From contig JAGCGS010000023.1 in the NCBI GenBank assembly GCA_017649485.1, forward strand, positions 1 through 54,030: 54,030 nucleotides of DNA, read 5' to 3'. This document shows, piece by piece, positions 1 to 54,030 of the stretch. Source of the stretch: Bacteroidaceae bacterium (GTDB taxonomy: Bacteria; Bacteroidota; Bacteroidia; Bacteroidales; Bacteroidaceae). Made by a program: the position numbers and the translations under genes. The notes below the pieces were generated by a model. The model was not told the DNA's origin and did no database searches. It worked only from the letters and a program-made list of their open reading frames with translations. How positions within the stretch are numbered: the stretch's first letter is position 1; the number at the start of each line of letters is the position of its first letter.

Positions 1-390
1 AAATGTTATGTTGTTATGTTGTTATGTCAAGACAATTAAACCGTTTTCACTTGGCAAAGCTGATACAAGCATTGTTCAGTTCTCGGTCATTCGTGTTTAT
101 CTACTCTGATAATCAAACTATTGAAATTAATTAAAAAAAAGATAGCCCATGAGCAAACCAACGGAACCAAATTTTGATGGGTTGAATATGTCGAATCCCA
201 AGTGTTCTACTCAGACATATAATTAACCAACTGCAGCAGACTATGGTTATCTTTAACTGCTCACAGGGAGCTACAAGGGGTCAAGACCCCTTGCTATATC
301 CTCTGATTATTACTCCCTCTCCCTACGGGCAGCCCTCTATATTAGAGGAGGAGTTAGTAACTCTTTGTTCGAAATTGGGATTTATTCCAA
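1..390. other. Intergenic left edge, no gene recognised
   Basis: I see no convincing gene in these 390 bases. Visible structures are a short tandem run of GTTATGTT-like units at the very start, a hairpin at 274-293 (7-bp arms CAAGGGG/CCCCTTG, 6-nt loop) and a second hairpin at 334-348 (CCTCTA/TAGAGG, 3-nt loop). Neither has a T-run, so neither is a textbook terminator for the minus-strand operon that ends at 391. Positions 49-71 resemble 11008-11030, suggesting a dispersed repeat. Confidence 0.5.
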
Positions 391-774
391 TCACTCGGTG
401 ATAAGCTTCTTTCCCTTATACGACTTGCGATGAGCTACAATGAACTCACGATGCTTGTCGGCCCAGGCAGTGAGCTGGACAATGAATGGCACCAACTCCT
501 TTCCCAAATCGGTGAGCTGGTACTCAACATGCAGGGGAACCTCAGGAAAGACTTCACGATTAACCAGCGCATCAGCCTCTAATGTCCTGAGCGTATGGGA
601 GAGCACTTTGGCAGACACATCGGGAATACTCTTTGACAAATCACCAAAACGGACTGAACCCTTCTCATGTATGATCAAGATAACAAGCAGCGACCATTTG
701 TTGCCAAAACGAGCAACCACATTGCGAATGGGACAAACCTCCAAAATACTGTTTTTTTCTTCTTTCTTGAGCAT
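391..774 (-). CDS. HxlR-family winged-helix transcriptional regulator
   Basis: This 127-residue protein has the HxlR family layout: an early Cys (CPIRNVV, residues 14-20), the helix FGNKWSLLVILII and the winged-helix segment RFGDLSKSIPDVSAKVLSHTL, followed by LVNREVFPEVPLHVEYQLT, the typical wing. HxlR proteins are small DNA-binding regulators, some of which respond to aldehydes or redox signals through the N-terminal Cys. It lies 6 bp after the oxidoreductase gene at 781-1740 and is probably the last gene of the operon that starts at 3770, so it may regulate that operon or the oxidoreductase. The ligand cannot be read from the sequence. Confidence 0.9.
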   Translation of the reverse strand: MLKKEEKNSILEVCPIRNVVARFGNKWSLLVILIIHEKGSVRFGDLSKSIPDVSAKVLSHTLRTLEADALVNREVFPEVPLHVEYQLTDLGKELVPFIVQLTAWADKHREFIVAHRKSYKGKKLITE

Positions 775-780
775 AATTAT

Positions 781-1740
781 TTACATTTTTAGAATTATCT
801 TCCCTCCTGCCCCACCTTGTTCCAGCAAGGTATGTGCCTCAACAATCTCATCCATCGTGAACACCTTGGCATAGAGGGGCTGGATATGTTTTTTTCCTAT
901 TAACTCAAACATGCCATTAATGGCTTTCTTTGATGGATAATTGGAATAGAAGCCCGTGAGAAATACACCATTGGGAATGAATTTGATAGGATCGAAGTGC
1001 TGTATGGTATAGACATTGCCAAGCACACCAGTGCTGCACACATAACCAGGACGGCTGACCGTCAGCAAGGAATCTTGCAAGGTCTTGGGTCCTATCAGCT
1101 CCAGAATCTTGTTGGGCTTTGCCTTGAAAATGCGACGGCTCAACTCACCATTATCAATGGTGCAGTGGTCGGCTCCAATGGCTTCTAATTTCTCGAACGA
1201 CTCCTCCCGACGACATGCAGCTATCACCTTTGCACCGATGGCCTTAGCCAGTTGTATGGCGGCCTGCCCTACTGAGCTGGTGGCCCCACGAACCAACAGG
1301 GTGTCGGAGGCTGATAACTGCAAACACTCAAACAAAGAGCCGTAAGCAGTATAGTAGGTTTCGGGCACAGCAGCCAAAGAAACCCAGTCATAATCATAAT
1401 CTACCTTGAATACATGAGTATATGGAAGCAGGGCATACTCGGCATAGCTGCCGTTGAACGAGCGACCCATGCCACCCATCAAGGCTATCACCTTGTCGCC
1501 TTTGCGGAAATCGCAATCAGAGGGGTCAGCTATCTCGCCCACACACTCGATGCCTGGCACAATTGGGGTATTGATATAGTCGTTGTCGGCCTCAAACATC
1601 CTCAGCAAAGCCTCCGAATGGTTCAGTCCGGCAGCATGAACCTTCACCAGCACCCAGCCTGGCCTTACCTTAGGAACAGGAATTTCGCTTACTTTTAACG
1701 CTTCCGCCTTGCAGCATTTATCAATCACTATAGCTTTCAT
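781..1740 (-). CDS. Zinc-independent MDR oxidoreductase, quinone oxidoreductase-like
   Basis: This is a 319-residue medium-chain dehydrogenase/reductase. It has a GroES-like N-terminal half (PGWVLVKVHAAGLNHSE; PGIECVGEI near residues 63-70) and a nucleotide-binding motif GATSSVGQAA at about 152-161. The structural-zinc Cys cluster of alcohol dehydrogenases is absent, which points to the quinone oxidoreductase branch that reduces quinones or enones with NADPH. I place the start at the ATG at 1740 because it overlaps the stop of the upstream radical SAM gene (TAATG). A five-residue upstream extension to 1755 is possible but less likely. It sits between the radical SAM gene and the HxlR regulator, and its substrate is unknown. 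Confidence 0.85.
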   Translation of the reverse strand: MKAIVIDKCCKAEALKVSEIPVPKVRPGWVLVKVHAAGLNHSEALLRMFEADNDYINTPIVPGIECVGEIADPSDCDFRKGDKVIALMGGMGRSFNGSYAEYALLPYTHVFKVDYDYDWVSLAAVPETYYTAYGSLFECLQLSASDTLLVRGATSSVGQAAIQLAKAIGAKVIAACRREESFEKLEAIGADHCTIDNGELSRRIFKAKPNKILELIGPKTLQDSLLTVSRPGYVCSTGVLGNVYTIQHFDPIKFIPNGVFLTGFYSNYPSKKAINGMFELIGKKHIQPLYAKVFTMDEIVEAHTLLEQGGAGGKIILKM

Positions 1741-2768
1741 TAATCTTTCCAACATTGAGGATCAGGTGCATAGAAGTTTTTAGTATAGCCAAAGGCAACG
1801 GCAGGACAGCCCCGACAAAAACGCAGCAACTCGCACTTACCGCATTTCTCAAAGCGTTCGTGCTGGCGATACTGATCCATCTTCTCGCCATAAAACACAT
1901 CAGACAGCTCCTCATCAACCGTACCTACATAGCTTTCGAAGCGGCGGCAAGCCATCAGCCTACCCTCAGCCGAAATGGTAAAATGGCAGTTGCTGCAATT
2001 ACAGCCGTCATAGATGGTTTCTTCGTCAAGACCTTCGGGAATCTTGAACAAGCCTTTCTCATACAGGAACAATGTCCACAAATGGTCCTTCAGGTTAAAG
2101 GTAGTATCAGTGCCTCTGTACTGCTCGTATTTCGCCCAGCATTTCTCCAAGAGTTCACGATACTTCAACGGCTCTATGTGCCAACCTTTATCGGGCGCAG
2201 CCTTGTCCTCGCTCGTAGGACAATAACGGCCAAAGGCAAAGATATCAGCATGATGCTCGACCACCAAATCGATGATATCAGGAATTTCATGGATATTGGT
2301 ACCCGAAACTGTAGTCATGATGGCGCAATGCATCCCCGACTTGCGGATGGTGGCTATGGCTTCCAATGTGCGGTCAAAAGAGCCTGGCTTACGGAAATAG
2401 TCGTGAGTCTCTCGCATTCCGTCAATACTCAGCTGATATTTACGACATCCAAGGCTTTTCAGTCGCTGGCAAACCTCATCAGTTAAATGAAAAGGATTCC
2501 CCATGATGGTGAAAGGTATGTCATGACGATGCACCAACTCAAGGAAATCCCAAAAGCGACTGTGCAAAATGGGGTCGCCACCTGTTATGTATAAATATGG
2601 CAAACGTCCCATTCGCTGACACATGCGCTCCACGTTGGCAAGCACTGTTACTAATCTCTCCCAGGGCATCTCAATGAGCTTAGTATGCCCTTCGGAGAAG
2701 ATGTAACAATGCTTGCAACGTTGGTCGCACTCATCAGTTATGTGCCACTGAAAAGCAAAGTACTCCAC
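1740..2768 (-). CDS. Radical SAM/SPASM enzyme, ACGX-type peptide maturase
   Basis: The 342-residue protein opens with the radical SAM motif CDQRCKHC (Cys14, Cys18, Cys21), which binds the 4Fe-4S cluster that cleaves S-adenosylmethionine. Its C-terminus carries a SPASM domain for auxiliary Fe-S clusters: C-x7-G-x4-C, then CGKCELLRFCRGC, and a last Cys four residues from the end. SPASM enzymes commonly modify ribosomal peptides. The start is a GTG at 2768, only 5 nt after the stop of the repeat peptide gene, which implies coupled translation and makes that peptide the likely substrate. The pairing matches the 'ACGX system' named in TIGRFAM/NCBIfam, as I recall it. A thioether or other Cys/C-alpha linkage is the obvious expectation, but it is an inference. 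Confidence 0.88.
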   Translation of the reverse strand: MEYFAFQWHITDECDQRCKHCYIFSEGHTKLIEMPWERLVTVLANVERMCQRMGRLPYLYITGGDPILHSRFWDFLELVHRHDIPFTIMGNPFHLTDEVCQRLKSLGCRKYQLSIDGMRETHDYFRKPGSFDRTLEAIATIRKSGMHCAIMTTVSGTNIHEIPDIIDLVVEHHADIFAFGRYCPTSEDKAAPDKGWHIEPLKYRELLEKCWAKYEQYRGTDTTFNLKDHLWTLFLYEKGLFKIPEGLDEETIYDGCNCSNCHFTISAEGRLMACRRFESYVGTVDEELSDVFYGEKMDQYRQHERFEKCGKCELLRFCRGCPAVAFGYTKNFYAPDPQCWKD

Positions 2769-2773
2769 TGCGC

Positions 2774-2986
2774 TTATTTTTCACCAGCACCGCATGCGCT
2801 TCCGCAAGCAGCAGGTTTCTCCTCAGCAGGTTTGTCACCTGCACCACATGCGCTACCACAAGCAGCTGGCTTCTCTTCAGCTGGTTTGTCACCTGAGCCA
2901 CAAGCAGCACCACAAGCAGCCGGCTTCTCATCATTCAACATAATGCCCTGAGCACTATGCGCAAAATTGTAATCAACTCTTTTCAT
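2774..2986 (-). CDS. ACGX-repeat peptide, predicted RiPP precursor
   Basis: This 70-residue peptide has a leader of about 19 residues (MKRVDYNFAHSAQGIMLND) followed by two full copies and one shortened copy of an 18-residue unit of the form EKPAACGxACGxGDKPAE, at residues 20-37, 38-55 and 56-70. Each unit carries two ACG motifs, giving six Cys (25, 29, 43, 47, 61, 65), all in the repeat part. There is no export signal of the usual kind. The adjacent radical SAM/SPASM gene begins 5 nt downstream, so this is the probable substrate. Repeats between the units are also visible in the DNA, consistent with growth by duplication. ACGX-repeat peptides are a named family, but I know of no characterised product. 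Confidence 0.85.
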   Translation of the reverse strand: MKRVDYNFAHSAQGIMLNDEKPAACGAACGSGDKPAEEKPAACGSACGAGDKPAEEKPAACGSACGAGEK

Positions 2987-3017
2987 CTTCTTCTTTTTTT
3001 AAGTTAATATAATATAC

Positions 3018-3770
3018 TTATTTCTTCAACGCCCATGCTAACAGATCGGTAATATAGGCACGGCTATCCTTGCCCCACCAACGAGTTTCCATCCTATTGG
3101 TCACCTTTCGCACGCCATCAGGATAGCCCAACAGTAAACCCACCATTGTGTCGCCTCCCACAAACAGCTTTCCGCCTTTCTTAGTCTTCACATACGTGCC
3201 GTGCAGCCAACCATCTTCCATACATACACTTACAGGCGTACCACCAGTCATCACACAGGCACCACTATAAGGAATTTCATAACGCTCCTTAAATATCTCG
3301 CTTTTGAATGAAACGGCTCCCACGTTGCCAGGCAGGGGCACATCCTTGCCAAACTCAATGCCAAAAGGACGAGTAACATCGTTGGCACCATAGCGGTCTA
3401 AATCCACACGGTGGTTATCATCCACAAAGAAGATGAGCGACCCGCCTTTATTCACATAGTTCACCAGCGCCTGCTTCTCAACCTCAGTTAAGTCTTTCTG
3501 CAATTTGTTGCTCAAAGGTGATAGCATCACCAAAACATCAATCTTCTTGAGAAGTTGTGGGGTTATCTCAGCATCATTATTCACTACCAATTCAGCACCA
3601 AGCTGTTGTGCCATCTCTGTATAGGCAGGCACCACCAGAGGATAAGTCTCATGTCCCTCGTAAACATCTGTACACTGACTGTGAGACAAGTCAAACATAA
3701 TCCTCTTTTGAGCTTGAATGCTCACCGCCACAGCCATCAGCACTATTGCTATTGTCAATATTTTCTTCAT
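3018..3770 (-). CDS. Secreted DUF4350-like protein, glutamine amidotransferase-like fold
   Basis: This 250-residue protein starts with a signal peptide (MKKILTIAIVLMAVAVSIQAQ) and so should act in the periplasm. The body alternates beta strands and helices as in class I glutamine amidotransferase-like or DUF4350 domains: RIMFDLSHSQ, IDVLVMLSPLS, LVNYVNKGGSLIFFVDDN, then GKLFVGGDTMVG. I see no obvious catalytic Cys-His-Glu triad, so it may bind rather than hydrolyse. It is the first gene of the operon containing the ACGX peptide and the radical SAM enzyme; 31 nt separate it from the peptide gene. A -7 box lies at 3793-3800. A role in handling the modified peptide outside the cytoplasm is possible but speculative. 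Confidence 0.7.
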   Translation of the reverse strand: MKKILTIAIVLMAVAVSIQAQKRIMFDLSHSQCTDVYEGHETYPLVVPAYTEMAQQLGAELVVNNDAEITPQLLKKIDVLVMLSPLSNKLQKDLTEVEKQALVNYVNKGGSLIFFVDDNHRVDLDRYGANDVTRPFGIEFGKDVPLPGNVGAVSFKSEIFKERYEIPYSGACVMTGGTPVSVCMEDGWLHGTYVKTKKGGKLFVGGDTMVGLLLGYPDGVRKVTNRMETRWWGKDSRAYITDLLAWALKK

Positions 3771-3792
3771 CTTTTCTCTTGTTTTGTTTTTG

Positions 3793-3823
3793 CAAAAGTA
3801 ATGAGAAATATTTTATCATGCAA
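3793..3823 (-). promoter_or_regulatory. Promoter of the radical SAM/ACGX operon
   Basis: On the minus strand TACTTTTG (3800-3793) fits the Bacteroidetes -7 consensus TAnnTTTG. A weaker -33 element, TTG, lies 20 bp upstream at 3823-3821. Transcription would start about 15 nt before the ATG at 3770. Confidence 0.6.
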
Positions 3824-3974
3824 TAGGTTACAAATCTGTTCCATAGTAACCTAAAAGTTTACTTTGGTGTTCTCAGACGATAACGAGCTGGTTAAAAAAA
3901 GTTAATCGTCATTTGGGACATCTTTTTGCTTGGTTATTCATACGAAACAATCAAGCCACTTTTTTGTAAGAAAA

Positions 3975-4006
3975 TTTGATATTATAAGCCTAAATACTTA
4001 TTTTTG
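3975..4006 (+). promoter_or_regulatory. Promoter of the AraC-family gene
   Basis: A TTTG at 3975-3978 and TATTTTTG at 3999-4006 are separated by 20 bp, a very good match to the Bacteroidetes -33/-7 promoter. The divergent promoter for the ACGX operon lies about 150 bp away, so the AraC protein could control both from this 267-bp intergenic region. Confidence 0.7.
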
Positions 4007-4037
4007 CGGTTAAGTAAAATACTGAATAAGATTTCAG

Positions 4038-4940
4038 ATGACTATTGACCTTTACATTGATCAGCCTAATGACTATGCGCTTGACATCGGAGCTCCCACC
4101 TATCATCCCCATGTCTCAATCATCAGCTATGACGAGGTCGGCCCGATAAGGCATACTATGAACCGCTTTAATGTATTTGGGCTTTTTCTTCAGGAGGAAT
4201 TTCCTGAGGATTTGGTATATGGCATTGGTAAGTATAAGCACGCCAATGGATCGCTTTTGGCTTATTCTCCCGGACAAGTGGGTGGTAAGCCATTCAATGG
4301 TACATACTGCCAGTATCACGGATGGGTACTGCTGTTTGATGCTACTTTCATTCAGGGTACAGAGATAGAAAGGCACCTTGCTGACTATCATTTCTTTTCG
4401 TACGACACAAACGAAGCGCTCATCCTGACTGATGATGAGAAGGAGATTTTGAACGGTTTGATGCAGAATATCCGCACCGAACTGCAACAGACAAGCGGAG
4501 AAGCACATACAGATATCATCGTCAAAGATTATATCCTGCTGATACTTGACTATTGTAACAGGTTTTATGCCAGACAATTTAAGGATCTATCAACTGCAGT
4601 AGTAAACATATTGGCACGTTTTCAGCGACTACTCACTGACTATTATGATCAGGGGCTGCAAGCAAAATATGGGTTGCCCAGTGTGAGCTACTGTGCACGT
4701 GAGCTATGCCTTTCTCCTGGCTATTTTGGCGATATTCTGCGCAATACAATGGGCGATAATCCCAAAAACTACATCAACAATTTCATCATCATGCGTTCGA
4801 AGAACCTCTTGCTGGGGGGAATGCAAGTGAAACAGGTAGCTGAGGAACTTGGCTTTGAATATGCCAACCATTTCACCCGACTATTTAAAAAGATTACCGG
4901 ACTGACACCCTCTGCTTTTCTGGCTTCAGCACAGCTATAA
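4038..4940 (+). CDS. AraC-family transcriptional regulator
   Basis: The 300-residue protein has an N-terminal sensing domain of about 190 residues and a C-terminal double helix-turn-helix at roughly 205-298. The signature parts are YCARELCLSPGYFGDILRNT for the first helix-turn-helix, and VKQVAEELGFEYANHFTRLFKK with ITGLTPSAF for the second. It is transcribed divergently from the ACGX operon and is followed at 5033 by a cyclophilin-like lipoprotein and an alpha/beta hydrolase. It may therefore regulate either side or both. The effector is not evident from the N-terminal domain. Confidence 0.92.
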   Translation: MTIDLYIDQPNDYALDIGAPTYHPHVSIISYDEVGPIRHTMNRFNVFGLFLQEEFPEDLVYGIGKYKHANGSLLAYSPGQVGGKPFNGTYCQYHGWVLLFDATFIQGTEIERHLADYHFFSYDTNEALILTDDEKEILNGLMQNIRTELQQTSGEAHTDIIVKDYILLILDYCNRFYARQFKDLSTAVVNILARFQRLLTDYYDQGLQAKYGLPSVSYCARELCLSPGYFGDILRNTMGDNPKNYINNFIIMRSKNLLLGGMQVKQVAEELGFEYANHFTRLFKKITGLTPSAFLASAQL

Positions 4941-5006
4941 TAAACTATCGTCAATAATGGTATATTATTCAACAATCTATATATGCAGACAGATTTACTA
5001 TTGTTG

Positions 5007-5014
5007 TATCTTTG
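5007..5014 (+). promoter_or_regulatory. -7 box upstream of the cyclophilin-like lipoprotein gene
   Basis: TATCTTTG fits TAnnTTTG exactly and lies 30 bp before the preferred ATG at 5045. I see no clear TTTG at the expected -33 distance. Confidence 0.5.
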
Positions 5015-5044
5015 CAACATAGTAAATAAAAGATGTATGACACA

Positions 5045-5557
5045 ATGAGAAAATATCTATTATTGCTGGTGGCCAGTATATGTTTAGGATGCTCGCATGA
5101 TGACAATGTGATGGCACAAATGCCAATTCCTACTACGGAAATTAAGAGTAGTGAAAAGGAAACTGAAAACCAAGAAGAAAAGGAAACTGAAATGAAAAAG
5201 GAGATTTACATGACAGTTGGCGAAAACAAACTGACTGTAAAACTGGTGGATAACAATGCTACAAAAGCATTGGTTGAAGCACTGTCTGACGCGCCCATAA
5301 CGTACGAAGCCAACGATTATGGTGGCTTCGAGAAAGTAGGAGCTTTGGGCAGATCACTGCCCATAAGCAACACGCAGCTCACCACTAAGCCAGGTGACGT
5401 TATTCTTTATAACGGCAACCAGATTGTGCTATTTTATGGCAGCAACTCATGGAGCTATACCCGGCTGGGAGAGATGCTGTATCAGTCGATTGACGAATTG
5501 AAGAGCTTCTTGAGGGCAGGCCAAGGCAGCATCATGGTGACACTATCATTGGAATAA
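5045..5557 (+). CDS. Lipoprotein with cyclophilin-like fold
   Basis: The protein begins MRKYLLLLVASICLGC, a lipoprotein signal with the lipid-modified Cys at residue 16. After an acidic linker rich in Glu and Lys there is a domain of about 115 residues (EIYMTVGENKLTVKLVDNNA ... GDVILYNGNQIVLFYGSNSW) typical of the bacterial cyclophilin-like family. Those proteins share the cyclophilin barrel but usually lack demonstrated isomerase activity. I prefer the ATG at 5045 over the in-frame ATG at 5033 because it gives a standard lipoprotein signal and a normal leader after the -7 box at 5007-5014. It lies 11 bp before the alpha/beta hydrolase lipoprotein and is probably cotranscribed with it. Confidence 0.82.
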   Translation: MRKYLLLLVASICLGCSHDDNVMAQMPIPTTEIKSSEKETENQEEKETEMKKEIYMTVGENKLTVKLVDNNATKALVEALSDAPITYEANDYGGFEKVGALGRSLPISNTQLTTKPGDVILYNGNQIVLFYGSNSWSYTRLGEMLYQSIDELKSFLRAGQGSIMVTLSLE

Positions 5558-5568
5558 CCTATAACAAT

Positions 5569-6696
5569 ATGAAAAAATCTTATTTAACCCTAATCTTCGC
5601 TACCGCACTGCTGACAGCTTGCAGTACGAAGGTTACTAACGAATCAAAAATGGCAAAAATGGAACTGACACAGGAGTGGGACAAAGTGTTCCAACTTAGC
5701 GAAAAGGTAAACCACCGCAAGGTGATGTTTGACACACAGTATGGCTTTACGCTGGCGGCCGACCTGTATGAGCCGAAGGAATCATCGGAAGGGAAGCTGG
5801 CAGCTATCGCTGTAAGCGGACCGTTCGGTGCCACTAAGGAACAATCGAGCGGACTCTATGCTATGCGTATGGCTGAGCGAGGATTTGTTACAATAGCCTT
5901 CGACCCGTCTTTCACTGGAGAGAGCAGCGGAGAACCAAGACGAACAGCATCACCCGACATTAATACGGAAGACTTTATGGCAGCTGTTGATTATCTCTCT
6001 ACCCTACCTCAGGTTGACCCTGAGCGAATTGGCATTATCGGCATCTGCGGCTGGGGAGGCATCGCCCTGAACGCTGCTGCCGCCGACACCCGGATCAAGG
6101 CAACTGTGGCAAGTACTATGTATGACATGAGTCGCGTCAGTGGCAATGACTACAACGATGCTTTCGACATAGAGGAGGCACGCCACAAGAACCGCGAAAT
6201 GCTGTCAAAGCAGCGTCTCGTCGACCCGATGGCTATGGCTGGTGGCGTACTGGATAGCGTACCTTGGCAGGCTCCGCAGTTCGTGAAGGACTACCATGAT
6301 TATTACAAGACATCACGTGGCTATCATGCCCGCAGCGGCAATTCCAACGACGGTTGGCGCACCATCGGCACACAGGCCTACGCCAATACCCGTTTCCTCT
6401 ACTATATCAACGAGATACGCTCAGCTGTAATGGTGATGCACGGTGAGGATGCCCACTCACGCTACTTCGGTGAGGCTGCCTTTCATTATATGGTTGAAGG
6501 CAAAGCTGAGGGGTATAACACTGTCGTTAAGCCCAACCCTGTGCCAGAAAACAAGCAGTTGCTCATTATCCCCAATGCTTCTCATACCGACCTCTACGAT
6601 GGTGGCTTTACTCAGCCGGCAGGCAAGGGTGAAAGCAAGAACCTCATCCCCTGGGATAAGCTCGCTGACTTTTTCAATCAATATCTAATCAAATAA
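5569..6696 (+). CDS. Alpha/beta hydrolase lipoprotein, dienelactone hydrolase-like
   Basis: The 375-residue protein starts with a lipoprotein signal ending LLTAC (Cys18). The nucleophile elbow reads GICGWGG, placing Cys160 where most alpha/beta hydrolases have Ser, as in dienelactone hydrolases. The likely acid is Asp294 (MHGEDAHS) and the likely His is His339 (NASHTDLYD). It should act in the periplasm or on the outer membrane as an esterase, lactonase or peptidase-like hydrolase; the substrate is unknown. It follows the cyclophilin-like lipoprotein by 11 bp and precedes the GH106 gene by 25 bp, so the three may form one transcription unit. It could deacylate plant or bacterial glycans, but that is only inferred from the neighbours. 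Confidence 0.85.
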   Translation: MKKSYLTLIFATALLTACSTKVTNESKMAKMELTQEWDKVFQLSEKVNHRKVMFDTQYGFTLAADLYEPKESSEGKLAAIAVSGPFGATKEQSSGLYAMRMAERGFVTIAFDPSFTGESSGEPRRTASPDINTEDFMAAVDYLSTLPQVDPERIGIIGICGWGGIALNAAAADTRIKATVASTMYDMSRVSGNDYNDAFDIEEARHKNREMLSKQRLVDPMAMAGGVLDSVPWQAPQFVKDYHDYYKTSRGYHARSGNSNDGWRTIGTQAYANTRFLYYINEIRSAVMVMHGEDAHSRYFGEAAFHYMVEGKAEGYNTVVKPNPVPENKQLLIIPNASHTDLYDGGFTQPAGKGESKNLIPWDKLADFFNQYLIK

Positions 6697-6721
6697 GGAA
6701 TTTATCAAAAATAATAGGCTT

Positions 6722-9700
6722 ATGATGATAAAAAGAATCTTTCCTGTAGCTGCCGCATTGCTAATGGCTTTTTCGTGCAGTGCACCACAGGACTCTTTAG
6801 AAGAACTGCAGCAAGGATGGGAGAATCCACCTATGAGTGCCCGCAACCGAGTGTGGTGGCACTGGATGAATGGCAACATCACGAAAGAAGGTATCTTGAA
6901 AGACCTACAATGGATGAAAGATACCCGTCAGGGTGGAGTGCATAACTTTGATGCCGCACTGGGTACCCCCACTATTGTAGATAAGCGACTGATCTACATG
7001 GATGATGGGTGGCAGGATGCTTTTGCCTACGCAGTGAAAGTGGCTGATTCTCTGGGACTGGAGTTTACTGTGGCATCGGCTCCAGGTTGGAGCTCTACAG
7101 GAGGTCCGTGGGTGAGCGAAAAGGATGCTATGAAGAAGTTGGTGTGGAGCGAGACTTTCGCATCAGGTAATGTTGATGCAACCCTTCCTGAGCCTCCGCA
7201 TACTACTGGCGCATTCCTTGACGGTGCCCCTGCTGGTCGTGGAACAGCTGGTTCTAATTATGAATACTACGAAGACATTGCCGTGCTGGCGGTAAAGCAA
7301 CCCGTTGACCGCCAGAACGCATCAGCATTAGGTGCTAAGGTATCATCCAGCGGTGGCAACTTCTCTCTTGAGCAACTCACCAACGGAAGCGTTGCTGATG
7401 CTGTGATGCTGCCTCGTGACGACAAGGCGGGCTTTGCCTGGATTCAGTACGAATTTCCAGCACCAGTGACCGTGAAGTCGCTGAAAATGGTAGGTGCTGG
7501 CGGTGGACCAGCAAGTACGCAGTTGGAGGCCAGCGATGATGGCAAGACATTTACGCATGTGTGCGACATAAGAGGTGGCGGTGTGGCTCAGGTCACCATG
7601 ACTGTTCCTTCCACTACAGCCAAGTATTTCCGTGTAAAGGTGGCTAACCCACGAGCTGCAGGCGGTGGTTTCTTCGGAATGGGCGGTGGTCCGTCTGCTC
7701 CTCCAGCAGGCACTATGATTGCCGAGCTGGAGCTTTATCCTTATTCAAGGGTACATCGCTTTGAGGACAAGGCGGCATTCTCATCAACCTCCAGCTTGAC
7801 CTCTATGCCTACTGTGGCTGATGCTGGCGAGGCCTTCCCTACTACTGATGATGTGGTGGATGTAACTGATTTCTACAAGAACGGAAAACTGACTTGGAAT
7901 GCTCCTGAGGGCAATTGGAAAATCATCCGCTTTGGATGGTCGCTCACAGGCAAGCAGAACCACCCTGCCCCACTCGAGGCTACAGGTCTGGAAGTGGACA
8001 AGTTGGATCCTGAGGCTTGGACAAGGTATTTCCATACCTATTTCGATATGTATAAGAAGGCTGCTGGTGGGCTGATGGGGCAGCAAGGTGTGCAATATGT
8101 GTTGACCGACAGCTATGAGGCTGAGTGTGAGACCTGGACACCTGCTATGTTCCAAGAGTTTAATACCCGTAGGGGGTACGACCTCAAAACATGGTTGCCC
8201 GTACTTTCTGGTGAGATTATTGGTTCGCCCAAGGAAAGTGATGCTTTCCTCTTCGACTGGCGTACTACAATTGGCGAGCTGATAGCCGACAACTATACCC
8301 TGCTTTCCAAGATAGCGAAAGAAGAATATGGCATGAAGGGCCGTTATACCGAAAGTCATGAAGGCGGACGTGCCTATGTGGGTGATGGCATGGATCTTAA
8401 AGCTACGGCTGAGGTACCGATGAGTGCCATGTGGGTAACTGCTCCGTGGGTGCCTGTAGGGCCTGACGGTCAGCCAGACATGAGTGTTTATGATGCCGAC
8501 GACAAAGAGTCGGCTTCTGTGGCTCATATCTATGGTCAGAATATTGCTGCGGCAGAGTCGATGACGGCTCCTGGCGGAGGTGGGAAGTCATACTCCTATC
8601 ATCCTGGCAATCTTAAGCATGTGGCCGACCGTGAGCTCTCCAACGGCATCAATCGTTTCGTGATTCATGAGAGTGCCCACCAACCTGATGACGTGCATGT
8701 TCCGGGTATGTCGCTTGGAGGTATTGGGCAATGGTTCAACCGCCACGACAGTTGGGCACCGATGGCTGGTATCTGGGCCGACTATATGTCGCGCAGCAGT
8801 TTCATGCTGCAGGCTGGCTTGAATGTTGCTGACATACTCTACTACTATGGCGAGGATGCCAATGTCACATCTACATTCCAACGCTCACCAAATATTCCTG
8901 CCGGCTATCAGTGGGATTACCTCAATCCTGATGGTCTGCTGAACCATATTAGCTTTGAGAAGGGACAAATGGTATCTACTGGTGGAACTACCTACAAAGT
9001 GCTGTGGATGGACCGCAATATGGAGGTAATGTCTATGCCCGTCCTCAGGAAGATAGCATCATTGGTAAAGGCCGGAGCGTTTGTAGGTGGTGTGCGTCCT
9101 AAGGGTACAGCATCTGTGACCGATGATGAAGCTGAATTTGCTGCTTTGATAGCTGATATTTGGGACAGCGGACGCAAGAATGTGGTGGAAACCAAAGAGT
9201 TGACAGATTTACTTAATGCTGCGGGTGTGGCTACTGATGTGAACATCCCGGCTGGTTATAAGTTCTTGCATCGTACACTGAAAGGTGCTGAGGTTTATTG
9301 GGTGAACAAACCTGCAAAAGATTACCAGACTGTTACCCTTTCATTCCGCGTCAGTGGTTTGAAACCCATGCTGTGGCATCCCGATAGCGGCGTGCAGGAA
9401 GAGGTTTCGTACACCCAGCATGACGGTCGTACCGAAGTGACTCTTGACCTTGTGCCCGACGATGCTGTGTTTGTGGTATTTGCTGGTAAGGCTGAACAAA
9501 CATATACTGTGCCTGCAGAAGTGATGAAGAACGAGACGACTTTGGAAGGCACTTGGACGGTGAAGTTCCAAGAGAAGCGCGGAGCGCCTGCTTCGGCAGT
9601 ATTTGCTGCTCTGGGAAGCTACACTGAAGCTGACGATCCGGGCATCAAGTATTTCTCAGGTATTGCCAACTATACAAAGACCTTTGAAGTGGCACAGGAA

Positions 9701-9994
9701 GGAAAGACAGTGCTTGACCTGGGACGTGTGGCCGATCTGGCTGAGGTATATGTAAATGGCCAGTACTGCGGTGCTGTTTGGAAAGAGCCTTACAGGTTGG
9801 ATATATCACAAGCAGTGAAACCGGGTGAAAACTCTCTTGAAGTAAAGGTTGCCAATGTATGGGTGAATCGCCTGATAGGTGACGAACAGCCTGGTGCTAC
9901 CCGTATCGGTTGGACCGATGCGCAAGGATTCAACGGCAATGAACCGTTATTGCCTGCAGGATTATTAGGTCCTGTAAAATTGGTTAATTATTAA
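6722..9994 (+). CDS. GH106-like glycoside hydrolase, putative alpha-L-rhamnosidase
   Basis: This large 1090-residue protein has a lipoprotein signal (LLMAFSC, Cys19). Its N-terminal part contains NRVWWHWMNGNITKEGI and GLEFTVASAPGWSSTGGPW, typical of the GH106 alpha-L-rhamnosidase family. A beta-sandwich insertion at about 215-340 (SSGGNFSLEQLTNGSVADAV) resembles a discoidin-type carbohydrate-binding module. The C-terminus at about 985-1090 is a galactose-binding-like jelly roll (LAEVYVNGQYCGAVWKEPY). GH106 enzymes remove rhamnose from pectin side chains and related glycans. It lies between an esterase-like lipoprotein and a metallo-hydrolase. The exact linkage specificity cannot be read here, so 'rhamnosidase' is a family-level call. 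Confidence 0.85.
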   Translation: MMIKRIFPVAAALLMAFSCSAPQDSLEELQQGWENPPMSARNRVWWHWMNGNITKEGILKDLQWMKDTRQGGVHNFDAALGTPTIVDKRLIYMDDGWQDAFAYAVKVADSLGLEFTVASAPGWSSTGGPWVSEKDAMKKLVWSETFASGNVDATLPEPPHTTGAFLDGAPAGRGTAGSNYEYYEDIAVLAVKQPVDRQNASALGAKVSSSGGNFSLEQLTNGSVADAVMLPRDDKAGFAWIQYEFPAPVTVKSLKMVGAGGGPASTQLEASDDGKTFTHVCDIRGGGVAQVTMTVPSTTAKYFRVKVANPRAAGGGFFGMGGGPSAPPAGTMIAELELYPYSRVHRFEDKAAFSSTSSLTSMPTVADAGEAFPTTDDVVDVTDFYKNGKLTWNAPEGNWKIIRFGWSLTGKQNHPAPLEATGLEVDKLDPEAWTRYFHTYFDMYKKAAGGLMGQQGVQYVLTDSYEAECETWTPAMFQEFNTRRGYDLKTWLPVLSGEIIGSPKESDAFLFDWRTTIGELIADNYTLLSKIAKEEYGMKGRYTESHEGGRAYVGDGMDLKATAEVPMSAMWVTAPWVPVGPDGQPDMSVYDADDKESASVAHIYGQNIAAAESMTAPGGGGKSYSYHPGNLKHVADRELSNGINRFVIHESAHQPDDVHVPGMSLGGIGQWFNRHDSWAPMAGIWADYMSRSSFMLQAGLNVADILYYYGEDANVTSTFQRSPNIPAGYQWDYLNPDGLLNHISFEKGQMVSTGGTTYKVLWMDRNMEVMSMPVLRKIASLVKAGAFVGGVRPKGTASVTDDEAEFAALIADIWDSGRKNVVETKELTDLLNAAGVATDVNIPAGYKFLHRTLKGAEVYWVNKPAKDYQTVTLSFRVSGLKPMLWHPDSGVQEEVSYTQHDGRTEVTLDLVPDDAVFVVFAGKAEQTYTVPAEVMKNETTLEGTWTVKFQEKRGAPASAVFAALGSYTEADDPGIKYFSGIANYTKTFEVAQEGKTVLDLGRVADLAEVYVNGQYCGAVWKEPYRLDISQAVKPGENSLEVKVANVWVNRLIGDEQPGATRIGWTDAQGFNGNEPLLPAGLLGPVKLVNY

Positions 9995-10015
9995 TATTGA
10001 ATACATATTAATTGC

Positions 10016-10023
10016 TATCTTTG
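10016..10023 (+). promoter_or_regulatory. -7 box upstream of the Tat-exported metallo-hydrolase gene
   Basis: TATCTTTG lies 13 bp before the ATG at 10037 and 37 bp before the in-frame ATG at 10061. The short distance to the first ATG slightly favours the second as the real start. No clear -33 TTTG is seen. Confidence 0.5.
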
Positions 10024-10036
10024 CAGTAAATCTATA

Positions 10037-10978
10037 ATGAAAAACAAAATTAATACTAATATGAAAACAGGTAGAAGAAACGTACTGAAGATGATGGGAC
10101 TGGGTGCCGCAAGCATGGCATTTGCCCCATTTGTAAAAGCTTCTGATGTATTGGACGAGGCCACCATGAATAAGTTGACAAATACTCCGCAAACTCCGCA
10201 AGGTATGCCACAGCTTAAATACAATGAGCCTGTGGTGTACGAAGGTCCAGATGTGATAATACGTCGTATTGACGAGCATACATGGGAAGGCAACGGACAC
10301 TTGATGGCTAACGAGAGTATCTATATTATTGAAGGTAACGAGCGCACTTTGTTGATAGATGCCGGTACTAAGATTGACGGTCTGAAGAAGATTGTAGAAG
10401 GCATCACCTCGAAGCCTATTACTTTGGTGGCTACTCATGTTCATCCCGACCATACGGGCAGTGCTATTCATGATTTCGCTGAGATATGGATCAATGCCGG
10501 CGATGAGGTGAATGTGCCTCAATTCATGGCCGACTATAAGGGTAAGGTGAATTATCTGGAAGATGGACAGGTGTTCGACTTGGGAGGTCGCCACATAGAG
10601 GTGATTTTCACCCCAGGACATACTCCTGGCAGTGCTACTTTCTTTGAAATGGACGGCAGGAAATGGGGATATAGTGGCGATGCCTTTGGTTCAGGTAATC
10701 TGCTGCTTACCACCAACTTCTCAACTTTGATAGCTACCACCACTCGCATAGAGACCTACATGAAGCGCCACAACATCGAGAAGATGTATCCGGGACACTA
10801 TAATGGTATGAATCCTGAGACTCAACAGCGCATCAGCGACCTGAAGAAGATGTCGGAAGAGATGATTGCAGGTACTCGCAAGGGTGGCGAGAATGAGCAG
10901 AACATGATGGGATTGAATGGTTTTATCCGCGACTATGGTGTAAATATCCGCTATCGTGACCCACAAGGGGTTAAATGA
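10037..10978 (+). CDS. Tat-exported MBL-fold metallo-hydrolase
   Basis: The 313-residue protein carries a twin-arginine signal (TGRRNVLKMMGLGAASMAFA), so it is probably folded, and perhaps metal-loaded, before export. The metallo-beta-lactamase motifs are complete: THVHPDHTG (His134, His136, Asp138, His139), GHTPGS (His195), SGDAF (Asp215) and a late PGH. It belongs to the broad glyoxalase II/lactonase-like class of MBL hydrolases, and the substrate is unknown. The listed start is the longest ATG. The ATG at 10061 (MKTGRRN) leaves an intact Tat motif and fits the promoter spacing better. It lies in a run of exported hydrolases between GH106 and a carboxylesterase. Confidence 0.85.
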   Translation: MKNKINTNMKTGRRNVLKMMGLGAASMAFAPFVKASDVLDEATMNKLTNTPQTPQGMPQLKYNEPVVYEGPDVIIRRIDEHTWEGNGHLMANESIYIIEGNERTLLIDAGTKIDGLKKIVEGITSKPITLVATHVHPDHTGSAIHDFAEIWINAGDEVNVPQFMADYKGKVNYLEDGQVFDLGGRHIEVIFTPGHTPGSATFFEMDGRKWGYSGDAFGSGNLLLTTNFSTLIATTTRIETYMKRHNIEKMYPGHYNGMNPETQQRISDLKKMSEEMIAGTRKGGENEQNMMGLNGFIRDYGVNIRYRDPQGVK

Positions 10979-11086
10979 TTATTGAGCTTCGCTCCTATTC
11001 TGTCGCTACTCGGCATAGCTGATGCAAGCACCGCTCTGCCCTCACTGCTCCAGAAAGTGAACTTTGAACATTAAACTTTGACGTTT

Positions 11087-12715
11087 ATGAGGAAAATAAT
11101 AACATTTGTTGCTTTGGCATTATTTGCCATCAGCATGAATGCCCAGTTGCTGCATACCACTGTGGCTCAGGGCGAGATAGAAGGTGTGGAACAAAACGGG
11201 ATGGCTCACTATAAGGGTGTCCCATTCGCTACCCCACCCGTTGGTGATTTACGCTGGAAGGCTCCACTGCCTGCACAGAAGTGGCAAGGTGTATATAAGG
11301 CCGACAGCTTTAAGGACAAGCCCTATCAGCAAAGTCAGGGTCCTGCACGTCCTGGTCAGCCAGGCGTGAGTGAGGATTGTCTCTATCTGAATGTGCTTAC
11401 TCCTGCCAAGAGAGCAGGTGAAGGACTGCCTGTGCTGGTGTGGATTCATGGTGGCGGATTCAATACAGGTGCTTCGTGGGAGAACAACGGTGAGAAGTTC
11501 GCACAAGCAGGCATTGTATATGCTGCCATCACCTACCGAACCAATGTATTTGGTTTCCTGTCATTGCCAGAACTGAGTCAGGAGAGCCAGAAAGAGAATG
11601 GTCGTGCCATCAGTGGTAACTATGGACTGATGGACCAAATCATGGCGCTTCAGTGGATTCATGACAACATTGCTGCCTTTGGCGGTGACCCAGAGAAAGT
11701 GACCATCATGGGCGAGAGTGCTGGTGCTATCTCGGTGGCTATGCTTTGTCAGAGTCCGCTGACCAAGGGTCTGTTCCGTGGAGCTATCTCAGAGAGTGGT
11801 GGCAATATGGCACCTGTTGATAATGTGCGCATCGACAACAACTCTATCCGCAATATGGCAGGTAGCGAGAAATACGGCAAGGATTTCATCAACCGTATCG
11901 GCATGGGCAAACTCAAGCTGAAAGACTTGCGCAAGATGGATCCTGAGAAGTTCATGGGTGACCCTATCGCCTTCGGGGCTGGTGGTGCTTTGTGGCCAGT
12001 ATATGACGGCTATGTATTGAAGGGCGACCCCTATCCTATGTACCAACAGGGTGACTATAACGACGTGAACATACTGATGGGTACCAACAGCGACGAGGGT
12101 TCTATGTTTACTGGTTTCTTGGGTGGTTTCAAGCCCGAACAGTATGAACAGGAAATGAAAGAGAGCTTCCCCGATGCTGGTTGGCAACAGAAGTTCCGTG
12201 AGATGTATCCAGGCAAGACCGAACAAGAGGCGTTTGATGCCCACAGCGATATTTTCCGTGAGGCTGCTTTTGCCTGGCCAACTTATGCCTGGGGCAACTT
12301 GCAGAGCAAGAATACTGCTGAAGGAAAAGGCAAAGGTAAAGTGTATATGTTCTTCTTCAACCACGCCAAGCAGAATTTCTTCCGCAACGGACAGAAAACT
12401 AATCGCGAGTACTTGACGATGCATGCTGGCGAGCTGGGTCTGACTTTCGGACAATTAGGTGGTTTCGGCGGTCCTGCCAATCCTTCTGACGAGGCGTTGT
12501 CTCGCTTGGTGATGCAGTATTGGATTAACTTTATCAAGACAGGCGATCCTAACGGTGGCTATCTGCCTTTGTGGCCTGTATATGCCGAGGGCACTGAATG
12601 TGTGATGAACTTCCGAGACGGTGCTTTCCTCACAGGTATTCATAACCTGTCTCAATTGCAGCTTTGGGAGGAATATATGAAGTGGCGTAGAGGGCATAAG
12701 ACTCCATTGAACTGA
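11087..12715 (+). CDS. Secreted type B carboxylesterase
   Basis: The 542-residue protein starts MRKIITFVALALFAISMNAQ, a signal peptide, and should be periplasmic. It shows the type B carboxylesterase layout: YKGVPFATPPVGDLRWK, SEDCLYLNV, the oxyanion-hole motif HGGGF (121-125), and GESAG with the nucleophile Ser211. NSDEGSMF carries the expected acid and MHAGELGLTFG the expected His. Such enzymes cleave carboxylic esters and in gut Bacteroidales often deacylate glycans or plant phenolic esters. I chose the ATG at 11087, because the frame extends only 9 bp further to a TTG at 11078. The neighbouring GH106 and GH3 genes suggest a part in complex carbohydrate breakdown. Confidence 0.9.
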   Translation: MRKIITFVALALFAISMNAQLLHTTVAQGEIEGVEQNGMAHYKGVPFATPPVGDLRWKAPLPAQKWQGVYKADSFKDKPYQQSQGPARPGQPGVSEDCLYLNVLTPAKRAGEGLPVLVWIHGGGFNTGASWENNGEKFAQAGIVYAAITYRTNVFGFLSLPELSQESQKENGRAISGNYGLMDQIMALQWIHDNIAAFGGDPEKVTIMGESAGAISVAMLCQSPLTKGLFRGAISESGGNMAPVDNVRIDNNSIRNMAGSEKYGKDFINRIGMGKLKLKDLRKMDPEKFMGDPIAFGAGGALWPVYDGYVLKGDPYPMYQQGDYNDVNILMGTNSDEGSMFTGFLGGFKPEQYEQEMKESFPDAGWQQKFREMYPGKTEQEAFDAHSDIFREAAFAWPTYAWGNLQSKNTAEGKGKGKVYMFFFNHAKQNFFRNGQKTNREYLTMHAGELGLTFGQLGGFGGPANPSDEALSRLVMQYWINFIKTGDPNGGYLPLWPVYAEGTECVMNFRDGAFLTGIHNLSQLQLWEEYMKWRRGHKTPLN

Positions 12716-12745
12716 TAGCTTTGTGTTGAAAAAAAGTAATTATCC

Positions 12746-12776
12746 TTTGTTTAGCTCACTATTTTTCATATCTTTG
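12746..12776 (+). promoter_or_regulatory. Consensus promoter in front of a pseudogene and GH3
   Basis: TTTG at 12746-12749 and TATCTTTG at 12769-12776 are 19 bp apart, one of the best promoter matches in the window. It stands 30 bp before the first ATG of the decayed metallo-hydrolase and may now supply the GH3 gene at 13125. Confidence 0.7.
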
Positions 12777-12805
12777 CCATATAGTTTTACCTAAAAATGA
12801 ATGAT

Positions 12806-13081
12806 ATGAAAAGGATTTTTACTGCCTATTTGCATATTAGGTTTTAATATGAGCTATGGACAAGGTAATTATGAAACCGATGAGTTCAAGACTTCAAGTG
12901 GGAAGACAGTTAAGTTTCATGCACTGATGCATGCCAGTATCCGTATGGAATACGATGGTAAAGATATTGAAATTGACCCGTAGCTAAAATGCGTGACAGG
13001 ACTGTAGATTACACCGTAATGCCCATAGCAGACTACATATTTGTTACACATGAACATGGTAACCACTACGATGCGAATTGA
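12806..13081 (+). pseudogene. Decayed fragment of an MBL-fold lipoprotein gene
   Basis: This stretch is a broken copy of the gene at 35313-36098. A start MKRIF at 12806 runs into a stop at 12845. A second frame from 12849 encodes GNYETDEFKTSSGKTVKFHA and ALMHASIRMEYDGKDIEIDP, matching the intact protein closely. A one-base deletion near 12978 then shifts the frame, and the third part reads KMRDRTVDY ... DYIFVTHEHGNHYDAN before a stop at 13079. Besides two frame breaks, the metal motif HEHGDH has become HEHGNH and more than half of the protein is missing. It is therefore a pseudogene, although its promoter looks intact. Confidence 0.88.
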
Positions 13082-13124
13082 ACCTTAGTAACTTATAATA
13101 ATAAACTAACTAATTATAATCAAC

Positions 13125-15326
13125 ATGAAGAAGTCATTAATTTTGTTGGCTGCTTGTCTAATAGGAGGGGCAGCTTTCGCTCAACAGACAAATCCGCTTC
13201 TGCAACATGAAACGGAGATTACTGAGATTATTAAAACAATGACGCTGGAAGAGAAGGTGAATATGCTACATGGCAAAAACATGTTCTCATCAGCAGGTAT
13301 TGAACGACTGGGTATTGCCGACATGGAGTATGCCGATGGTCCTTTTGGTATTCGCGAGGAAATGGAGCCTCATTCTTGGATGCCACTGGGATGGGAGACC
13401 GACCGAGCCACCTTCTTCCCAACAGGATCTGCCCTGGCTGCTACTTGGAGCCCAGAGATTGCCTACGAATATGGTAAGGGTATGGCCATCGAGGCAAAGC
13501 TTCGTGGCAAGGATATGATCTTAGGTCCGGCAATGAACATTCAGCGTCTGCCTACTGGAGGTCGTACTTATGAGTACCTGAGCGAAGACCCTATTCTGAG
13601 TGGTGAACTGGCTGTGGGTTACACCTTAGGTTCACAAGACCAGAACGAAGCAGTGTGCCTGAAGCACTTTGCAGTGAACAGCCAGGAAAATATGCGTGGT
13701 TTTGTTAATGTCAACATCTCTGAACGTGCGCTACGTGAGATCTACCTCACTCCGTTTGAGATGGCTGTAAAGAAGGCAAATGCCATGGGTGTGATGGCTG
13801 CTTACAATAAGGTATGGGGTACTTGGTGCTCTGAGAACTTCACCTTACAGGAGACCATCCTTCGCAACGAATGGGGTTTCAAGGGCATGATCATCAGCGA
13901 CTGGGGTGGTACCCACTCTACTGTTGGTGCCGTAACTGGTGGTCTGGAAGTTGAAATGCCTGGCAACACATACATGGGGCAGGCATTGATCGATTCTGTT
14001 AAGACTGGTGCTGTGCCAATGAATGTAATCGATGCGAGAGTACGCAACATCTTGCGTGTACGCCTGGCTATCACTCCTGTGCCTAAGGATGTGGCTAACA
14101 CTAAAGTTACTTCTCAGCCAGAGACTCAGGCCATTGCCTATAAGGTTGCTTCTAAGAGCATCGTGTTGCTGAAGAATGAGGGTGTATTGCCTTTGGCAAG
14201 CAAGGCTAAGACCATTGCTGTGATTGGCGATAATGCTACCCGTACAATGGGTCTTGGCGGTGTAGGCGCTGGTGTGAAGACTCTCTACGAGGTAACTCCA
14301 CTGGAAGGCTTGCAGAAGGCTTTGAAGGGCAAGGCTAAGATTCGCTACGCCCGCGGCTACGAACCTGCTCCTCGTGCTGGATGGGGACAGCAACTCCCAG
14401 AGAACGCTATGGAGGAATATGCTAAGCGCATGGCTACTTTGAAGAAGGAAGCGCTGAAGGCTGTGAAGGGTGCCGACCTGGTGATCTTCGTGGGTGGCAA
14501 CAACCGTGAAGTTGAGACCGAGGGTTCAGACCGTACCTCTATCCAACTGCCATTCCAGCAGGAAGAGCTAATGAAGGCTATTGCTGAGGTTAATCCTAAC
14601 ATCGTGGCAGTGATGGTAGCTGGTGCACCTGTTGATCTGCGTGAGGTGAATAAGATTGCCAAAGGTTTGGTATATAGCTGGTTCAACGGCACAGAAGGTG
14701 GAAACGCATTGGCAGACGTGCTGACGGGTAAGATTGCTCCTTCCGGCAAGTTGCCTTTCACCTTGCCTGTTAAGTTGGATGATTCTCCTGCATACGCTCT
14801 GGGTGTATATCCTCAGCAGGAACAAGGTGGTGGCGACGTATTTGTGAACCTCGTTAACCGTGACCGTTTTGCTGTACGCAAGGCTGATGCAGACTATTCT
14901 GAGGGCATCTTCGTTGGCTATCGTTGGTACACCACCAAAAATGTGAAACCTATGTATCCATTCGGTTATGGCTTATCATACGTTGATTTCAAATATACCA
15001 ACCTGGCTGCTAAGGTAGAGGGTGAAACTATTGAGGTGACCTTCGACTTAGCTAATCAAGGTCAGATGGAAGCAGACGAAGTAACTCAAGTATATATCGC
15101 TCGTCCTGATTCAAAGGTGGAACGTCCTAAGTATGAGTTGAAGGGTTTCAAGCGTGTGGCTGTCAAAGGTGGAGAAACCACCAAGGTTACCATCTCTATT
15201 CCTAAAGATAACCTGCGCCACTGGAATGAGTTCCAGCATGCTTGGAACGTGGAAAATGGCAAGGCTGTGATATACGTGGGCGGTTCATCTGACAACCTGC
15301 CTCTGCAGACGGAGATTACGCTGTAA
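13125..15326 (+). CDS. Glycoside hydrolase family 3 beta-glucosidase-like enzyme
   Basis: The 733-residue protein has a signal peptide (MKKSLILLAACLIGGAAFAQ) and should be periplasmic. The GH3 N-terminal barrel is shown by NIQRLPTGGRTYEYLSEDP, CLKHFAVNSQE and the nucleophile motif ISDWGG (Asp259). The second alpha/beta domain contains GGNNREVETEGSDR, where the acid/base Glu is expected. The C-terminal 110 residues form the fibronectin III-like domain (VTQVYIARPDSKVERPKYEL). GH3 enzymes release terminal beta-linked sugars, most often glucose or xylose; specificity cannot be fixed here. It sits behind the MBL pseudogene, about 345 nt downstream of that pseudogene's promoter, and ends before a strong hairpin at 15475-15516. 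Confidence 0.93.
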   Translation: MKKSLILLAACLIGGAAFAQQTNPLLQHETEITEIIKTMTLEEKVNMLHGKNMFSSAGIERLGIADMEYADGPFGIREEMEPHSWMPLGWETDRATFFPTGSALAATWSPEIAYEYGKGMAIEAKLRGKDMILGPAMNIQRLPTGGRTYEYLSEDPILSGELAVGYTLGSQDQNEAVCLKHFAVNSQENMRGFVNVNISERALREIYLTPFEMAVKKANAMGVMAAYNKVWGTWCSENFTLQETILRNEWGFKGMIISDWGGTHSTVGAVTGGLEVEMPGNTYMGQALIDSVKTGAVPMNVIDARVRNILRVRLAITPVPKDVANTKVTSQPETQAIAYKVASKSIVLLKNEGVLPLASKAKTIAVIGDNATRTMGLGGVGAGVKTLYEVTPLEGLQKALKGKAKIRYARGYEPAPRAGWGQQLPENAMEEYAKRMATLKKEALKAVKGADLVIFVGGNNREVETEGSDRTSIQLPFQQEELMKAIAEVNPNIVAVMVAGAPVDLREVNKIAKGLVYSWFNGTEGGNALADVLTGKIAPSGKLPFTLPVKLDDSPAYALGVYPQQEQGGGDVFVNLVNRDRFAVRKADADYSEGIFVGYRWYTTKNVKPMYPFGYGLSYVDFKYTNLAAKVEGETIEVTFDLANQGQMEADEVTQVYIARPDSKVERPKYELKGFKRVAVKGGETTKVTISIPKDNLRHWNEFQHAWNVENGKAVIYVGGSSDNLPLQTEITL

Positions 15327-15376
15327 GACATCACATACTTAGCAGATAGGACTCAAAAGATGCTTTGCTGAGGGGC

Positions 15377-15435
15377 GAGACATTACTATGTTGAAGCCCC
15401 ACAACATACTAATGTATAGGGTGAGACATTACTAT
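15377..15435. repeat. Short direct repeat between GH3 and the beta-propeller gene
   Basis: The 13-mer GAGACATTACTAT occurs at 15377-15389 and again at 15423-15435, in the noncoding space after the GH3 gene. No function is evident. Confidence 0.4.
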
Positions 15436-15474
15436 CATCTAACGGAGGTCTCGCCATGGGTAGTCGCCTTATAC

Positions 15475-15516
15475 AAGTGCCCCCCGAAAGCAATGATTTA
15501 CTTTCGGGGGGCACTT
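15475..15516. terminator. 16-bp perfect hairpin, probable bidirectional terminator
   Basis: Arms at 15475-15490 and 15501-15516 are perfectly complementary (16 bp, with a run of six C/G) around a 10-nt loop. The hairpin lies between the converging GH3 gene (ending 15326) and the beta-propeller gene (ending 15538). There is no long T-run on either side. Confidence 0.75.
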
Positions 15517-15537
15517 CATTAAAAGTATTATTCTCCG

Positions 15538-16470
15538 TTATCTATTCTCGTTCAAACGATAACTGATGAAAGCTACGTGGCGGCTATCAGGAGCCCACGA
15601 GTTGGTATTAATAGTACCCTGTCCACCAAAGAGTTCTGCCACACGCTTAGGCTGTCCACCAGTAGCAGGCATGAGCCACAACTCTACATTCTTGTTGGCC
15701 AGATGCTGTCCAGGTTCAAGATCACCTACATGATAAGTAATGTAAATAACCTGCTTGCCGTCAGGAGACACATGAGGGAACCATGCGTTGCGAGTCTCAT
15801 CAAAGGTCATCTGGGTCTGATCAGATCCATCGGCATTCATGCGCCACACTTGCATCAGGCCAGTACGAACGCTGTTGAACCAGATGTGCTTGCCGTCTGG
15901 ACTATACTCAGGGCCATCGTCCAATCCCTCTGCTGTGGTAAGACGTTTCTCCTCGCCACCATTGACCGAGATGGTATAGATGTCAGCACCTTCAGCCACG
16001 CTGCGGAAAGCGCAATAAGCCAAAGTCTGTCCGTCAGGACTCCATCCATGCAGATAGCTGGGTCCCCAAGGAGTTATGAGTTTAGGTGTTCCACCTTCCA
16101 ATGGCAATGTATAAATCAAAGAAGTGCCACCACTTGGAGAAGGGCTTGAACTTACCGCAATAGACTTACCATCTGCAGAAAGTACATGGTCGTTGTTACA
16201 ACGCACTACATACTCGGAATTGATGAGTCCTACCTCACCTTTTCCATCGGCAGCAATTTTGTAGATCAAACCACTGCTGTTATAAATAATCCATTTGCCA
16301 TCTACGGTCCAATTAGGAGCCTCAATCAAGAAAGGAAATTCCTTAAGAACTGTTCGTTGACCGGTTTGTACATCCAGTACCTCAAGAATACTGGTCACAC
16401 TACTGCCTCGTTGCTGAGCCTGCATGCCTATCGCCAAACAAAGCATTGATAAAAAAAAGATTCGTTTCAT
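15538..16470 (-). CDS. Secreted TolB-like beta-propeller protein
   Basis: The 310-residue protein begins MKRIFFLSMLCLAIGMQAQ, a signal peptide. It consists of repeated WD40/PD40-type blades with the recurring pattern SPDGKxIxF, for example HGWSPDGQTLAYCAF, GPEYSPDGKHIWFNSV, FPHVSPDGKQVIYITY and SWAPDSRHVAFISY. This resembles the beta-propeller part of TolB and of DPP-IV-like peptidases, but no peptidase domain follows. It may act as a binding module in the periplasm, and a specific role cannot be given. I use the ATG at 16470; a 12-residue extension is open upstream but lies in the promoter region. Confidence 0.82.
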   Translation of the reverse strand: MKRIFFLSMLCLAIGMQAQQRGSSVTSILEVLDVQTGQRTVLKEFPFLIEAPNWTVDGKWIIYNSSGLIYKIAADGKGEVGLINSEYVVRCNNDHVLSADGKSIAVSSSPSPSGGTSLIYTLPLEGGTPKLITPWGPSYLHGWSPDGQTLAYCAFRSVAEGADIYTISVNGGEEKRLTTAEGLDDGPEYSPDGKHIWFNSVRTGLMQVWRMNADGSDQTQMTFDETRNAWFPHVSPDGKQVIYITYHVGDLEPGQHLANKNVELWLMPATGGQPKRVAELFGGQGTINTNSWAPDSRHVAFISYRLNENR

Positions 16471-16503
16471 GGTTGTTAATCGTTTAAAAATTTGTTTATG
16501 GGT

Positions 16504-16534
16504 CAAAGGTACAAATAATAATTATCAAAACAAA
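16504..16534 (-). promoter_or_regulatory. Promoter of the beta-propeller gene
   Basis: On the minus strand TTTG (16534-16531) and TACCTTTG (16511-16504) are 19 bp apart, a full -33/-7 match. Transcription would start about 30 nt before the ATG at 16470, which supports that start choice. Confidence 0.72.
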
Positions 16535-16545
16535 CTTCTTTACAT

Positions 16546-16580
16546 AAAAAAAGAGTTGACTACCTCTCGGCAGCCAACTC
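16546..16580 (-). terminator. Rho-independent terminator after the PpiD-like gene
   Basis: Read on the minus strand, the arms at 16580-16572 and 16561-16553 form a 9-bp stem with one G-T pair and a 10-nt loop, followed by seven T (16552-16546). It lies 35 bp after the stop codon at 16615. Confidence 0.85.
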
Positions 16581-16614
16581 TCACCCTTAATATCAATTTT
16601 CTTATGGAAGAAAA

Positions 16615-18747
16615 CTAAAAGAAAAGATATCTTGTATCCTTAACATTTGCATTCATATAAAGATCATTGCCAAACTGCTGACGGGCAATGTTTATCTTGT
16701 TGTTCTGAACCATTACCTTCTCAACTAAAACATCATAAGTATCGTTGGTCTTATTCTGAGCGTAAGGTTGAACCAAATAAATAGCAGAATTACCCTTCAA
16801 TGGAGTGCTCGTTACACCCTGCTTAGCCACAGCCGCATCAGCGCTTAACACTGTCTCAGCAGATCCAATAGCAGCAACATAAGCAGCAGTAGAGAAAGAT
16901 ACACGCTTAATAGAGTCACTAACAGCGCCATCCATCGCCTTCAGTTGCTCAAGAGAAGAACCTGTAACCTTAGCCAAGAGTTGTTCACCCTTCTTTTCGC
17001 GTATTAACTCACGCTTGATCTCATCCTGTACTAATGCCAGAGGACGATAACCAACTTTATTGATACGAGCTACACCCACCTGCATCAATCTGTCGCTTTC
17101 ACCGCACTCATACAGACTTGAAGCCTCACCAGCCTTAGCTTCGAATACCCACTTAAGAGCATCCTTAGTGTTGCGGATAGAACCGATATTGTGGTCTGAG
17201 TTCTGTACCTCACCCTGGGAATATAGGCGATAACCAGAATCCTCAGCGTTAGCCACCATTTTCTCATAAGTGTTGTTAGTAGCCACAAACTCGCTAAAAT
17301 CGTTGTATGCCTTGCTATAAGTATCTTTACTAAACTCAACAGGACGTTTTACGATAGCTACCTTATACTTTGGCTGTACGCTCTTCTTGGCCAGAACCTC
17401 CATGATTACGTTAGCCTGACTCAGATTGAGATTGGTAAGTTGATTCTGAGGCAAAGTGGTAATTGCGTTAATATAACGGAGATTGTCACCATCCACCTGT
17501 GCACCTTCATAGTTTGCGGAAGAAATCCAAACAGGTTCGCCTGTCTGACCATATTTCTGAGCCAACTCATCGAACTTAGCACCACCTTTAAGAGCAGTAA
17601 AAATACTATCTGCCAACTCCTGAGCGCGAGCTTGCGTCTCACCAGTTACTTGAATCTGACGGAACTGTATTGAATCTGCCATGTTGGTTACTTCCAATTT
17701 CTTAAAGCTGTTCAGAGTATTATCACTTACGTTATAATAAGGACCAAACACTCCACCAACTGCTACAGAATCCAAACGAGCCACTACATCAGAGGGCAGA
17801 GCTTTCGCTGTGTAATACAAGTTTACAAATGGCTGTTCTGAACCAGACTGACGAACGAAAGTAGTATAGTCTGCTACCTCACCCTTCAACTGATCAGTAT
17901 ATTCCTCCATTTCTGTTTCGAGAGCTGCGCGGTCTTCATCGCTAGCTACGACCTGAACATCAATATAACGGATATCACGGGTTTCCACCAACTGACGATA
18001 TTGCTCCTTCTTTTGTTCATAGCGAGCCTTTATTTCCGCATCGGTAACAACTACTGAAGAATCAAGTACTGTGCTATAAGGCAGAGCTGCCATAAGGAAG
18101 TCTGTTTGCGTGGTACGTGCATCGAAGTTGTTTTGAGCCTCTACAGAGTTGGAAAGCAAAGACTTGGTAAGCAGAGCCTGGTACTTTTCTGCAAGACGAT
18201 TCTGACGTAAGGTTTTCTCGATGAAATTCCAATATCTGTAAATCTGCTGGTATTGTTGATATACATCGGCGGATGTATTAGTCGCATTCATGCTGGAATA
18301 GTTTACCAAGAACATGTTAAGCATATCTTTATCGAATGCGCCTGTAGTCTGATTAATAAACGGAGTATTTGTCAAGATTGAAGCAGTACCCTGGTCAATA
18401 ATGTCTTGCACTTCTTCATCAGAAACTGTTAAACCCAGTTTCAGAGCTTCGTTCTCAATCAGCCTATTGTTAACATAAGCCTGCCAAACTTGATCCTTTA
18501 CTGCATCGTTCTGCTCGTCAGTAAGTGCGGTAAGCCCTTGAGAGAACTTCACTGCATCAGCATATTCCTCAAATAAAGTCTGATACTCTTGAGCAGAGAT
18601 TTTTTTTCCATTTACTTCACCTACATCTTGTGACTGACGAGGAGCTATCACCTTCCATGCATCACCTGCGATGAAGGCAAACAAGCCCAAGGCAATCACA
18701 CCAACCAACAGAGGTCCATGAGACCTAATTTCTTGTAAAGCTGCCAT
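16615..18747 (-). CDS. PpiD-like membrane-anchored peptidyl-prolyl isomerase
   Basis: The 710-residue protein has one N-terminal membrane helix (PLLVGVIALGLFAFIAGDAW, residues 14-33) and a large periplasmic part. A SurA-type chaperone region follows (GEVNGKKISAQEYQTLFEEY; VWQAYVNNRLIENEALKLGL). The segment IQFRQIQVTG ... ADSIFTALKGGAKFDELAQK is a parvulin-like domain. PpiD helps outer-membrane and periplasmic proteins fold after SecYEG export. The length is close to the usual size of about 700 in Bacteroidetes. It has its own -7 box at 18847-18854 and a terminator at 16546-16580, so it is probably transcribed alone. Confidence 0.9.
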   Translation of the reverse strand: MAALQEIRSHGPLLVGVIALGLFAFIAGDAWKVIAPRQSQDVGEVNGKKISAQEYQTLFEEYADAVKFSQGLTALTDEQNDAVKDQVWQAYVNNRLIENEALKLGLTVSDEEVQDIIDQGTASILTNTPFINQTTGAFDKDMLNMFLVNYSSMNATNTSADVYQQYQQIYRYWNFIEKTLRQNRLAEKYQALLTKSLLSNSVEAQNNFDARTTQTDFLMAALPYSTVLDSSVVVTDAEIKARYEQKKEQYRQLVETRDIRYIDVQVVASDEDRAALETEMEEYTDQLKGEVADYTTFVRQSGSEQPFVNLYYTAKALPSDVVARLDSVAVGGVFGPYYNVSDNTLNSFKKLEVTNMADSIQFRQIQVTGETQARAQELADSIFTALKGGAKFDELAQKYGQTGEPVWISSANYEGAQVDGDNLRYINAITTLPQNQLTNLNLSQANVIMEVLAKKSVQPKYKVAIVKRPVEFSKDTYSKAYNDFSEFVATNNTYEKMVANAEDSGYRLYSQGEVQNSDHNIGSIRNTKDALKWVFEAKAGEASSLYECGESDRLMQVGVARINKVGYRPLALVQDEIKRELIREKKGEQLLAKVTGSSLEQLKAMDGAVSDSIKRVSFSTAAYVAAIGSAETVLSADAAVAKQGVTSTPLKGNSAIYLVQPYAQNKTNDTYDVLVEKVMVQNNKINIARQQFGNDLYMNANVKDTRYLFF

Positions 18748-18846
18748 ATTTTAGTTTTTAAATTTTTTAGTTTCTAAATCATTCTTAAATAGCTTTTAGC
18801 ATGTCACTTGGAGCACGCGACTACCTATTCTTTTCCAAAAACGGTG

Positions 18847-18854
18847 CAAAGGTA
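18847..18854 (-). promoter_or_regulatory. -7 box upstream of the PpiD-like gene
   Basis: TACCTTTG on the minus strand fits TAnnTTTG and lies about 100 bp before the ATG at 18747. A -33 TTTG at the usual distance is not seen. Confidence 0.42.
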
Positions 18855-18909
18855 CAAAAAATAGTAATACCCTATTGCTTTTTTGGCAAAAAAATATCAT
18901 CTAATGACC

Positions 18910-20166
18910 CTATTCGTTCACTTTTAGACGTACAAGTTCTATTTTTGTGGCTGAAACCTTGATGATTTTGAAGTCATATTGACCAATCTTCACCGTTTCA
19001 TGTAGTTTGGGGAAGCTTTGATAACGGTCAAGTATTAAACCGCCCACTGTGAGGTAGTCGTCAGATTCTGGCAAATTCAAGTCAAAAGTCTCGTTTACTC
19101 TTTCGATTTCCAATCGGCCTGATAGCACATACTCATGCTCTGCTACTTTCTTACACACATAATTAGAATTGTCATGTTCATCCTCAATCTCTCCAAAAAT
19201 CTCCTCCACAAGATCTTCAAGTGTAATAATACCTGAAGTACCACCAAACTCATCCACTACCACAGCCATATTCTGCTTATCCTTGATGAACTTCTTCATC
19301 AAACGTTGAGCTGACATAGTTTCTGGCACAATAGGCATTACCTTGATGCTTTTAACCCAATTATTACGATTACGGAACATCTCAGCAGAATGTATGTAAC
19401 CCAGAATGTTGTCGATATTACCATCGAACACAATGATACGAGAATTACCCGATTCTATAAATGTGTTAATCAGTTCTTCAACTGGAGTCTTTACATCTAA
19501 AGCCAATATCTCAGTTCGAGGTACCATGCAATCGCGAAGTTTCACTGACGAGAAATCAAGCACATTTTGGAAAATTTTAACCTCAGAGCCCAGGTTATCC
19601 TCGTTTTCTGCATTTTCAATACTGGATGTCACAAAGTAATCCAAATCTACCTTACCGAACACCTTTTCCTCAACGTCTCGATTTACCTTCTGACCCAACA
19701 TCATCAACACCAAATATGACAGCATGGAGGCGAATTTAGAAATGGGGTAAAGCAAGATGTATAATATATAAAGAGGTATTGCGAAGATGCGCAACATAAG
19801 ATTGGGATTCATCTTGAAAAAGGTCTTAGGCAAAAACTCACCTGTCACGATTATTATCAAGGTGGAGATGATTGTCTGTAAGAACAATAACAACAATTCG
19901 TTGGATCCTACAAAGGAAATGAGATAAGGCTCCAATATCTGCGCCATCAAAATACCATAGATAACCAAAGCAATATTGTTGCCTACCAACATGGTAGAGA
20001 TGAAATTGCTTGAGTGGCGAAAGAAATAAGTAAGGATAGATGAGGTAATACCTGGCTTGCGATCCATCTCGAAGCGTAGTTTGTCAATGGATACAAACGC
20101 TATCTCCATACCTGAGAAAAAGGCGGAGAATAGCACAGATATCAGCAAATAAAATAATGTGTTCAT
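18910..20166 (-). CDS. CorC/HlyC-type transporter-associated protein (DUF21, CBS pair)
   Basis: The 418-residue protein starts with a DUF21 membrane domain of three or four helices (LFYLLISVLFSAFFSGMEIA; LLLLFLQTIISTLIIIVTGE; LYILYILLYPISKFASML). Two CBS motifs follow (MVPRTEILALDVKTPVEEL; MPIVPETMSAQRLMKKFI), then VVVDEFGGTSGIITLEDLVE and a C-terminal CorC_HlyC domain. Family members are linked to Mg2+/Co2+ export, and older annotations call them hemolysins. GldE of gliding bacteria has the same layout. It lies 37 bp after lptC on the same strand and is probably cotranscribed with it. Confidence 0.9.
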   Translation of the reverse strand: MNTLFYLLISVLFSAFFSGMEIAFVSIDKLRFEMDRKPGITSSILTYFFRHSSNFISTMLVGNNIALVIYGILMAQILEPYLISFVGSNELLLLFLQTIISTLIIIVTGEFLPKTFFKMNPNLMLRIFAIPLYILYILLYPISKFASMLSYLVLMMLGQKVNRDVEEKVFGKVDLDYFVTSSIENAENEDNLGSEVKIFQNVLDFSSVKLRDCMVPRTEILALDVKTPVEELINTFIESGNSRIIVFDGNIDNILGYIHSAEMFRNRNNWVKSIKVMPIVPETMSAQRLMKKFIKDKQNMAVVVDEFGGTSGIITLEDLVEEIFGEIEDEHDNSNYVCKKVAEHEYVLSGRLEIERVNETFDLNLPESDDYLTVGGLILDRYQSFPKLHETVKIGQYDFKIIKVSATKIELVRLKVNE

Positions 20167-20203
20167 TTATCTTGTTTACAATAATATTCAAAAGCAATGT
20201 CTG

Positions 20204-20869
20204 CTAAGGTCTGGCGTTAGAGGCAGCTACAGGTGTAGCAGGATCCTCTGTATCCAAACTATCGGCAGGAGTAGCAGCCACCTTATCTTCTTCCACATAG
20301 AAGATTCCTTCTGGCTTGTGAATGGTATAAACGGTGAACTGCTGGTTTGACTCGAAGCCTTGTCCAGTGATGATTCGGTCAATCTGTTCAATACGGATAA
20401 ATTTGTCAGAATAAACTTTCTGAGTATCCTGATTCCAGAAGAGGAGCTCCGTATTGAATCTCTCACCCTGCTGGTTTTGTATTTCGACGCTTCCACGCAG
20501 TTCCCAAAGCTTCTTCTTATCATAATAATAAGCGGTATCGGCTTTGATTTCTGCCATTACGTCATTGTTTTCATCAAAATTTTCCAAATAAACGCCCTCT
20601 TCAAATGACCAGTGCGAAGGATTAAGTTTGTCGAACACCAGCCAAAGAGGAGTAGTGATGCGATAACGGATAACACCAGAGTCAGATATCAACGTTGTGA
20701 CATCTCGTGTTTCTAAAGCTGGTAAAGAGTCACGATTAGTGACAGCTTCGCCCATAGGTTTCTTATTGCCGCTACAAGCAGAGAAAAAAAGAAGCATAAC
20801 CACTGCCACGAAGACAGTGGTTATGCAGAAAGGTTTATGTATGCGAACTATAGAAAGTTGCATAAACAT
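20204..20869 (-). CDS. lptC: LptC, LPS-transport lipoprotein
   Basis: The 221-residue protein has an N-terminal hydrophobic segment with a lipobox (LLFFSAC, Cys32) and a beta-jellyroll LptC domain: DSGVIRYRITTPLWLVFDK, KADTAYYYDKKKLWELRGSV, and RFNTELLFWNQDTQKVYSDK. LptC takes LPS from the LptB2FG transporter and passes it to LptA. In Bacteroidetes it is often a lipoprotein rather than a single-pass membrane protein, as here. A Pro/Thr/Ala-rich tail follows the domain. It starts 7 bp after the TPR gene and precedes the CorC/HlyC gene. Confidence 0.88.
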   Translation of the reverse strand: MFMQLSIVRIHKPFCITTVFVAVVMLLFFSACSGNKKPMGEAVTNRDSLPALETRDVTTLISDSGVIRYRITTPLWLVFDKLNPSHWSFEEGVYLENFDENNDVMAEIKADTAYYYDKKKLWELRGSVEIQNQQGERFNTELLFWNQDTQKVYSDKFIRIEQIDRIITGQGFESNQQFTVYTIHKPEGIFYVEEDKVAATPADSLDTEDPATPVAASNARP

Positions 20870-20876
20870 ACTTTAA

Positions 20877-22202
20877 TTAGCGAATAGTGGTAGTCTCGCC
20901 AACCAGGCCACCTACAGTAACGCGATCACCCTTCTTCAGACCCTGCATAAAGAGGTCTTCTGACTTCGGGAAGTAGCGAGAGTAAGTGCGAATCAGTTCG
21001 TCAGCCTGCTCAGCACAACTTGGATCCAATGTCTTAGCACGCTGCAAGCGGTCAACACATACATAATAGGTGCAAGCGTTCAATGAGCGCTCGTCGCTCC
21101 AGTTAGGATTAGCTGCATAAATCTGAGCCATCAGGATGTGAGGAGCACCCCAGTCATCGCGGAAGCTGATAGCCTGCTGAGTATATCTCTTGGCATTGCC
21201 CCACTGCTTGATAGTTGACAGAGAAGCTGCAATTGCGTAAGCGATCTCAGCTTTCTTTGCATTGTCAGACTCCAACTGTAAAGCCTCGTCAAAATACTTA
21301 ACAGCGGTCTCATACTCACCTTTCTTGAAGTACATGTAAGCCACACCATTAGCTGCGTCAGCAGTTGGGTTGATACGATACATGTAGTCAGATGCTGTAA
21401 AGTAAACTTCGCTCTCGTTACACTTCATCATGCGCAGGATAGCGATGGTGTTCTTCAAGAAAGCTTCGTTGCTCTTGTTCTGCTCTACCTGAGGACCAAA
21501 TACGTTCTGCAGGGTCTCGCAGTCAGCCATACCACTGTTGATGAATACAGCCAGCACGTTTTCCTTAGCAGCTTCCATGTTTTCCCTTGCCTTGTCGTCA
21601 GTAGCAGCAGCAATAGCCTGGTCGGTCAGGTCAGAAGCCCACAGATAGTCATCCAAGAACTGGTTGCTGTGGCTCGGATCAGCCTTCATAACTGCCATTG
21701 ACTCATTGAGGAAGTTCATGATGGTAGAAGCCTTGGTGTTTACGCCATCACCCTGAACTGATTCCTTAAACCACTGATAAGCTATCTTATGGTTAGGTTC
21801 CGGAGCATAAGTCAAATAGTCAGCAGCCTTGTCAGCCAAAGCAGCAGCATCAGACTTTACTCTTGTTCCCTTAGCCCTGAACTCAGGCAGATACTTGGTA
21901 CGCAGGTCATAGAGGTTCATTAATTCGTCAAAAAACTTCTGATATTCTGCTGAACCCTTCTGATTGGTGCTCAAGAAAGACTGGAGAATGTCAATCATAT
22001 CGGTGAAGGTGTAATACTTCATCGTAGGACATTCCTTGATGACAGCCTTAGTAGGCTCATAAGCATCAGCATAGTTCTTTGCCTTCGCAGCCTCGTGGCC
22101 AATAGAGCTGTTGGTGATGCACTCCTGGCTCTGTGCAAAAGCAGTGCTGAAACCTCCTGCGAGGAGGACGATTGCAAGTAAATTCTTAATTTTCATTGCC
22201 AT
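20877..22202 (-). CDS. Secreted tetratricopeptide-repeat protein
   Basis: The 441-residue protein starts MAMKIKNLLAIVLLAGGFSTAFAQ, a signal peptide. Degenerate helical repeats follow, with clear TPR units in the second half (VAYMYFKKGEYETAVKYFDEALQL; AYAIAASLSTIKQWGNAKRY). Such proteins are scaffolds in the periplasm, and the partner is unknown. I place the start at 22202; the ATG at 22196 is equally possible, and the longer open frame to 22301 runs into the preceding gene and lacks a signal peptide at its start. It lies 71 bp after the barrel protein gene and 7 bp before lptC, which suggests a role in envelope assembly. Confidence 0.8.
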   Translation of the reverse strand: MAMKIKNLLAIVLLAGGFSTAFAQSQECITNSSIGHEAAKAKNYADAYEPTKAVIKECPTMKYYTFTDMIDILQSFLSTNQKGSAEYQKFFDELMNLYDLRTKYLPEFRAKGTRVKSDAAALADKAADYLTYAPEPNHKIAYQWFKESVQGDGVNTKASTIMNFLNESMAVMKADPSHSNQFLDDYLWASDLTDQAIAAATDDKARENMEAAKENVLAVFINSGMADCETLQNVFGPQVEQNKSNEAFLKNTIAILRMMKCNESEVYFTASDYMYRINPTADAANGVAYMYFKKGEYETAVKYFDEALQLESDNAKKAEIAYAIAASLSTIKQWGNAKRYTQQAISFRDDWGAPHILMAQIYAANPNWSDERSLNACTYYVCVDRLQRAKTLDPSCAEQADELIRTYSRYFPKSEDLFMQGLKKGDRVTVGGLVGETTTIR

Positions 22203-22273
22203 TAAATTTAAAGTGTTATTATTAATTTTATTATCTCCAAATTTTAATCTAAACCAAAATTGTAAACAGTAAA

Positions 22274-23554
22274 CTAATTCACTCTCGTCTTGTAGAACCA
22301 ACGCTCATTGAATGTTAGTCCAATGTTGATTCTCAACTGGTTCTCATTGATAAAATTGCTGGTCTTACCATTCACCCTGGCAAACTGTGCCGAGATGTTA
22401 AAGTAAGATCGCGACCTTACCAAAGGTACTGACAAACCTGCGGATACTCCCCACTCTGTTGATGCCCTCTTGCCGTCAAGCTTGTAATAAGGGGCATTAA
22501 AATAGGCACCAGCTCTATACTTCATCCTCATCAAGAGATTTCTCGATTGAGGATCAGGTAAATATTCCGCTCCTGCAGCAACCTTAAACCTGTCAACGAA
22601 CGCTTTGTCATTACCCATGAAAGAGACCTTGCTCCATTGCTGGTAAGTTACATCCATTCCTGCAGTCAGTCTTCCATCATAAATAAAAGCTCCACCGATT
22701 CCCAAAGACATCGGGATGCCACTTTTGACATCCAGATCGGTTTCGTTGACAGCCAAACCTGACGCGTTTCCATTCAGGATGGCAGCTGACAAACCCACCA
22801 ATTCTTGGGTATAGGTTGTATTAGTTAAATTATACCCTGGCGAAAATACTGCACCAAAAGTAGCAAAATGTTTCTTGCCAAACTGGTAAGAGTATTGTGC
22901 GCCAATATCAATCTTCACGCTGTTGATACCCACATGTTCACGCTTTCCAACACCATAAGCATCGACGTCGTAAGGGAAGGTAAGCATCATGGCATGATCA
23001 ATGTCACCCCAAAGATAAGAAATATTTGCACCAATTGAAAATTTTCGGGTAATTTTATACGCTAAACCTACATAAGCCTGGTGCAAACCACCTTCTCCGA
23101 AGTAATTTGTAACATACGACTTCTCTTCTTCCTGTGAGTTATATGTCACATTCTCCATGTCATAACCTACATTTGTATAAGGCAGAAGACCTAAACTCAT
23201 ACCAAAGTCCCGACCCACACGGAAATGCATGGACAAATAGTCAAGGCTGGTATTCTTAGCATTTGTCTTGTTCGTACCATTGTCAAAATTCGTATTCTGA
23301 AACGACATGCCTCCCTCGAAGACAAAAGTCAAAGAATCTATAGCTGTATATGAGGCTGGGTTAGCAAAATTGGTATGCGCTTTATCACGCAAACCATATG
23401 CTATGCCACCCATAGCCCTGCTGTTACTCGCCCCTTGGTCTGCCATCTGGCCGTATCCATAACGGCTATAAGGCGAATTCGTGTTGTTTTGCGCGAAACC
23501 AAGTCCTGAAACCAGGAAAAGCATCAGCATCAAAAGCGCTTTTTTATATCTCAT
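22274..23554 (-). CDS. Outer-membrane beta-barrel protein
   Basis: The 426-residue protein starts MRYKKALLMLMLFLVSGLGFAQ, a signal peptide. It continues with NSPYSRYGYGQMADQGASNS, a start common to a Bacteroidetes family of FadL/OmpP1-like barrels. The rest alternates aromatic and polar residues in strand-sized stretches and ends with a strand-like LRINIGLTFNERWFYKTRVN, as barrels do. It should form a transport channel or a structural barrel; the substrate is unknown. I use the ATG at 23554, because the 11-residue extension to 23587 overlaps the promoter. It is the likely first gene of an operon with the TPR protein, lptC and the CorC/HlyC gene. Confidence 0.82.
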   Translation of the reverse strand: MRYKKALLMLMLFLVSGLGFAQNNTNSPYSRYGYGQMADQGASNSRAMGGIAYGLRDKAHTNFANPASYTAIDSLTFVFEGGMSFQNTNFDNGTNKTNAKNTSLDYLSMHFRVGRDFGMSLGLLPYTNVGYDMENVTYNSQEEEKSYVTNYFGEGGLHQAYVGLAYKITRKFSIGANISYLWGDIDHAMMLTFPYDVDAYGVGKREHVGINSVKIDIGAQYSYQFGKKHFATFGAVFSPGYNLTNTTYTQELVGLSAAILNGNASGLAVNETDLDVKSGIPMSLGIGGAFIYDGRLTAGMDVTYQQWSKVSFMGNDKAFVDRFKVAAGAEYLPDPQSRNLLMRMKYRAGAYFNAPYYKLDGKRASTEWGVSAGLSVPLVRSRSYFNISAQFARVNGKTSNFINENQLRINIGLTFNERWFYKTRVN

Positions 23555-23584
23555 TTCCCAATCTAAAATACGTACACTATTCAG

Positions 23585-23615
23585 CAAAAGTAGTAATTCG
23601 TTTGCAAAGATGCAA
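23585..23615 (-). promoter_or_regulatory. Promoter of the barrel/TPR/lptC operon
   Basis: On the minus strand TACTTTTG (23592-23585) fits the -7 consensus and a TTG at 23615-23613 lies 20 bp upstream. It is arranged back to back with the lnb -7 box. Confidence 0.58.
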
Positions 23616-23687
23616 CTTTTATTTCATGTATCAAAAGTTTTTTGCCCTTAATGCCGTTAAAAAAACAAAAGTGAGAATAAATTTGCT

Positions 23688-23695
23688 TATCTTTG
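23688..23695 (+). promoter_or_regulatory. -7 box directly before the Lnb-like gene
   Basis: TATCTTTG ends only 7 nt before the ATG at 23703. With usual Bacteroidetes spacing the mRNA would start at or within a few bases of the start codon. Confidence 0.52.
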
Positions 23696-23702
23696 CACCC
23701 GA

Positions 23703-24998
23703 ATGAGACGATTTGCATTAAAATATTGCTTCTGGGTACTGGCTTTATTTTGTCAGATAAATGTACTTGCACAGGGTCGGACAGTGGTACTGCCAACTGA
23801 CACTGCAGACACCTGGCAGGTGAGCCTCATCACTTGCGGACCTGGAGTGGAAGTCTATAATCAGTTTGGGCATTCTGCCATCCGAATGAAAAATGAGACT
23901 AAGGACATTGACCTTATATATAATTATGGTATATTCAGTTTCAACACGCCCAACTTTGCCTTAAGATTTACTTTGGGACAAACTGACTACCTCCTTGGCA
24001 TTCAGCCATACAAGGACTTTGTTGATTGGTATGCCTATAGTCGTCGGGATGTTCGCGAACAAGTGTTAAACTTAAGCGTAGAGGAGAAGAACACCTTAAT
24101 CGATTTGCTGAACGAGAACTACAAGCCTCAGAACAGGATGTATCGTTATAACTTTTTTTACGACAACTGTGCCACTCGACCCAGAGACTTGATAGAGAAG
24201 TGCTTGCAAGAAGAATTACAATATAAAGAGGATATGCTGACAACAGAAACAGGCAACTCTTTCCGGAGCATTGTTCATGAATTTACAACTAACAATGCTT
24301 GGTCGCAGTTTGGCATAGACCTGTGTCTGGGCAGCGAAGCCGACAAGCCTATTTCCAGGCGCATGATGATGTTCATACCTCTATATTTGGAGGAGTATTT
24401 TGATTCAGCTTTCATTTACTCCGAGCAAACGGCTGGTTTAGTCGGAGTAAACGACCCTATTACTCCAACTAAACAGTCGGCCCTGAATAACCTGACAGAC
24501 GAAGTTAAGCCACTGGTCGCTGAGAAACGGAATTTAGTGGTCATACCTCAAGCCGACAAACTGCATCAAGACACCCCATTCACTCCTTTCCGTTGTGCTA
24601 TGTTCTTGTTCATAGTCACAATAGCTCTCACTATCTATGGAATCCGTTCTCCTAAGAGCCTGTGGGGTTTTGACCTTATCTTGTTCTTCTCTGCCGGCAT
24701 TGCAGGGTGTATCATTGCATTCCTGACTTTCTTTTCCGAGCACCCAACAGTAAGTCCCAACTATCTATTGCTACTCTTCCAACCCCTACACCTTTTATTA
24801 TTACCTTGGTTTATCCGCAAGGTTAAAAAGATGCAGAAAAGTAGTTATTTGGTGGCTTTGACCTTTGAATTAACTTTATTTATTGTTTTTTGGGCAGTTA
24901 TTCCGCAAAAATTTCCGCTGGCAGTTCTGCCTTTGGCACTATGTTTGTTGATTCGTTCTGCAAACAACTGGCTTTTATCACAATCCCAGCATCAATGA
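23703..24998 (+). CDS. lnb: Lnb-like lipoprotein N-acyltransferase (DUF4105)
   Basis: The 431-residue protein has an N-terminal signal or anchor (MRRFALKYCFWVLALFCQ). Its periplasmic DUF4105/Lnb_N domain contains QFGHSAIR (His57) and YDNCATRPRD (Cys156), the expected Cys-His pair of a papain-like acyltransferase. At least five membrane helices fill residues about 295-425. In Bacteroides, proteins of this family have been reported to complete lipoprotein N-acylation, replacing Lnt; I rely on memory for this. That fits a window rich in lipoproteins. Its stop overlaps the start of the next gene (ATGA at 24995-24998), so the two are translationally coupled. Confidence 0.82.
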   Translation: MRRFALKYCFWVLALFCQINVLAQGRTVVLPTDTADTWQVSLITCGPGVEVYNQFGHSAIRMKNETKDIDLIYNYGIFSFNTPNFALRFTLGQTDYLLGIQPYKDFVDWYAYSRRDVREQVLNLSVEEKNTLIDLLNENYKPQNRMYRYNFFYDNCATRPRDLIEKCLQEELQYKEDMLTTETGNSFRSIVHEFTTNNAWSQFGIDLCLGSEADKPISRRMMMFIPLYLEEYFDSAFIYSEQTAGLVGVNDPITPTKQSALNNLTDEVKPLVAEKRNLVVIPQADKLHQDTPFTPFRCAMFLFIVTIALTIYGIRSPKSLWGFDLILFFSAGIAGCIIAFLTFFSEHPTVSPNYLLLLFQPLHLLLLPWFIRKVKKMQKSSYLVALTFELTLFIVFWAVIPQKFPLAVLPLALCLLIRSANNWLLSQSQHQ

Positions 24999-26479
24999 GA
25001 AAAGAACTTTTGGCTACCATATTAGTCCTGACAATAGGAGGTTGGCAGATGCAGAAAGCATCAGCTCAACCTCGTTTGGTCGTATCGCTAACTATAGACC
25101 AACTTCGTACAGACTATATGGAGGCTTACATACCTCATTATGGCCAACAGGGGTTCAAACGGCTTCTACGAGATGGGAAGGTGTATAAGCAGGTTGGTTT
25201 CTCTTTTCAAGCATCTGACCGAGCTTCCGCTATGGCTGCCATATATACAGGCACAACGCCATCAGTGAACGGTATTATCGGCAATGAATGGCTTGACCGA
25301 GAAACGGGCAGGCCTCGTAACTGCGTGGATGACACAGCTTTCATGGGCAATAACACCAATGAGAATACTTCGGCTGCTCAGCTACTCTCCTCCACCCTGC
25401 CTGACGAGCTGAAGATTGCTACCAAAGGGGAAGCACAGGTATATGCCATAGCTCCTTTTCGTGATGCAGCTATAATGTCTGCAGGCCATGCGGCAAACTG
25501 TGCTTTCTGGATTAATCCGGAAACTGGTAAGTGGTGCAGCACAACATATTACAAGGATTTCCCTTGGTGGCTTGACGAATTTAATAGCCAACAAGGACCA
25601 GACCTCAGGGTAAAGGATAAGGATCGGGTGAATCGCTATCGCCGTCTGCTGACTTCACCTTCAGTCAATGAGGAAGTTAATTATTTGACTGAAGAATTAT
25701 TGACAAAAAGTGACATGGGTAAAGATGAGGTGACTGACTTTCTGGCACTCACTTATTATGCAGGCACTTATCAACATTTACCTCTACAAGAGAGTTATCA
25801 AGAATTGCAAGCTGTATATATAGGTATTGATTCCTGTATAGAACGACTCTTAGACACATTGGAACATAAAGTGGGCTTGAGTCATGTACTGTTTTGCATC
25901 TCATCAACAGGGTTTACCGACCCTGTCTATCAAGACCTGACACCCTATAACATTCCTACTGGCGAGTTTTACCTGAATCGCTGCGCTACTTTGCTGAACA
26001 TGTTCCTCATGGCTACTTATGGTGAGGGGGAGTATGTGGAGCATTATTTCAATCAGCAGATATTCCTCAACCACAAGCTGATAGAGAATAAACACCTGGA
26101 TATGGCAGAGGTCCAACAAAAAGCGTCGGAATTTCTGGTTCAGTTCAGTGGAGTGAATGAAGTCTATTCTGCTAACCGTTTACTGTTGGCTCCATATACA
26201 GAAAGAACAGAGCGAAGCCGAAACGGATATCATCGTAAACGTTCAGGTGACCTAATCGTCGAGGTGTTACCAGGATGGCAGGTAGTGAATGAGCAGACAC
26301 AAGAAAAGAAGATTGTAAGCGAGGCAGTTACACCTATACCTTTCATTATACTGCATCCTGTTTTTAAGGCAGAAAGCATATCTACTCCTGTGGTAGCAGA
26401 ACGCATTGCTCCTACCATTGCAAATGCCATCCATATAAGAGCTCCCAATGGCTGTTCGCAGCTTCCTTTAGAAGAATAA
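24995..26479 (+). CDS. Alkaline phosphatase-superfamily protein with lost active site
   Basis: The 494-residue protein has a signal peptide and a phosphodiesterase/PafA-like fold: LVVSLTIDQLRTDYM, AIYTGTTPSVNGIIGNEW and ERLLDTLEHKVGLSHVLFCI. Asp35, a metal ligand, is kept. The segment before YTGTTP reads SDRASAMAAI, with Arg76 where family members have the nucleophile Thr or Ser and Met80 in place of the usual His. The normally invariant SDHG ligand motif reads SSTG (303-306). The second metal motif also seems lost near 253-262. It is therefore probably a pseudoenzyme that binds rather than cleaves. I take the ATG at 24995, which overlaps the lnb stop; the frame extends to 24890 but inside lnb. 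Confidence 0.82.
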   Translation: MRKELLATILVLTIGGWQMQKASAQPRLVVSLTIDQLRTDYMEAYIPHYGQQGFKRLLRDGKVYKQVGFSFQASDRASAMAAIYTGTTPSVNGIIGNEWLDRETGRPRNCVDDTAFMGNNTNENTSAAQLLSSTLPDELKIATKGEAQVYAIAPFRDAAIMSAGHAANCAFWINPETGKWCSTTYYKDFPWWLDEFNSQQGPDLRVKDKDRVNRYRRLLTSPSVNEEVNYLTEELLTKSDMGKDEVTDFLALTYYAGTYQHLPLQESYQELQAVYIGIDSCIERLLDTLEHKVGLSHVLFCISSTGFTDPVYQDLTPYNIPTGEFYLNRCATLLNMFLMATYGEGEYVEHYFNQQIFLNHKLIENKHLDMAEVQQKASEFLVQFSGVNEVYSANRLLLAPYTERTERSRNGYHRKRSGDLIVEVLPGWQVVNEQTQEKKIVSEAVTPIPFIILHPVFKAESISTPVVAERIAPTIANAIHIRAPNGCSQLPLEE

Positions 26480-26522
26480 GCACTTTTTTCTAAAAAAAGG
26501 CAGATAAATAAGCAAATTAATG

Positions 26523-26530
26523 TAACTTTG
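26523..26530 (+). promoter_or_regulatory. -7 box upstream of secA
   Basis: TAACTTTG fits TAnnTTTG and lies 55 bp before the secA ATG at 26586. No -33 TTTG is clear. Confidence 0.5.
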
Positions 26531-26585
26531 CAGTTTGAATGCAAAGAGTATGCATTTTTATCAACGAAATTAAAAAGATAAAATA

Positions 26586-29500
26586 ATGGGATTAAATGAT
26601 TTTTTGACCAAGATCTTCGGCAATAAGTCGCAGAAAGACATGAGGGAAATAAAGCCTTGGGTTGACAAAATCAAGGCTGCCTCTCCTGCCATAGAGAGTC
26701 TTGACAATGATGCATTGCGCGCTAAGACGCAGGAAATAAGGAAGTATATTCAAGACTCTGCCATCGAGAAGCGCGCCAAGATTGACGAGCTAAAAGCAAA
26801 GATTGAAGTTACTGAACTGGAAGAACGCGAACCTATCTTCGCACATATTGATAAGATTGAGAAGGAGATTCTTGATCTCTTTGAGGAAAAGCTAAACGAG
26901 GTGTTGCCTCAGGTGTTTGCTATCGTGAAAGAAACTGCCAAGCGTTTCTCAGAAAGTGAGGAAATTATTGTAACTGCCACCGATTTTGACCGTGATTTAG
27001 CAGCTACGCACGATTTCGTTCGCATCGAAGATGACAAGGCAATCTACCAAAATCATTGGATGGCAGGTGGAAACGAGGTAACATGGAACATGGTGCACTA
27101 TGATGTACAGTTAATTGGTGGTGTAGTATTGCATCAAGGTAAGATTGCTGAGATGGCAACTGGTGAAGGTAAAACCTTGGTGGCTACCTTGCCTGTATTC
27201 CTCAACGCCTTGACTGGAAATGGTGTACATGTAGTTACTGTGAACGATTATCTGGCTAAGCGAGATGCTGAATGGATGGGTCCTCTCTATATGTTCCATG
27301 GTCTGAGTGTGGATTGTATCGACAAGCATCAGCCTAACTCTATTGCCCGTCGTAATGCTTATCTGGCAGATATCACTTTCGGTACTAACAATGAGTTTGG
27401 CTTCGACTATCTGCGCGATAACATGGCAATTCGTCCACAAGACTTGGTACAACGCAAGCATAATTATGCCATAGTCGATGAGGTTGACTCTGTGTTGATT
27501 GACGATGCCCGTACTCCTCTTATTATTTCAGGACCTATCCCCCAGAACGCTGATACCAAGCTATTTGAGGATTTCAGACCTTATGTAGAGCGCTTAGTGG
27601 CCAAGCAGCGCGACCTGGCTACCAAATACTTGGCAGAAGCCCGTAAGTTGATTTACTCTGAGGATAAAAAGGAGGTTGAAGATGGCTTCCTCTCACTCTA
27701 TCGTAGCCACAAGGCATTACCCAAGAACAAGCCTTTGATCAAGTTCCTCAGCGAGCAAGGTATCAAGACCGGTATGCTGGCTACAGAGGAAATCTATATG
27801 GAGCAGAACATGAAGCGTATGCACGAGGTTACCGACCCACTCTACTTCGTCATTGATGAAAAACTGAAGAGTGTAGAGTTGACAGATAAAGGTTTCGATG
27901 AACTGAGTAGCTATACTTCCGACCCAAGCTTTTTCGTATTACCTGACATTGTGACTCAACTTGCCGAGTTGGAAAATGACAAGAGCTTAAACGACGAGGA
28001 GCGTTTGGCTAAGAAAGATGAGATGCTGAACACCTACTCTCTCAGGGCTGAGCGAGTTCATACCTTAATCCAGTTACTGAAAGCTTACACCATGTTCGAA
28101 ATTGACGTTGATTATGTTGTGCTGAATGGTGAGGTAAAGATTGTGGATGAGCAAACTGGTCGTATTATGGAGGGTCGCCGTTGGTCTGATGGCTTACACC
28201 AGGCAGTAGAATCTAAAGAGCGTGTAAAGATTGAAGGTGCTACACAGACTTTCGCTACCATCACCTTGCAGAACTACTTCCGTATGTATCACAAGCTGGC
28301 AGGTATGACCGGTACGGCAGAAACAGAAGAAGGCGAGTTCTGGGACATCTATAAACTGGAGGTGGTGGTTATTCCTACCAATCGTCCTGTTATCAGAAAA
28401 GACTTAAACGATCGTGTATATAAGACTAAACGCGAGAAGTACAAGGCTGTTATCGAGGAAATCGAGAACATGGTTCAGATAGGCCGACCCGTCTTGGTGG
28501 GTACTACTTCTGTGGAGATTTCTGAAACCCTGAGCCGTATGCTGAGCATGCGTAAGATTAAGCACAACGTACTGAACGCTAAGCTACACCAGCGTGAGGC
28601 TGAGATTGTGGCACAGGCAGGTCAGAGCAGTATTGTAACCATCGCTACCAACATGGCTGGTCGTGGTACCGATATCAAACTGAGTCCTGAGGTTCGTGAG
28701 GCAGGAGGTTTAGCTATTATCGGCACAGAGCGACATGAGTCACGTCGAGTTGACCGTCAGCTCCGTGGACGTTCTGGTCGTCAAGGTGATCCGGGCTCTT
28801 CAGTATTCTTCGTTTCTTTGGAAGACGATTTGATGCGTAAGTTCGCATCTGAAAAGGTTGCTCGCCTGATGGACCGTTTCGGCTTCAAGGAAGGCGAAGT
28901 GTTGGAGCATCCTCTCATTACAAAGTCTATAGAGAATGCCCAGAAAAAGGTGGAAGAAAACAACTTCGGTATTCGTAAGCACTTGCTCGACTACGATGAC
29001 GTGATGAACAAGCAACGTACTGTTATTTATGAGAAACGCCGTCATGCCTTGATGGGTGAGCGCATTGGCATGGATATAGCCAATATGATTTGGGAACGTT
29101 GTGTTAATGCTACCCAGTTGGCCACCTATGACGATTGCAAGATGGAAATCCTGAAGACTTTTGCATTGGAAACTCCGTTCACTGAGGAGGAATTCATGAA
29201 CAAGAGTAAAGAAGACTTGTCAGGTATGGTGTTTGACAATGCGATGGATAATTTCAAGAAACGAACAGACCACATGGCCGAAATCGCATATCCAGTCATC
29301 AAGCAGGTTTATGAGACACAGGGACAAATGTATGAGAACATACTTATTCCTATCACTGATGGTCGCAAGGTTTACAATATCTCTTGCAACCTAAAGGAAG
29401 CGTATGAGACAGAGTGCAAGACCATTGTGAAGCAGTTTGAGAAGTCTATCCTTCTGCATGTGATAGATGAGGAATGGAAAGAGAACCTTCGTAGCCTCGA

Positions 29501-29897
29501 CGAATTGCGCAACTCTGTGCAGAATGCCCGCTATGAGCAGAAAGACCCATTGGTGCTCTATAAGTTGGATTCTGCTAAGTTGTTTGACGACATGGTTGAA
29601 GTAATCAACAATGACACCATATCTATTTTAATGCGAGGACAGATTCCTCTCCAGGAGCCTCAACAGGTACAGCAAGCCGCTCCAGAGATGCGTCAGGACA
29701 CAAGTCAGTTGCGTGAGAATAAGCGTGAGGCTCCATCCTCAACAGGTGATGCTGCTCAGCAAGCTGCCGCAGCACAAGATACTCGCGAGCAGCAGAGACC
29801 AAGTCCGTATGTTGCTCCAAAGCGTGTTGGCCGCAATGACCCATGTCCTTGTGGCAGTGGTAAGAAGTTCAAGAATTGCCACGGAAAGGGATTGTAA
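26586..29897 (+). CDS. secA: SecA, preprotein translocase ATPase
   Basis: The 1103-residue protein is the motor that drives unfolded preproteins through SecYEG. It shows Walker A ATGEGKT (191-197), [19 protein letters not shown], the DEAD-type box [21 protein letters not shown], and MAGRGTDI with [12 protein letters not shown] for the second nucleotide-binding domain. The C-terminus has the zinc motif [14 protein letters not shown], which binds SecB or ribosomes. It is about 200 residues longer than the E. coli protein. An insertion at roughly 55-165 before Walker A and a Gln-rich linker near 1020-1080 are usual in Bacteroidetes. A lipoprotein gene follows after 3 bp. Confidence 0.98.
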
Positions 29898-29900
29898 ACT

Positions 29901-30959
29901 ATGAAGAAGGTATTGTTTATATTGGCTTGTTTGACACTGTTATGGGGATGCCAAAGCATCGACCAGCTGTCTATTGACTACTTGCTCCCTGCAGAGATGA
30001 GTTTTCCCAACCAACTTAGAAAGGTGGCAGTAGTGAATAACATGGCTGAAGAAGCTCCTATTACCTTGAATAGTCATTTTACAGACAAGCCAGATGTAAA
30101 CTCGCGTCTGCAATTCCAAAAGACGCAATACCTTTTAGGCGAAAGCAACACCACCACAGAGGCATTGGCTCAGGCATTGGCAGATGGTGACTATTTTGAT
30201 ATGGTCATCATCTGCGATTCTGCTTTGCGAGCAGGAAAACCGGAGAAACGCCCTCATACACTAACAACAGAAGAAGTCAATACCCTGACCGAACAATTGG
30301 GAGCAGACTTCCTAATTGCCATTGAGAATGTTGAGTTACGTGTAGAACAACAAGCTTCGCCCAATGTCTATTTCGGCATGTTTGTAGCCAATAGCGATGT
30401 AAAGGTATCCCCTACTGTTCGTGTATATCTCCCTCATCAATCTCCTCGTACCGCCATTACCAAAGTTGATAGCATCTTCTGGCAAGGTTTTGGCCAAGAG
30501 ATAAACGAGGCAATACACGACTTGCCTAACCAGCAAAGGGTAATCAAAGAAGCTTCACTTTATGCAGGCGAGTTTATCGCTAAGTCTTTTGTCCCTTATT
30601 GGGAAACTGCCAACCGTTTATATTTCACTAATGGTTCAGTAGCCATGCGAGATGCTGTTGTGTCATTAAAAGAGGACAACTGGGAAGAAGCAGTGCGCCT
30701 CTGGGAAAAAACTTTCAATGAGACAAAAAACAATAAGAAGAAAATGTATGCTTCTTATAACTTGGCTTTAGGCTATGAGATGCTGGAAAAGATAGAAGAT
30801 GCCATAGATTGGGCTACCAAAGCACAACAATATGCTATGCAAGCCAAAGAAGCAGAAATCGCACAACTGGCAGGGGTATATCTACAACAACTGAACGAAA
30901 GAAAACAGAGTTATGCCAGTGTAAAGATGCAGATGCAGCGTTTTGAAGAAGAATTTTAG
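29901..30959 (+). CDS. DUF6340-like lipoprotein with TPR-like tail
   Basis: The 352-residue protein starts with a lipoprotein signal (MKKVLFILACLTLLWGC, Cys17). The next part, LSIDYLLPAEMSFPNQLRKVAVVNN, is typical of a Bacteroidetes lipoprotein family that I recall as DUF6340. The C-terminal 110 residues form paired helices resembling TPR repeats (EEAVRLWEKTFNETKNNKKKM; YNLALGYEMLEKIEDAIDWA). The function is unknown. The start lies 3 bp after the secA stop, so it should be transcribed with secA and is probably translated by the same ribosomes. Confidence 0.8.
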   Translation: MKKVLFILACLTLLWGCQSIDQLSIDYLLPAEMSFPNQLRKVAVVNNMAEEAPITLNSHFTDKPDVNSRLQFQKTQYLLGESNTTTEALAQALADGDYFDMVIICDSALRAGKPEKRPHTLTTEEVNTLTEQLGADFLIAIENVELRVEQQASPNVYFGMFVANSDVKVSPTVRVYLPHQSPRTAITKVDSIFWQGFGQEINEAIHDLPNQQRVIKEASLYAGEFIAKSFVPYWETANRLYFTNGSVAMRDAVVSLKEDNWEEAVRLWEKTFNETKNNKKKMYASYNLALGYEMLEKIEDAIDWATKAQQYAMQAKEAEIAQLAGVYLQQLNERKQSYASVKMQMQRFEEEF

Positions 30960-30991
30960 CTTAAACATGCATCACTTTTGCAAATAATGCT

Positions 30992-30999
30992 TAAATTTG
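30992..30999 (+). promoter_or_regulatory. -7 box before the small acidic protein gene
   Basis: TAAATTTG fits TAnnTTTG and lies 23 bp before the ATG at 31023. A -33 element is not clear. Confidence 0.4.
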
Positions 31000-31022
31000 C
31001 CCAATAAATAACCTGTAGTTAT

Positions 31023-31466
31023 ATGAAATTGAACGAATCATCAATCGCACAGCTCAAGGCTGCTATCCGCAAAGCCATCGGCAAATATACTGCCGAGGAT
31101 GAATCTTTTGTGACTGATATCCATATCCAGGCGGTTCCCTTAAGAGGCGACTGCATATTATTCGATGACGAGGATCAAGAGTTGGGACGAACCTCTGTCA
31201 AGGAATGGGTGTCTTATGAAGGAGATGATCTCGAAGATCAGATTACAGAGACTTTGAGTGCTGTTCTGCATGAGATGAAAGATGCTGGCGAATTTGACAA
31301 GCTACAGATTATCAAGCCCTACTCTTTTACCCTTATCGATGATGACAAGGAAACCATCGCCGAACTGTTGTTGATGGATGATGATACTCTTATAGTTACC
31401 GAAGAACTGCTAAAAGGTCTGGATGAGGAACTGAATGATTTCCTCAAAGACTTACTCTCACGCTAA
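31023..31466 (+). CDS. Small acidic conserved protein of unknown function
   Basis: I do not recognise the family with certainty. The 147-residue protein has no signal peptide or membrane helix. It is very rich in Asp and Glu, with a helical start (LNESSIAQLKAAIRKAIGKY), a middle beta-rich part (GDCILFDDEDQELGRTSVKEW) and an acidic helical end (LLKGLDEELNDFLKDLLSR). It looks like a soluble cytoplasmic protein. Its stop codon lies one base from the stop of the converging serpin gene, so the two transcripts must overlap at their ends. Codon use looks like that of its neighbours. Confidence 0.75.
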   Translation: MKLNESSIAQLKAAIRKAIGKYTAEDESFVTDIHIQAVPLRGDCILFDDEDQELGRTSVKEWVSYEGDDLEDQITETLSAVLHEMKDAGEFDKLQIIKPYSFTLIDDDKETIAELLLMDDDTLIVTEELLKGLDEELNDFLKDLLSR

Positions 31467-31467
31467 A

Positions 31468-32790
31468 TTATTTACCATAATATCCTATAAACAGCGGACA
31501 GAATGTATTGCTTTCCATGATGGCATATACGAACGGTCGGTCTAAACGAATCGTTTTATTCTCCAGCTGAACAGGCACGGAAGTGTTCCTTATAATTATA
31601 TCAGTAACAGCAGCTGCCTCAGCTCCAACTTCATCCATTAAAAAGAAAGTCTTTTGCAGAGCTTTCAACCCCGAAGACAATTCTTGCTCCTCAAAGAATC
31701 TCATCTCATTAGGGTCAAACACCAACGACGGATTGATTTGTCCCATACAAGAGAAAAGATTTTCCTCAGTATATTCTGCGGTAAACTTGGGCGCAAACAA
31801 ATCCAAGTTGACTCGCCTACTCTGCGATGCAAAAGCATTATAAGTCATAAAAAGATCGCTGTTTAAAGCATCTTCCACTGATACGCCCTTTTTAGGCAAC
31901 ACGAACAACATCTGGAAAGCGCCATCGATAAATGGCTTCATACAACACTGAAACTTGTCAGTCTCAAGGAAGTAAGCCTGATGCGAAACGTGCATCATAT
32001 CAACATCGGCGGCTTGTCCATCGGCGTAGATAAAAGGCTGCTTGGTTGTTTGCTCTTTGCTGAAGGGAGTTTCCCACGAAGACTTAAAATATACAGCATT
32101 CATCAAATGAAAGACATCAGCCTCAGAAGTCCTATCAACCATGTGCGGAATACGATTATTGGTATTCTCTGCACACCAGGCATTGATTATTTCTTTGGTC
32201 TTGCTATCAGCAAAATCCATTGCTTCCGTTCTGGCACTATAATAATTCTGAATGGTAGTCAAGTACCCAGTCTTAGCTGTATAATGATGATTGTACCAGA
32301 ATGCATTGGCACTCTTAAATATTGCAGCTTCATCGGCAGCCTCTATACCAGTAACCATAGTCTTAAAGAAATCGTTCACTTGCTCCTTTGAGTAACCCTC
32401 CAAGCCAAAAGTCTTCAACATTTCCTGCAGGGTTTTACCTTCCAAGCCATTGATGAACATGCCTAAATCAACCTCTAAGCTGATAGGCGAAATCATGAGG
32501 TTTACTCCAGAATCTCGGTTTGTATATACCTCCTTAAACAACTTCCACGAAAACTCATGTAACTTTTGATTAATGGCCTGTTGTGTCTCATTTAGTTCCA
32601 CAGGCTTATAGCTATGACGTGTAACAGGATCTAATTCTGTCTCTTGAGGCTTTGGGTCAGGATTTACAGGAGTTGGTTCCACTTTCTGTGGCTCCACCGG
32701 TTCAGGATTTATCACATCTTCACCCTCACTGCCACACGCCCACAAACAGAGGGATGCAGCCATTGTTAATATCATTGCGTTCATCTTCAT
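31468..32790 (-). CDS. Lipoprotein serpin, predicted inhibitory
   Basis: The 440-residue protein has a lipoprotein signal ending LWAC (Cys19) and a Pro/Glu-rich linker to about residue 55, which would let it reach from the membrane. The serpin fold is clear: NLMISPISLEVDLGMFINGL, FHLMNAVYFKSSWETPF and RPFVYAIMESNTFCPLFIGY. The reactive-centre hinge reads EVGAEAAAVT (387-396), with small residues at P14 to P9 as in inhibitory serpins. Counting from Gly389 as P15 puts P1 at Thr403 and P1' at Ser404, suggesting an elastase-like target. Serpins trap proteases irreversibly, so this one may protect the cell surface against host or bacterial proteases. Confidence 0.92.
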   Translation of the reverse strand: MKMNAMILTMAASLCLWACGSEGEDVINPEPVEPQKVEPTPVNPDPKPQETELDPVTRHSYKPVELNETQQAINQKLHEFSWKLFKEVYTNRDSGVNLMISPISLEVDLGMFINGLEGKTLQEMLKTFGLEGYSKEQVNDFFKTMVTGIEAADEAAIFKSANAFWYNHHYTAKTGYLTTIQNYYSARTEAMDFADSKTKEIINAWCAENTNNRIPHMVDRTSEADVFHLMNAVYFKSSWETPFSKEQTTKQPFIYADGQAADVDMMHVSHQAYFLETDKFQCCMKPFIDGAFQMLFVLPKKGVSVEDALNSDLFMTYNAFASQSRRVNLDLFAPKFTAEYTEENLFSCMGQINPSLVFDPNEMRFFEEQELSSGLKALQKTFFLMDEVGAEAAAVTDIIIRNTSVPVQLENKTIRLDRPFVYAIMESNTFCPLFIGYYGK

Positions 32791-32810
32791 ACTTGAATAA
32801 ATTATGTTTA

Positions 32811-32818
32811 CAAATTTA
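32811..32818 (-). promoter_or_regulatory. -7 box upstream of the serpin gene
   Basis: On the minus strand TAAATTTG fits TAnnTTTG and lies 20 bp before the ATG at 32790. The nearest TTTG upstream is 24 bp away, which is wider than usual. Confidence 0.45.
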
Positions 32819-33040
32819 GTCCCTTTCTAACTTTATAAATCCCAAAACTTAAAAACATTGCATAGCATTAACATTATTTAGCAGTGCAGCTTATTATGAA
32901 AGGTGAATGAATTGAAATGCAATGAAAGGCTCCTGCCTTATGTTGGACTTCCGTAAGTTTCGATATGTTTATGAGTAATGCCTACTATCGCTGATAGTGA
33001 AACTTGCTATCAAAAAGGGGAATGCTTGTAGCCTCTGATT

Positions 33041-33121
33041 GCAATATCTGCTATCACCCGTCGCAATATCTCCTATGGGGGTATAGGAGATATTGCGACA
33101 ACTCATAACAGATATTGCGAC
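33041..33121. repeat. Nested inverted repeats with four GCAATATCT-type units
   Basis: An inner perfect 17-bp inverted repeat (33060-33076 and 33083-33099, 6-nt loop) is enclosed by an outer 10-bp pair, GCAATATCTG at 33041-33050 and CAGATATTGC at 33109-33118. The 12-mer AGATATTGCGAC occurs at 33088-33099 and 33110-33121, and its complement at 33060-33071. Downstream of the SDR gene on the minus strand it could end transcription, but it has no T-run. It may be a REP-like or dispersed element. Confidence 0.75.
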
Positions 33122-33160
33122 GCCCCAGAGCAAAGCCTCCGACGAGTGATAGAAGGCATC

Positions 33161-33874
33161 CTACAATTCTAACCTCCATCCGTTATCGCCATGATAGATC
33201 ATCTGGCGGGTCATACCTCCATCAATGCAGATGTTTTCGCCAGTGATAAAACCTGCCTTATCTGAACAGAGAAACATCACCATATTGGCAATGTCCATGA
33301 GATTACCGACACGTCCTGCGGGCTGCTGGATGGCATCGGAACCCTCATAGATGGTATTATTTGTATCAATCCAGCCGGGTGAGATGGAGTTGACGCGAAC
33401 ATGTCCTGCAAGGCTGACGGCCAAAGCATGTGTCAGTGCAGCAATTCCACCTTTGGCAGCAGTATAGCTTTCGGTCTGTGGCTGACTCATACGATCACGT
33501 GATGAGGATATGTTTACGATGGCTGCACCTTTAGCAAAGTGTGGAGCGAAAAGCTTGGTAAGGTAGAACGGCGCGGTCACACCAACGCTCATGGCGTATT
33601 GGAACTCCTCGTAGCTGCATTCATCGATACCTTTCATCAATGGCAAAGCATTATTAATCAAATAGTCAACATGACCATATTTCTCTATGATTTCTTTGGC
33701 GAACTGCTCCAGCACATGCTTCTTAGAGATGTCGCCAACATAATGTGGCCCTTCCTGCTTATCAATCACGCATACATGGGCACCTGCTTTTTGGAATTGG
33801 TCGGCAATGCAACGCCCTATTCCTTGAGCGCCACCAGTTACTACAGCTACCTTATTCTCGAATATCTTCTCCAT
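33161..33874 (-). CDS. Short-chain dehydrogenase/reductase
   Basis: The 237-residue protein is a classical SDR. It has the NAD(P)-binding TGGAQGIG (13-20), INNA (73-76), the catalytic Ser in NISSSRD (about 123-125), and YTAAK (Tyr137, Lys141). The substrate loop and product are not evident. I use the ATG at 33874; the frame also opens with a TTG two codons upstream. It is transcribed alone from a promoter at 33892-33922 and is divergent from the dehydratase-like gene at 34067. No pathway link is visible from the neighbours. Confidence 0.92.
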   Translation of the reverse strand: MEKIFENKVAVVTGGAQGIGRCIADQFQKAGAHVCVIDKQEGPHYVGDISKKHVLEQFAKEIIEKYGHVDYLINNALPLMKGIDECSYEEFQYAMSVGVTAPFYLTKLFAPHFAKGAAIVNISSSRDRMSQPQTESYTAAKGGIAALTHALAVSLAGHVRVNSISPGWIDTNNTIYEGSDAIQQPAGRVGNLMDIANMVMFLCSDKAGFITGENICIDGGMTRQMIYHGDNGWRLEL

Positions 33875-33891
33875 AATCAACTATTTTAGGG

Positions 33892-33922
33892 CAAAAATAG
33901 AACTTTTTCTTCAGCATTTCAA
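33892..33922 (-). promoter_or_regulatory. Promoter of the SDR gene
   Basis: On the minus strand TATTTTTG (33899-33892) fits the -7 box and a TTG at 33922-33920 lies 20 bp upstream. The ATG follows 17 bp after the box. Confidence 0.55.
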
Positions 33923-33963
33923 TAGACCATGACAAAGATTGTAAGTTTTTTCAAGAAATTGCT

Positions 33964-33971
33964 TATCTTTG
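33964..33971 (+). promoter_or_regulatory. -7 box upstream of the dehydratase-like lipoprotein operon
   Basis: TATCTTTG fits TAnnTTTG. The leader to the ATG at 34067 would be about 90 nt and contains a short reading frame at 34025-34060 encoding MNGQTVDLIKE, which might be chance. Confidence 0.5.
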
Positions 33972-34066
33972 CATTGAAGCATAACAGAATTGCCTACATT
34001 CCTCTTGTTAAAAGTTGAGCATAAATGAATGGGCAGACTGTTGATTTAATTAAAGAATGAAAAATA

Positions 34067-35305
34067 ATGAATAGACCCGACCCAGATAAGGCATTTCCGA
34101 ATCCCAACATTCCAAGCCTCTGCTATTTCAAGAATGTGGTGAGAATTCTGTATGTCATCCTGGCTCTTTGTTGTCAGGCCACTCTATCTGCGTGCTCAAA
34201 TAGTTACATTGTCTCGAAGGAGAACTCTGTATCTGCTATTGCTGATAAAGTATGGGCATTCGGTCAGAATCACCCTGACGGATTCACACTGGATATCCGT
34301 ACTATGACTGAGCCAACGGAGGGAATTGCGGTCAGCTATACAGCTACACAAGGTAGCCACTCTCGCAATCAGTTAGTCAAGGTTGTGAACCATGCGTTGA
34401 AACATGAAGGTTATGTGGGGGGCTGGTATAACAATTCGGACGGACAGTATTACTTTGACAGTACTTGTCTCTTTTCTGAAGATTCTCTTGCTCCAGCTAT
34501 TAAGTTTGGAAGGGAGAATGAGCAGCGATCAGTTTTCATTCTCTCCACCAGCACTGACATTCCTATTATCGGTAAAGTGTCGAAGATTGTTGAGCGTGAC
34601 ACTTTGCTTGTTGGTACTACAGGTGATTATCGCCCACTCTCCTTCTTTGAACCAAAAACAGGAGATTATTGGGGGTTTGGCATTGAGGTAGCCCAAGAGA
34701 TGGCAAAGAAGTTGGGAGTAAAGATCGCTTTCGTCAAGACCTCGTGGCCCACACTGACGGCTGACGTACTGGCAGAGCCTCAGATGTTTGACCTCGCTAT
34801 TGGAGGTATCACCATTACCGATGCCAGAAAGGAAACGATGCTGATGAGCAATGGCTATCTGGCAAACGGGAAAACCATACTATGCCGTGCATCTGAAGCT
34901 GAACGCTATCAATCATTAGCCGACCTTGATAAGCCAGAGGTTCGTGTGATGGTGAACCCTGGCGGACTGAATGAGATGTTTGCTAACGAAAACCTCACCC
35001 ACGCCACCATCATCATTCACCAGAAGAATGAGGAAATACCCACGCTCATTGCAGAAGGTAAAGCCGACGTGATGATAACAGAGGTTACTGAAGCCCCCTA
35101 CTATGTGCAAACTGACACCCGACTTGCTGCCCCATTGCTCAACGAGCCTTTCAATCATGGAGAGATTGGCGTGTTGATGAAGAAAGGACAGGATGATTTG
35201 ATGCTGATGGTGAATAACTTCATCAAGCAGATGAAGTCTGATGGCACCCTCCGCAGATTACATGAGAAATACGGACTATCCTATGAAGAACCCATTAATA
35301 AATAA
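34067..35305 (+). CDS. Cyclohexadienyl dehydratase-like lipoprotein with extra N-terminal domain
   Basis: The 412-residue protein has a hydrophobic segment at about 25-38 and a lipobox (TLSAC, Cys43). Residues 178-405 form a periplasmic binding protein-type domain close to cyclohexadienyl dehydratase PheC: LLVGTTGDYRPLSFFE, FVKTSWPTL, FDLAIGGITIT and VNPGGLNE. The Glu in that last motif (Glu303) matches the catalytic Glu of PheC as I recall it. PheC converts prephenate or arogenate to phenylpyruvate or phenylalanine. Residues 55-165 are a separate domain I cannot name (FTLDIRTMTEPTEGIAVSY; HEGYVGGWYNNSDGQYYFDS). It could instead be a plain amino-acid binding protein. A GTG at 34136 would give a shorter, more usual signal. 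It is 7 bp from the next gene. Confidence 0.78.
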   Translation: MNRPDPDKAFPNPNIPSLCYFKNVVRILYVILALCCQATLSACSNSYIVSKENSVSAIADKVWAFGQNHPDGFTLDIRTMTEPTEGIAVSYTATQGSHSRNQLVKVVNHALKHEGYVGGWYNNSDGQYYFDSTCLFSEDSLAPAIKFGRENEQRSVFILSTSTDIPIIGKVSKIVERDTLLVGTTGDYRPLSFFEPKTGDYWGFGIEVAQEMAKKLGVKIAFVKTSWPTLTADVLAEPQMFDLAIGGITITDARKETMLMSNGYLANGKTILCRASEAERYQSLADLDKPEVRVMVNPGGLNEMFANENLTHATIIIHQKNEEIPTLIAEGKADVMITEVTEAPYYVQTDTRLAAPLLNEPFNHGEIGVLMKKGQDDLMLMVNNFIKQMKSDGTLRRLHEKYGLSYEEPINK

Positions 35306-35312
35306 ATGTAAT

Positions 35313-36098
35313 ATGAAAAAGTTATTGTTTATGCTGGCAGTGGCTTGTACTGCCATGTTGGTTGCATGTAATGGCAACAAGAAAGCGAATGAAGAAGAAG
35401 CAAACCCTGAAACAGCCAATGTACAGGGTAATTATGAAACGGATACGTTCAAGACCAAGAGCGGAAAGAACGTAACTATTTATGCATTGATGCATGCCAG
35501 TGTCCGTGTAGTATATGATGGAAAGGAGATTGAGATTGATCCCGTGACAAAGCTACGCGACAGGACTATAGATTACGCCTCTATGCCAAAGGCAGACTAT
35601 ATCTTTGTGACTCATGAGCATGGCGACCATTATGATGCAGAGGCCCTCAAACTGTTGTCAACAGAAAAGACACGGTTGATTATGAACAAGCGTTGTGCCG
35701 ATATGTATGGTGCTGGCCAAGTGATGGCAAATGGCGACAAGATGCAGATTGCCAATGATTTCTCAGTAGAGGCTGTGCCTGCATATAATATCTCAGAGGC
35801 TAATTTGACCAAGCATCCTAAAGGGCGTGACAATGGCTATATCCTGACCATCGACGGCTTGCGTATTTACTTTGCTGGTGACACCGAAGACGTTCCTGAG
35901 ATGGATAACATCAAGGACATTGATGTAGCATACTTCCCATGCAACGGTCCTACGATGACTGTTGAGCAGCTGGTGCGTGCTGCCAAGCTCATCAAGCCCA
36001 AAGTGTTGTTCCCTTATCATTTCAGTCAGACGGATGTCAGTGTCATCCCTGCTCAGCTAAAAGGAGATGGGATAGATGTCAGAATCAGACGTTTTTAA
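35313..36098 (+). CDS. MBL-fold lipoprotein hydrolase, UlaG-like
   Basis: The 261-residue protein has a lipoprotein signal (AMLVAC, Cys19) and a short MBL domain. The metal motif is HEHGDH (His101, His103, Asp105, His106), followed by AGDTED and a final PYHFSQTD. The compact layout, with the N-terminal beta strands IYALMHASVRVVYDGKEIEI, resembles UlaG-like metal-dependent hydrolases. The substrate is unknown. I use the ATG at 35313; the open frame reaches back to 35241 inside the previous gene. It lies 7 bp after the dehydratase-like gene and is likely cotranscribed. It is the intact relative of the pseudogene at 12806-13081. Confidence 0.88.
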   Translation: MKKLLFMLAVACTAMLVACNGNKKANEEEANPETANVQGNYETDTFKTKSGKNVTIYALMHASVRVVYDGKEIEIDPVTKLRDRTIDYASMPKADYIFVTHEHGDHYDAEALKLLSTEKTRLIMNKRCADMYGAGQVMANGDKMQIANDFSVEAVPAYNISEANLTKHPKGRDNGYILTIDGLRIYFAGDTEDVPEMDNIKDIDVAYFPCNGPTMTVEQLVRAAKLIKPKVLFPYHFSQTDVSVIPAQLKGDGIDVRIRRF

Positions 36099-36109
36099 TA
36101 CTCATAAAA

Positions 36110-36145
36110 TAAAGGGTGTGGTCCATTACTGAGCCACACCCTTTA
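36110..36145. terminator. Bidirectional terminator between the MBL lipoprotein gene and dnaK
   Basis: A 12-bp perfect stem (36110-36121 with 36134-36145, 12-nt loop) lies between the converging genes. On the minus strand it is followed by a T-rich stretch, making it a good terminator for dnaK. Confidence 0.82.
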
Positions 36146-36173
36146 ACTACTATCTATGTTTTAAGTGTCGTAA

Positions 36174-38114
36174 TTACTTTACCTCCTCAAAGTCGGCATC
36201 CTGGACATTATCGCCGCCCTTGTTGTCCTGAGGACCAGCCTGACCTCCATTGAAGCCGGCACCGCCATTAAAGCCTGCGCCATCTTGAGGACCAGCCTGT
36301 GCACCACCCTGCTGAGCATACATCTGTGCGCTGGCTGCCTGCCAAGCGGTGTTGATTTCTGCCATAGCAGCATCAATAGCAGCCAAATCCTGAGCCTTGT
36401 GAGCATCCTTCAGCTTCTGCAGAGCAGCCTCGATAGCTGGCTTCTTGTCAGCTGGAATCTTATCGCCCAACTCATTCAACTGATTCTCGGTAGTGAAGAT
36501 CATTGAGTCTGCCTGGTTCAGCTTATCAACTCTCTCACGTTCCTTCTTATCAGCAGCCTCGTTGGCCTGAGCCTCTGCCTTCATGCGAGCAATCTCATCG
36601 TCACTCAAACCGCTAGAAGCCTCGATACGGATGGCCTGTTCCTTACCAGTTGCCTTATCCTTAGCTGTTACCTTCAAGATACCATTGGCATCAATATCGA
36701 ATGTAACCTCAATCTGAGGAACACCACGACGTGCAGGAGCAATACCTGTCAGGTTGAACTGACCAATACTCTTGTTCTGAGCTGCCATAGGACGCTCACC
36801 CTGCAACACATGGATAGTTACTTCGGTCTGGTTATCTGCTGCAGTAGAGAAGGTTTCGCTCTTCTTTACAGGGATAGTTGTATTAGCCTCAATCAGCTTG
36901 GTCATCACACCACCTAAGGTTTCGATACCCAAAGTCAACGGAGTTACATCCAGCAATACCACATCGCCTACACCCTTCTCGTTATTCAGGATAGCACCCT
37001 GAATAGCTGCACCTACAGCCACCACCTCATCTGGGTTCACACCCTTAGAAGGCACCTTACCGAAGAAGTTCTGTACCAGTGTCTGAACGGCTGGGATACG
37101 GCTTGAACCACCCACCAGGATAACCTCATCGATATCTGCAGGCTGCAGGTTAGCATCACTCAGTGCCTTCTGGCAAGGAGCCAAGCAAGCCTGAATCAAA
37201 CCATGAGCCAGTTGCTCGAACTTAGCACGTGTCAAAGTCTTTACCAAGTGCTTTGGCACACCACCTACTGGCATGATGTATGGCAGGTTGATTTCGGTAG
37301 AAGTAGAAGATGACAACTCAATCTTTGCCTTCTCAGCAGCTTCCTTCAGACGCTGCATAGCCATTGGGTCAGCCATCAGGTCAGCGCCCTCGTCGTTCTT
37401 GAACTCCTGTACCAGCCAGTTGATGATTACCTGATCGAAGTCATCACCACCCAGGTGAGTATCACCGTTGGTTGACAATACCTCAAACACACCACCGCCG
37501 AACTCCAGGATAGAGATATCAAATGTACCACCACCAAGGTCGAACACAGCAATCTTCATATCCTTGTTGGCCTTGTCAATACCGTATGCCAAAGCAGCAG
37601 CAGTAGGCTCGTTCACAATACGCTTTACATTCAGACCAGCAATCTGACCAGCCTCCTTTGTTGCCTGACGTTGTGAGTCAGAGAAATAAGCAGGAACTGT
37701 AATCACAGCATCAGTTACTTCCTGTCCCAGATAGTCCTCAGCAGTCTTCTTCATCTTCTGCAGCACCATAGCAGAGATTTCCTGAGCAGTATAGAGACGA
37801 CCATCAATGTCAACACGTGGCATATTGTTGTCGCTACGCACTACCTTATAAGGCATGCGAGGAATTTCCTTCTGCACCTGATCCCAGTTCTCACCCATGA
37901 AACGCTTGATGGAGAACACTGTCTTTGTTGGGTTGGTGATAGCCTGTCGTTTTGCAGGATCACCCACCTTACGCTCACCACCCTCTACGAATGCTACGAT
38001 AGAAGGAGTAGTGCGCTTACCTTCGCTATTCGCGATTACTACAGGTTCGTTGCCCTCGAACACGGCAACGCATGAGTTAGTAGTACCTAAGTCAATACCA
38101 ATAATCTTTCCCAT
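36174..38114 (-). CDS. dnaK: DnaK, Hsp70 chaperone
   Basis: The 646-residue protein is a full-length Hsp70. It contains the N-terminal phosphate-binding [45 protein letters not shown] and [14 protein letters not shown] of the ATPase domain. The substrate-binding domain ([20 protein letters not shown]) and a Gly/Gln-rich tail ending DADFEEVK follow. It folds and protects proteins together with DnaJ and GrpE, neither of which is next to it here. No heat-shock operator of known type is obvious in the 228-bp space upstream. Confidence 0.98.
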
Positions 38115-38294
38115 AATTCTTATTTTTTATTTGTTATTATTCATATATCTCCGTCCTCGCCTTCATTGCTGAACGCTTAGACACCTTTATTTGTGCAAAG
38201 CCCGTGCCATAGGTAGTCGCATGTCAGTTTGGCATATTTTGCGACATAAGAAAATAAGTTTGAGCTTTACTCATGATTATTCAAATTATTGTTA

Positions 38295-38302
38295 TATCTT
38301 TG
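38295..38302 (+). promoter_or_regulatory. -7 box upstream of the carboxynorspermidine dehydrogenase-like gene
   Basis: TATCTTTG fits TAnnTTTG and lies 40 bp before the ATG at 38343. No -33 TTTG at the usual distance is seen. Confidence 0.48.
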
Positions 38303-38342
38303 CGATGGAAAGAAAGTATTATATAAAATAGGATTAAGAAAA

Positions 38343-39566
38343 ATGGGAAAAGTGCTTATTATCGGAGCAGGCGGTGTAGCTACCGTAGCTGCTCACAAGG
38401 TGGCTCAGAATCCTGACGTGTTTACTGACATCACGATTGCAAGTCGCACAAAGGCTAAGTGTGACAGAATAGTTGAGGCCATCGGCAATCCAAATATCAA
38501 AACCGCTCAAGTGGATGCTGATAATATTGAAGATTTGGTAAAACTGTTCAATGAGGTAAAGCCAGACATCGTGATGAACCTTGCTTTGCCTTATCAAGAC
38601 CTAACCATTATGGAGGCTTGTTTAAAGACGGGAGTTAACTACCTTGATACCGCCAACTATGAGCCACGCGACGAGGCTCATTTTGAGTATAGTTGGCAAT
38701 GGGCTTATAAACAGCGTTTCGAGGATGCCGGCTTGACAGCTATTTTAGGTTGTGGTTTTGACCCCGGTGTGAGTGGTGTTTATACTGCTTATGCAGCTAA
38801 GCATCATTTCGACGAAATCCACACCCTTGACATCGTAGATTGCAATGCCGGTAACCACCACAAAGCTTTTGCCACCAACTTTAACCCAGAAATCAACATC
38901 CGAGAGATTACACAAAAAGGGCTATATTATAAAGATGGTGAATGGATTGAGACCGAACCTCTGGAGATCCACAAGGCACTCACCTACCCCAACATTGGTC
39001 CACGAGAATCTTACTTAATGCATCATGAGGAACTTGAGTCGTTGGTCAAGAACTATCCTACTATCAAGTTAGCCCGTTTCTGGATGACCTTTGGGGAGCA
39101 ATACCTAAAGTACCTGGATGTAATTCAGGGCATTGGCATGAGCCGCATCGACGAGATAGAATACGAAGCCCCATTGGCTGATGGCACTGGCAATGTAAAG
39201 GTGAAGATTGTACCCCTACAGTTCCTCAAGGCCGTGCTACCTAACCCACAAGACCTGGGTGAAAACTATGAGGGTGAGACCTCCATCGGTTGCCGCATCC
39301 GTGGCATCAAGGATGGCAAGGAACGTACCTATTATGTATATAATAACTGTAGCCATCAGGAAGCATATAAGGAAACTGGCATGCAGGGCGTAAGCTATAC
39401 CACTGGTGTACCTGCCATGATTGGTGCCATGATGTTCCTCAAGGGCTTGTGGAAGCGCCCAGGTGTTTGGAATGTCGAAGATTTCGATCCAGACCCATTC
39501 ATGGAGCAGCTGAACATACAGGGGTTGCCTTGGCATGAGGTATTTGATGGCGATTTGGAGCTCTAA
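38343..39566 (+). CDS. Saccharopine dehydrogenase family, carboxynorspermidine dehydrogenase-like
   Basis: The 407-residue protein opens with a Rossmann motif (GKVLIIGAGGVATVAAHKVA) and continues with TIASRTKAKCDRI and ILGCGFDPGVSGVYTAYAAK, typical of saccharopine dehydrogenase-like enzymes. The closest family I recall is carboxynorspermidine/carboxyspermidine dehydrogenase, which condenses aspartate semialdehyde with a diamine using NADPH to make spermidine or norspermidine. No decarboxylase partner gene is adjacent. I use the ATG at 38343; the open frame from 38289 includes the promoter. It precedes recA by 38 bp, an arrangement I believe is common in Bacteroidales. Confidence 0.88.
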   Translation: MGKVLIIGAGGVATVAAHKVAQNPDVFTDITIASRTKAKCDRIVEAIGNPNIKTAQVDADNIEDLVKLFNEVKPDIVMNLALPYQDLTIMEACLKTGVNYLDTANYEPRDEAHFEYSWQWAYKQRFEDAGLTAILGCGFDPGVSGVYTAYAAKHHFDEIHTLDIVDCNAGNHHKAFATNFNPEINIREITQKGLYYKDGEWIETEPLEIHKALTYPNIGPRESYLMHHEELESLVKNYPTIKLARFWMTFGEQYLKYLDVIQGIGMSRIDEIEYEAPLADGTGNVKVKIVPLQFLKAVLPNPQDLGENYEGETSIGCRIRGIKDGKERTYYVYNNCSHQEAYKETGMQGVSYTTGVPAMIGAMMFLKGLWKRPGVWNVEDFDPDPFMEQLNIQGLPWHEVFDGDLEL

Positions 39567-39604
39567 CTATTATAATTATACATTCATAAACAAATTATGC
39601 AATT

Positions 39605-40651
39605 ATGGTAAAAAATGGTGAATTGAATTTTGACAAGCCAGCTCCATCAGCTGACAAGCTGAAGGCTTTGCAGGCTGCTATGTCGAAGATTGAGAAAGAC
39701 TTCGGCAAAGGCTCTATTATGAAACTGGGCGATGAACACATTGAACAAGTGGAGGTTATTCCTACTGGTTCTATCGGACTGAATGCCGCATTGGGCGTAG
39801 GCGGTTATCCTCGTGGTAGAATTATCGAGATCTTTGGTCCCGAGTCATCTGGCAAGACTACCTTAGCTATTCACGCCATTGCTGAGGCACAAAAGCAGGG
39901 AGGCATCGCTGCCTTTATCGATGCAGAGCATGCATTTGACCGTTTCTATGCTGCAAAATTGGGTGTAGATGTAGATAATATCATTATTTCCCAACCTGAC
40001 AATGGCGAACAGGCCCTTGATATAGCGGAACAGCTCATCCGTTCATCGGCTATAGATATTATTGTCATCGACTCTGTGGCAGCATTAACTCCAAAAAAGG
40101 AAATAGAAGGTGAAATGGGCGACTCTGTAGTAGGCTTACAAGCTCGTTTGATGAGCCAGGCTTTACGCAAACTCACAGCTACAGTAAGCAAGACTCGTAC
40201 TACTTGTATATTCATCAACCAATTGCGCGAAAAGATTGGTGTGTTGTTTGGTAATCCCGAAACCACCACAGGCGGTAATGCACTGAAATTTTACGCCAGT
40301 GTACGTCTCGATATCCGCAGTTCTTCTCCTATCAAGAATGGTGAGGATGTAATTGGTCGCTCTACCCGTGTAAAGATTGTAAAGAACAAGGTGGCACCTC
40401 CTTTCCGCAAGTGTGAGTTCGACATCATGTTTGGCGAAGGCATTAGCAAGACAGGTGAGATACTCGACTTAGGTGTGGAGTATGAAATCATCAAGAAGAG
40501 TGGTAGCTGGTTTAGCTACAACAACACGAAATTGGCACAAGGTCGTGATGCTGCCAAGCAAGTAATAGCAGACAATCCAGAACTTGCAGAAGAACTGGAA
40601 GCAAAGATCGCAGATGCTATGCAGGGCAAAGCTCCTGAGACTGCTGAGTAA
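39605..40651 (+). CDS. recA: RecA recombinase
   Basis: The 348-residue protein is a standard RecA, which coats single-stranded DNA, exchanges strands and triggers the SOS response. Walker A is GPESSGKT (78-85), followed by [19 protein letters not shown], the Walker B region [22 protein letters not shown], and [20 protein letters not shown]. The C-terminal domain is of the usual length and ends in acidic residues. I see no clear LexA-type operator upstream. It is followed by a strong terminator at 40671-40700. Confidence 0.98.
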
Positions 40652-40670
40652 AAATGCAATTTAATTAAAT

Positions 40671-40700
40671 AAGGGCAGTTGCCATTTGGCAGCTGCCCTT
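40671..40700 (+). terminator. Terminator after recA
   Basis: Arms 40671-40683 and 40688-40700 form a 13-bp stem with one G-T pair and a 4-nt loop, 20 bp after the recA stop. The following bases are only moderately T-rich. It may also serve the converging fructokinase gene. Confidence 0.8.
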
Positions 40701-40761
40701 ATTCGTTTGTTAAATCAGAATTCTCTTAGAAACTTACAGTACCTTTATTCTCATAAATATA

Positions 40762-41646
40762 TTACAGTCTTTTCTTCAGATCTTCTGGAAGTACTGGCAT
40801 GGCACCGCTCTGGGTACATACAAAAGCACTTACTTCTACCGCCAACTTATGAGCCTCCTCAACTGGCTTGCCTGCTAAAATGGCAGCTGTAAATGCGCCC
40901 GTAAAACTATCGCCAGCTCCAACTGTATCTGCCACAACCACGCGAGGTGTTGGCTGGAAGGAGACCTTTCCCGGGGTGAAAACATAACTACCATCAACGC
41001 CACAAGTTAGGATAAGCATCTTCAAACCATATTTAGCTAAAAGAAGCCAGCACTTGTCAGCTTGAGAAATTGAAAGGAAGCCAAACATCCGACTCACTAA
41101 CTCCAACTCCTCATCATTAATCTTTAATATGTTACAACGACTCATCGACTCTGTCAACAAATCAGGTGTATAGAAATTCTGACGTAAGTTGATGTCGAAT
41201 ATCTTCAAGACATCATCATCCTCAGGCATCTCTTCAAGGAATTTAACTATGGTGTCATGACTTACCGCATTGCGTTGAGCCAGAGAGCCAAAACATACGG
41301 CACGAGCATTGTGTGCTAATTTCATCAATTCATCGGTAAACGGAATGTTGTCCCAAGCCACACCTTTCTTTATCTCGTATGAAGGAACACCCTTCTCGTC
41401 CAATGTAACCTGAACTGTGCCAGTAGGGAAAGGCACACGCTCAATTAGTGTATTTAAGCCACGCTGATTAAAGATGCGCATAATCTCATCGCCATCTTCA
41501 TCATTGCCTACGGCACTCACAACACAGCTCTTGAAGCCAAACTGCGATACATGATAGGCAAAATTGGCAGGAGCCCCGCCTATCTTTTTTCCTTCAGGCA
41601 GGCAATCGAACAACGCCTCACCCATTCCTACAACAATATCTTTCAT
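40762..41646 (-). CDS. PfkB-family fructokinase
   Basis: The 294-residue protein is a PfkB-type sugar kinase. It has the N-terminal GEALFDCLPEGKKIGGAPAN, FDINLRQNFYT, and the C-terminal signature DTVGAGDSFTGAF with the catalytic base Asp246. Its place as the last gene of an operon with a GH32 fructanase and a sugar permease makes fructose 6-phosphorylation the likely reaction, which feeds glycolysis. It starts 2 bp after the permease gene. Confidence 0.92.
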   Translation of the reverse strand: MKDIVVGMGEALFDCLPEGKKIGGAPANFAYHVSQFGFKSCVVSAVGNDEDGDEIMRIFNQRGLNTLIERVPFPTGTVQVTLDEKGVPSYEIKKGVAWDNIPFTDELMKLAHNARAVCFGSLAQRNAVSHDTIVKFLEEMPEDDDVLKIFDINLRQNFYTPDLLTESMSRCNILKINDEELELVSRMFGFLSISQADKCWLLLAKYGLKMLILTCGVDGSYVFTPGKVSFQPTPRVVVADTVGAGDSFTGAFTAAILAGKPVEEAHKLAVEVSAFVCTQSGAMPVLPEDLKKRL

Positions 41647-41648
41647 AA

Positions 41649-42815
41649 TTAAGCTTTAACTTGTTTGATAAACGACAACAGATAAATAACACCTACGGCC
41701 ATCACTGCCACGGCACCGGCTTGTCCCATAGCATCGCTGGCAAATCCCATGATCAAGGGGAAGATGGTACCACCAAACAAACCCATAATCATCAGTCCAC
41801 TCACCTCATTCTGCTTGTCTGGTACAGAAAGTAGGGCCTGACTGAATACAATGGGGAAGATATTTGAGTTGCCATAACCCACCAAAGCAATGCCTAAATA
41901 CAGCATCCATTGTGTTTGTCCTGTAAACAGTAACGCCATGCTCAGTGCCATCATCACCACACTGATAATGAAGAAGGTGCGAGTCTTCATGATACGCAAG
42001 AAGAACGAACCGGTAAGACATCCCAATGTACGGAAGATGAAATACAGACTGGTAGCAAAAGCTGCCTCGTTGAGGGTCATGCCCAAACGCTCCATCAATA
42101 TCTTGGGAGCTGTAGTGTTCACGCCCACATCGATGCCCACGTGACACATAATACCAAAGAATGACAATAATACAATTGGCTTACCCAACAGTTGCAGGCA
42201 CTCGATAAAAGTAGATGCCTTGCCCTCTATTGGCTCTTCCTCAATCGTTGTCACACCCAATGCCAATGTAGCAATCACAGCTACCACCAGGAAGATAGCA
42301 AACAGCACTCGCCAATCATAGCCCAAGTCAGGAATCACGTGAGTAGCACCCCACATGGCCAGATAAGGTGCGATAAAAGAAGCAATGGCTTTGATAAACT
42401 GACCAAAGGTTAAGGTAGATGCTAAGTTCTTGCCACCAATGATGGACGACACCAGCGGGTTGAGCGATGTCTGCATCAGGGCATTGCCGATGCCCAGCAA
42501 CGAGAATGCCACCAGCATGATGCCAAAGTTATTGCCAAACAGCGGCAACAACAATGAAAATACCGTCACGATAAGCGACAACATTACGGTCTTCTTACGA
42601 CCAATCTTATTCATCAGCATGCCCGTAGGCACCGAGAAGATTAGGAACCAGAAGAACACCAATGACGGAAATATATTAGCGACAGAGTCCGTCAACTGCA
42701 AGTCGTCTTTCACATAATTTGAGGCGATGCCAACTAAGTCAACAAAGCCCATGGCAAAGAAGCATAGCATTACAGGTACCAGCTTCCCCATCTGTGATTG
42801 GTTTTGATTACTCAT
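41649..42815 (-). CDS. MFS sugar permease, FucP-like, probable fructose importer
   Basis: The 388-residue protein has about twelve membrane helices. The MFS signature between helices 2 and 3 is GMLMNKIGRKKTVMLS. The first helix (VPVMLCFFAMGFVDLVGIAS) and ALMQTSLNPLVSSIIGG resemble FucP/GluP-like proton symporters. It should carry monosaccharides released by the GH32 enzyme across the inner membrane. It lies 6 bp after the GH32 gene and 2 bp before the fructokinase gene. Confidence 0.9.
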   Translation of the reverse strand: MSNQNQSQMGKLVPVMLCFFAMGFVDLVGIASNYVKDDLQLTDSVANIFPSLVFFWFLIFSVPTGMLMNKIGRKKTVMLSLIVTVFSLLLPLFGNNFGIMLVAFSLLGIGNALMQTSLNPLVSSIIGGKNLASTLTFGQFIKAIASFIAPYLAMWGATHVIPDLGYDWRVLFAIFLVVAVIATLALGVTTIEEEPIEGKASTFIECLQLLGKPIVLLSFFGIMCHVGIDVGVNTTAPKILMERLGMTLNEAAFATSLYFIFRTLGCLTGSFFLRIMKTRTFFIISVVMMALSMALLFTGQTQWMLYLGIALVGYGNSNIFPIVFSQALLSVPDKQNEVSGLMIMGLFGGTIFPLIMGFASDAMGQAGAVAVMAVGVIYLLSFIKQVKA

Positions 42816-42821
42816 TATAAA

Positions 42822-44624
42822 TTAGTTTTTAAAATTATACACTGTAAAGTTTTTAACTTGAACACTTCCACCTGTAGCATCAAACACAACCTTATTATAA
42901 GGTGTGTGTGGGAATACCAGATTAGTCAGCACAAAGCGACCATCGTTCACAAAGGCTTCCACACTGCAACGGTCCACAAAGAATCGCAGCTGCAAATCAC
43001 CGCCTTCTATCTGTGTCACTGTAGGCGTAACGAAATCTTGACTGAATCCAACTACCCCACTCTTGTCACGCACACAGGTCAGCTCCTTCTTCGCCATATC
43101 CAAGGTATATGATATCTCTTCGCTTTGCTCGTTCATCAGTCGCATCGTCAGACTGCCTTGTTTTTTCTGACGCACTGTCATCACGATTTCATACGTACCA
43201 GCGTTGTCGCTTATCAACTTATCTATGCTATATTCTTTTCCTACGCTGAACGACTTAGTCATCACTTTCTCTCCTCTGAGTTTCAGCAATTCGGGTGATG
43301 GAGCCGACTGCAAATAAGTCTCACCATCCAACTGGAACAACTGCAAGTCACGAGGCACAGAGTTGGCACTACGGAACTGCATCGTAGGTACATTGTTGGC
43401 ATATTGCCAGTTGCTCATCCACGCCAGAGCAATCACACGGTTCTGTGGTGCATTGCTCCAAGTTACAGTAGCATAATGATCCTTACCAAAGTCCATCCAC
43501 TTCGTAGCCTTTGGCGATTCATTCACAAATTTATGCCCATCGAACGAACCTACGAAGTACTGCGTAGCACTACCTCCAAACGGTCCACCCGGGTTGATGT
43601 TTACCACCAACACCCATTTCTTCTGGTTAGTACCAGCCACAGGCAACTCAAACAAGTCGGGACACTCCCATACACCATCATGACACCCCTGACCTTCGCC
43701 AAAGTTGCTCTCATAAGTCCAGTCTTTCAAGTTAGGCGATGAGTAGAAGCGAATCTCCTGCCCCACAGCCAAAGTCAAAATCCACTTCTTAGTACCCTCA
43801 TGCCACGATACTTTCGGATCACGGAAATCTGCCACATCACCAGTCAGTACAGGGTTACCAGCATATTTCTTAAAAGTACGACCATTGTCGGTACTATAAG
43901 CTATGCTCTGCATCTGTCGTGCACTGGCCTGTGTATAAAATGCCACGATAGCACCTGCACCAAAACCAGCCGTATTGTTCTTATCCACTACCGCAGAGCC
44001 ACTGAAAATGGTACCTAAACCATCAGGAGCTATTGCCACAGGCAAATGCTCCCAAGTCACCAAGTCGCGACTGATAGCATGTCCCCAGTTCATGTTACCC
44101 CAACGGGAACCGTAAGGGTTGTACTGGTAAAAGAGATGATACTCTCCATCTTTATACACCATACCATTAGGGTCGTTCATCCAACCCCACTGTGGAGCAA
44201 AGTGATAGACGGGACGCCACAAAGGTTCCTTGTTAGAAGCATCATAGCTATTGGCCAAAGTCAGCTTACTACTGAAAACCGCATCTTTTACCTTGGGTCG
44301 TGTACCACCCCTCTCCAAAGGACTGGTGGCAAAGCGTAACACCACATGCTTACCTGCATACTTCGACAAGTCGTATGGCACAGTATAATCTACTTTATTA
44401 ACGGCCAGACAAACCGAGAACGACTCCACCAGTACATTATCTACGATGACACTGACACTCACTCCAGGAGCTGTATCTTCTACAGGCAGAATCAAATACT
44501 TCTGTGTAGGATTGATGCGAACCATCCCATGGCCATCGCCCAGGTCCACCACCTCCACATCGCCTCCAGCAGCAAAAACTGTCAGGGCAAACAAGCCCAT
44601 CAAACATAACAATAATTTCTTCAT
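42822..44624 (-). CDS. GH32 fructan hydrolase (levanase, inulinase or invertase)
   Basis: The 600-residue protein has a signal peptide (MKKLLLCLMGLFALTVFAAG). An N-terminal beta domain of about 110 residues resembles DUF4980, often found before GH32 in Bacteroidetes. The GH32 five-bladed propeller has WMNDPNG (148-154, nucleophile Asp151), DFRDPKVSWH for transition-state binding, and VWECPDLF with the acid/base Glu. The C-terminal sandwich domain ends with RFFVDRCSVEAFVNDG. It splits beta-fructosides such as levan, inulin or sucrose in the periplasm. It starts 2 bp after the symporter gene. Confidence 0.95.
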   Translation of the reverse strand: MKKLLLCLMGLFALTVFAAGGDVEVVDLGDGHGMVRINPTQKYLILPVEDTAPGVSVSVIVDNVLVESFSVCLAVNKVDYTVPYDLSKYAGKHVVLRFATSPLERGGTRPKVKDAVFSSKLTLANSYDASNKEPLWRPVYHFAPQWGWMNDPNGMVYKDGEYHLFYQYNPYGSRWGNMNWGHAISRDLVTWEHLPVAIAPDGLGTIFSGSAVVDKNNTAGFGAGAIVAFYTQASARQMQSIAYSTDNGRTFKKYAGNPVLTGDVADFRDPKVSWHEGTKKWILTLAVGQEIRFYSSPNLKDWTYESNFGEGQGCHDGVWECPDLFELPVAGTNQKKWVLVVNINPGGPFGGSATQYFVGSFDGHKFVNESPKATKWMDFGKDHYATVTWSNAPQNRVIALAWMSNWQYANNVPTMQFRSANSVPRDLQLFQLDGETYLQSAPSPELLKLRGEKVMTKSFSVGKEYSIDKLISDNAGTYEIVMTVRQKKQGSLTMRLMNEQSEEISYTLDMAKKELTCVRDKSGVVGFSQDFVTPTVTQIEGGDLQLRFFVDRCSVEAFVNDGRFVLTNLVFPHTPYNKVVFDATGGSVQVKNFTVYNFKN

Positions 44625-44626
44625 AT

Positions 44627-45784
44627 TTATTTCTTTTTAAATTTATCTATCACTAAAGCTATTGCTCCATCTCCCGTCACATTACAAGCTGTTCCGAAGC
44701 TATCCATCGCGATATAGAGACCTATCATTAACGCTTGAGCAGCATCGTCGAAACCTAACATCGACTGCAAAACGCCCAATGCCGCCATAATGGCACCACC
44801 TGGCACTCCCGGAGCCGCTACCATCGTGATGCCCAGCATACAGATAAAACCCGCAAACATACCAATGCTATAAGGCATGCCCTGCATAATCATCAGTGCC
44901 AATGCACACGACACAATCTTCAGCATACTACCCGACAGATGGATGGTGGCACAAAGCGGTATCACAAAACCTGCTACCTCACTGCTCACCCCATTGCGTT
45001 TAGCCTGTTCAAGCGTTACGGGTATGGTTGCCGCCGATGACTGTGTACCCAATGCCGTGAAATAGGCAGGCAACATAGTCCAAAGTAACTTAAACGGATT
45101 GCGTTTCACCAGAGTACCAGTCACAACATAAAGCATCACCAACCAGAAGATGTGTAAGGCAAAGATGATGCCTATTATTTTAATAAACACCACCAGGATA
45201 GAGAACACCTGTCCTGTATGAGTCATATTCAGGAAAATACCAAATATATAAAGGGGTAACAAAGGCAGAATCACACTACTGATGGTCTTTATAATGATCT
45301 GTTGGAAGTCGCGAGCCACATTCTTCAAGTAATTACTGTCCAGTGTAGCGGCACCCAAGCCCAGCACAAAAGCCAGCACCAACGAAGTCATCACATCCAT
45401 CAGTGGCGGAATCTTCACACTGAAATAAGGCTCCACGCCCTGTGCCTCAGAAATCTCTTCCAGAGGAATGCCCGAAGTGATGAGTGATGGGAACAGTGAC
45501 AAACCAGTAAACAATGACAGGAATCCCGCTAACAGCGTACATCCATAAGCCAAAAGTACAGTGGCCAACAGCATCTTACCCGCCCCTCGCCCTATATCAG
45601 CGATAGCGATGGTAACCAAACCAACAATGATAAGAGGAATGCAGAAACCTAAAAACTGACTAAAGATGGAATTGAATGTTTCAAACACACGCACCAGGCC
45701 GAGTGGGAATACCTGACCAATGATGATACCCAGCACAATGGCAATCAATATGCGGGGCAATAATCCTATCCTTATCTTCTTCAT
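44627..45784 (-). CDS. DAACS-family dicarboxylate/amino acid:cation symporter
   Basis: The 385-residue protein has eight or more hydrophobic segments and the hallmark region of the glutamate/dicarboxylate symporters: TQSSAATIPVTLEQAKRNG, then IPLCATIHLSGSMLKIV and a late MDSFGTACNVTGDGAIALVI. These carriers import C4-dicarboxylates or amino acids with Na+ or H+. It is unexpected as the first gene of a fructan operon and could instead export fermentation acids or import a co-substrate. It starts 15 nt after a likely transcription start given by the promoter at 45806-45837. Confidence 0.88.
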   Translation of the reverse strand: MKKIRIGLLPRILIAIVLGIIIGQVFPLGLVRVFETFNSIFSQFLGFCIPLIIVGLVTIAIADIGRGAGKMLLATVLLAYGCTLLAGFLSLFTGLSLFPSLITSGIPLEEISEAQGVEPYFSVKIPPLMDVMTSLVLAFVLGLGAATLDSNYLKNVARDFQQIIIKTISSVILPLLPLYIFGIFLNMTHTGQVFSILVVFIKIIGIIFALHIFWLVMLYVVTGTLVKRNPFKLLWTMLPAYFTALGTQSSAATIPVTLEQAKRNGVSSEVAGFVIPLCATIHLSGSMLKIVSCALALMIMQGMPYSIGMFAGFICMLGITMVAAPGVPGGAIMAALGVLQSMLGFDDAAQALMIGLYIAMDSFGTACNVTGDGAIALVIDKFKKK

Positions 45785-45805
45785 GCCTTCATGGTATTAT
45801 TAAGG

Positions 45806-45837
45806 CAAAGTTACGAAAAACATCAAAATAGCACAAA
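45806..45837 (-). promoter_or_regulatory. Promoter of the fructan operon
   Basis: On the minus strand TTTG (45837-45834) and TAACTTTG (45813-45806) are 20 bp apart. The -33 box lies in the T-run of the valS terminator, so the two signals are interlocked. Confidence 0.72.
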
Positions 45838-45866
45838 AAAATCCCTCCTTTTTTGTGGGAGGGATT
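45833..45866 (-). terminator. Terminator of valS
   Basis: On the minus strand a 9-bp perfect stem (45866-45858 with 45848-45840, 9-nt loop) is followed by a run of T. It lies 22 bp after the valS stop. Confidence 0.85.
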
Positions 45867-45887
45867 AGAAATATGTAATAAAAGCTT

Positions 45888-48566
45888 TTATTTCTTCAAA
45901 GCCGCGATGCTCTCTTTCAACGATGCGATGATGCTCTCGGCATCATGTTGCTTCTTACGTTCCAGAGCCACCACCGCCTCAGGCGCGTTCGCCACGAAGC
46001 GCTCGTTGTTCAGTTTGGCAAGCACACCCTTCAGGAAACCTTCCTTCGCCTTGAGCTCCTTCTCCATACGGGCAATCTCTGCCTCAGCATCAATCAGGTT
46101 GCCCAGAGGCACTGCATATTCGGTGGTGCCTACCATAAAGTTAGCGGCACCTTCAGCCTTAGCCGCAACGGTTTCGATGGCAGAGAGGTTGCACATCTTA
46201 TATAATAAGGTATTGAATGCAGCTACAGGGTTCTCACCCACCACCTGCAATTTCAACTGCTCTTTCTGTGCAATGTTCTTCTGTACCCTGATGGCGCGAA
46301 TGCCACTGATGACTTCCTTCACTGCTTCCACCTGTTTCAAGAGGTTCTCATCTACCTTGCCCACTGGTTGCATCGGACTTACCATCAGGCTCTCGCCTTC
46401 CTTGCGCTCGGTGATGTGTTGCCACAACTCCTCACTGATGAATGGCATGAACGGGTGCAACAGATGCAACAGGTTGTCGAAGAACTCGATGGTCTTCTCC
46501 AACACCTTACGAGGGATAGGTTGCAGGTAAGCAGGCTTAATCAGTTCGAGGTACCAAGCCGAGAACTCGTCCCAGAACAGCTTATACACAGCCATCAGCG
46601 CCTCACTCAGACGATATTTGCCAAACAAGTCGGCTACCTCCAAAGCTACGGCGTTCTGCTTGCTCTCAAACCACCTCATCGCAATCTCCGATGCCTCTGG
46701 CACCTCGATATCAGCTACCTCCCAACCCTGAATCAGTCGGAAAGCATTCCATATCTTGTTGCAGAAGTTACGTCCCTGCTCGCACAAAGCGTCGTCAAAC
46801 AATATGTCGTTGCCGGCAGGAGCCGAAAGCATCATACCCATGCGCACACCATCGGCACCATATTTGTCAATCAGTTCCAATGGGTCGGGCGAGTTACCCA
46901 GACTCTTCGACATCTTACGTCCCAGTTTGTCACGCACGATACCCGTGAAATACACATTCTTAAACGGATAGGTACCCATATACTCCTCACCCGCCATAAT
47001 CATGCGAGCCACCCAGAAGAAGATGATATCAGGAGCTGTTACCAGGTCACTGGTGGGATAATAGTACTTTATCTCGTCGTTGCCCGGGTTGTTGATGCCA
47101 CCAAACAGGGATATAGGCCACAACCAAGAGCTGAACCAAGTATCCAACGCATCCTCATCCTGACGCAAGTCGGCATCAGTTATAGCAGGGTTCTTAGCCT
47201 GTGCCAGCTTCAGTGCTTCCTCACGGGTCTCTGCCACCACGAAATCGTCATCGGTGTCGTAATAATAAGCAGGAATACGGTGTCCCCACCACAGCTGGCG
47301 ACTGATACACCAGTCCTGAATGTTCTCCAACCAGTTCTTGTAAGTATTCACATATTTCTGTGGATAGAAGTGCATCTCACCCTCCATCACAGGCTTCAGT
47401 GCTATCTCGGCAAAATGCTCCATCTTGAGGAACCACTGCAACGAGAGACGAGGCTCGATGGCAGTGTCAGGGTTACGCTCAGAGTAGCCCACCTTGTTGG
47501 TATAGTCCTCCACCTTCTCCATCAGACCAGCTTCCTGCAAGTCCTTGGCAATCACCTTACGGCAATCAAAGCGGTCCATGCCCACATACAGAGGGCTCTG
47601 CCCTGAGATGGTACCATCCGGGTTAAAGATATCTATGGTTTCAAGGTTATGTGTCTTACCCAGCATATAGTCGTTGGTATCGTGTGCAGGAGTCACCTTC
47701 AAGCAACCCGTACCGAACTCGATATCCACATAGCGGTCCTCAATCACAGGAATCACCCTGTTCACCAATGGCACAATCACCTTCTTGCCCTTCAGCCATT
47801 GTGTCTTGGGGTCTTTGGGGTTCACACACATCGCCGTATCACCCATGATGGTTTCTGGACGTGTGGTGGCCACCACGGCATAATAGCCTTTGGCATCCTT
47901 GTGAATCACGTTGCCCTCGCCACTCTCGTCGATAGTATCTTGGCATTCAGGAGCCACATAGTATTTCAGATAGAACAGGTGGCTCTGCTCCTCCTTGTAA
48001 ATCACCTCTTCGGTAGAGAGTGCCGTCAGTGCCTTTGGATCCCAGTTCACCATACGCAGACCACGATAGATGTAGCCCTTGTTATACAGGTCAACAAACA
48101 CCTTGATTACGCTCTTGCTACGCTCCTCGTCCATGGTGAAGGCCGTACGGTCCCAGTCGCATGAAGCGCCCAACTTGCGCAACTGCTTCAGGATAATGCC
48201 ACCATGCTCGTGTGTCCATGCCCATGCGTGCTCCAGAAACTGCTCACGTGTGAGGTCGCGTTTCTTGATGCCCTCGCCCGCCAGTTTCTTCACCACCTTA
48301 GCCTCAGTAGCGATAGAAGCGTGGTCGGTGCCAGGCACCCAACAAGCGTTCTTGCCCTCCATGCGGGCACGACGCACCAGTATATCCTGTATGGTATTGT
48401 TCAGCATGTGTCCCATGTGCAACACACCCGTTACGTTAGGTGGTGGAATCACGATGGTATAGGGTTGCCTTCCATCGGGTTTTGAACTAAAAAGCTTATG
48501 GTCAGTCCAATACTGATACCATTTTCCCTCCACTTCTGCGGGACTGTACTTACTTGCTAACTCCAT
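45888..48566 (-). CDS. valS: Valyl-tRNA synthetase
   Basis: The 892-residue protein is a class I aminoacyl-tRNA synthetase that charges tRNA-Val. It has the HIGH-type motif [16 protein letters not shown] and the KMSKS motif ([17 protein letters not shown]). The editing domain lies between them ([20 protein letters not shown]), and a C-terminal coiled coil ([20 protein letters not shown]) is typical of ValRS. A -7 box lies at 48595-48602 and a strong terminator at 45833-45866. The gene is probably transcribed alone. Confidence 0.98.
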
Positions 48567-48594
48567 TTTTATCTCTTTTTTTCAAATTTAGCTG

Positions 48595-48602
48595 CAAAGA
48601 TA
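48595..48602 (-). promoter_or_regulatory. -7 box upstream of valS
   Basis: TATCTTTG on the minus strand, 28 bp before the ATG at 48566. The -33 element is not clear. Confidence 0.5.
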
Positions 48603-48657
48603 GAAAAAAAATCCCGACTTATGTGCCAATATAACGAAGAAATTACATATATATCGC

Positions 48658-48665
48658 TATCTTTG
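48658..48665 (+). promoter_or_regulatory. -7 box upstream of the ThuA-like gene
   Basis: TATCTTTG on the plus strand, 27 bp before the ATG at 48693. It is back to back with the valS -7 box, about 55 bp apart. Confidence 0.5.
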
Positions 48666-48692
48666 CAGAAATTACAATATTAGGAAAGAGAA

Positions 48693-49508
48693 ATGAACAC
48701 ACATACCCATCATCCCCTGTACCATCTGGTCGTGCTATGTTGCGTACTGCTCTGCTGCTTGGCAAAGGCAAAGGCACAAGACACCACAACCCCCTATCCT
48801 GCCGACTATGCAGGCGACAGGATACGCTTTCATGCCCTGTTCATTTGGGATCCTTCGGCTGAGTCGGCCCATGTTGAGTTCGACCAACAAGCCCTGCGTT
48901 TCTTCCACAAGCTCAGCTATGGCGAGGGTTTCACCTACGATGTACGCACTCAGTGCCCCGAGAGCTTCGACAGCCTGAAACGCTACGATGTGGTGGTCAT
49001 GCTCAACGCCCTGCCCCACGAAGCCTCGCAACGCAACGCATTCCAGCAGTACATGGAGCAAGGAGGAGGATGGATAGGTTTTCATGCCACAGGCTATAAT
49101 GACAAAGACACCCATTGGCCTTGGTACAACCAGTTCTTAGGTTGCGGTACCTTTCTCTGCAACAACTGGCCACCCCAACCAGCCTTGGTAGAGGTTGACA
49201 CCCATCAACACCCCGTCACCCGCTCATTGCCCCAACAGTTTGTGGTGCCTGCCAGCGAGTTCTATCAATTCTCGCCCTCACCCCGTCTCAACCCCGATGT
49301 CGAAGTACTCGTGAGCATCTCGCCCAAGAACTATCCCTTTGGCATTAAGGACATCGTGTTGTTTGGCGACTTCCCCATCGTGTGGACCAACAAGCACTAT
49401 CGCATGATCTATCTCAACATGGGACATGGCGACGAGGGCTTCATCGATGCCACACAAAACCTGCTCTTAACCAATGCCTTCCGCTGGATAGCATTGGGTA
49501 AAGAGTAA
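48693..49508 (+). CDS. Secreted ThuA-like protein
   Basis: The 271-residue protein starts with a signal peptide ending near AKAKAQ (about 29). The ThuA-type glutamine amidotransferase-like fold is shown by RFHALFIWDPSAESAHVEFD, YDVVVMLNALP, YMEQGGGWIGFHATGYND, and PIVWTNKHYRMIYLNMGHGD. ThuA domains occur in sugar-processing proteins of Bacteroidetes, and several have been linked to keto-sugar or trehalose metabolism, but this one has no assigned substrate. It stands alone between valS and a small secreted protein. Its coding sequence looks richer in C than its neighbours, though not enough to claim transfer. Confidence 0.88.
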   Translation: MNTHTHHPLYHLVVLCCVLLCCLAKAKAQDTTTPYPADYAGDRIRFHALFIWDPSAESAHVEFDQQALRFFHKLSYGEGFTYDVRTQCPESFDSLKRYDVVVMLNALPHEASQRNAFQQYMEQGGGWIGFHATGYNDKDTHWPWYNQFLGCGTFLCNNWPPQPALVEVDTHQHPVTRSLPQQFVVPASEFYQFSPSPRLNPDVEVLVSISPKNYPFGIKDIVLFGDFPIVWTNKHYRMIYLNMGHGDEGFIDATQNLLLTNAFRWIALGKE

Positions 49509-49606
49509 AAATCCTTATACCGTAGTTGGCGGTTTGTGGGCAAAAATATAAATAAAGTTGACGCATTACTGCGAAACAATTATTATTAAGATTATTGGCG
49601 ACAGGG

Positions 49607-50017
49607 TCACCTCTTTCTTATTCCATAAACCCACATAGCGTCATTATAGTCAACATATAGTTGTAAAGAGCCATCCCCTTGCACCCGTAATCTGATACCA
49701 CATCTCAGACCGTCATCATCCACACAACGATAAGAAATCGTTGTACCTCCATATCTGTCATCCTCTTCCCCCTCATAATCATAAATGTCATACTCCTGCA
49801 CCTTCCTACTGTAGATAGTTATCCTATCCTTATCCTGATTAATCACAACAAGCATGTCCGAGCTCTCCCACTTAGACCAGTCCGACCATACACCATAACT
49901 ATTCTTCGACCTAAAAGCAAAGTTATAAGTCTGAAGTTTGTAGGTCTGCGCTTTCAATTCTATAATTGAAAACATAACCAACACGGCAAAAATAGCACTT
50001 TTTACTGACAATTTCAT
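49607..50017 (-). CDS. Small secreted protein of unknown function
   Basis: The 136-residue protein starts with a signal peptide (MKLSVKSAIFAVLVMFSIIELKAQ). The rest is beta-rich with many aromatic and acidic residues (YGVWSDWSKWESSDMLVVIN; YDIYDYEGEEDDRYGGTTIS) and two Cys in YRCVDDDGLRCG that may form a disulfide. I do not recognise the family with certainty. It should be periplasmic or exported. The neighbours give no clue. No promoter of the consensus type is clear upstream. Confidence 0.72.
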   Translation of the reverse strand: MKLSVKSAIFAVLVMFSIIELKAQTYKLQTYNFAFRSKNSYGVWSDWSKWESSDMLVVINQDKDRITIYSRKVQEYDIYDYEGEEDDRYGGTTISYRCVDDDGLRCGIRLRVQGDGSLQLYVDYNDAMWVYGIRKR

Positions 50018-50086
50018 AATCTTAAGGTATTTAATTGTTGTTAGAATTAATTGACTCTATTATAAGGCTGTAACTTCCAATAAGAG

Positions 50087-52144
50087 CTACACTTCATTAA
50101 ATTCTTGATTCTTGATTCGACGAATCAAATAAGAGACTGCCTTTGGGGCTTTTTCCCTGCATTCTTTCAACATTGAAGCAAATGCATCTTCCTCCATATC
50201 CGAGTTAAATGCCTCTACCAATTCACTCTCTTGTAAAGAATCAAGCATAATATTATGCCGTTTCATAAGCATACGTAAAGAAAGTATCCCTTTGTCGTAT
50301 TTAGGTTTAGCCTCCACAAGCTTGCGCATATAGTCAAGACCGGGATCACCAATATGCAGCTCATTCAGCATGGCAATCATATATAACACCTTAGCATCTG
50401 GCGTTGAGAGGTCAAACGCTTTACCAAGGAGAACATTAACTTCATCTGCTTCTTTATAACGCTCCATCTTTGCCAATGCCCTTGATTTAAGATAAAGAGC
50501 CTCTTGGCAATGGTGTTGTGCAAGCACCATGTTTGAATACTCCAGAGCTTTCTCGTATTGGCAAGAGTACAGACTTAGAAAAGCGGCAAGGAAATTTGAT
50601 ACCCAATGATCACCACTAGGGAGCTCACCTGGAATAAACTCTATGCAACCAAAAAGGTCGTCATCGCACACAAGTGTGTCGAGTAAACGCTTGGCCAGTT
50701 GAATAGCTTCTTTGATATCTCCTTCTTTGGTTTTCTTATGAACCAACAGGAGGTATTGCTTAGCAGCCTCATCATAATCATTTTTCTGAATATACTCATA
50801 CACAGCTTTTCCACATTCAATCTCGTTACCAATGACCTTTTCGTCATTGTAACTATTTGCATAATTGATTATCTCCCTGCTGGTATGCGCGTATTGAGGT
50901 ATGATTGGGTCTGAGAGGTATAGCCCGTCAAGAGAAATGACACGACTGAGAGCCACATAAAGTTGTCCATCAGCGAATAATCCTCTGCTAAGGTTGAGCG
51001 ACAACTTCTCAAAGGTCATGCCCTGACTTTTATGAATAGTGATAGCCCACGCGAGTTTCAGAGGAAATTGAGTAAATGAACCTGTCACTTCCTTTTTAAG
51101 CTTCCGGCTATCCTTATCATATTCGTAGTTGAAAGAATCCCACGAACAGCAAGGAACCATATATGTTTTACCATCAGTAAGCTCAACATGGATTTCATCA
51201 TCAGTAAGCTTCACTACTTTCGCCAAGGTACCATTAGCCCATCTCTGATATTGGTCATTTCTGGTAAACATCACCTGAGCACCAACTTTCAAACGGAGAA
51301 TCAAGTCAGCAGGCATCTTCTTAGTATCAAATCTACCAGTTACAGTGCCTTCGTATGAGTACTCTTTCGAGTCAATATCTGCCAATCTTTGAAGATTGAT
51401 GCCATCGGCTGTCTTATTGATGGAAGCAAGAGTAATAACCATACCGTCTTCGCTGGTCGTTTGTTTAACACGATTATTCAGATGCATGATATCCTCTGGG
51501 GTGACTTTGTTCATTCGCACGTTCTCCAAGATATGGCGATACTGCTTGTCATCCTTCTGCCTATACACCTTTTCAAACTCTATCTTGACAAGGCGTTTGC
51601 CATTCAGGGCTTTAGCCTTATAGAAGAAGAACTGATTTGTATGATACAGATCATACAGATAGTCTCTCTCAGCTTTCTCGCCCACTACTGGGGGCAGCTG
51701 AAACATATCACCTACGAAAATAATCTGTTTGCCGCCAAACGGCAGTGTGGTGCGGAGTGTCCTTCGCAGCGTATAGTCTATGGCATCGATAATGTCACAT
51801 CTAACCATCGACACTTCATCGATAATAATGGTATCAACATGAAGAAGGGTCAATATCTTTTTCTGGCTAAGATTGCCCATGGTCTCTGGTGGGCAAACTT
51901 CCATTGGAAGGCCAAAGAATGAATGTATGGTATCCCCACCTGCAAGGATGGCGGCCACACCTGTAGGTGCCAAAGTAACGAACTGCTTGTGCTTGACAAG
52001 TTTCTGCACATTGTGCAAGAAAGTTGTCTTACCAGTTCCCGCCCTACCTGTCAGGAAGAAGCTACTATTTGTATTAGCGATAAGCTCGTATGCGAGCACT
52101 TGCTGCGGATTCTGCATGTCAATCTGTACTGTTTCCATATTCAT
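50087..52144 (-). CDS. PIF1-like DNA helicase
   Basis: The 685-residue protein is a superfamily 1 helicase. It has Walker A GRAGTGKT (33-40), TLAPTGVAAILAGGDTIHSF, Walker B IIIDEVSM, GDMFQLPPV, and the late motif WAITIHKSQGMTFEKL with YVALSRV. This order fits PIF1-like and RecD2-like enzymes that unwind DNA from the 5' side. About 250 residues after the helicase core are helical and TPR-like (LKSRALAKMERYKEADEVNV), which is not part of a plain PIF1. Its ATG overlaps the TGA of the small gene upstream (ATGA at 52144-52141), so they are translationally coupled. The role may be in genome maintenance or in a defence-like system. Confidence 0.88.
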   Translation of the reverse strand: MNMETVQIDMQNPQQVLAYELIANTNSSFFLTGRAGTGKTTFLHNVQKLVKHKQFVTLAPTGVAAILAGGDTIHSFFGLPMEVCPPETMGNLSQKKILTLLHVDTIIIDEVSMVRCDIIDAIDYTLRRTLRTTLPFGGKQIIFVGDMFQLPPVVGEKAERDYLYDLYHTNQFFFYKAKALNGKRLVKIEFEKVYRQKDDKQYRHILENVRMNKVTPEDIMHLNNRVKQTTSEDGMVITLASINKTADGINLQRLADIDSKEYSYEGTVTGRFDTKKMPADLILRLKVGAQVMFTRNDQYQRWANGTLAKVVKLTDDEIHVELTDGKTYMVPCCSWDSFNYEYDKDSRKLKKEVTGSFTQFPLKLAWAITIHKSQGMTFEKLSLNLSRGLFADGQLYVALSRVISLDGLYLSDPIIPQYAHTSREIINYANSYNDEKVIGNEIECGKAVYEYIQKNDYDEAAKQYLLLVHKKTKEGDIKEAIQLAKRLLDTLVCDDDLFGCIEFIPGELPSGDHWVSNFLAAFLSLYSCQYEKALEYSNMVLAQHHCQEALYLKSRALAKMERYKEADEVNVLLGKAFDLSTPDAKVLYMIAMLNELHIGDPGLDYMRKLVEAKPKYDKGILSLRMLMKRHNIMLDSLQESELVEAFNSDMEEDAFASMLKECREKAPKAVSYLIRRIKNQEFNEV

Positions 52145-52647
52145 TGTAATTTTAAGGTTGGCAATATTTGAATGAATCGATTATTGAAGTCATCATCGAG
52201 AAAACTTTTGTAGCAGTCATCAACCAGAGACTTTGCTTCCTGGGCTAACTCGTCTTCTGAAATCGATGCGTTGTTCATTTTCAGCATACCAGCGAGATAA
52301 TCACGCACCATCGACTCAGATTCTGAACGGACAAAGCTTTCACTACGAAACACTTTGTCATACTCACGCTTCTGGATCAGCTCCAGCTTCTTGCCGTTGA
52401 AAGCGTAAAGCTCGATACCGTCAATATAAGTCCATGTATGGTAAAGACCTACATGCTCAACGATAACTATACGGTCAGAAAAGCGGATACCATCATAGTA
52501 CCGGTTGCCCTTTGCGCTCTCGTACTCTTTGCTAATAAACATTCTCTGGCTATTGTCCCAAGTAGGTAAACTCACACGTGGGTTACCAAATGTTGGAAGA
52601 ACACTCTCAAAAAAATTCTTGTTAATTGCTTTACTTAATGAAGCCAT
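52141..52647 (-). CDS. Small protein B, paralog of the protein at 52705-53160, unknown family
   Basis: I do not recognise the family. The 168-residue protein has no signal peptide or membrane helix. Its core, GNRYYDGIRFSDRIVIVEHV and TYIDGIELYAFNGKKLELI, aligns with GNMFYRAIRLSNRLVVYYEL and TFLNGIKLFCWDGQKANLI of the neighbour. The C-terminal helix (MVRDYLAGMLKMNNASISED) also aligns with the neighbour's MLKEFLQGQQKLLGAYVSDH. The pair therefore arose by duplication. The stop overlaps the helicase start, which suggests a functional tie to the helicase. Confidence 0.8.
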   Translation of the reverse strand: MASLSKAINKNFFESVLPTFGNPRVSLPTWDNSQRMFISKEYESAKGNRYYDGIRFSDRIVIVEHVGLYHTWTYIDGIELYAFNGKKLELIQKREYDKVFRSESFVRSESESMVRDYLAGMLKMNNASISEDELAQEAKSLVDDCYKSFLDDDFNNRFIQILPTLKLQ

Positions 52648-52704
52648 CGTTATAATGTATTAATTGTTTAACTTTATATTAACTTAAATAGCAAGCAGTC
52701 TATT

Positions 52705-53160
52705 TCAGGCCAGAAGCTTGTGTTGGGTCTCCTCAACCAAGTTTCTGGCAAAACAGTTTAGATCATGGTCGCTTACATAAGCACCAAGAAGCTTCTGCTG
52801 TCCCTGCAAGAACTCCTTCAGCATCAGAATGCTCTGTTCCTTGGCGAAGTTTTCTGAAAAAACTTGCCAATTACTGCCTCCCCAATACTTCTGGGCAATG
52901 AGGTTAGCTTTCTGTCCGTCCCAGCAAAACAGCTTGATGCCGTTCAAGAACGTGTGGATATACCCCTGTCCCAGCTCGTAGTACACCACCAGACGATTAG
53001 AAAGGCGAATCGCCCGATAGAACATATTACCTGCCGCACTTGTGAAGCCTAATGTCAGGTACACATTTTTTGCTGCATTGTAAGTCACTTGCTCACCACA
53101 GAGAGCTGGGAGAGCCTTTGCTGCTAATTTCACGAGTGAATTGTTCTTCATATCTTCCAT
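52705..53160 (-). CDS. Small protein A, paralog of the protein at 52141-52647, unknown family
   Basis: I do not recognise the family. The 151-residue protein is soluble by appearance, with a beta-rich middle and a helical C-terminus that match its neighbour (see the entry at 52141). It is the first gene of the three-gene unit that ends with the PIF1-like helicase, 57 bp before protein B. The ATG at 53160 is used; a second in-frame ATG lies at 53151. The upstream region carries two palindromes and a -7 box. Confidence 0.78.
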   Translation of the reverse strand: MEDMKNNSLVKLAAKALPALCGEQVTYNAAKNVYLTLGFTSAAGNMFYRAIRLSNRLVVYYELGQGYIHTFLNGIKLFCWDGQKANLIAQKYWGGSNWQVFSENFAKEQSILMLKEFLQGQQKLLGAYVSDHDLNCFARNLVEETQHKLLA

Positions 53161-53284
53161 AGTTTCTCAGTTTTTAATTGTTATTATTGTTTTAATTGTT
53201 AAACTTTTTTTGCCAACTCTTTTGGAATTGCGATACAAATTAACCACGAATTCAGAAACTGGGCAAATTATTTATTTAGTTTAT

Positions 53285-53307
53285 TGGTTCCACCATATTT
53301 GGAACCA
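53285..53307. promoter_or_regulatory. Palindrome, putative operator 1 of the WYL-helicase locus
   Basis: TGGTTCCA (53285-53292) and TGGAACCA (53300-53307) are perfect inverted 8-mers around 7 bp. The site lies downstream of the predicted start of transcription, between the -7 box at 53372 and the first gene at 53160. Confidence 0.7.
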
Positions 53308-53371
53308 TTCCTTACGGCCTAAATAAAGTTTTCAGCACCAACCAATGTTTGTAATTCATTGATTGATGCTG

Positions 53372-53379
53372 CAAAAATA
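53372..53379 (-). promoter_or_regulatory. -7 box of the small-paralog/helicase operon
   Basis: TATTTTTG on the minus strand fits TAnnTTTG and lies between the two palindromes. It predicts a leader of about 200 nt before the ATG at 53160. The -33 element is weak. Confidence 0.42.
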
Positions 53380-53420
53380 TAGAAGATAAATAAACTAAGA
53401 GAACAATCACTATTGTTTAA

Positions 53421-53444
53421 TGGTTCCTCATGATTCTGGAACTA
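53421..53444. promoter_or_regulatory. Palindrome, putative operator 2 of the WYL-helicase locus
   Basis: TGGTTCCT (53421-53428) and TGGAACTA (53437-53444) repeat the half-sites of operator 1 with an 8-bp centre and slight mismatches. The site lies just after the WYL gene stop and upstream of the -7 box at 53372-53379. Confidence 0.6.
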
Positions 53445-53449
53445 TTCAA

Positions 53450-54030
53450 CTATTTGCTTTCTGAAGGGAGAATAGTTGTTTCGTTGTATAAACTAAACAT
53501 CTCTTTTAATCTCGATTTAAAAACCTCACGCACTTCAGGAGGAGAAATCACTTCCAGTTCTGGTCCCATTTGAAGAATAGACCCAATTAACTCATTGTTC
53601 ATTTCAACTGGCAATACAAATTCTCCATAAGTGCCATCACTATACTCACCAAATGGCTTAATTGTGGCTTGATTTGGATGAATAGGTTTTGTTATCATCA
53701 GATTAAACATATAATTGGAACGTGCGCGCACACAAATATTTTTCTTCACACTGCCATGCCAATGACTTACTCCTACAATATTAGCAAAGAATGATTCGTA
53801 ATAACCTTTAGGGGCAGGCACATAATCAATATCATTATTATCAGCAAATGTTACAATTCTATCTAAAGCAACATCAAAAACCAACTTCGACTGCTCTTTG
53901 TCAGCATAACCAAACAGATGCCAACGCCCATTGTACTCTTTCAGATAATGAGGGTGGATAATTAAAGTCATCTCATTTCTATCAACAGGCATGTATACAA
54001 CTGAAAGCACCTGTTTTTTTTTGATGTCAT
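53450..54030 (-). CDS. WYL-domain transcriptional regulator, partial (cut by window edge)
   Basis: The reading frame is open through the right edge, so the N-terminus is missing; 193 residues are visible. The first visible part (VVYMPVDRNEMTLIIHPHYL, then YNGRWHLFGYADK) is a WYL domain, which senses a ligand, often nucleic acid or nucleotide. The rest (RARSNYMFNLMITKPIHPNQ to the end) fits the WCX dimerisation domain that follows WYL. Such proteins usually have an N-terminal winged helix, expected beyond 54030. WYL repressors of the CapW/BrxR type bind palindromes and control defence operons, which fits the two palindromes beside this gene. The GTG at 54010 is not a real start. Confidence 0.85.
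   Translation of the reverse strand, partial: DIKKKQVLSVVYMPVDRNEMTLIIHPHYLKEYNGRWHLFGYADKEQSKLVFDVALDRIVTFADNNDIDYVPAPKGYYESFFANIVGVSHWHGSVKKNICVRARSNYMFNLMITKPIHPNQATIKPFGEYSDGTYGEFVLPVEMNNELIGSILQMGPELEVISPPEVREVFKSRLKEMFSLYNETTILPSESK

Follow-up and report, generated by a model that had tools for sequence, protein, structure and literature searches.

The ACGX-repeat peptide and its radical SAM/SPASM enzyme, encoded on the minus strand of a stretch of 54,030 nucleotides from a gut bacterium of the Bacteroidaceae (hereafter the window), are likely to belong to a five-gene operon running from 3850 to 391, and the interpretation that we somewhat favor is that this operon serves the response to thiol or electrophile stress, with the modified Cys peptide acting inside the cell. 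The names of the two families, TIGR04340 and TIGR04341, are already in NCBIfam without a function; the operon, its regulator, its operator, and the partner reductases are described here, and a literature search found no account of any of these. Radical SAM enzymes paired with peptides have mostly been searched as sources of antibiotics. If the product of the present pair is a thiol peptide that is induced by stress and remains inside the cell, pairs of this kind yield protective redox agents as well, and a family with only a name gains a testable role together with an inducer, an operator, and a partner enzyme.

The ACGX gene pair and its probable operon

The peptide gene (2774..2986, minus strand) starts with ATG and encodes 70 amino acids, MKRVDYNFAHSAQGIMLNDEKPAACGAACGSGDKPAEEKPAACGSACGAGDKPAEEKPAACGSACGAGEK, with six Cys in three ACGxACG units (ACGAACG, ACGSACG, and ACGSACG); its score against TIGR04341 was 66.6 bits (cut-off 28). 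It comes first in the pair and is separated by 5 nt (2769-2773) from the enzyme gene (1740..2768, minus strand), which starts with GTG and encodes 342 amino acids scoring 552.3 bits against TIGR04340 (cut-off 400). Both proteins exceed the NCBIfam cut-offs and are adjacent, which places them in the ACGX system, and because of these scores the pair is not a product of chance. In comparisons with seven relatives of the same length (L011 and L024 are near-identical and gave the same counts), the peptide gene showed 20-34 synonymous codon differences and 5-25 non-synonymous ones, the former being more numerous in each case; chance or misannotation of the pair was ruled out by the family scores and these codon counts. 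The initial annotation had reported the peptide with its six Cys and three repeats, the short gap, and the GTG start, all of which agree with the open reading frames and translations, and the family name that it gave is borne out by scores far above the cut-offs. It had also regarded the mature product as undescribed, and no description was found under the family names, the listed papers containing the word ACGX dealing, by their titles, with xylan and other matters. It had covered two of the genes in what appears to be a transcription unit of five genes preceded by a promoter.

The enzyme matched Pfam Radical_SAM with 88.5 bits, and the CX3CX2C motif at C14/C18/C21 was invariant in 30/30 aligned sequences, the window enzyme included, as were eight Cys in the C-terminal part (256, 258, 274, 309, 312, 318, 321, and 339). 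This part contains GX4C and has CX2CX5CX2C in place of the usual SPASM motif CX2CX5CX3C, and the Pfam SPASM score (20.5 bits) lay just under the cut-off of 21.5.

The first gene of the likely operon (3018..3770, minus strand) encodes a ThuA-like, secreted-looking protein with sub-cut-off matches to Pfam ABC_transp_aux and ThuA, and ThuA-like relatives were present at 9/89 ACGX loci. Downstream of the enzyme, and sharing one base of its ATG with the enzyme stop codon (TAATG), lies the gene for a quinone-oxidoreductase-like NAD(P)H medium-chain reductase (MDR; 781..1740, minus strand), which was recognized by Pfam ADH_N and ADH_zinc_N and for which the best NCBIfam model was the PIG3-type quinone oxidoreductase (170 bits, below the cut-off of 296.8). 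The last gene (391..774, minus strand) encodes an HxlR/DUF24-family regulator (PF01638, 94.5 bits, cut-off 20.8) with an N-terminal Cys14.

Pairing and distribution among relatives

An ACG peptide preceded the enzyme in 86/87 loci from Bacteroidota and Clostridia with DNA upstream of the enzyme (two loci cut by a contig end, L010 and L023, were left out), and in 79/79 loci when near-identical enzymes were removed. Of 138 confirmed relatives, the best 80 were kept, and nine of the 89 loci were near-identical to another locus. Cultured carriers include Labilibaculum manganireducens (L036) and [Clostridium] fimetarium DSM 9179 (L074). The coupling proposed in the initial annotation was thus confirmed, and the outcome named there as refuting it, namely homologs that usually occur apart, was not seen. 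Among 301 genomes of the family, the peptide scored above the cut-off in eight, all within the nine carrying the enzyme, and loose linkage of the two genes was ruled out by the locus counts and this co-occurrence. As candidates for a peptide without the enzyme, two matches below the cut-off came up in the 301 genomes (G282 and G013); the former (L102) is a degenerate peptide that lies close to a tRNA-Val gene, and its genome had no enzyme match. The only enzyme without a peptide was at L090, one of the near-identical loci, where operator-like half-sites stand directly before the enzyme. No recent spread between Bacteroidota and Clostridia was seen: on a quick enzyme tree, the deep branches of which were weak, the phylum changed once.

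The operator-promoter signature and the HxlR regulator

Upstream of the operon lies an operator-promoter signature (3793..3850, minus strand) of the form GTTAC-N14-GTAAC-N3-TTG-N20-TAnnTTTG, in which the dyad occupies 3850-3827, the -33 TTG 3823-3821, and the -7 element TACTTTTG 3800-3793. The site matches this form exactly and was unique in the 2.6 Mb genome at two or fewer mismatches. Among relatives, the signature was found at 32/65 Bacteroidota loci (three or fewer mismatches in 19 positions) and at 0/65 in each of two controls; in six loci (L015, L016, L018, L020, L027, and L049) another gene leads the operon, and the signature precedes that gene. Further sites of the same signature stood beside HxlR or cupin-like genes in 15/22 cases. 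Among the pairs of GTTAC and GTAAC within 900 nt before the enzyme, two spacings stood out, 14 in Bacteroidota (10 loci) and 6 in Clostridia (8 loci); none of the remaining spacings between 4 and 25 occurred at more than one locus. An unguided dyad search, which set aside motifs common to the close relatives L063/L064/L069/L071/L072/L089, recovered dyads in 10/52 regions versus at most three in each of five shuffles.

Apart from this regulator, the window genome (2.6 Mb, 82.6% complete) gave no HxlR match, and an HxlR gene was located at -2.5 to +3 kb in 60/76 loci with both flanks, or in 54/68 loci without enzymes that were >98% alike. The N-terminal Cys-Pro was retained in 69/70 HxlR open reading frames, the exception being one short frame at L042, and Cys14 of the window regulator aligns with Cys14 of YybR (4a5m). 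On the basis of its HxlR domain and N-terminal Cys, the regulator is predicted to be of the thiol-sensing type.

The peptide motif and its predicted crosslinks

The number of CG units per peptide ranged from 3 to 10 (the motif counts leave out L057, in which a run of N interrupts the peptide). Gly followed 376/381 of the Cys counted, and the residues at +2 were small. Besides this Gly, the best kept position was an Asp or Glu four residues after the Cys that ends each unit, present at 198/224 such Cys (140/154 in Bacteroidota and 58/70 in Clostridia) and at all three in the window peptide. The arrangement Cys-G-x-x-[Asp/Glu] suggests thioether crosslinks. The formation of a thioether involves a loss of 2 Da per link. 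According to PMC9413430, PapB joins Cys to Asp or Glu in CX3D/E.

A different chemistry, in which the enzyme recognizes the Cys-Gly pair and converts Cys to formylglycine in the manner of anSME or links Cys to an alpha-carbon as a sactionine, is less probable: anSMEcpe was level with CteB in the fold comparison, the near-invariant Gly and the small +2 residues would suit such recognition, and the eight C-terminal Cys equal the number present in an anSME in which the two auxiliary clusters have all their ligands. On the other hand, it gives no reason for the well-kept Asp/Glu at +4, and the substrate motif of anSME, with Pro at +4 and Arg at +6, is absent from the peptide. The choice between these chemistries concerns the crosslink step only and leaves the stress role unaffected.

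The role of the operon

The initial annotation had seen in the pair a candidate natural-product system; while the family name, the SPASM enzyme, the repeats, and the coupling that it reported all stood, this part of its interpretation did not find support. A secreted sacti- or ranthipeptide bacteriocin, with linked Cys, a leader removed by a protease, and export, would be in keeping with a SPASM enzyme that has a dedicated Cys-rich precursor and with the nearest folds to its predicted structure, which include the RiPP maturases CteB, SuiB, and SkfB. However, the genes around the pair speak against a secreted product, which we regard as improbable: no widely shared leader protease or exporter was recognized among the annotated neighbor clusters, the genes of the single ABC cluster seen (c19) were within 5 kb of 4/89 loci, and an ABC motif was near 1/89. 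Moreover, the core units are alike across Bacteroidota and Clostridia while the leaders differ, unlike a diversifying bacteriocin, and the regulator and the partners (NAD(P)H reductases, joined at some loci by a sirtuin/macrodomain pair) are of the stress type.

Dense Cys together with Asp/Glu could also make the peptide a metallothionein- or bufferin-like chelator acting under metal stress, and bufferins are RiPPs that protect by copper chelation according to PMC12452194. Yet the window peptide has, by eye, no obvious signal peptide, unlike bufferins, and the annotated neighbor clusters contained no metal transporter or metal regulator. HxlR proteins are not known to act as metal sensors, and metal binding is judged a doubtful explanation.

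The gene directly after that of the enzyme was of the reductase or oxygenase type in 75/86 loci. Within 2 kb downstream of the enzyme, an MDR was found in 43 loci, a nitroreductase in 32, and both in none, the two occurring together in five of the wider neighborhoods; at least eight switches between them were counted on the quick enzyme tree. The precursor is short, the enzyme is of the SPASM type, and the NAD(P)H-type oxidoreductases are interchangeable, which recalls a small redox cofactor, comparable to mycofactocin or PQQ, that the adjoining MDR or nitroreductase would use, but 3 to 10 CG units suit many equal sites better than a single cofactor, and no further maturation gene was recognized among the shared clusters, which makes a cofactor precursor very improbable.

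Under the thiol-stress interpretation, the regulator, through its sensing-type N-terminal Cys, would react with quinones, aldehydes, or oxidants and would act at the operator GTTAC-N14-GTAAC, which lies immediately before the -33 element, probably by activation rather than repression. The operon would then yield a Cys-repeat peptide that is retained in the cell and on which the radical SAM enzyme would place intramolecular links. These would most likely be thioethers between Cys and Asp/Glu inside each C-G-x-x-[D/E], and the first Cys in every ACGxACG pair would stay a thiol. The peptide, with its many sites, may be a thiol scavenger or a redox carrier served by the NAD(P)H reductase of the operon.

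The sirtuin SirTM

SirTM, a redox-linked sirtuin, was searched for in a hand-chosen 50 of 80 loci and was enriched, being present in 24/50 ACGX genomes versus 11/344, a comparison with no background rate for Clostridia; it stood near 21/60 ACGX loci. The two ACGX genomes in the order sample had no SirTM, no SirTM match was found in the window genome (82.6% complete), and no GcvH match was found on the SirTM contigs of the 24 relatives. Loci with SirTM and without ACGX (n=11) carried a macrodomain in nine cases, PNPOx in three, HxlR in two, and a ThuA-like gene in one; this gene pool is partly common to both kinds of locus, and SirTM may be a mere bystander. The targets of lone SirTM/Zn-macrodomain pairs are stated as an open question in PMC11490716. 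It is conceivable, albeit a long shot, that the modified ACGX peptide is both the missing carrier and the target of SirTM/Zn-macrodomain signaling outside lipoyl-GcvH-L operons, where this ribosomally made thiol peptide would take over the redox carrier role of lipoyl-GcvH-L, be served by the adjoining NAD(P)H reductase, and be switched through ADP-ribosylation at Asp/Glu or Cys; if so, it would provide a candidate for the protein modified by lone pairs.

Comparison with known systems

The ranthipeptide system PapB/PapA, which forms CX3D thioethers, shares with ACGX a SPASM enzyme and repeated CX3[D/E] sites. The two nevertheless differ: the window enzyme scored 56 bits against the PapB model NF047865 (cut-off 340), its predicted structure has no RRE-like extra domain, and the first Cys of each ACGX doublet has Cys at +4. 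CteB (5why/5wgg) and anSMEcpe (4k38) are 17-18% identical to the window enzyme, the CteB alignment beginning at residue 92 and the N-terminal part of CteB having no counterpart. The best other NCBIfam profile was that of SbtM, a thio(seleno)oxazole modification maturase (TIGR04082; 164.8 bits, below the cut-off of 350), the chemistry of which is not known to have been proven.

Regarding regulation, a literature search found no HxlR/DUF24 thiol-stress regulon tied to a radical SAM peptide pair. The HypR and YodB thiol-stress regulons of Bacillus belong to another phylum and have another promoter type, but they resemble the window operon in the regulator family, the N-terminal Cys, and nitroreductase or other reductase targets. 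As described in PMC4518038 and PMC11490716, the extended SirTM/Zn-macrodomain redox operon contains SirTM and a lipoylated GcvH-L, neither of which is present in the window operon, and an OYE reductase; it resembles the ACGX system in bringing together a reductase, genes for ADP-ribosylation, and a carrier or peptide with thiols.

Gene organization and distribution of the ACGX system

Regarding the two genes described in the initial annotation, the ACGX repeat peptide (2986-2774) and the radical SAM/SPASM enzyme (2768-1740) were found exactly as reported, and the family name holds because both proteins scored far over the cut-offs of the NCBIfam ACGX families. They are the second and third of five genes that occupy the minus strand of the first 3.9 kb of the window. 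Read in the direction of transcription, the series begins with a gene for a secreted-looking ThuA-like protein (3770-3018) and, past the peptide and the enzyme, ends with those for an NAD(P)H quinone-reductase-like medium-chain reductase (MDR; 1740-781) and for an HxlR regulator (774-391). Since the first two gaps measure 31 and 5 nt, the stop of the enzyme gene and the start of the MDR gene overlap by one base, and 6 nt precede the HxlR gene, the five likely constitute one operon. Divergent from it, at 4038-6696, an AraC-type regulator is followed by two genes named by eye, one for a small secreted-looking protein and one for a hydrolase-like protein.

A scan of the species-genome collection, from which the best 80 of 138 confirmed loci were kept, was combined with 301 genomes of the window's family, which contributed 8 further loci and that of the window; 9 of these 89 loci matched another locus by an enzyme more than 98% alike (near-identical). 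On the question raised in the initial annotation, whether peptide and enzyme always occur together, an ACG/CG repeat peptide preceded the enzyme in 86 of 87 loci, with L010 and L023 left out because their contigs end just upstream and L090 as the sole exception, and in 79 of 79 once near-identical enzymes were removed, by which L090 was dropped as a near-copy of L085. The peptide lies 464-622 nt upstream of the enzyme in L035, L048, L052, and L060, with a cupin gene in between. The system is rare and patchy in the taxa sampled, being present in 9 of the 301 family genomes, 1 of the 22 from the window's genus, and 2 of 344 genomes of the order sample. Those nine family genomes carry the enzyme, and the peptide exceeded its cut-off in eight of them and in no other family genome; the remaining one is G113, where the match to the enzyme starts at contig base 51. 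Two assemblies each contain two loci (L017 and L020 in JAGCCV01; L071 and L083 in JAIEEY01), so that the system is present twice in some carriers. In genome G282 (L102:1456-1617, minus strand), a degenerate ACGX peptide with no enzyme (FAHSAQGVVKQREKPAACSGACGASDRC...) lies approximately 230 bases from a tRNA-Val gene and looks like a remnant of a lost system.

Proposed crosslink motif of the peptide

The 71 different cores contain 3 to 10 CG units, and the core unit is alike between groups despite unlike leaders, namely, HSAQG.L, HTAQAYL, and SAQSYL in Bacteroidota and SNVAEF or LKNLF in Clostridia. When the Cys that is last in its unit and followed by Gly was counted, Asp/Glu stood at +4 in 140/154 cases in Bacteroidota and 58/70 in Clostridia, and at the neighbouring positions +3 and +5 in 9/224 and 40/224, respectively; within a doublet, position +4 from the first Cys is, by definition, occupied by the second. 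PapB is described as forming Cys-to-Asp/Glu thioethers at C-x3-[D/E] (PMC9413430). Because the ACGX motif matches this site, we propose by analogy that thioethers may crosslink Cys to Asp/Glu in the ACGX peptide; the likeness is in the motif and does not extend to kinship of the enzymes (the ACGX enzyme scored 56 bits against the PapB model).

Partner reductases

Clustering of 1015 ORFs together with HMM searches revealed HxlR regulators, MDR proteins, nitroreductases, PNPOx-ferredoxin proteins, ABM-type monooxygenases, SirTM sirtuins (best PDB match 5a3a, 247 bits), and macrodomains of the Zn-macro type (PDB matches 8rsi and 5kiv) as recurring neighbours. Among the 86 loci whose downstream sequence spans 600 nt or more, 75 have an MDR, nitroreductase, PNPOx-ferredoxin, or ABM gene that begins at or just past the enzyme end (67/77 after the removal of near-identical enzymes). 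Within 2 kb downstream, MDR was present in 43 loci, nitroreductase in 32, and both in none; since the two kinds co-occur in the wider loci L015, L018, L035, L048, and L051, this exclusion applies to the partner place and not to the genome. Their states on the enzyme tree (44 and 33 rows labelled, 12 unlabelled) require at least 8 changes, so that one kind repeatedly took the place of the other, and we read both as filling one job that either can do.

HxlR regulator and its candidate operator

Of the 76 loci that have 1.4 kb on either side, 60 contain an HxlR gene between -2.5 and +3 kb, which is divergent in 48, and the sole HxlR match in the window genome (82.6% complete) is that of the ACGX operon. 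An N-terminal Cys-Pro is present in 69 of 70 HxlR ORFs and missing only from a short one in L042. Cys14 of the window HxlR aligns with Cys14 of YybR (4a5m), which we take to be HypR. Cys14 of HypR was reported to be S-thioallylated under allicin (PMC6943732).

An unguided dyad search between HxlR and the peptide ranked GTTAC-N14-GTAAC first (10/52 regions; at most 3 in shuffles), and the window has this dyad at 3827-3850, upstream of the entire operon. Among the 21 Bacteroidota loci with the dyad at one mismatch or fewer within 1.3 kb upstream, 19, as well as the window, have at a fixed distance of 3 nt past it the sequence TTG-N20-TAnnTTTG, a promoter of the Bacteroidota type; this promoter was absent after the dyad in L030, L061, and six Clostridia loci. 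Scored jointly as a 19-position signature, dyad and promoter occurred at up to 3 mismatches in 32 of 65 Bacteroidota loci (11, 11, 4, and 6 loci with 0, 1, 2, and 3 mismatches), and neither the reversed pattern (0/65) nor the stretch from the enzyme onward (0/65) gave any match. At up to 2 mismatches, the signature of the operon is the only match in the window genome, and the reversed control had none. The site precedes whichever gene leads: ThuA-like in L015, L018, and L049, nitroreductase in L027, and ABM in L016 and L020; its place does not fit in L061.

At up to one mismatch, the signature was found in 25 of the 301 family genomes (reversed control, 4), with 3 sites at ACGX operons and 22 elsewhere, the latter flanked by an HxlR gene in 7, a related cupin-like gene (identified by eye and tallied by motif) in 12, either or both in 15, and neither in 7. 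These results make it probable that HxlR uses the site as its operator. A fixed site just upstream of -33 would suit HxlR as an activator, the role that HypR and HxlR have in Bacillus. The signature adjoins HxlR or cupin-like genes in L122-L144, from family genomes without the ACGX pair, which suggests a small HxlR regulon in this family. The Clostridia loci L068, L070, L075, L076, L077, L078, L080, and L088 have GTTAC-N6-GTAAC, not N14, upstream of the enzyme, possibly the operator of the Clostridia HxlR.

Link to SirTM

Of the 60 loci whose downstream sequence reaches 3.4 kb or more, 21 have a SirTM gene nearby (7 in Bacteroidota and 14 in Clostridia). A genome search covering 50 of the 80 kept loci detected it in 24 of 50 ACGX genomes (10/34 Bacteroidota, 14/16 Clostridia), compared with 11/344 Bacteroidales genomes; it was absent from both ACGX genomes of that sample, and the window genome had no SirTM match. 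Lipoyl-GcvH-L undergoes ADP-ribosylation in the SirTM system described so far and also binds an OYE reductase, and what other SirTM pairs modify is stated to be an open question (PMC4518038, PMC11490716). None of the 24 genomes had a GcvH match on the SirTM contig, and 11 had none at all at E 0.001; the sole known SirTM target is, therefore, not adjacent to SirTM. The ACGX peptide is an obvious candidate target, but the linkage would look the same if both belonged to one stress gene pool. A SirTM gene with an in-frame TGA (L109; G452:C167:874-1725) has as neighbours a macrodomain gene and one that encodes a relative of the window ThuA-like protein (3018-3770), with no ACGX genes in the stretch around it.

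Proposed role and relation to known systems

From the genes, gene order, linkage, operator, and motif observed, we infer a response in which an electrophile or oxidant would strike HxlR Cys14 and the operon would then be turned on, so that peptide and enzyme would be produced together. The enzyme would link Cys to Asp/Glu within every unit, and the modified peptide may be retained in the cell, its leftover thiols serving as a scavenger or carrier, while the operon reductase would regenerate it or remove the chemical.

The ACGX family is already catalogued in NCBIfam. In the literature searched, its family names did not occur, papers with the word ACGX concerned other subjects by title among the matches listed, no paper was found on radical SAM and SirTM together, and those found for the radical SAM/HxlR/reductase combination were without HxlR. 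Judged by sequence, the window pair adds a new member to a known family; at the level of the system, it represents a variant form of radical SAM peptide maturation, under a thiol-stress type regulator.
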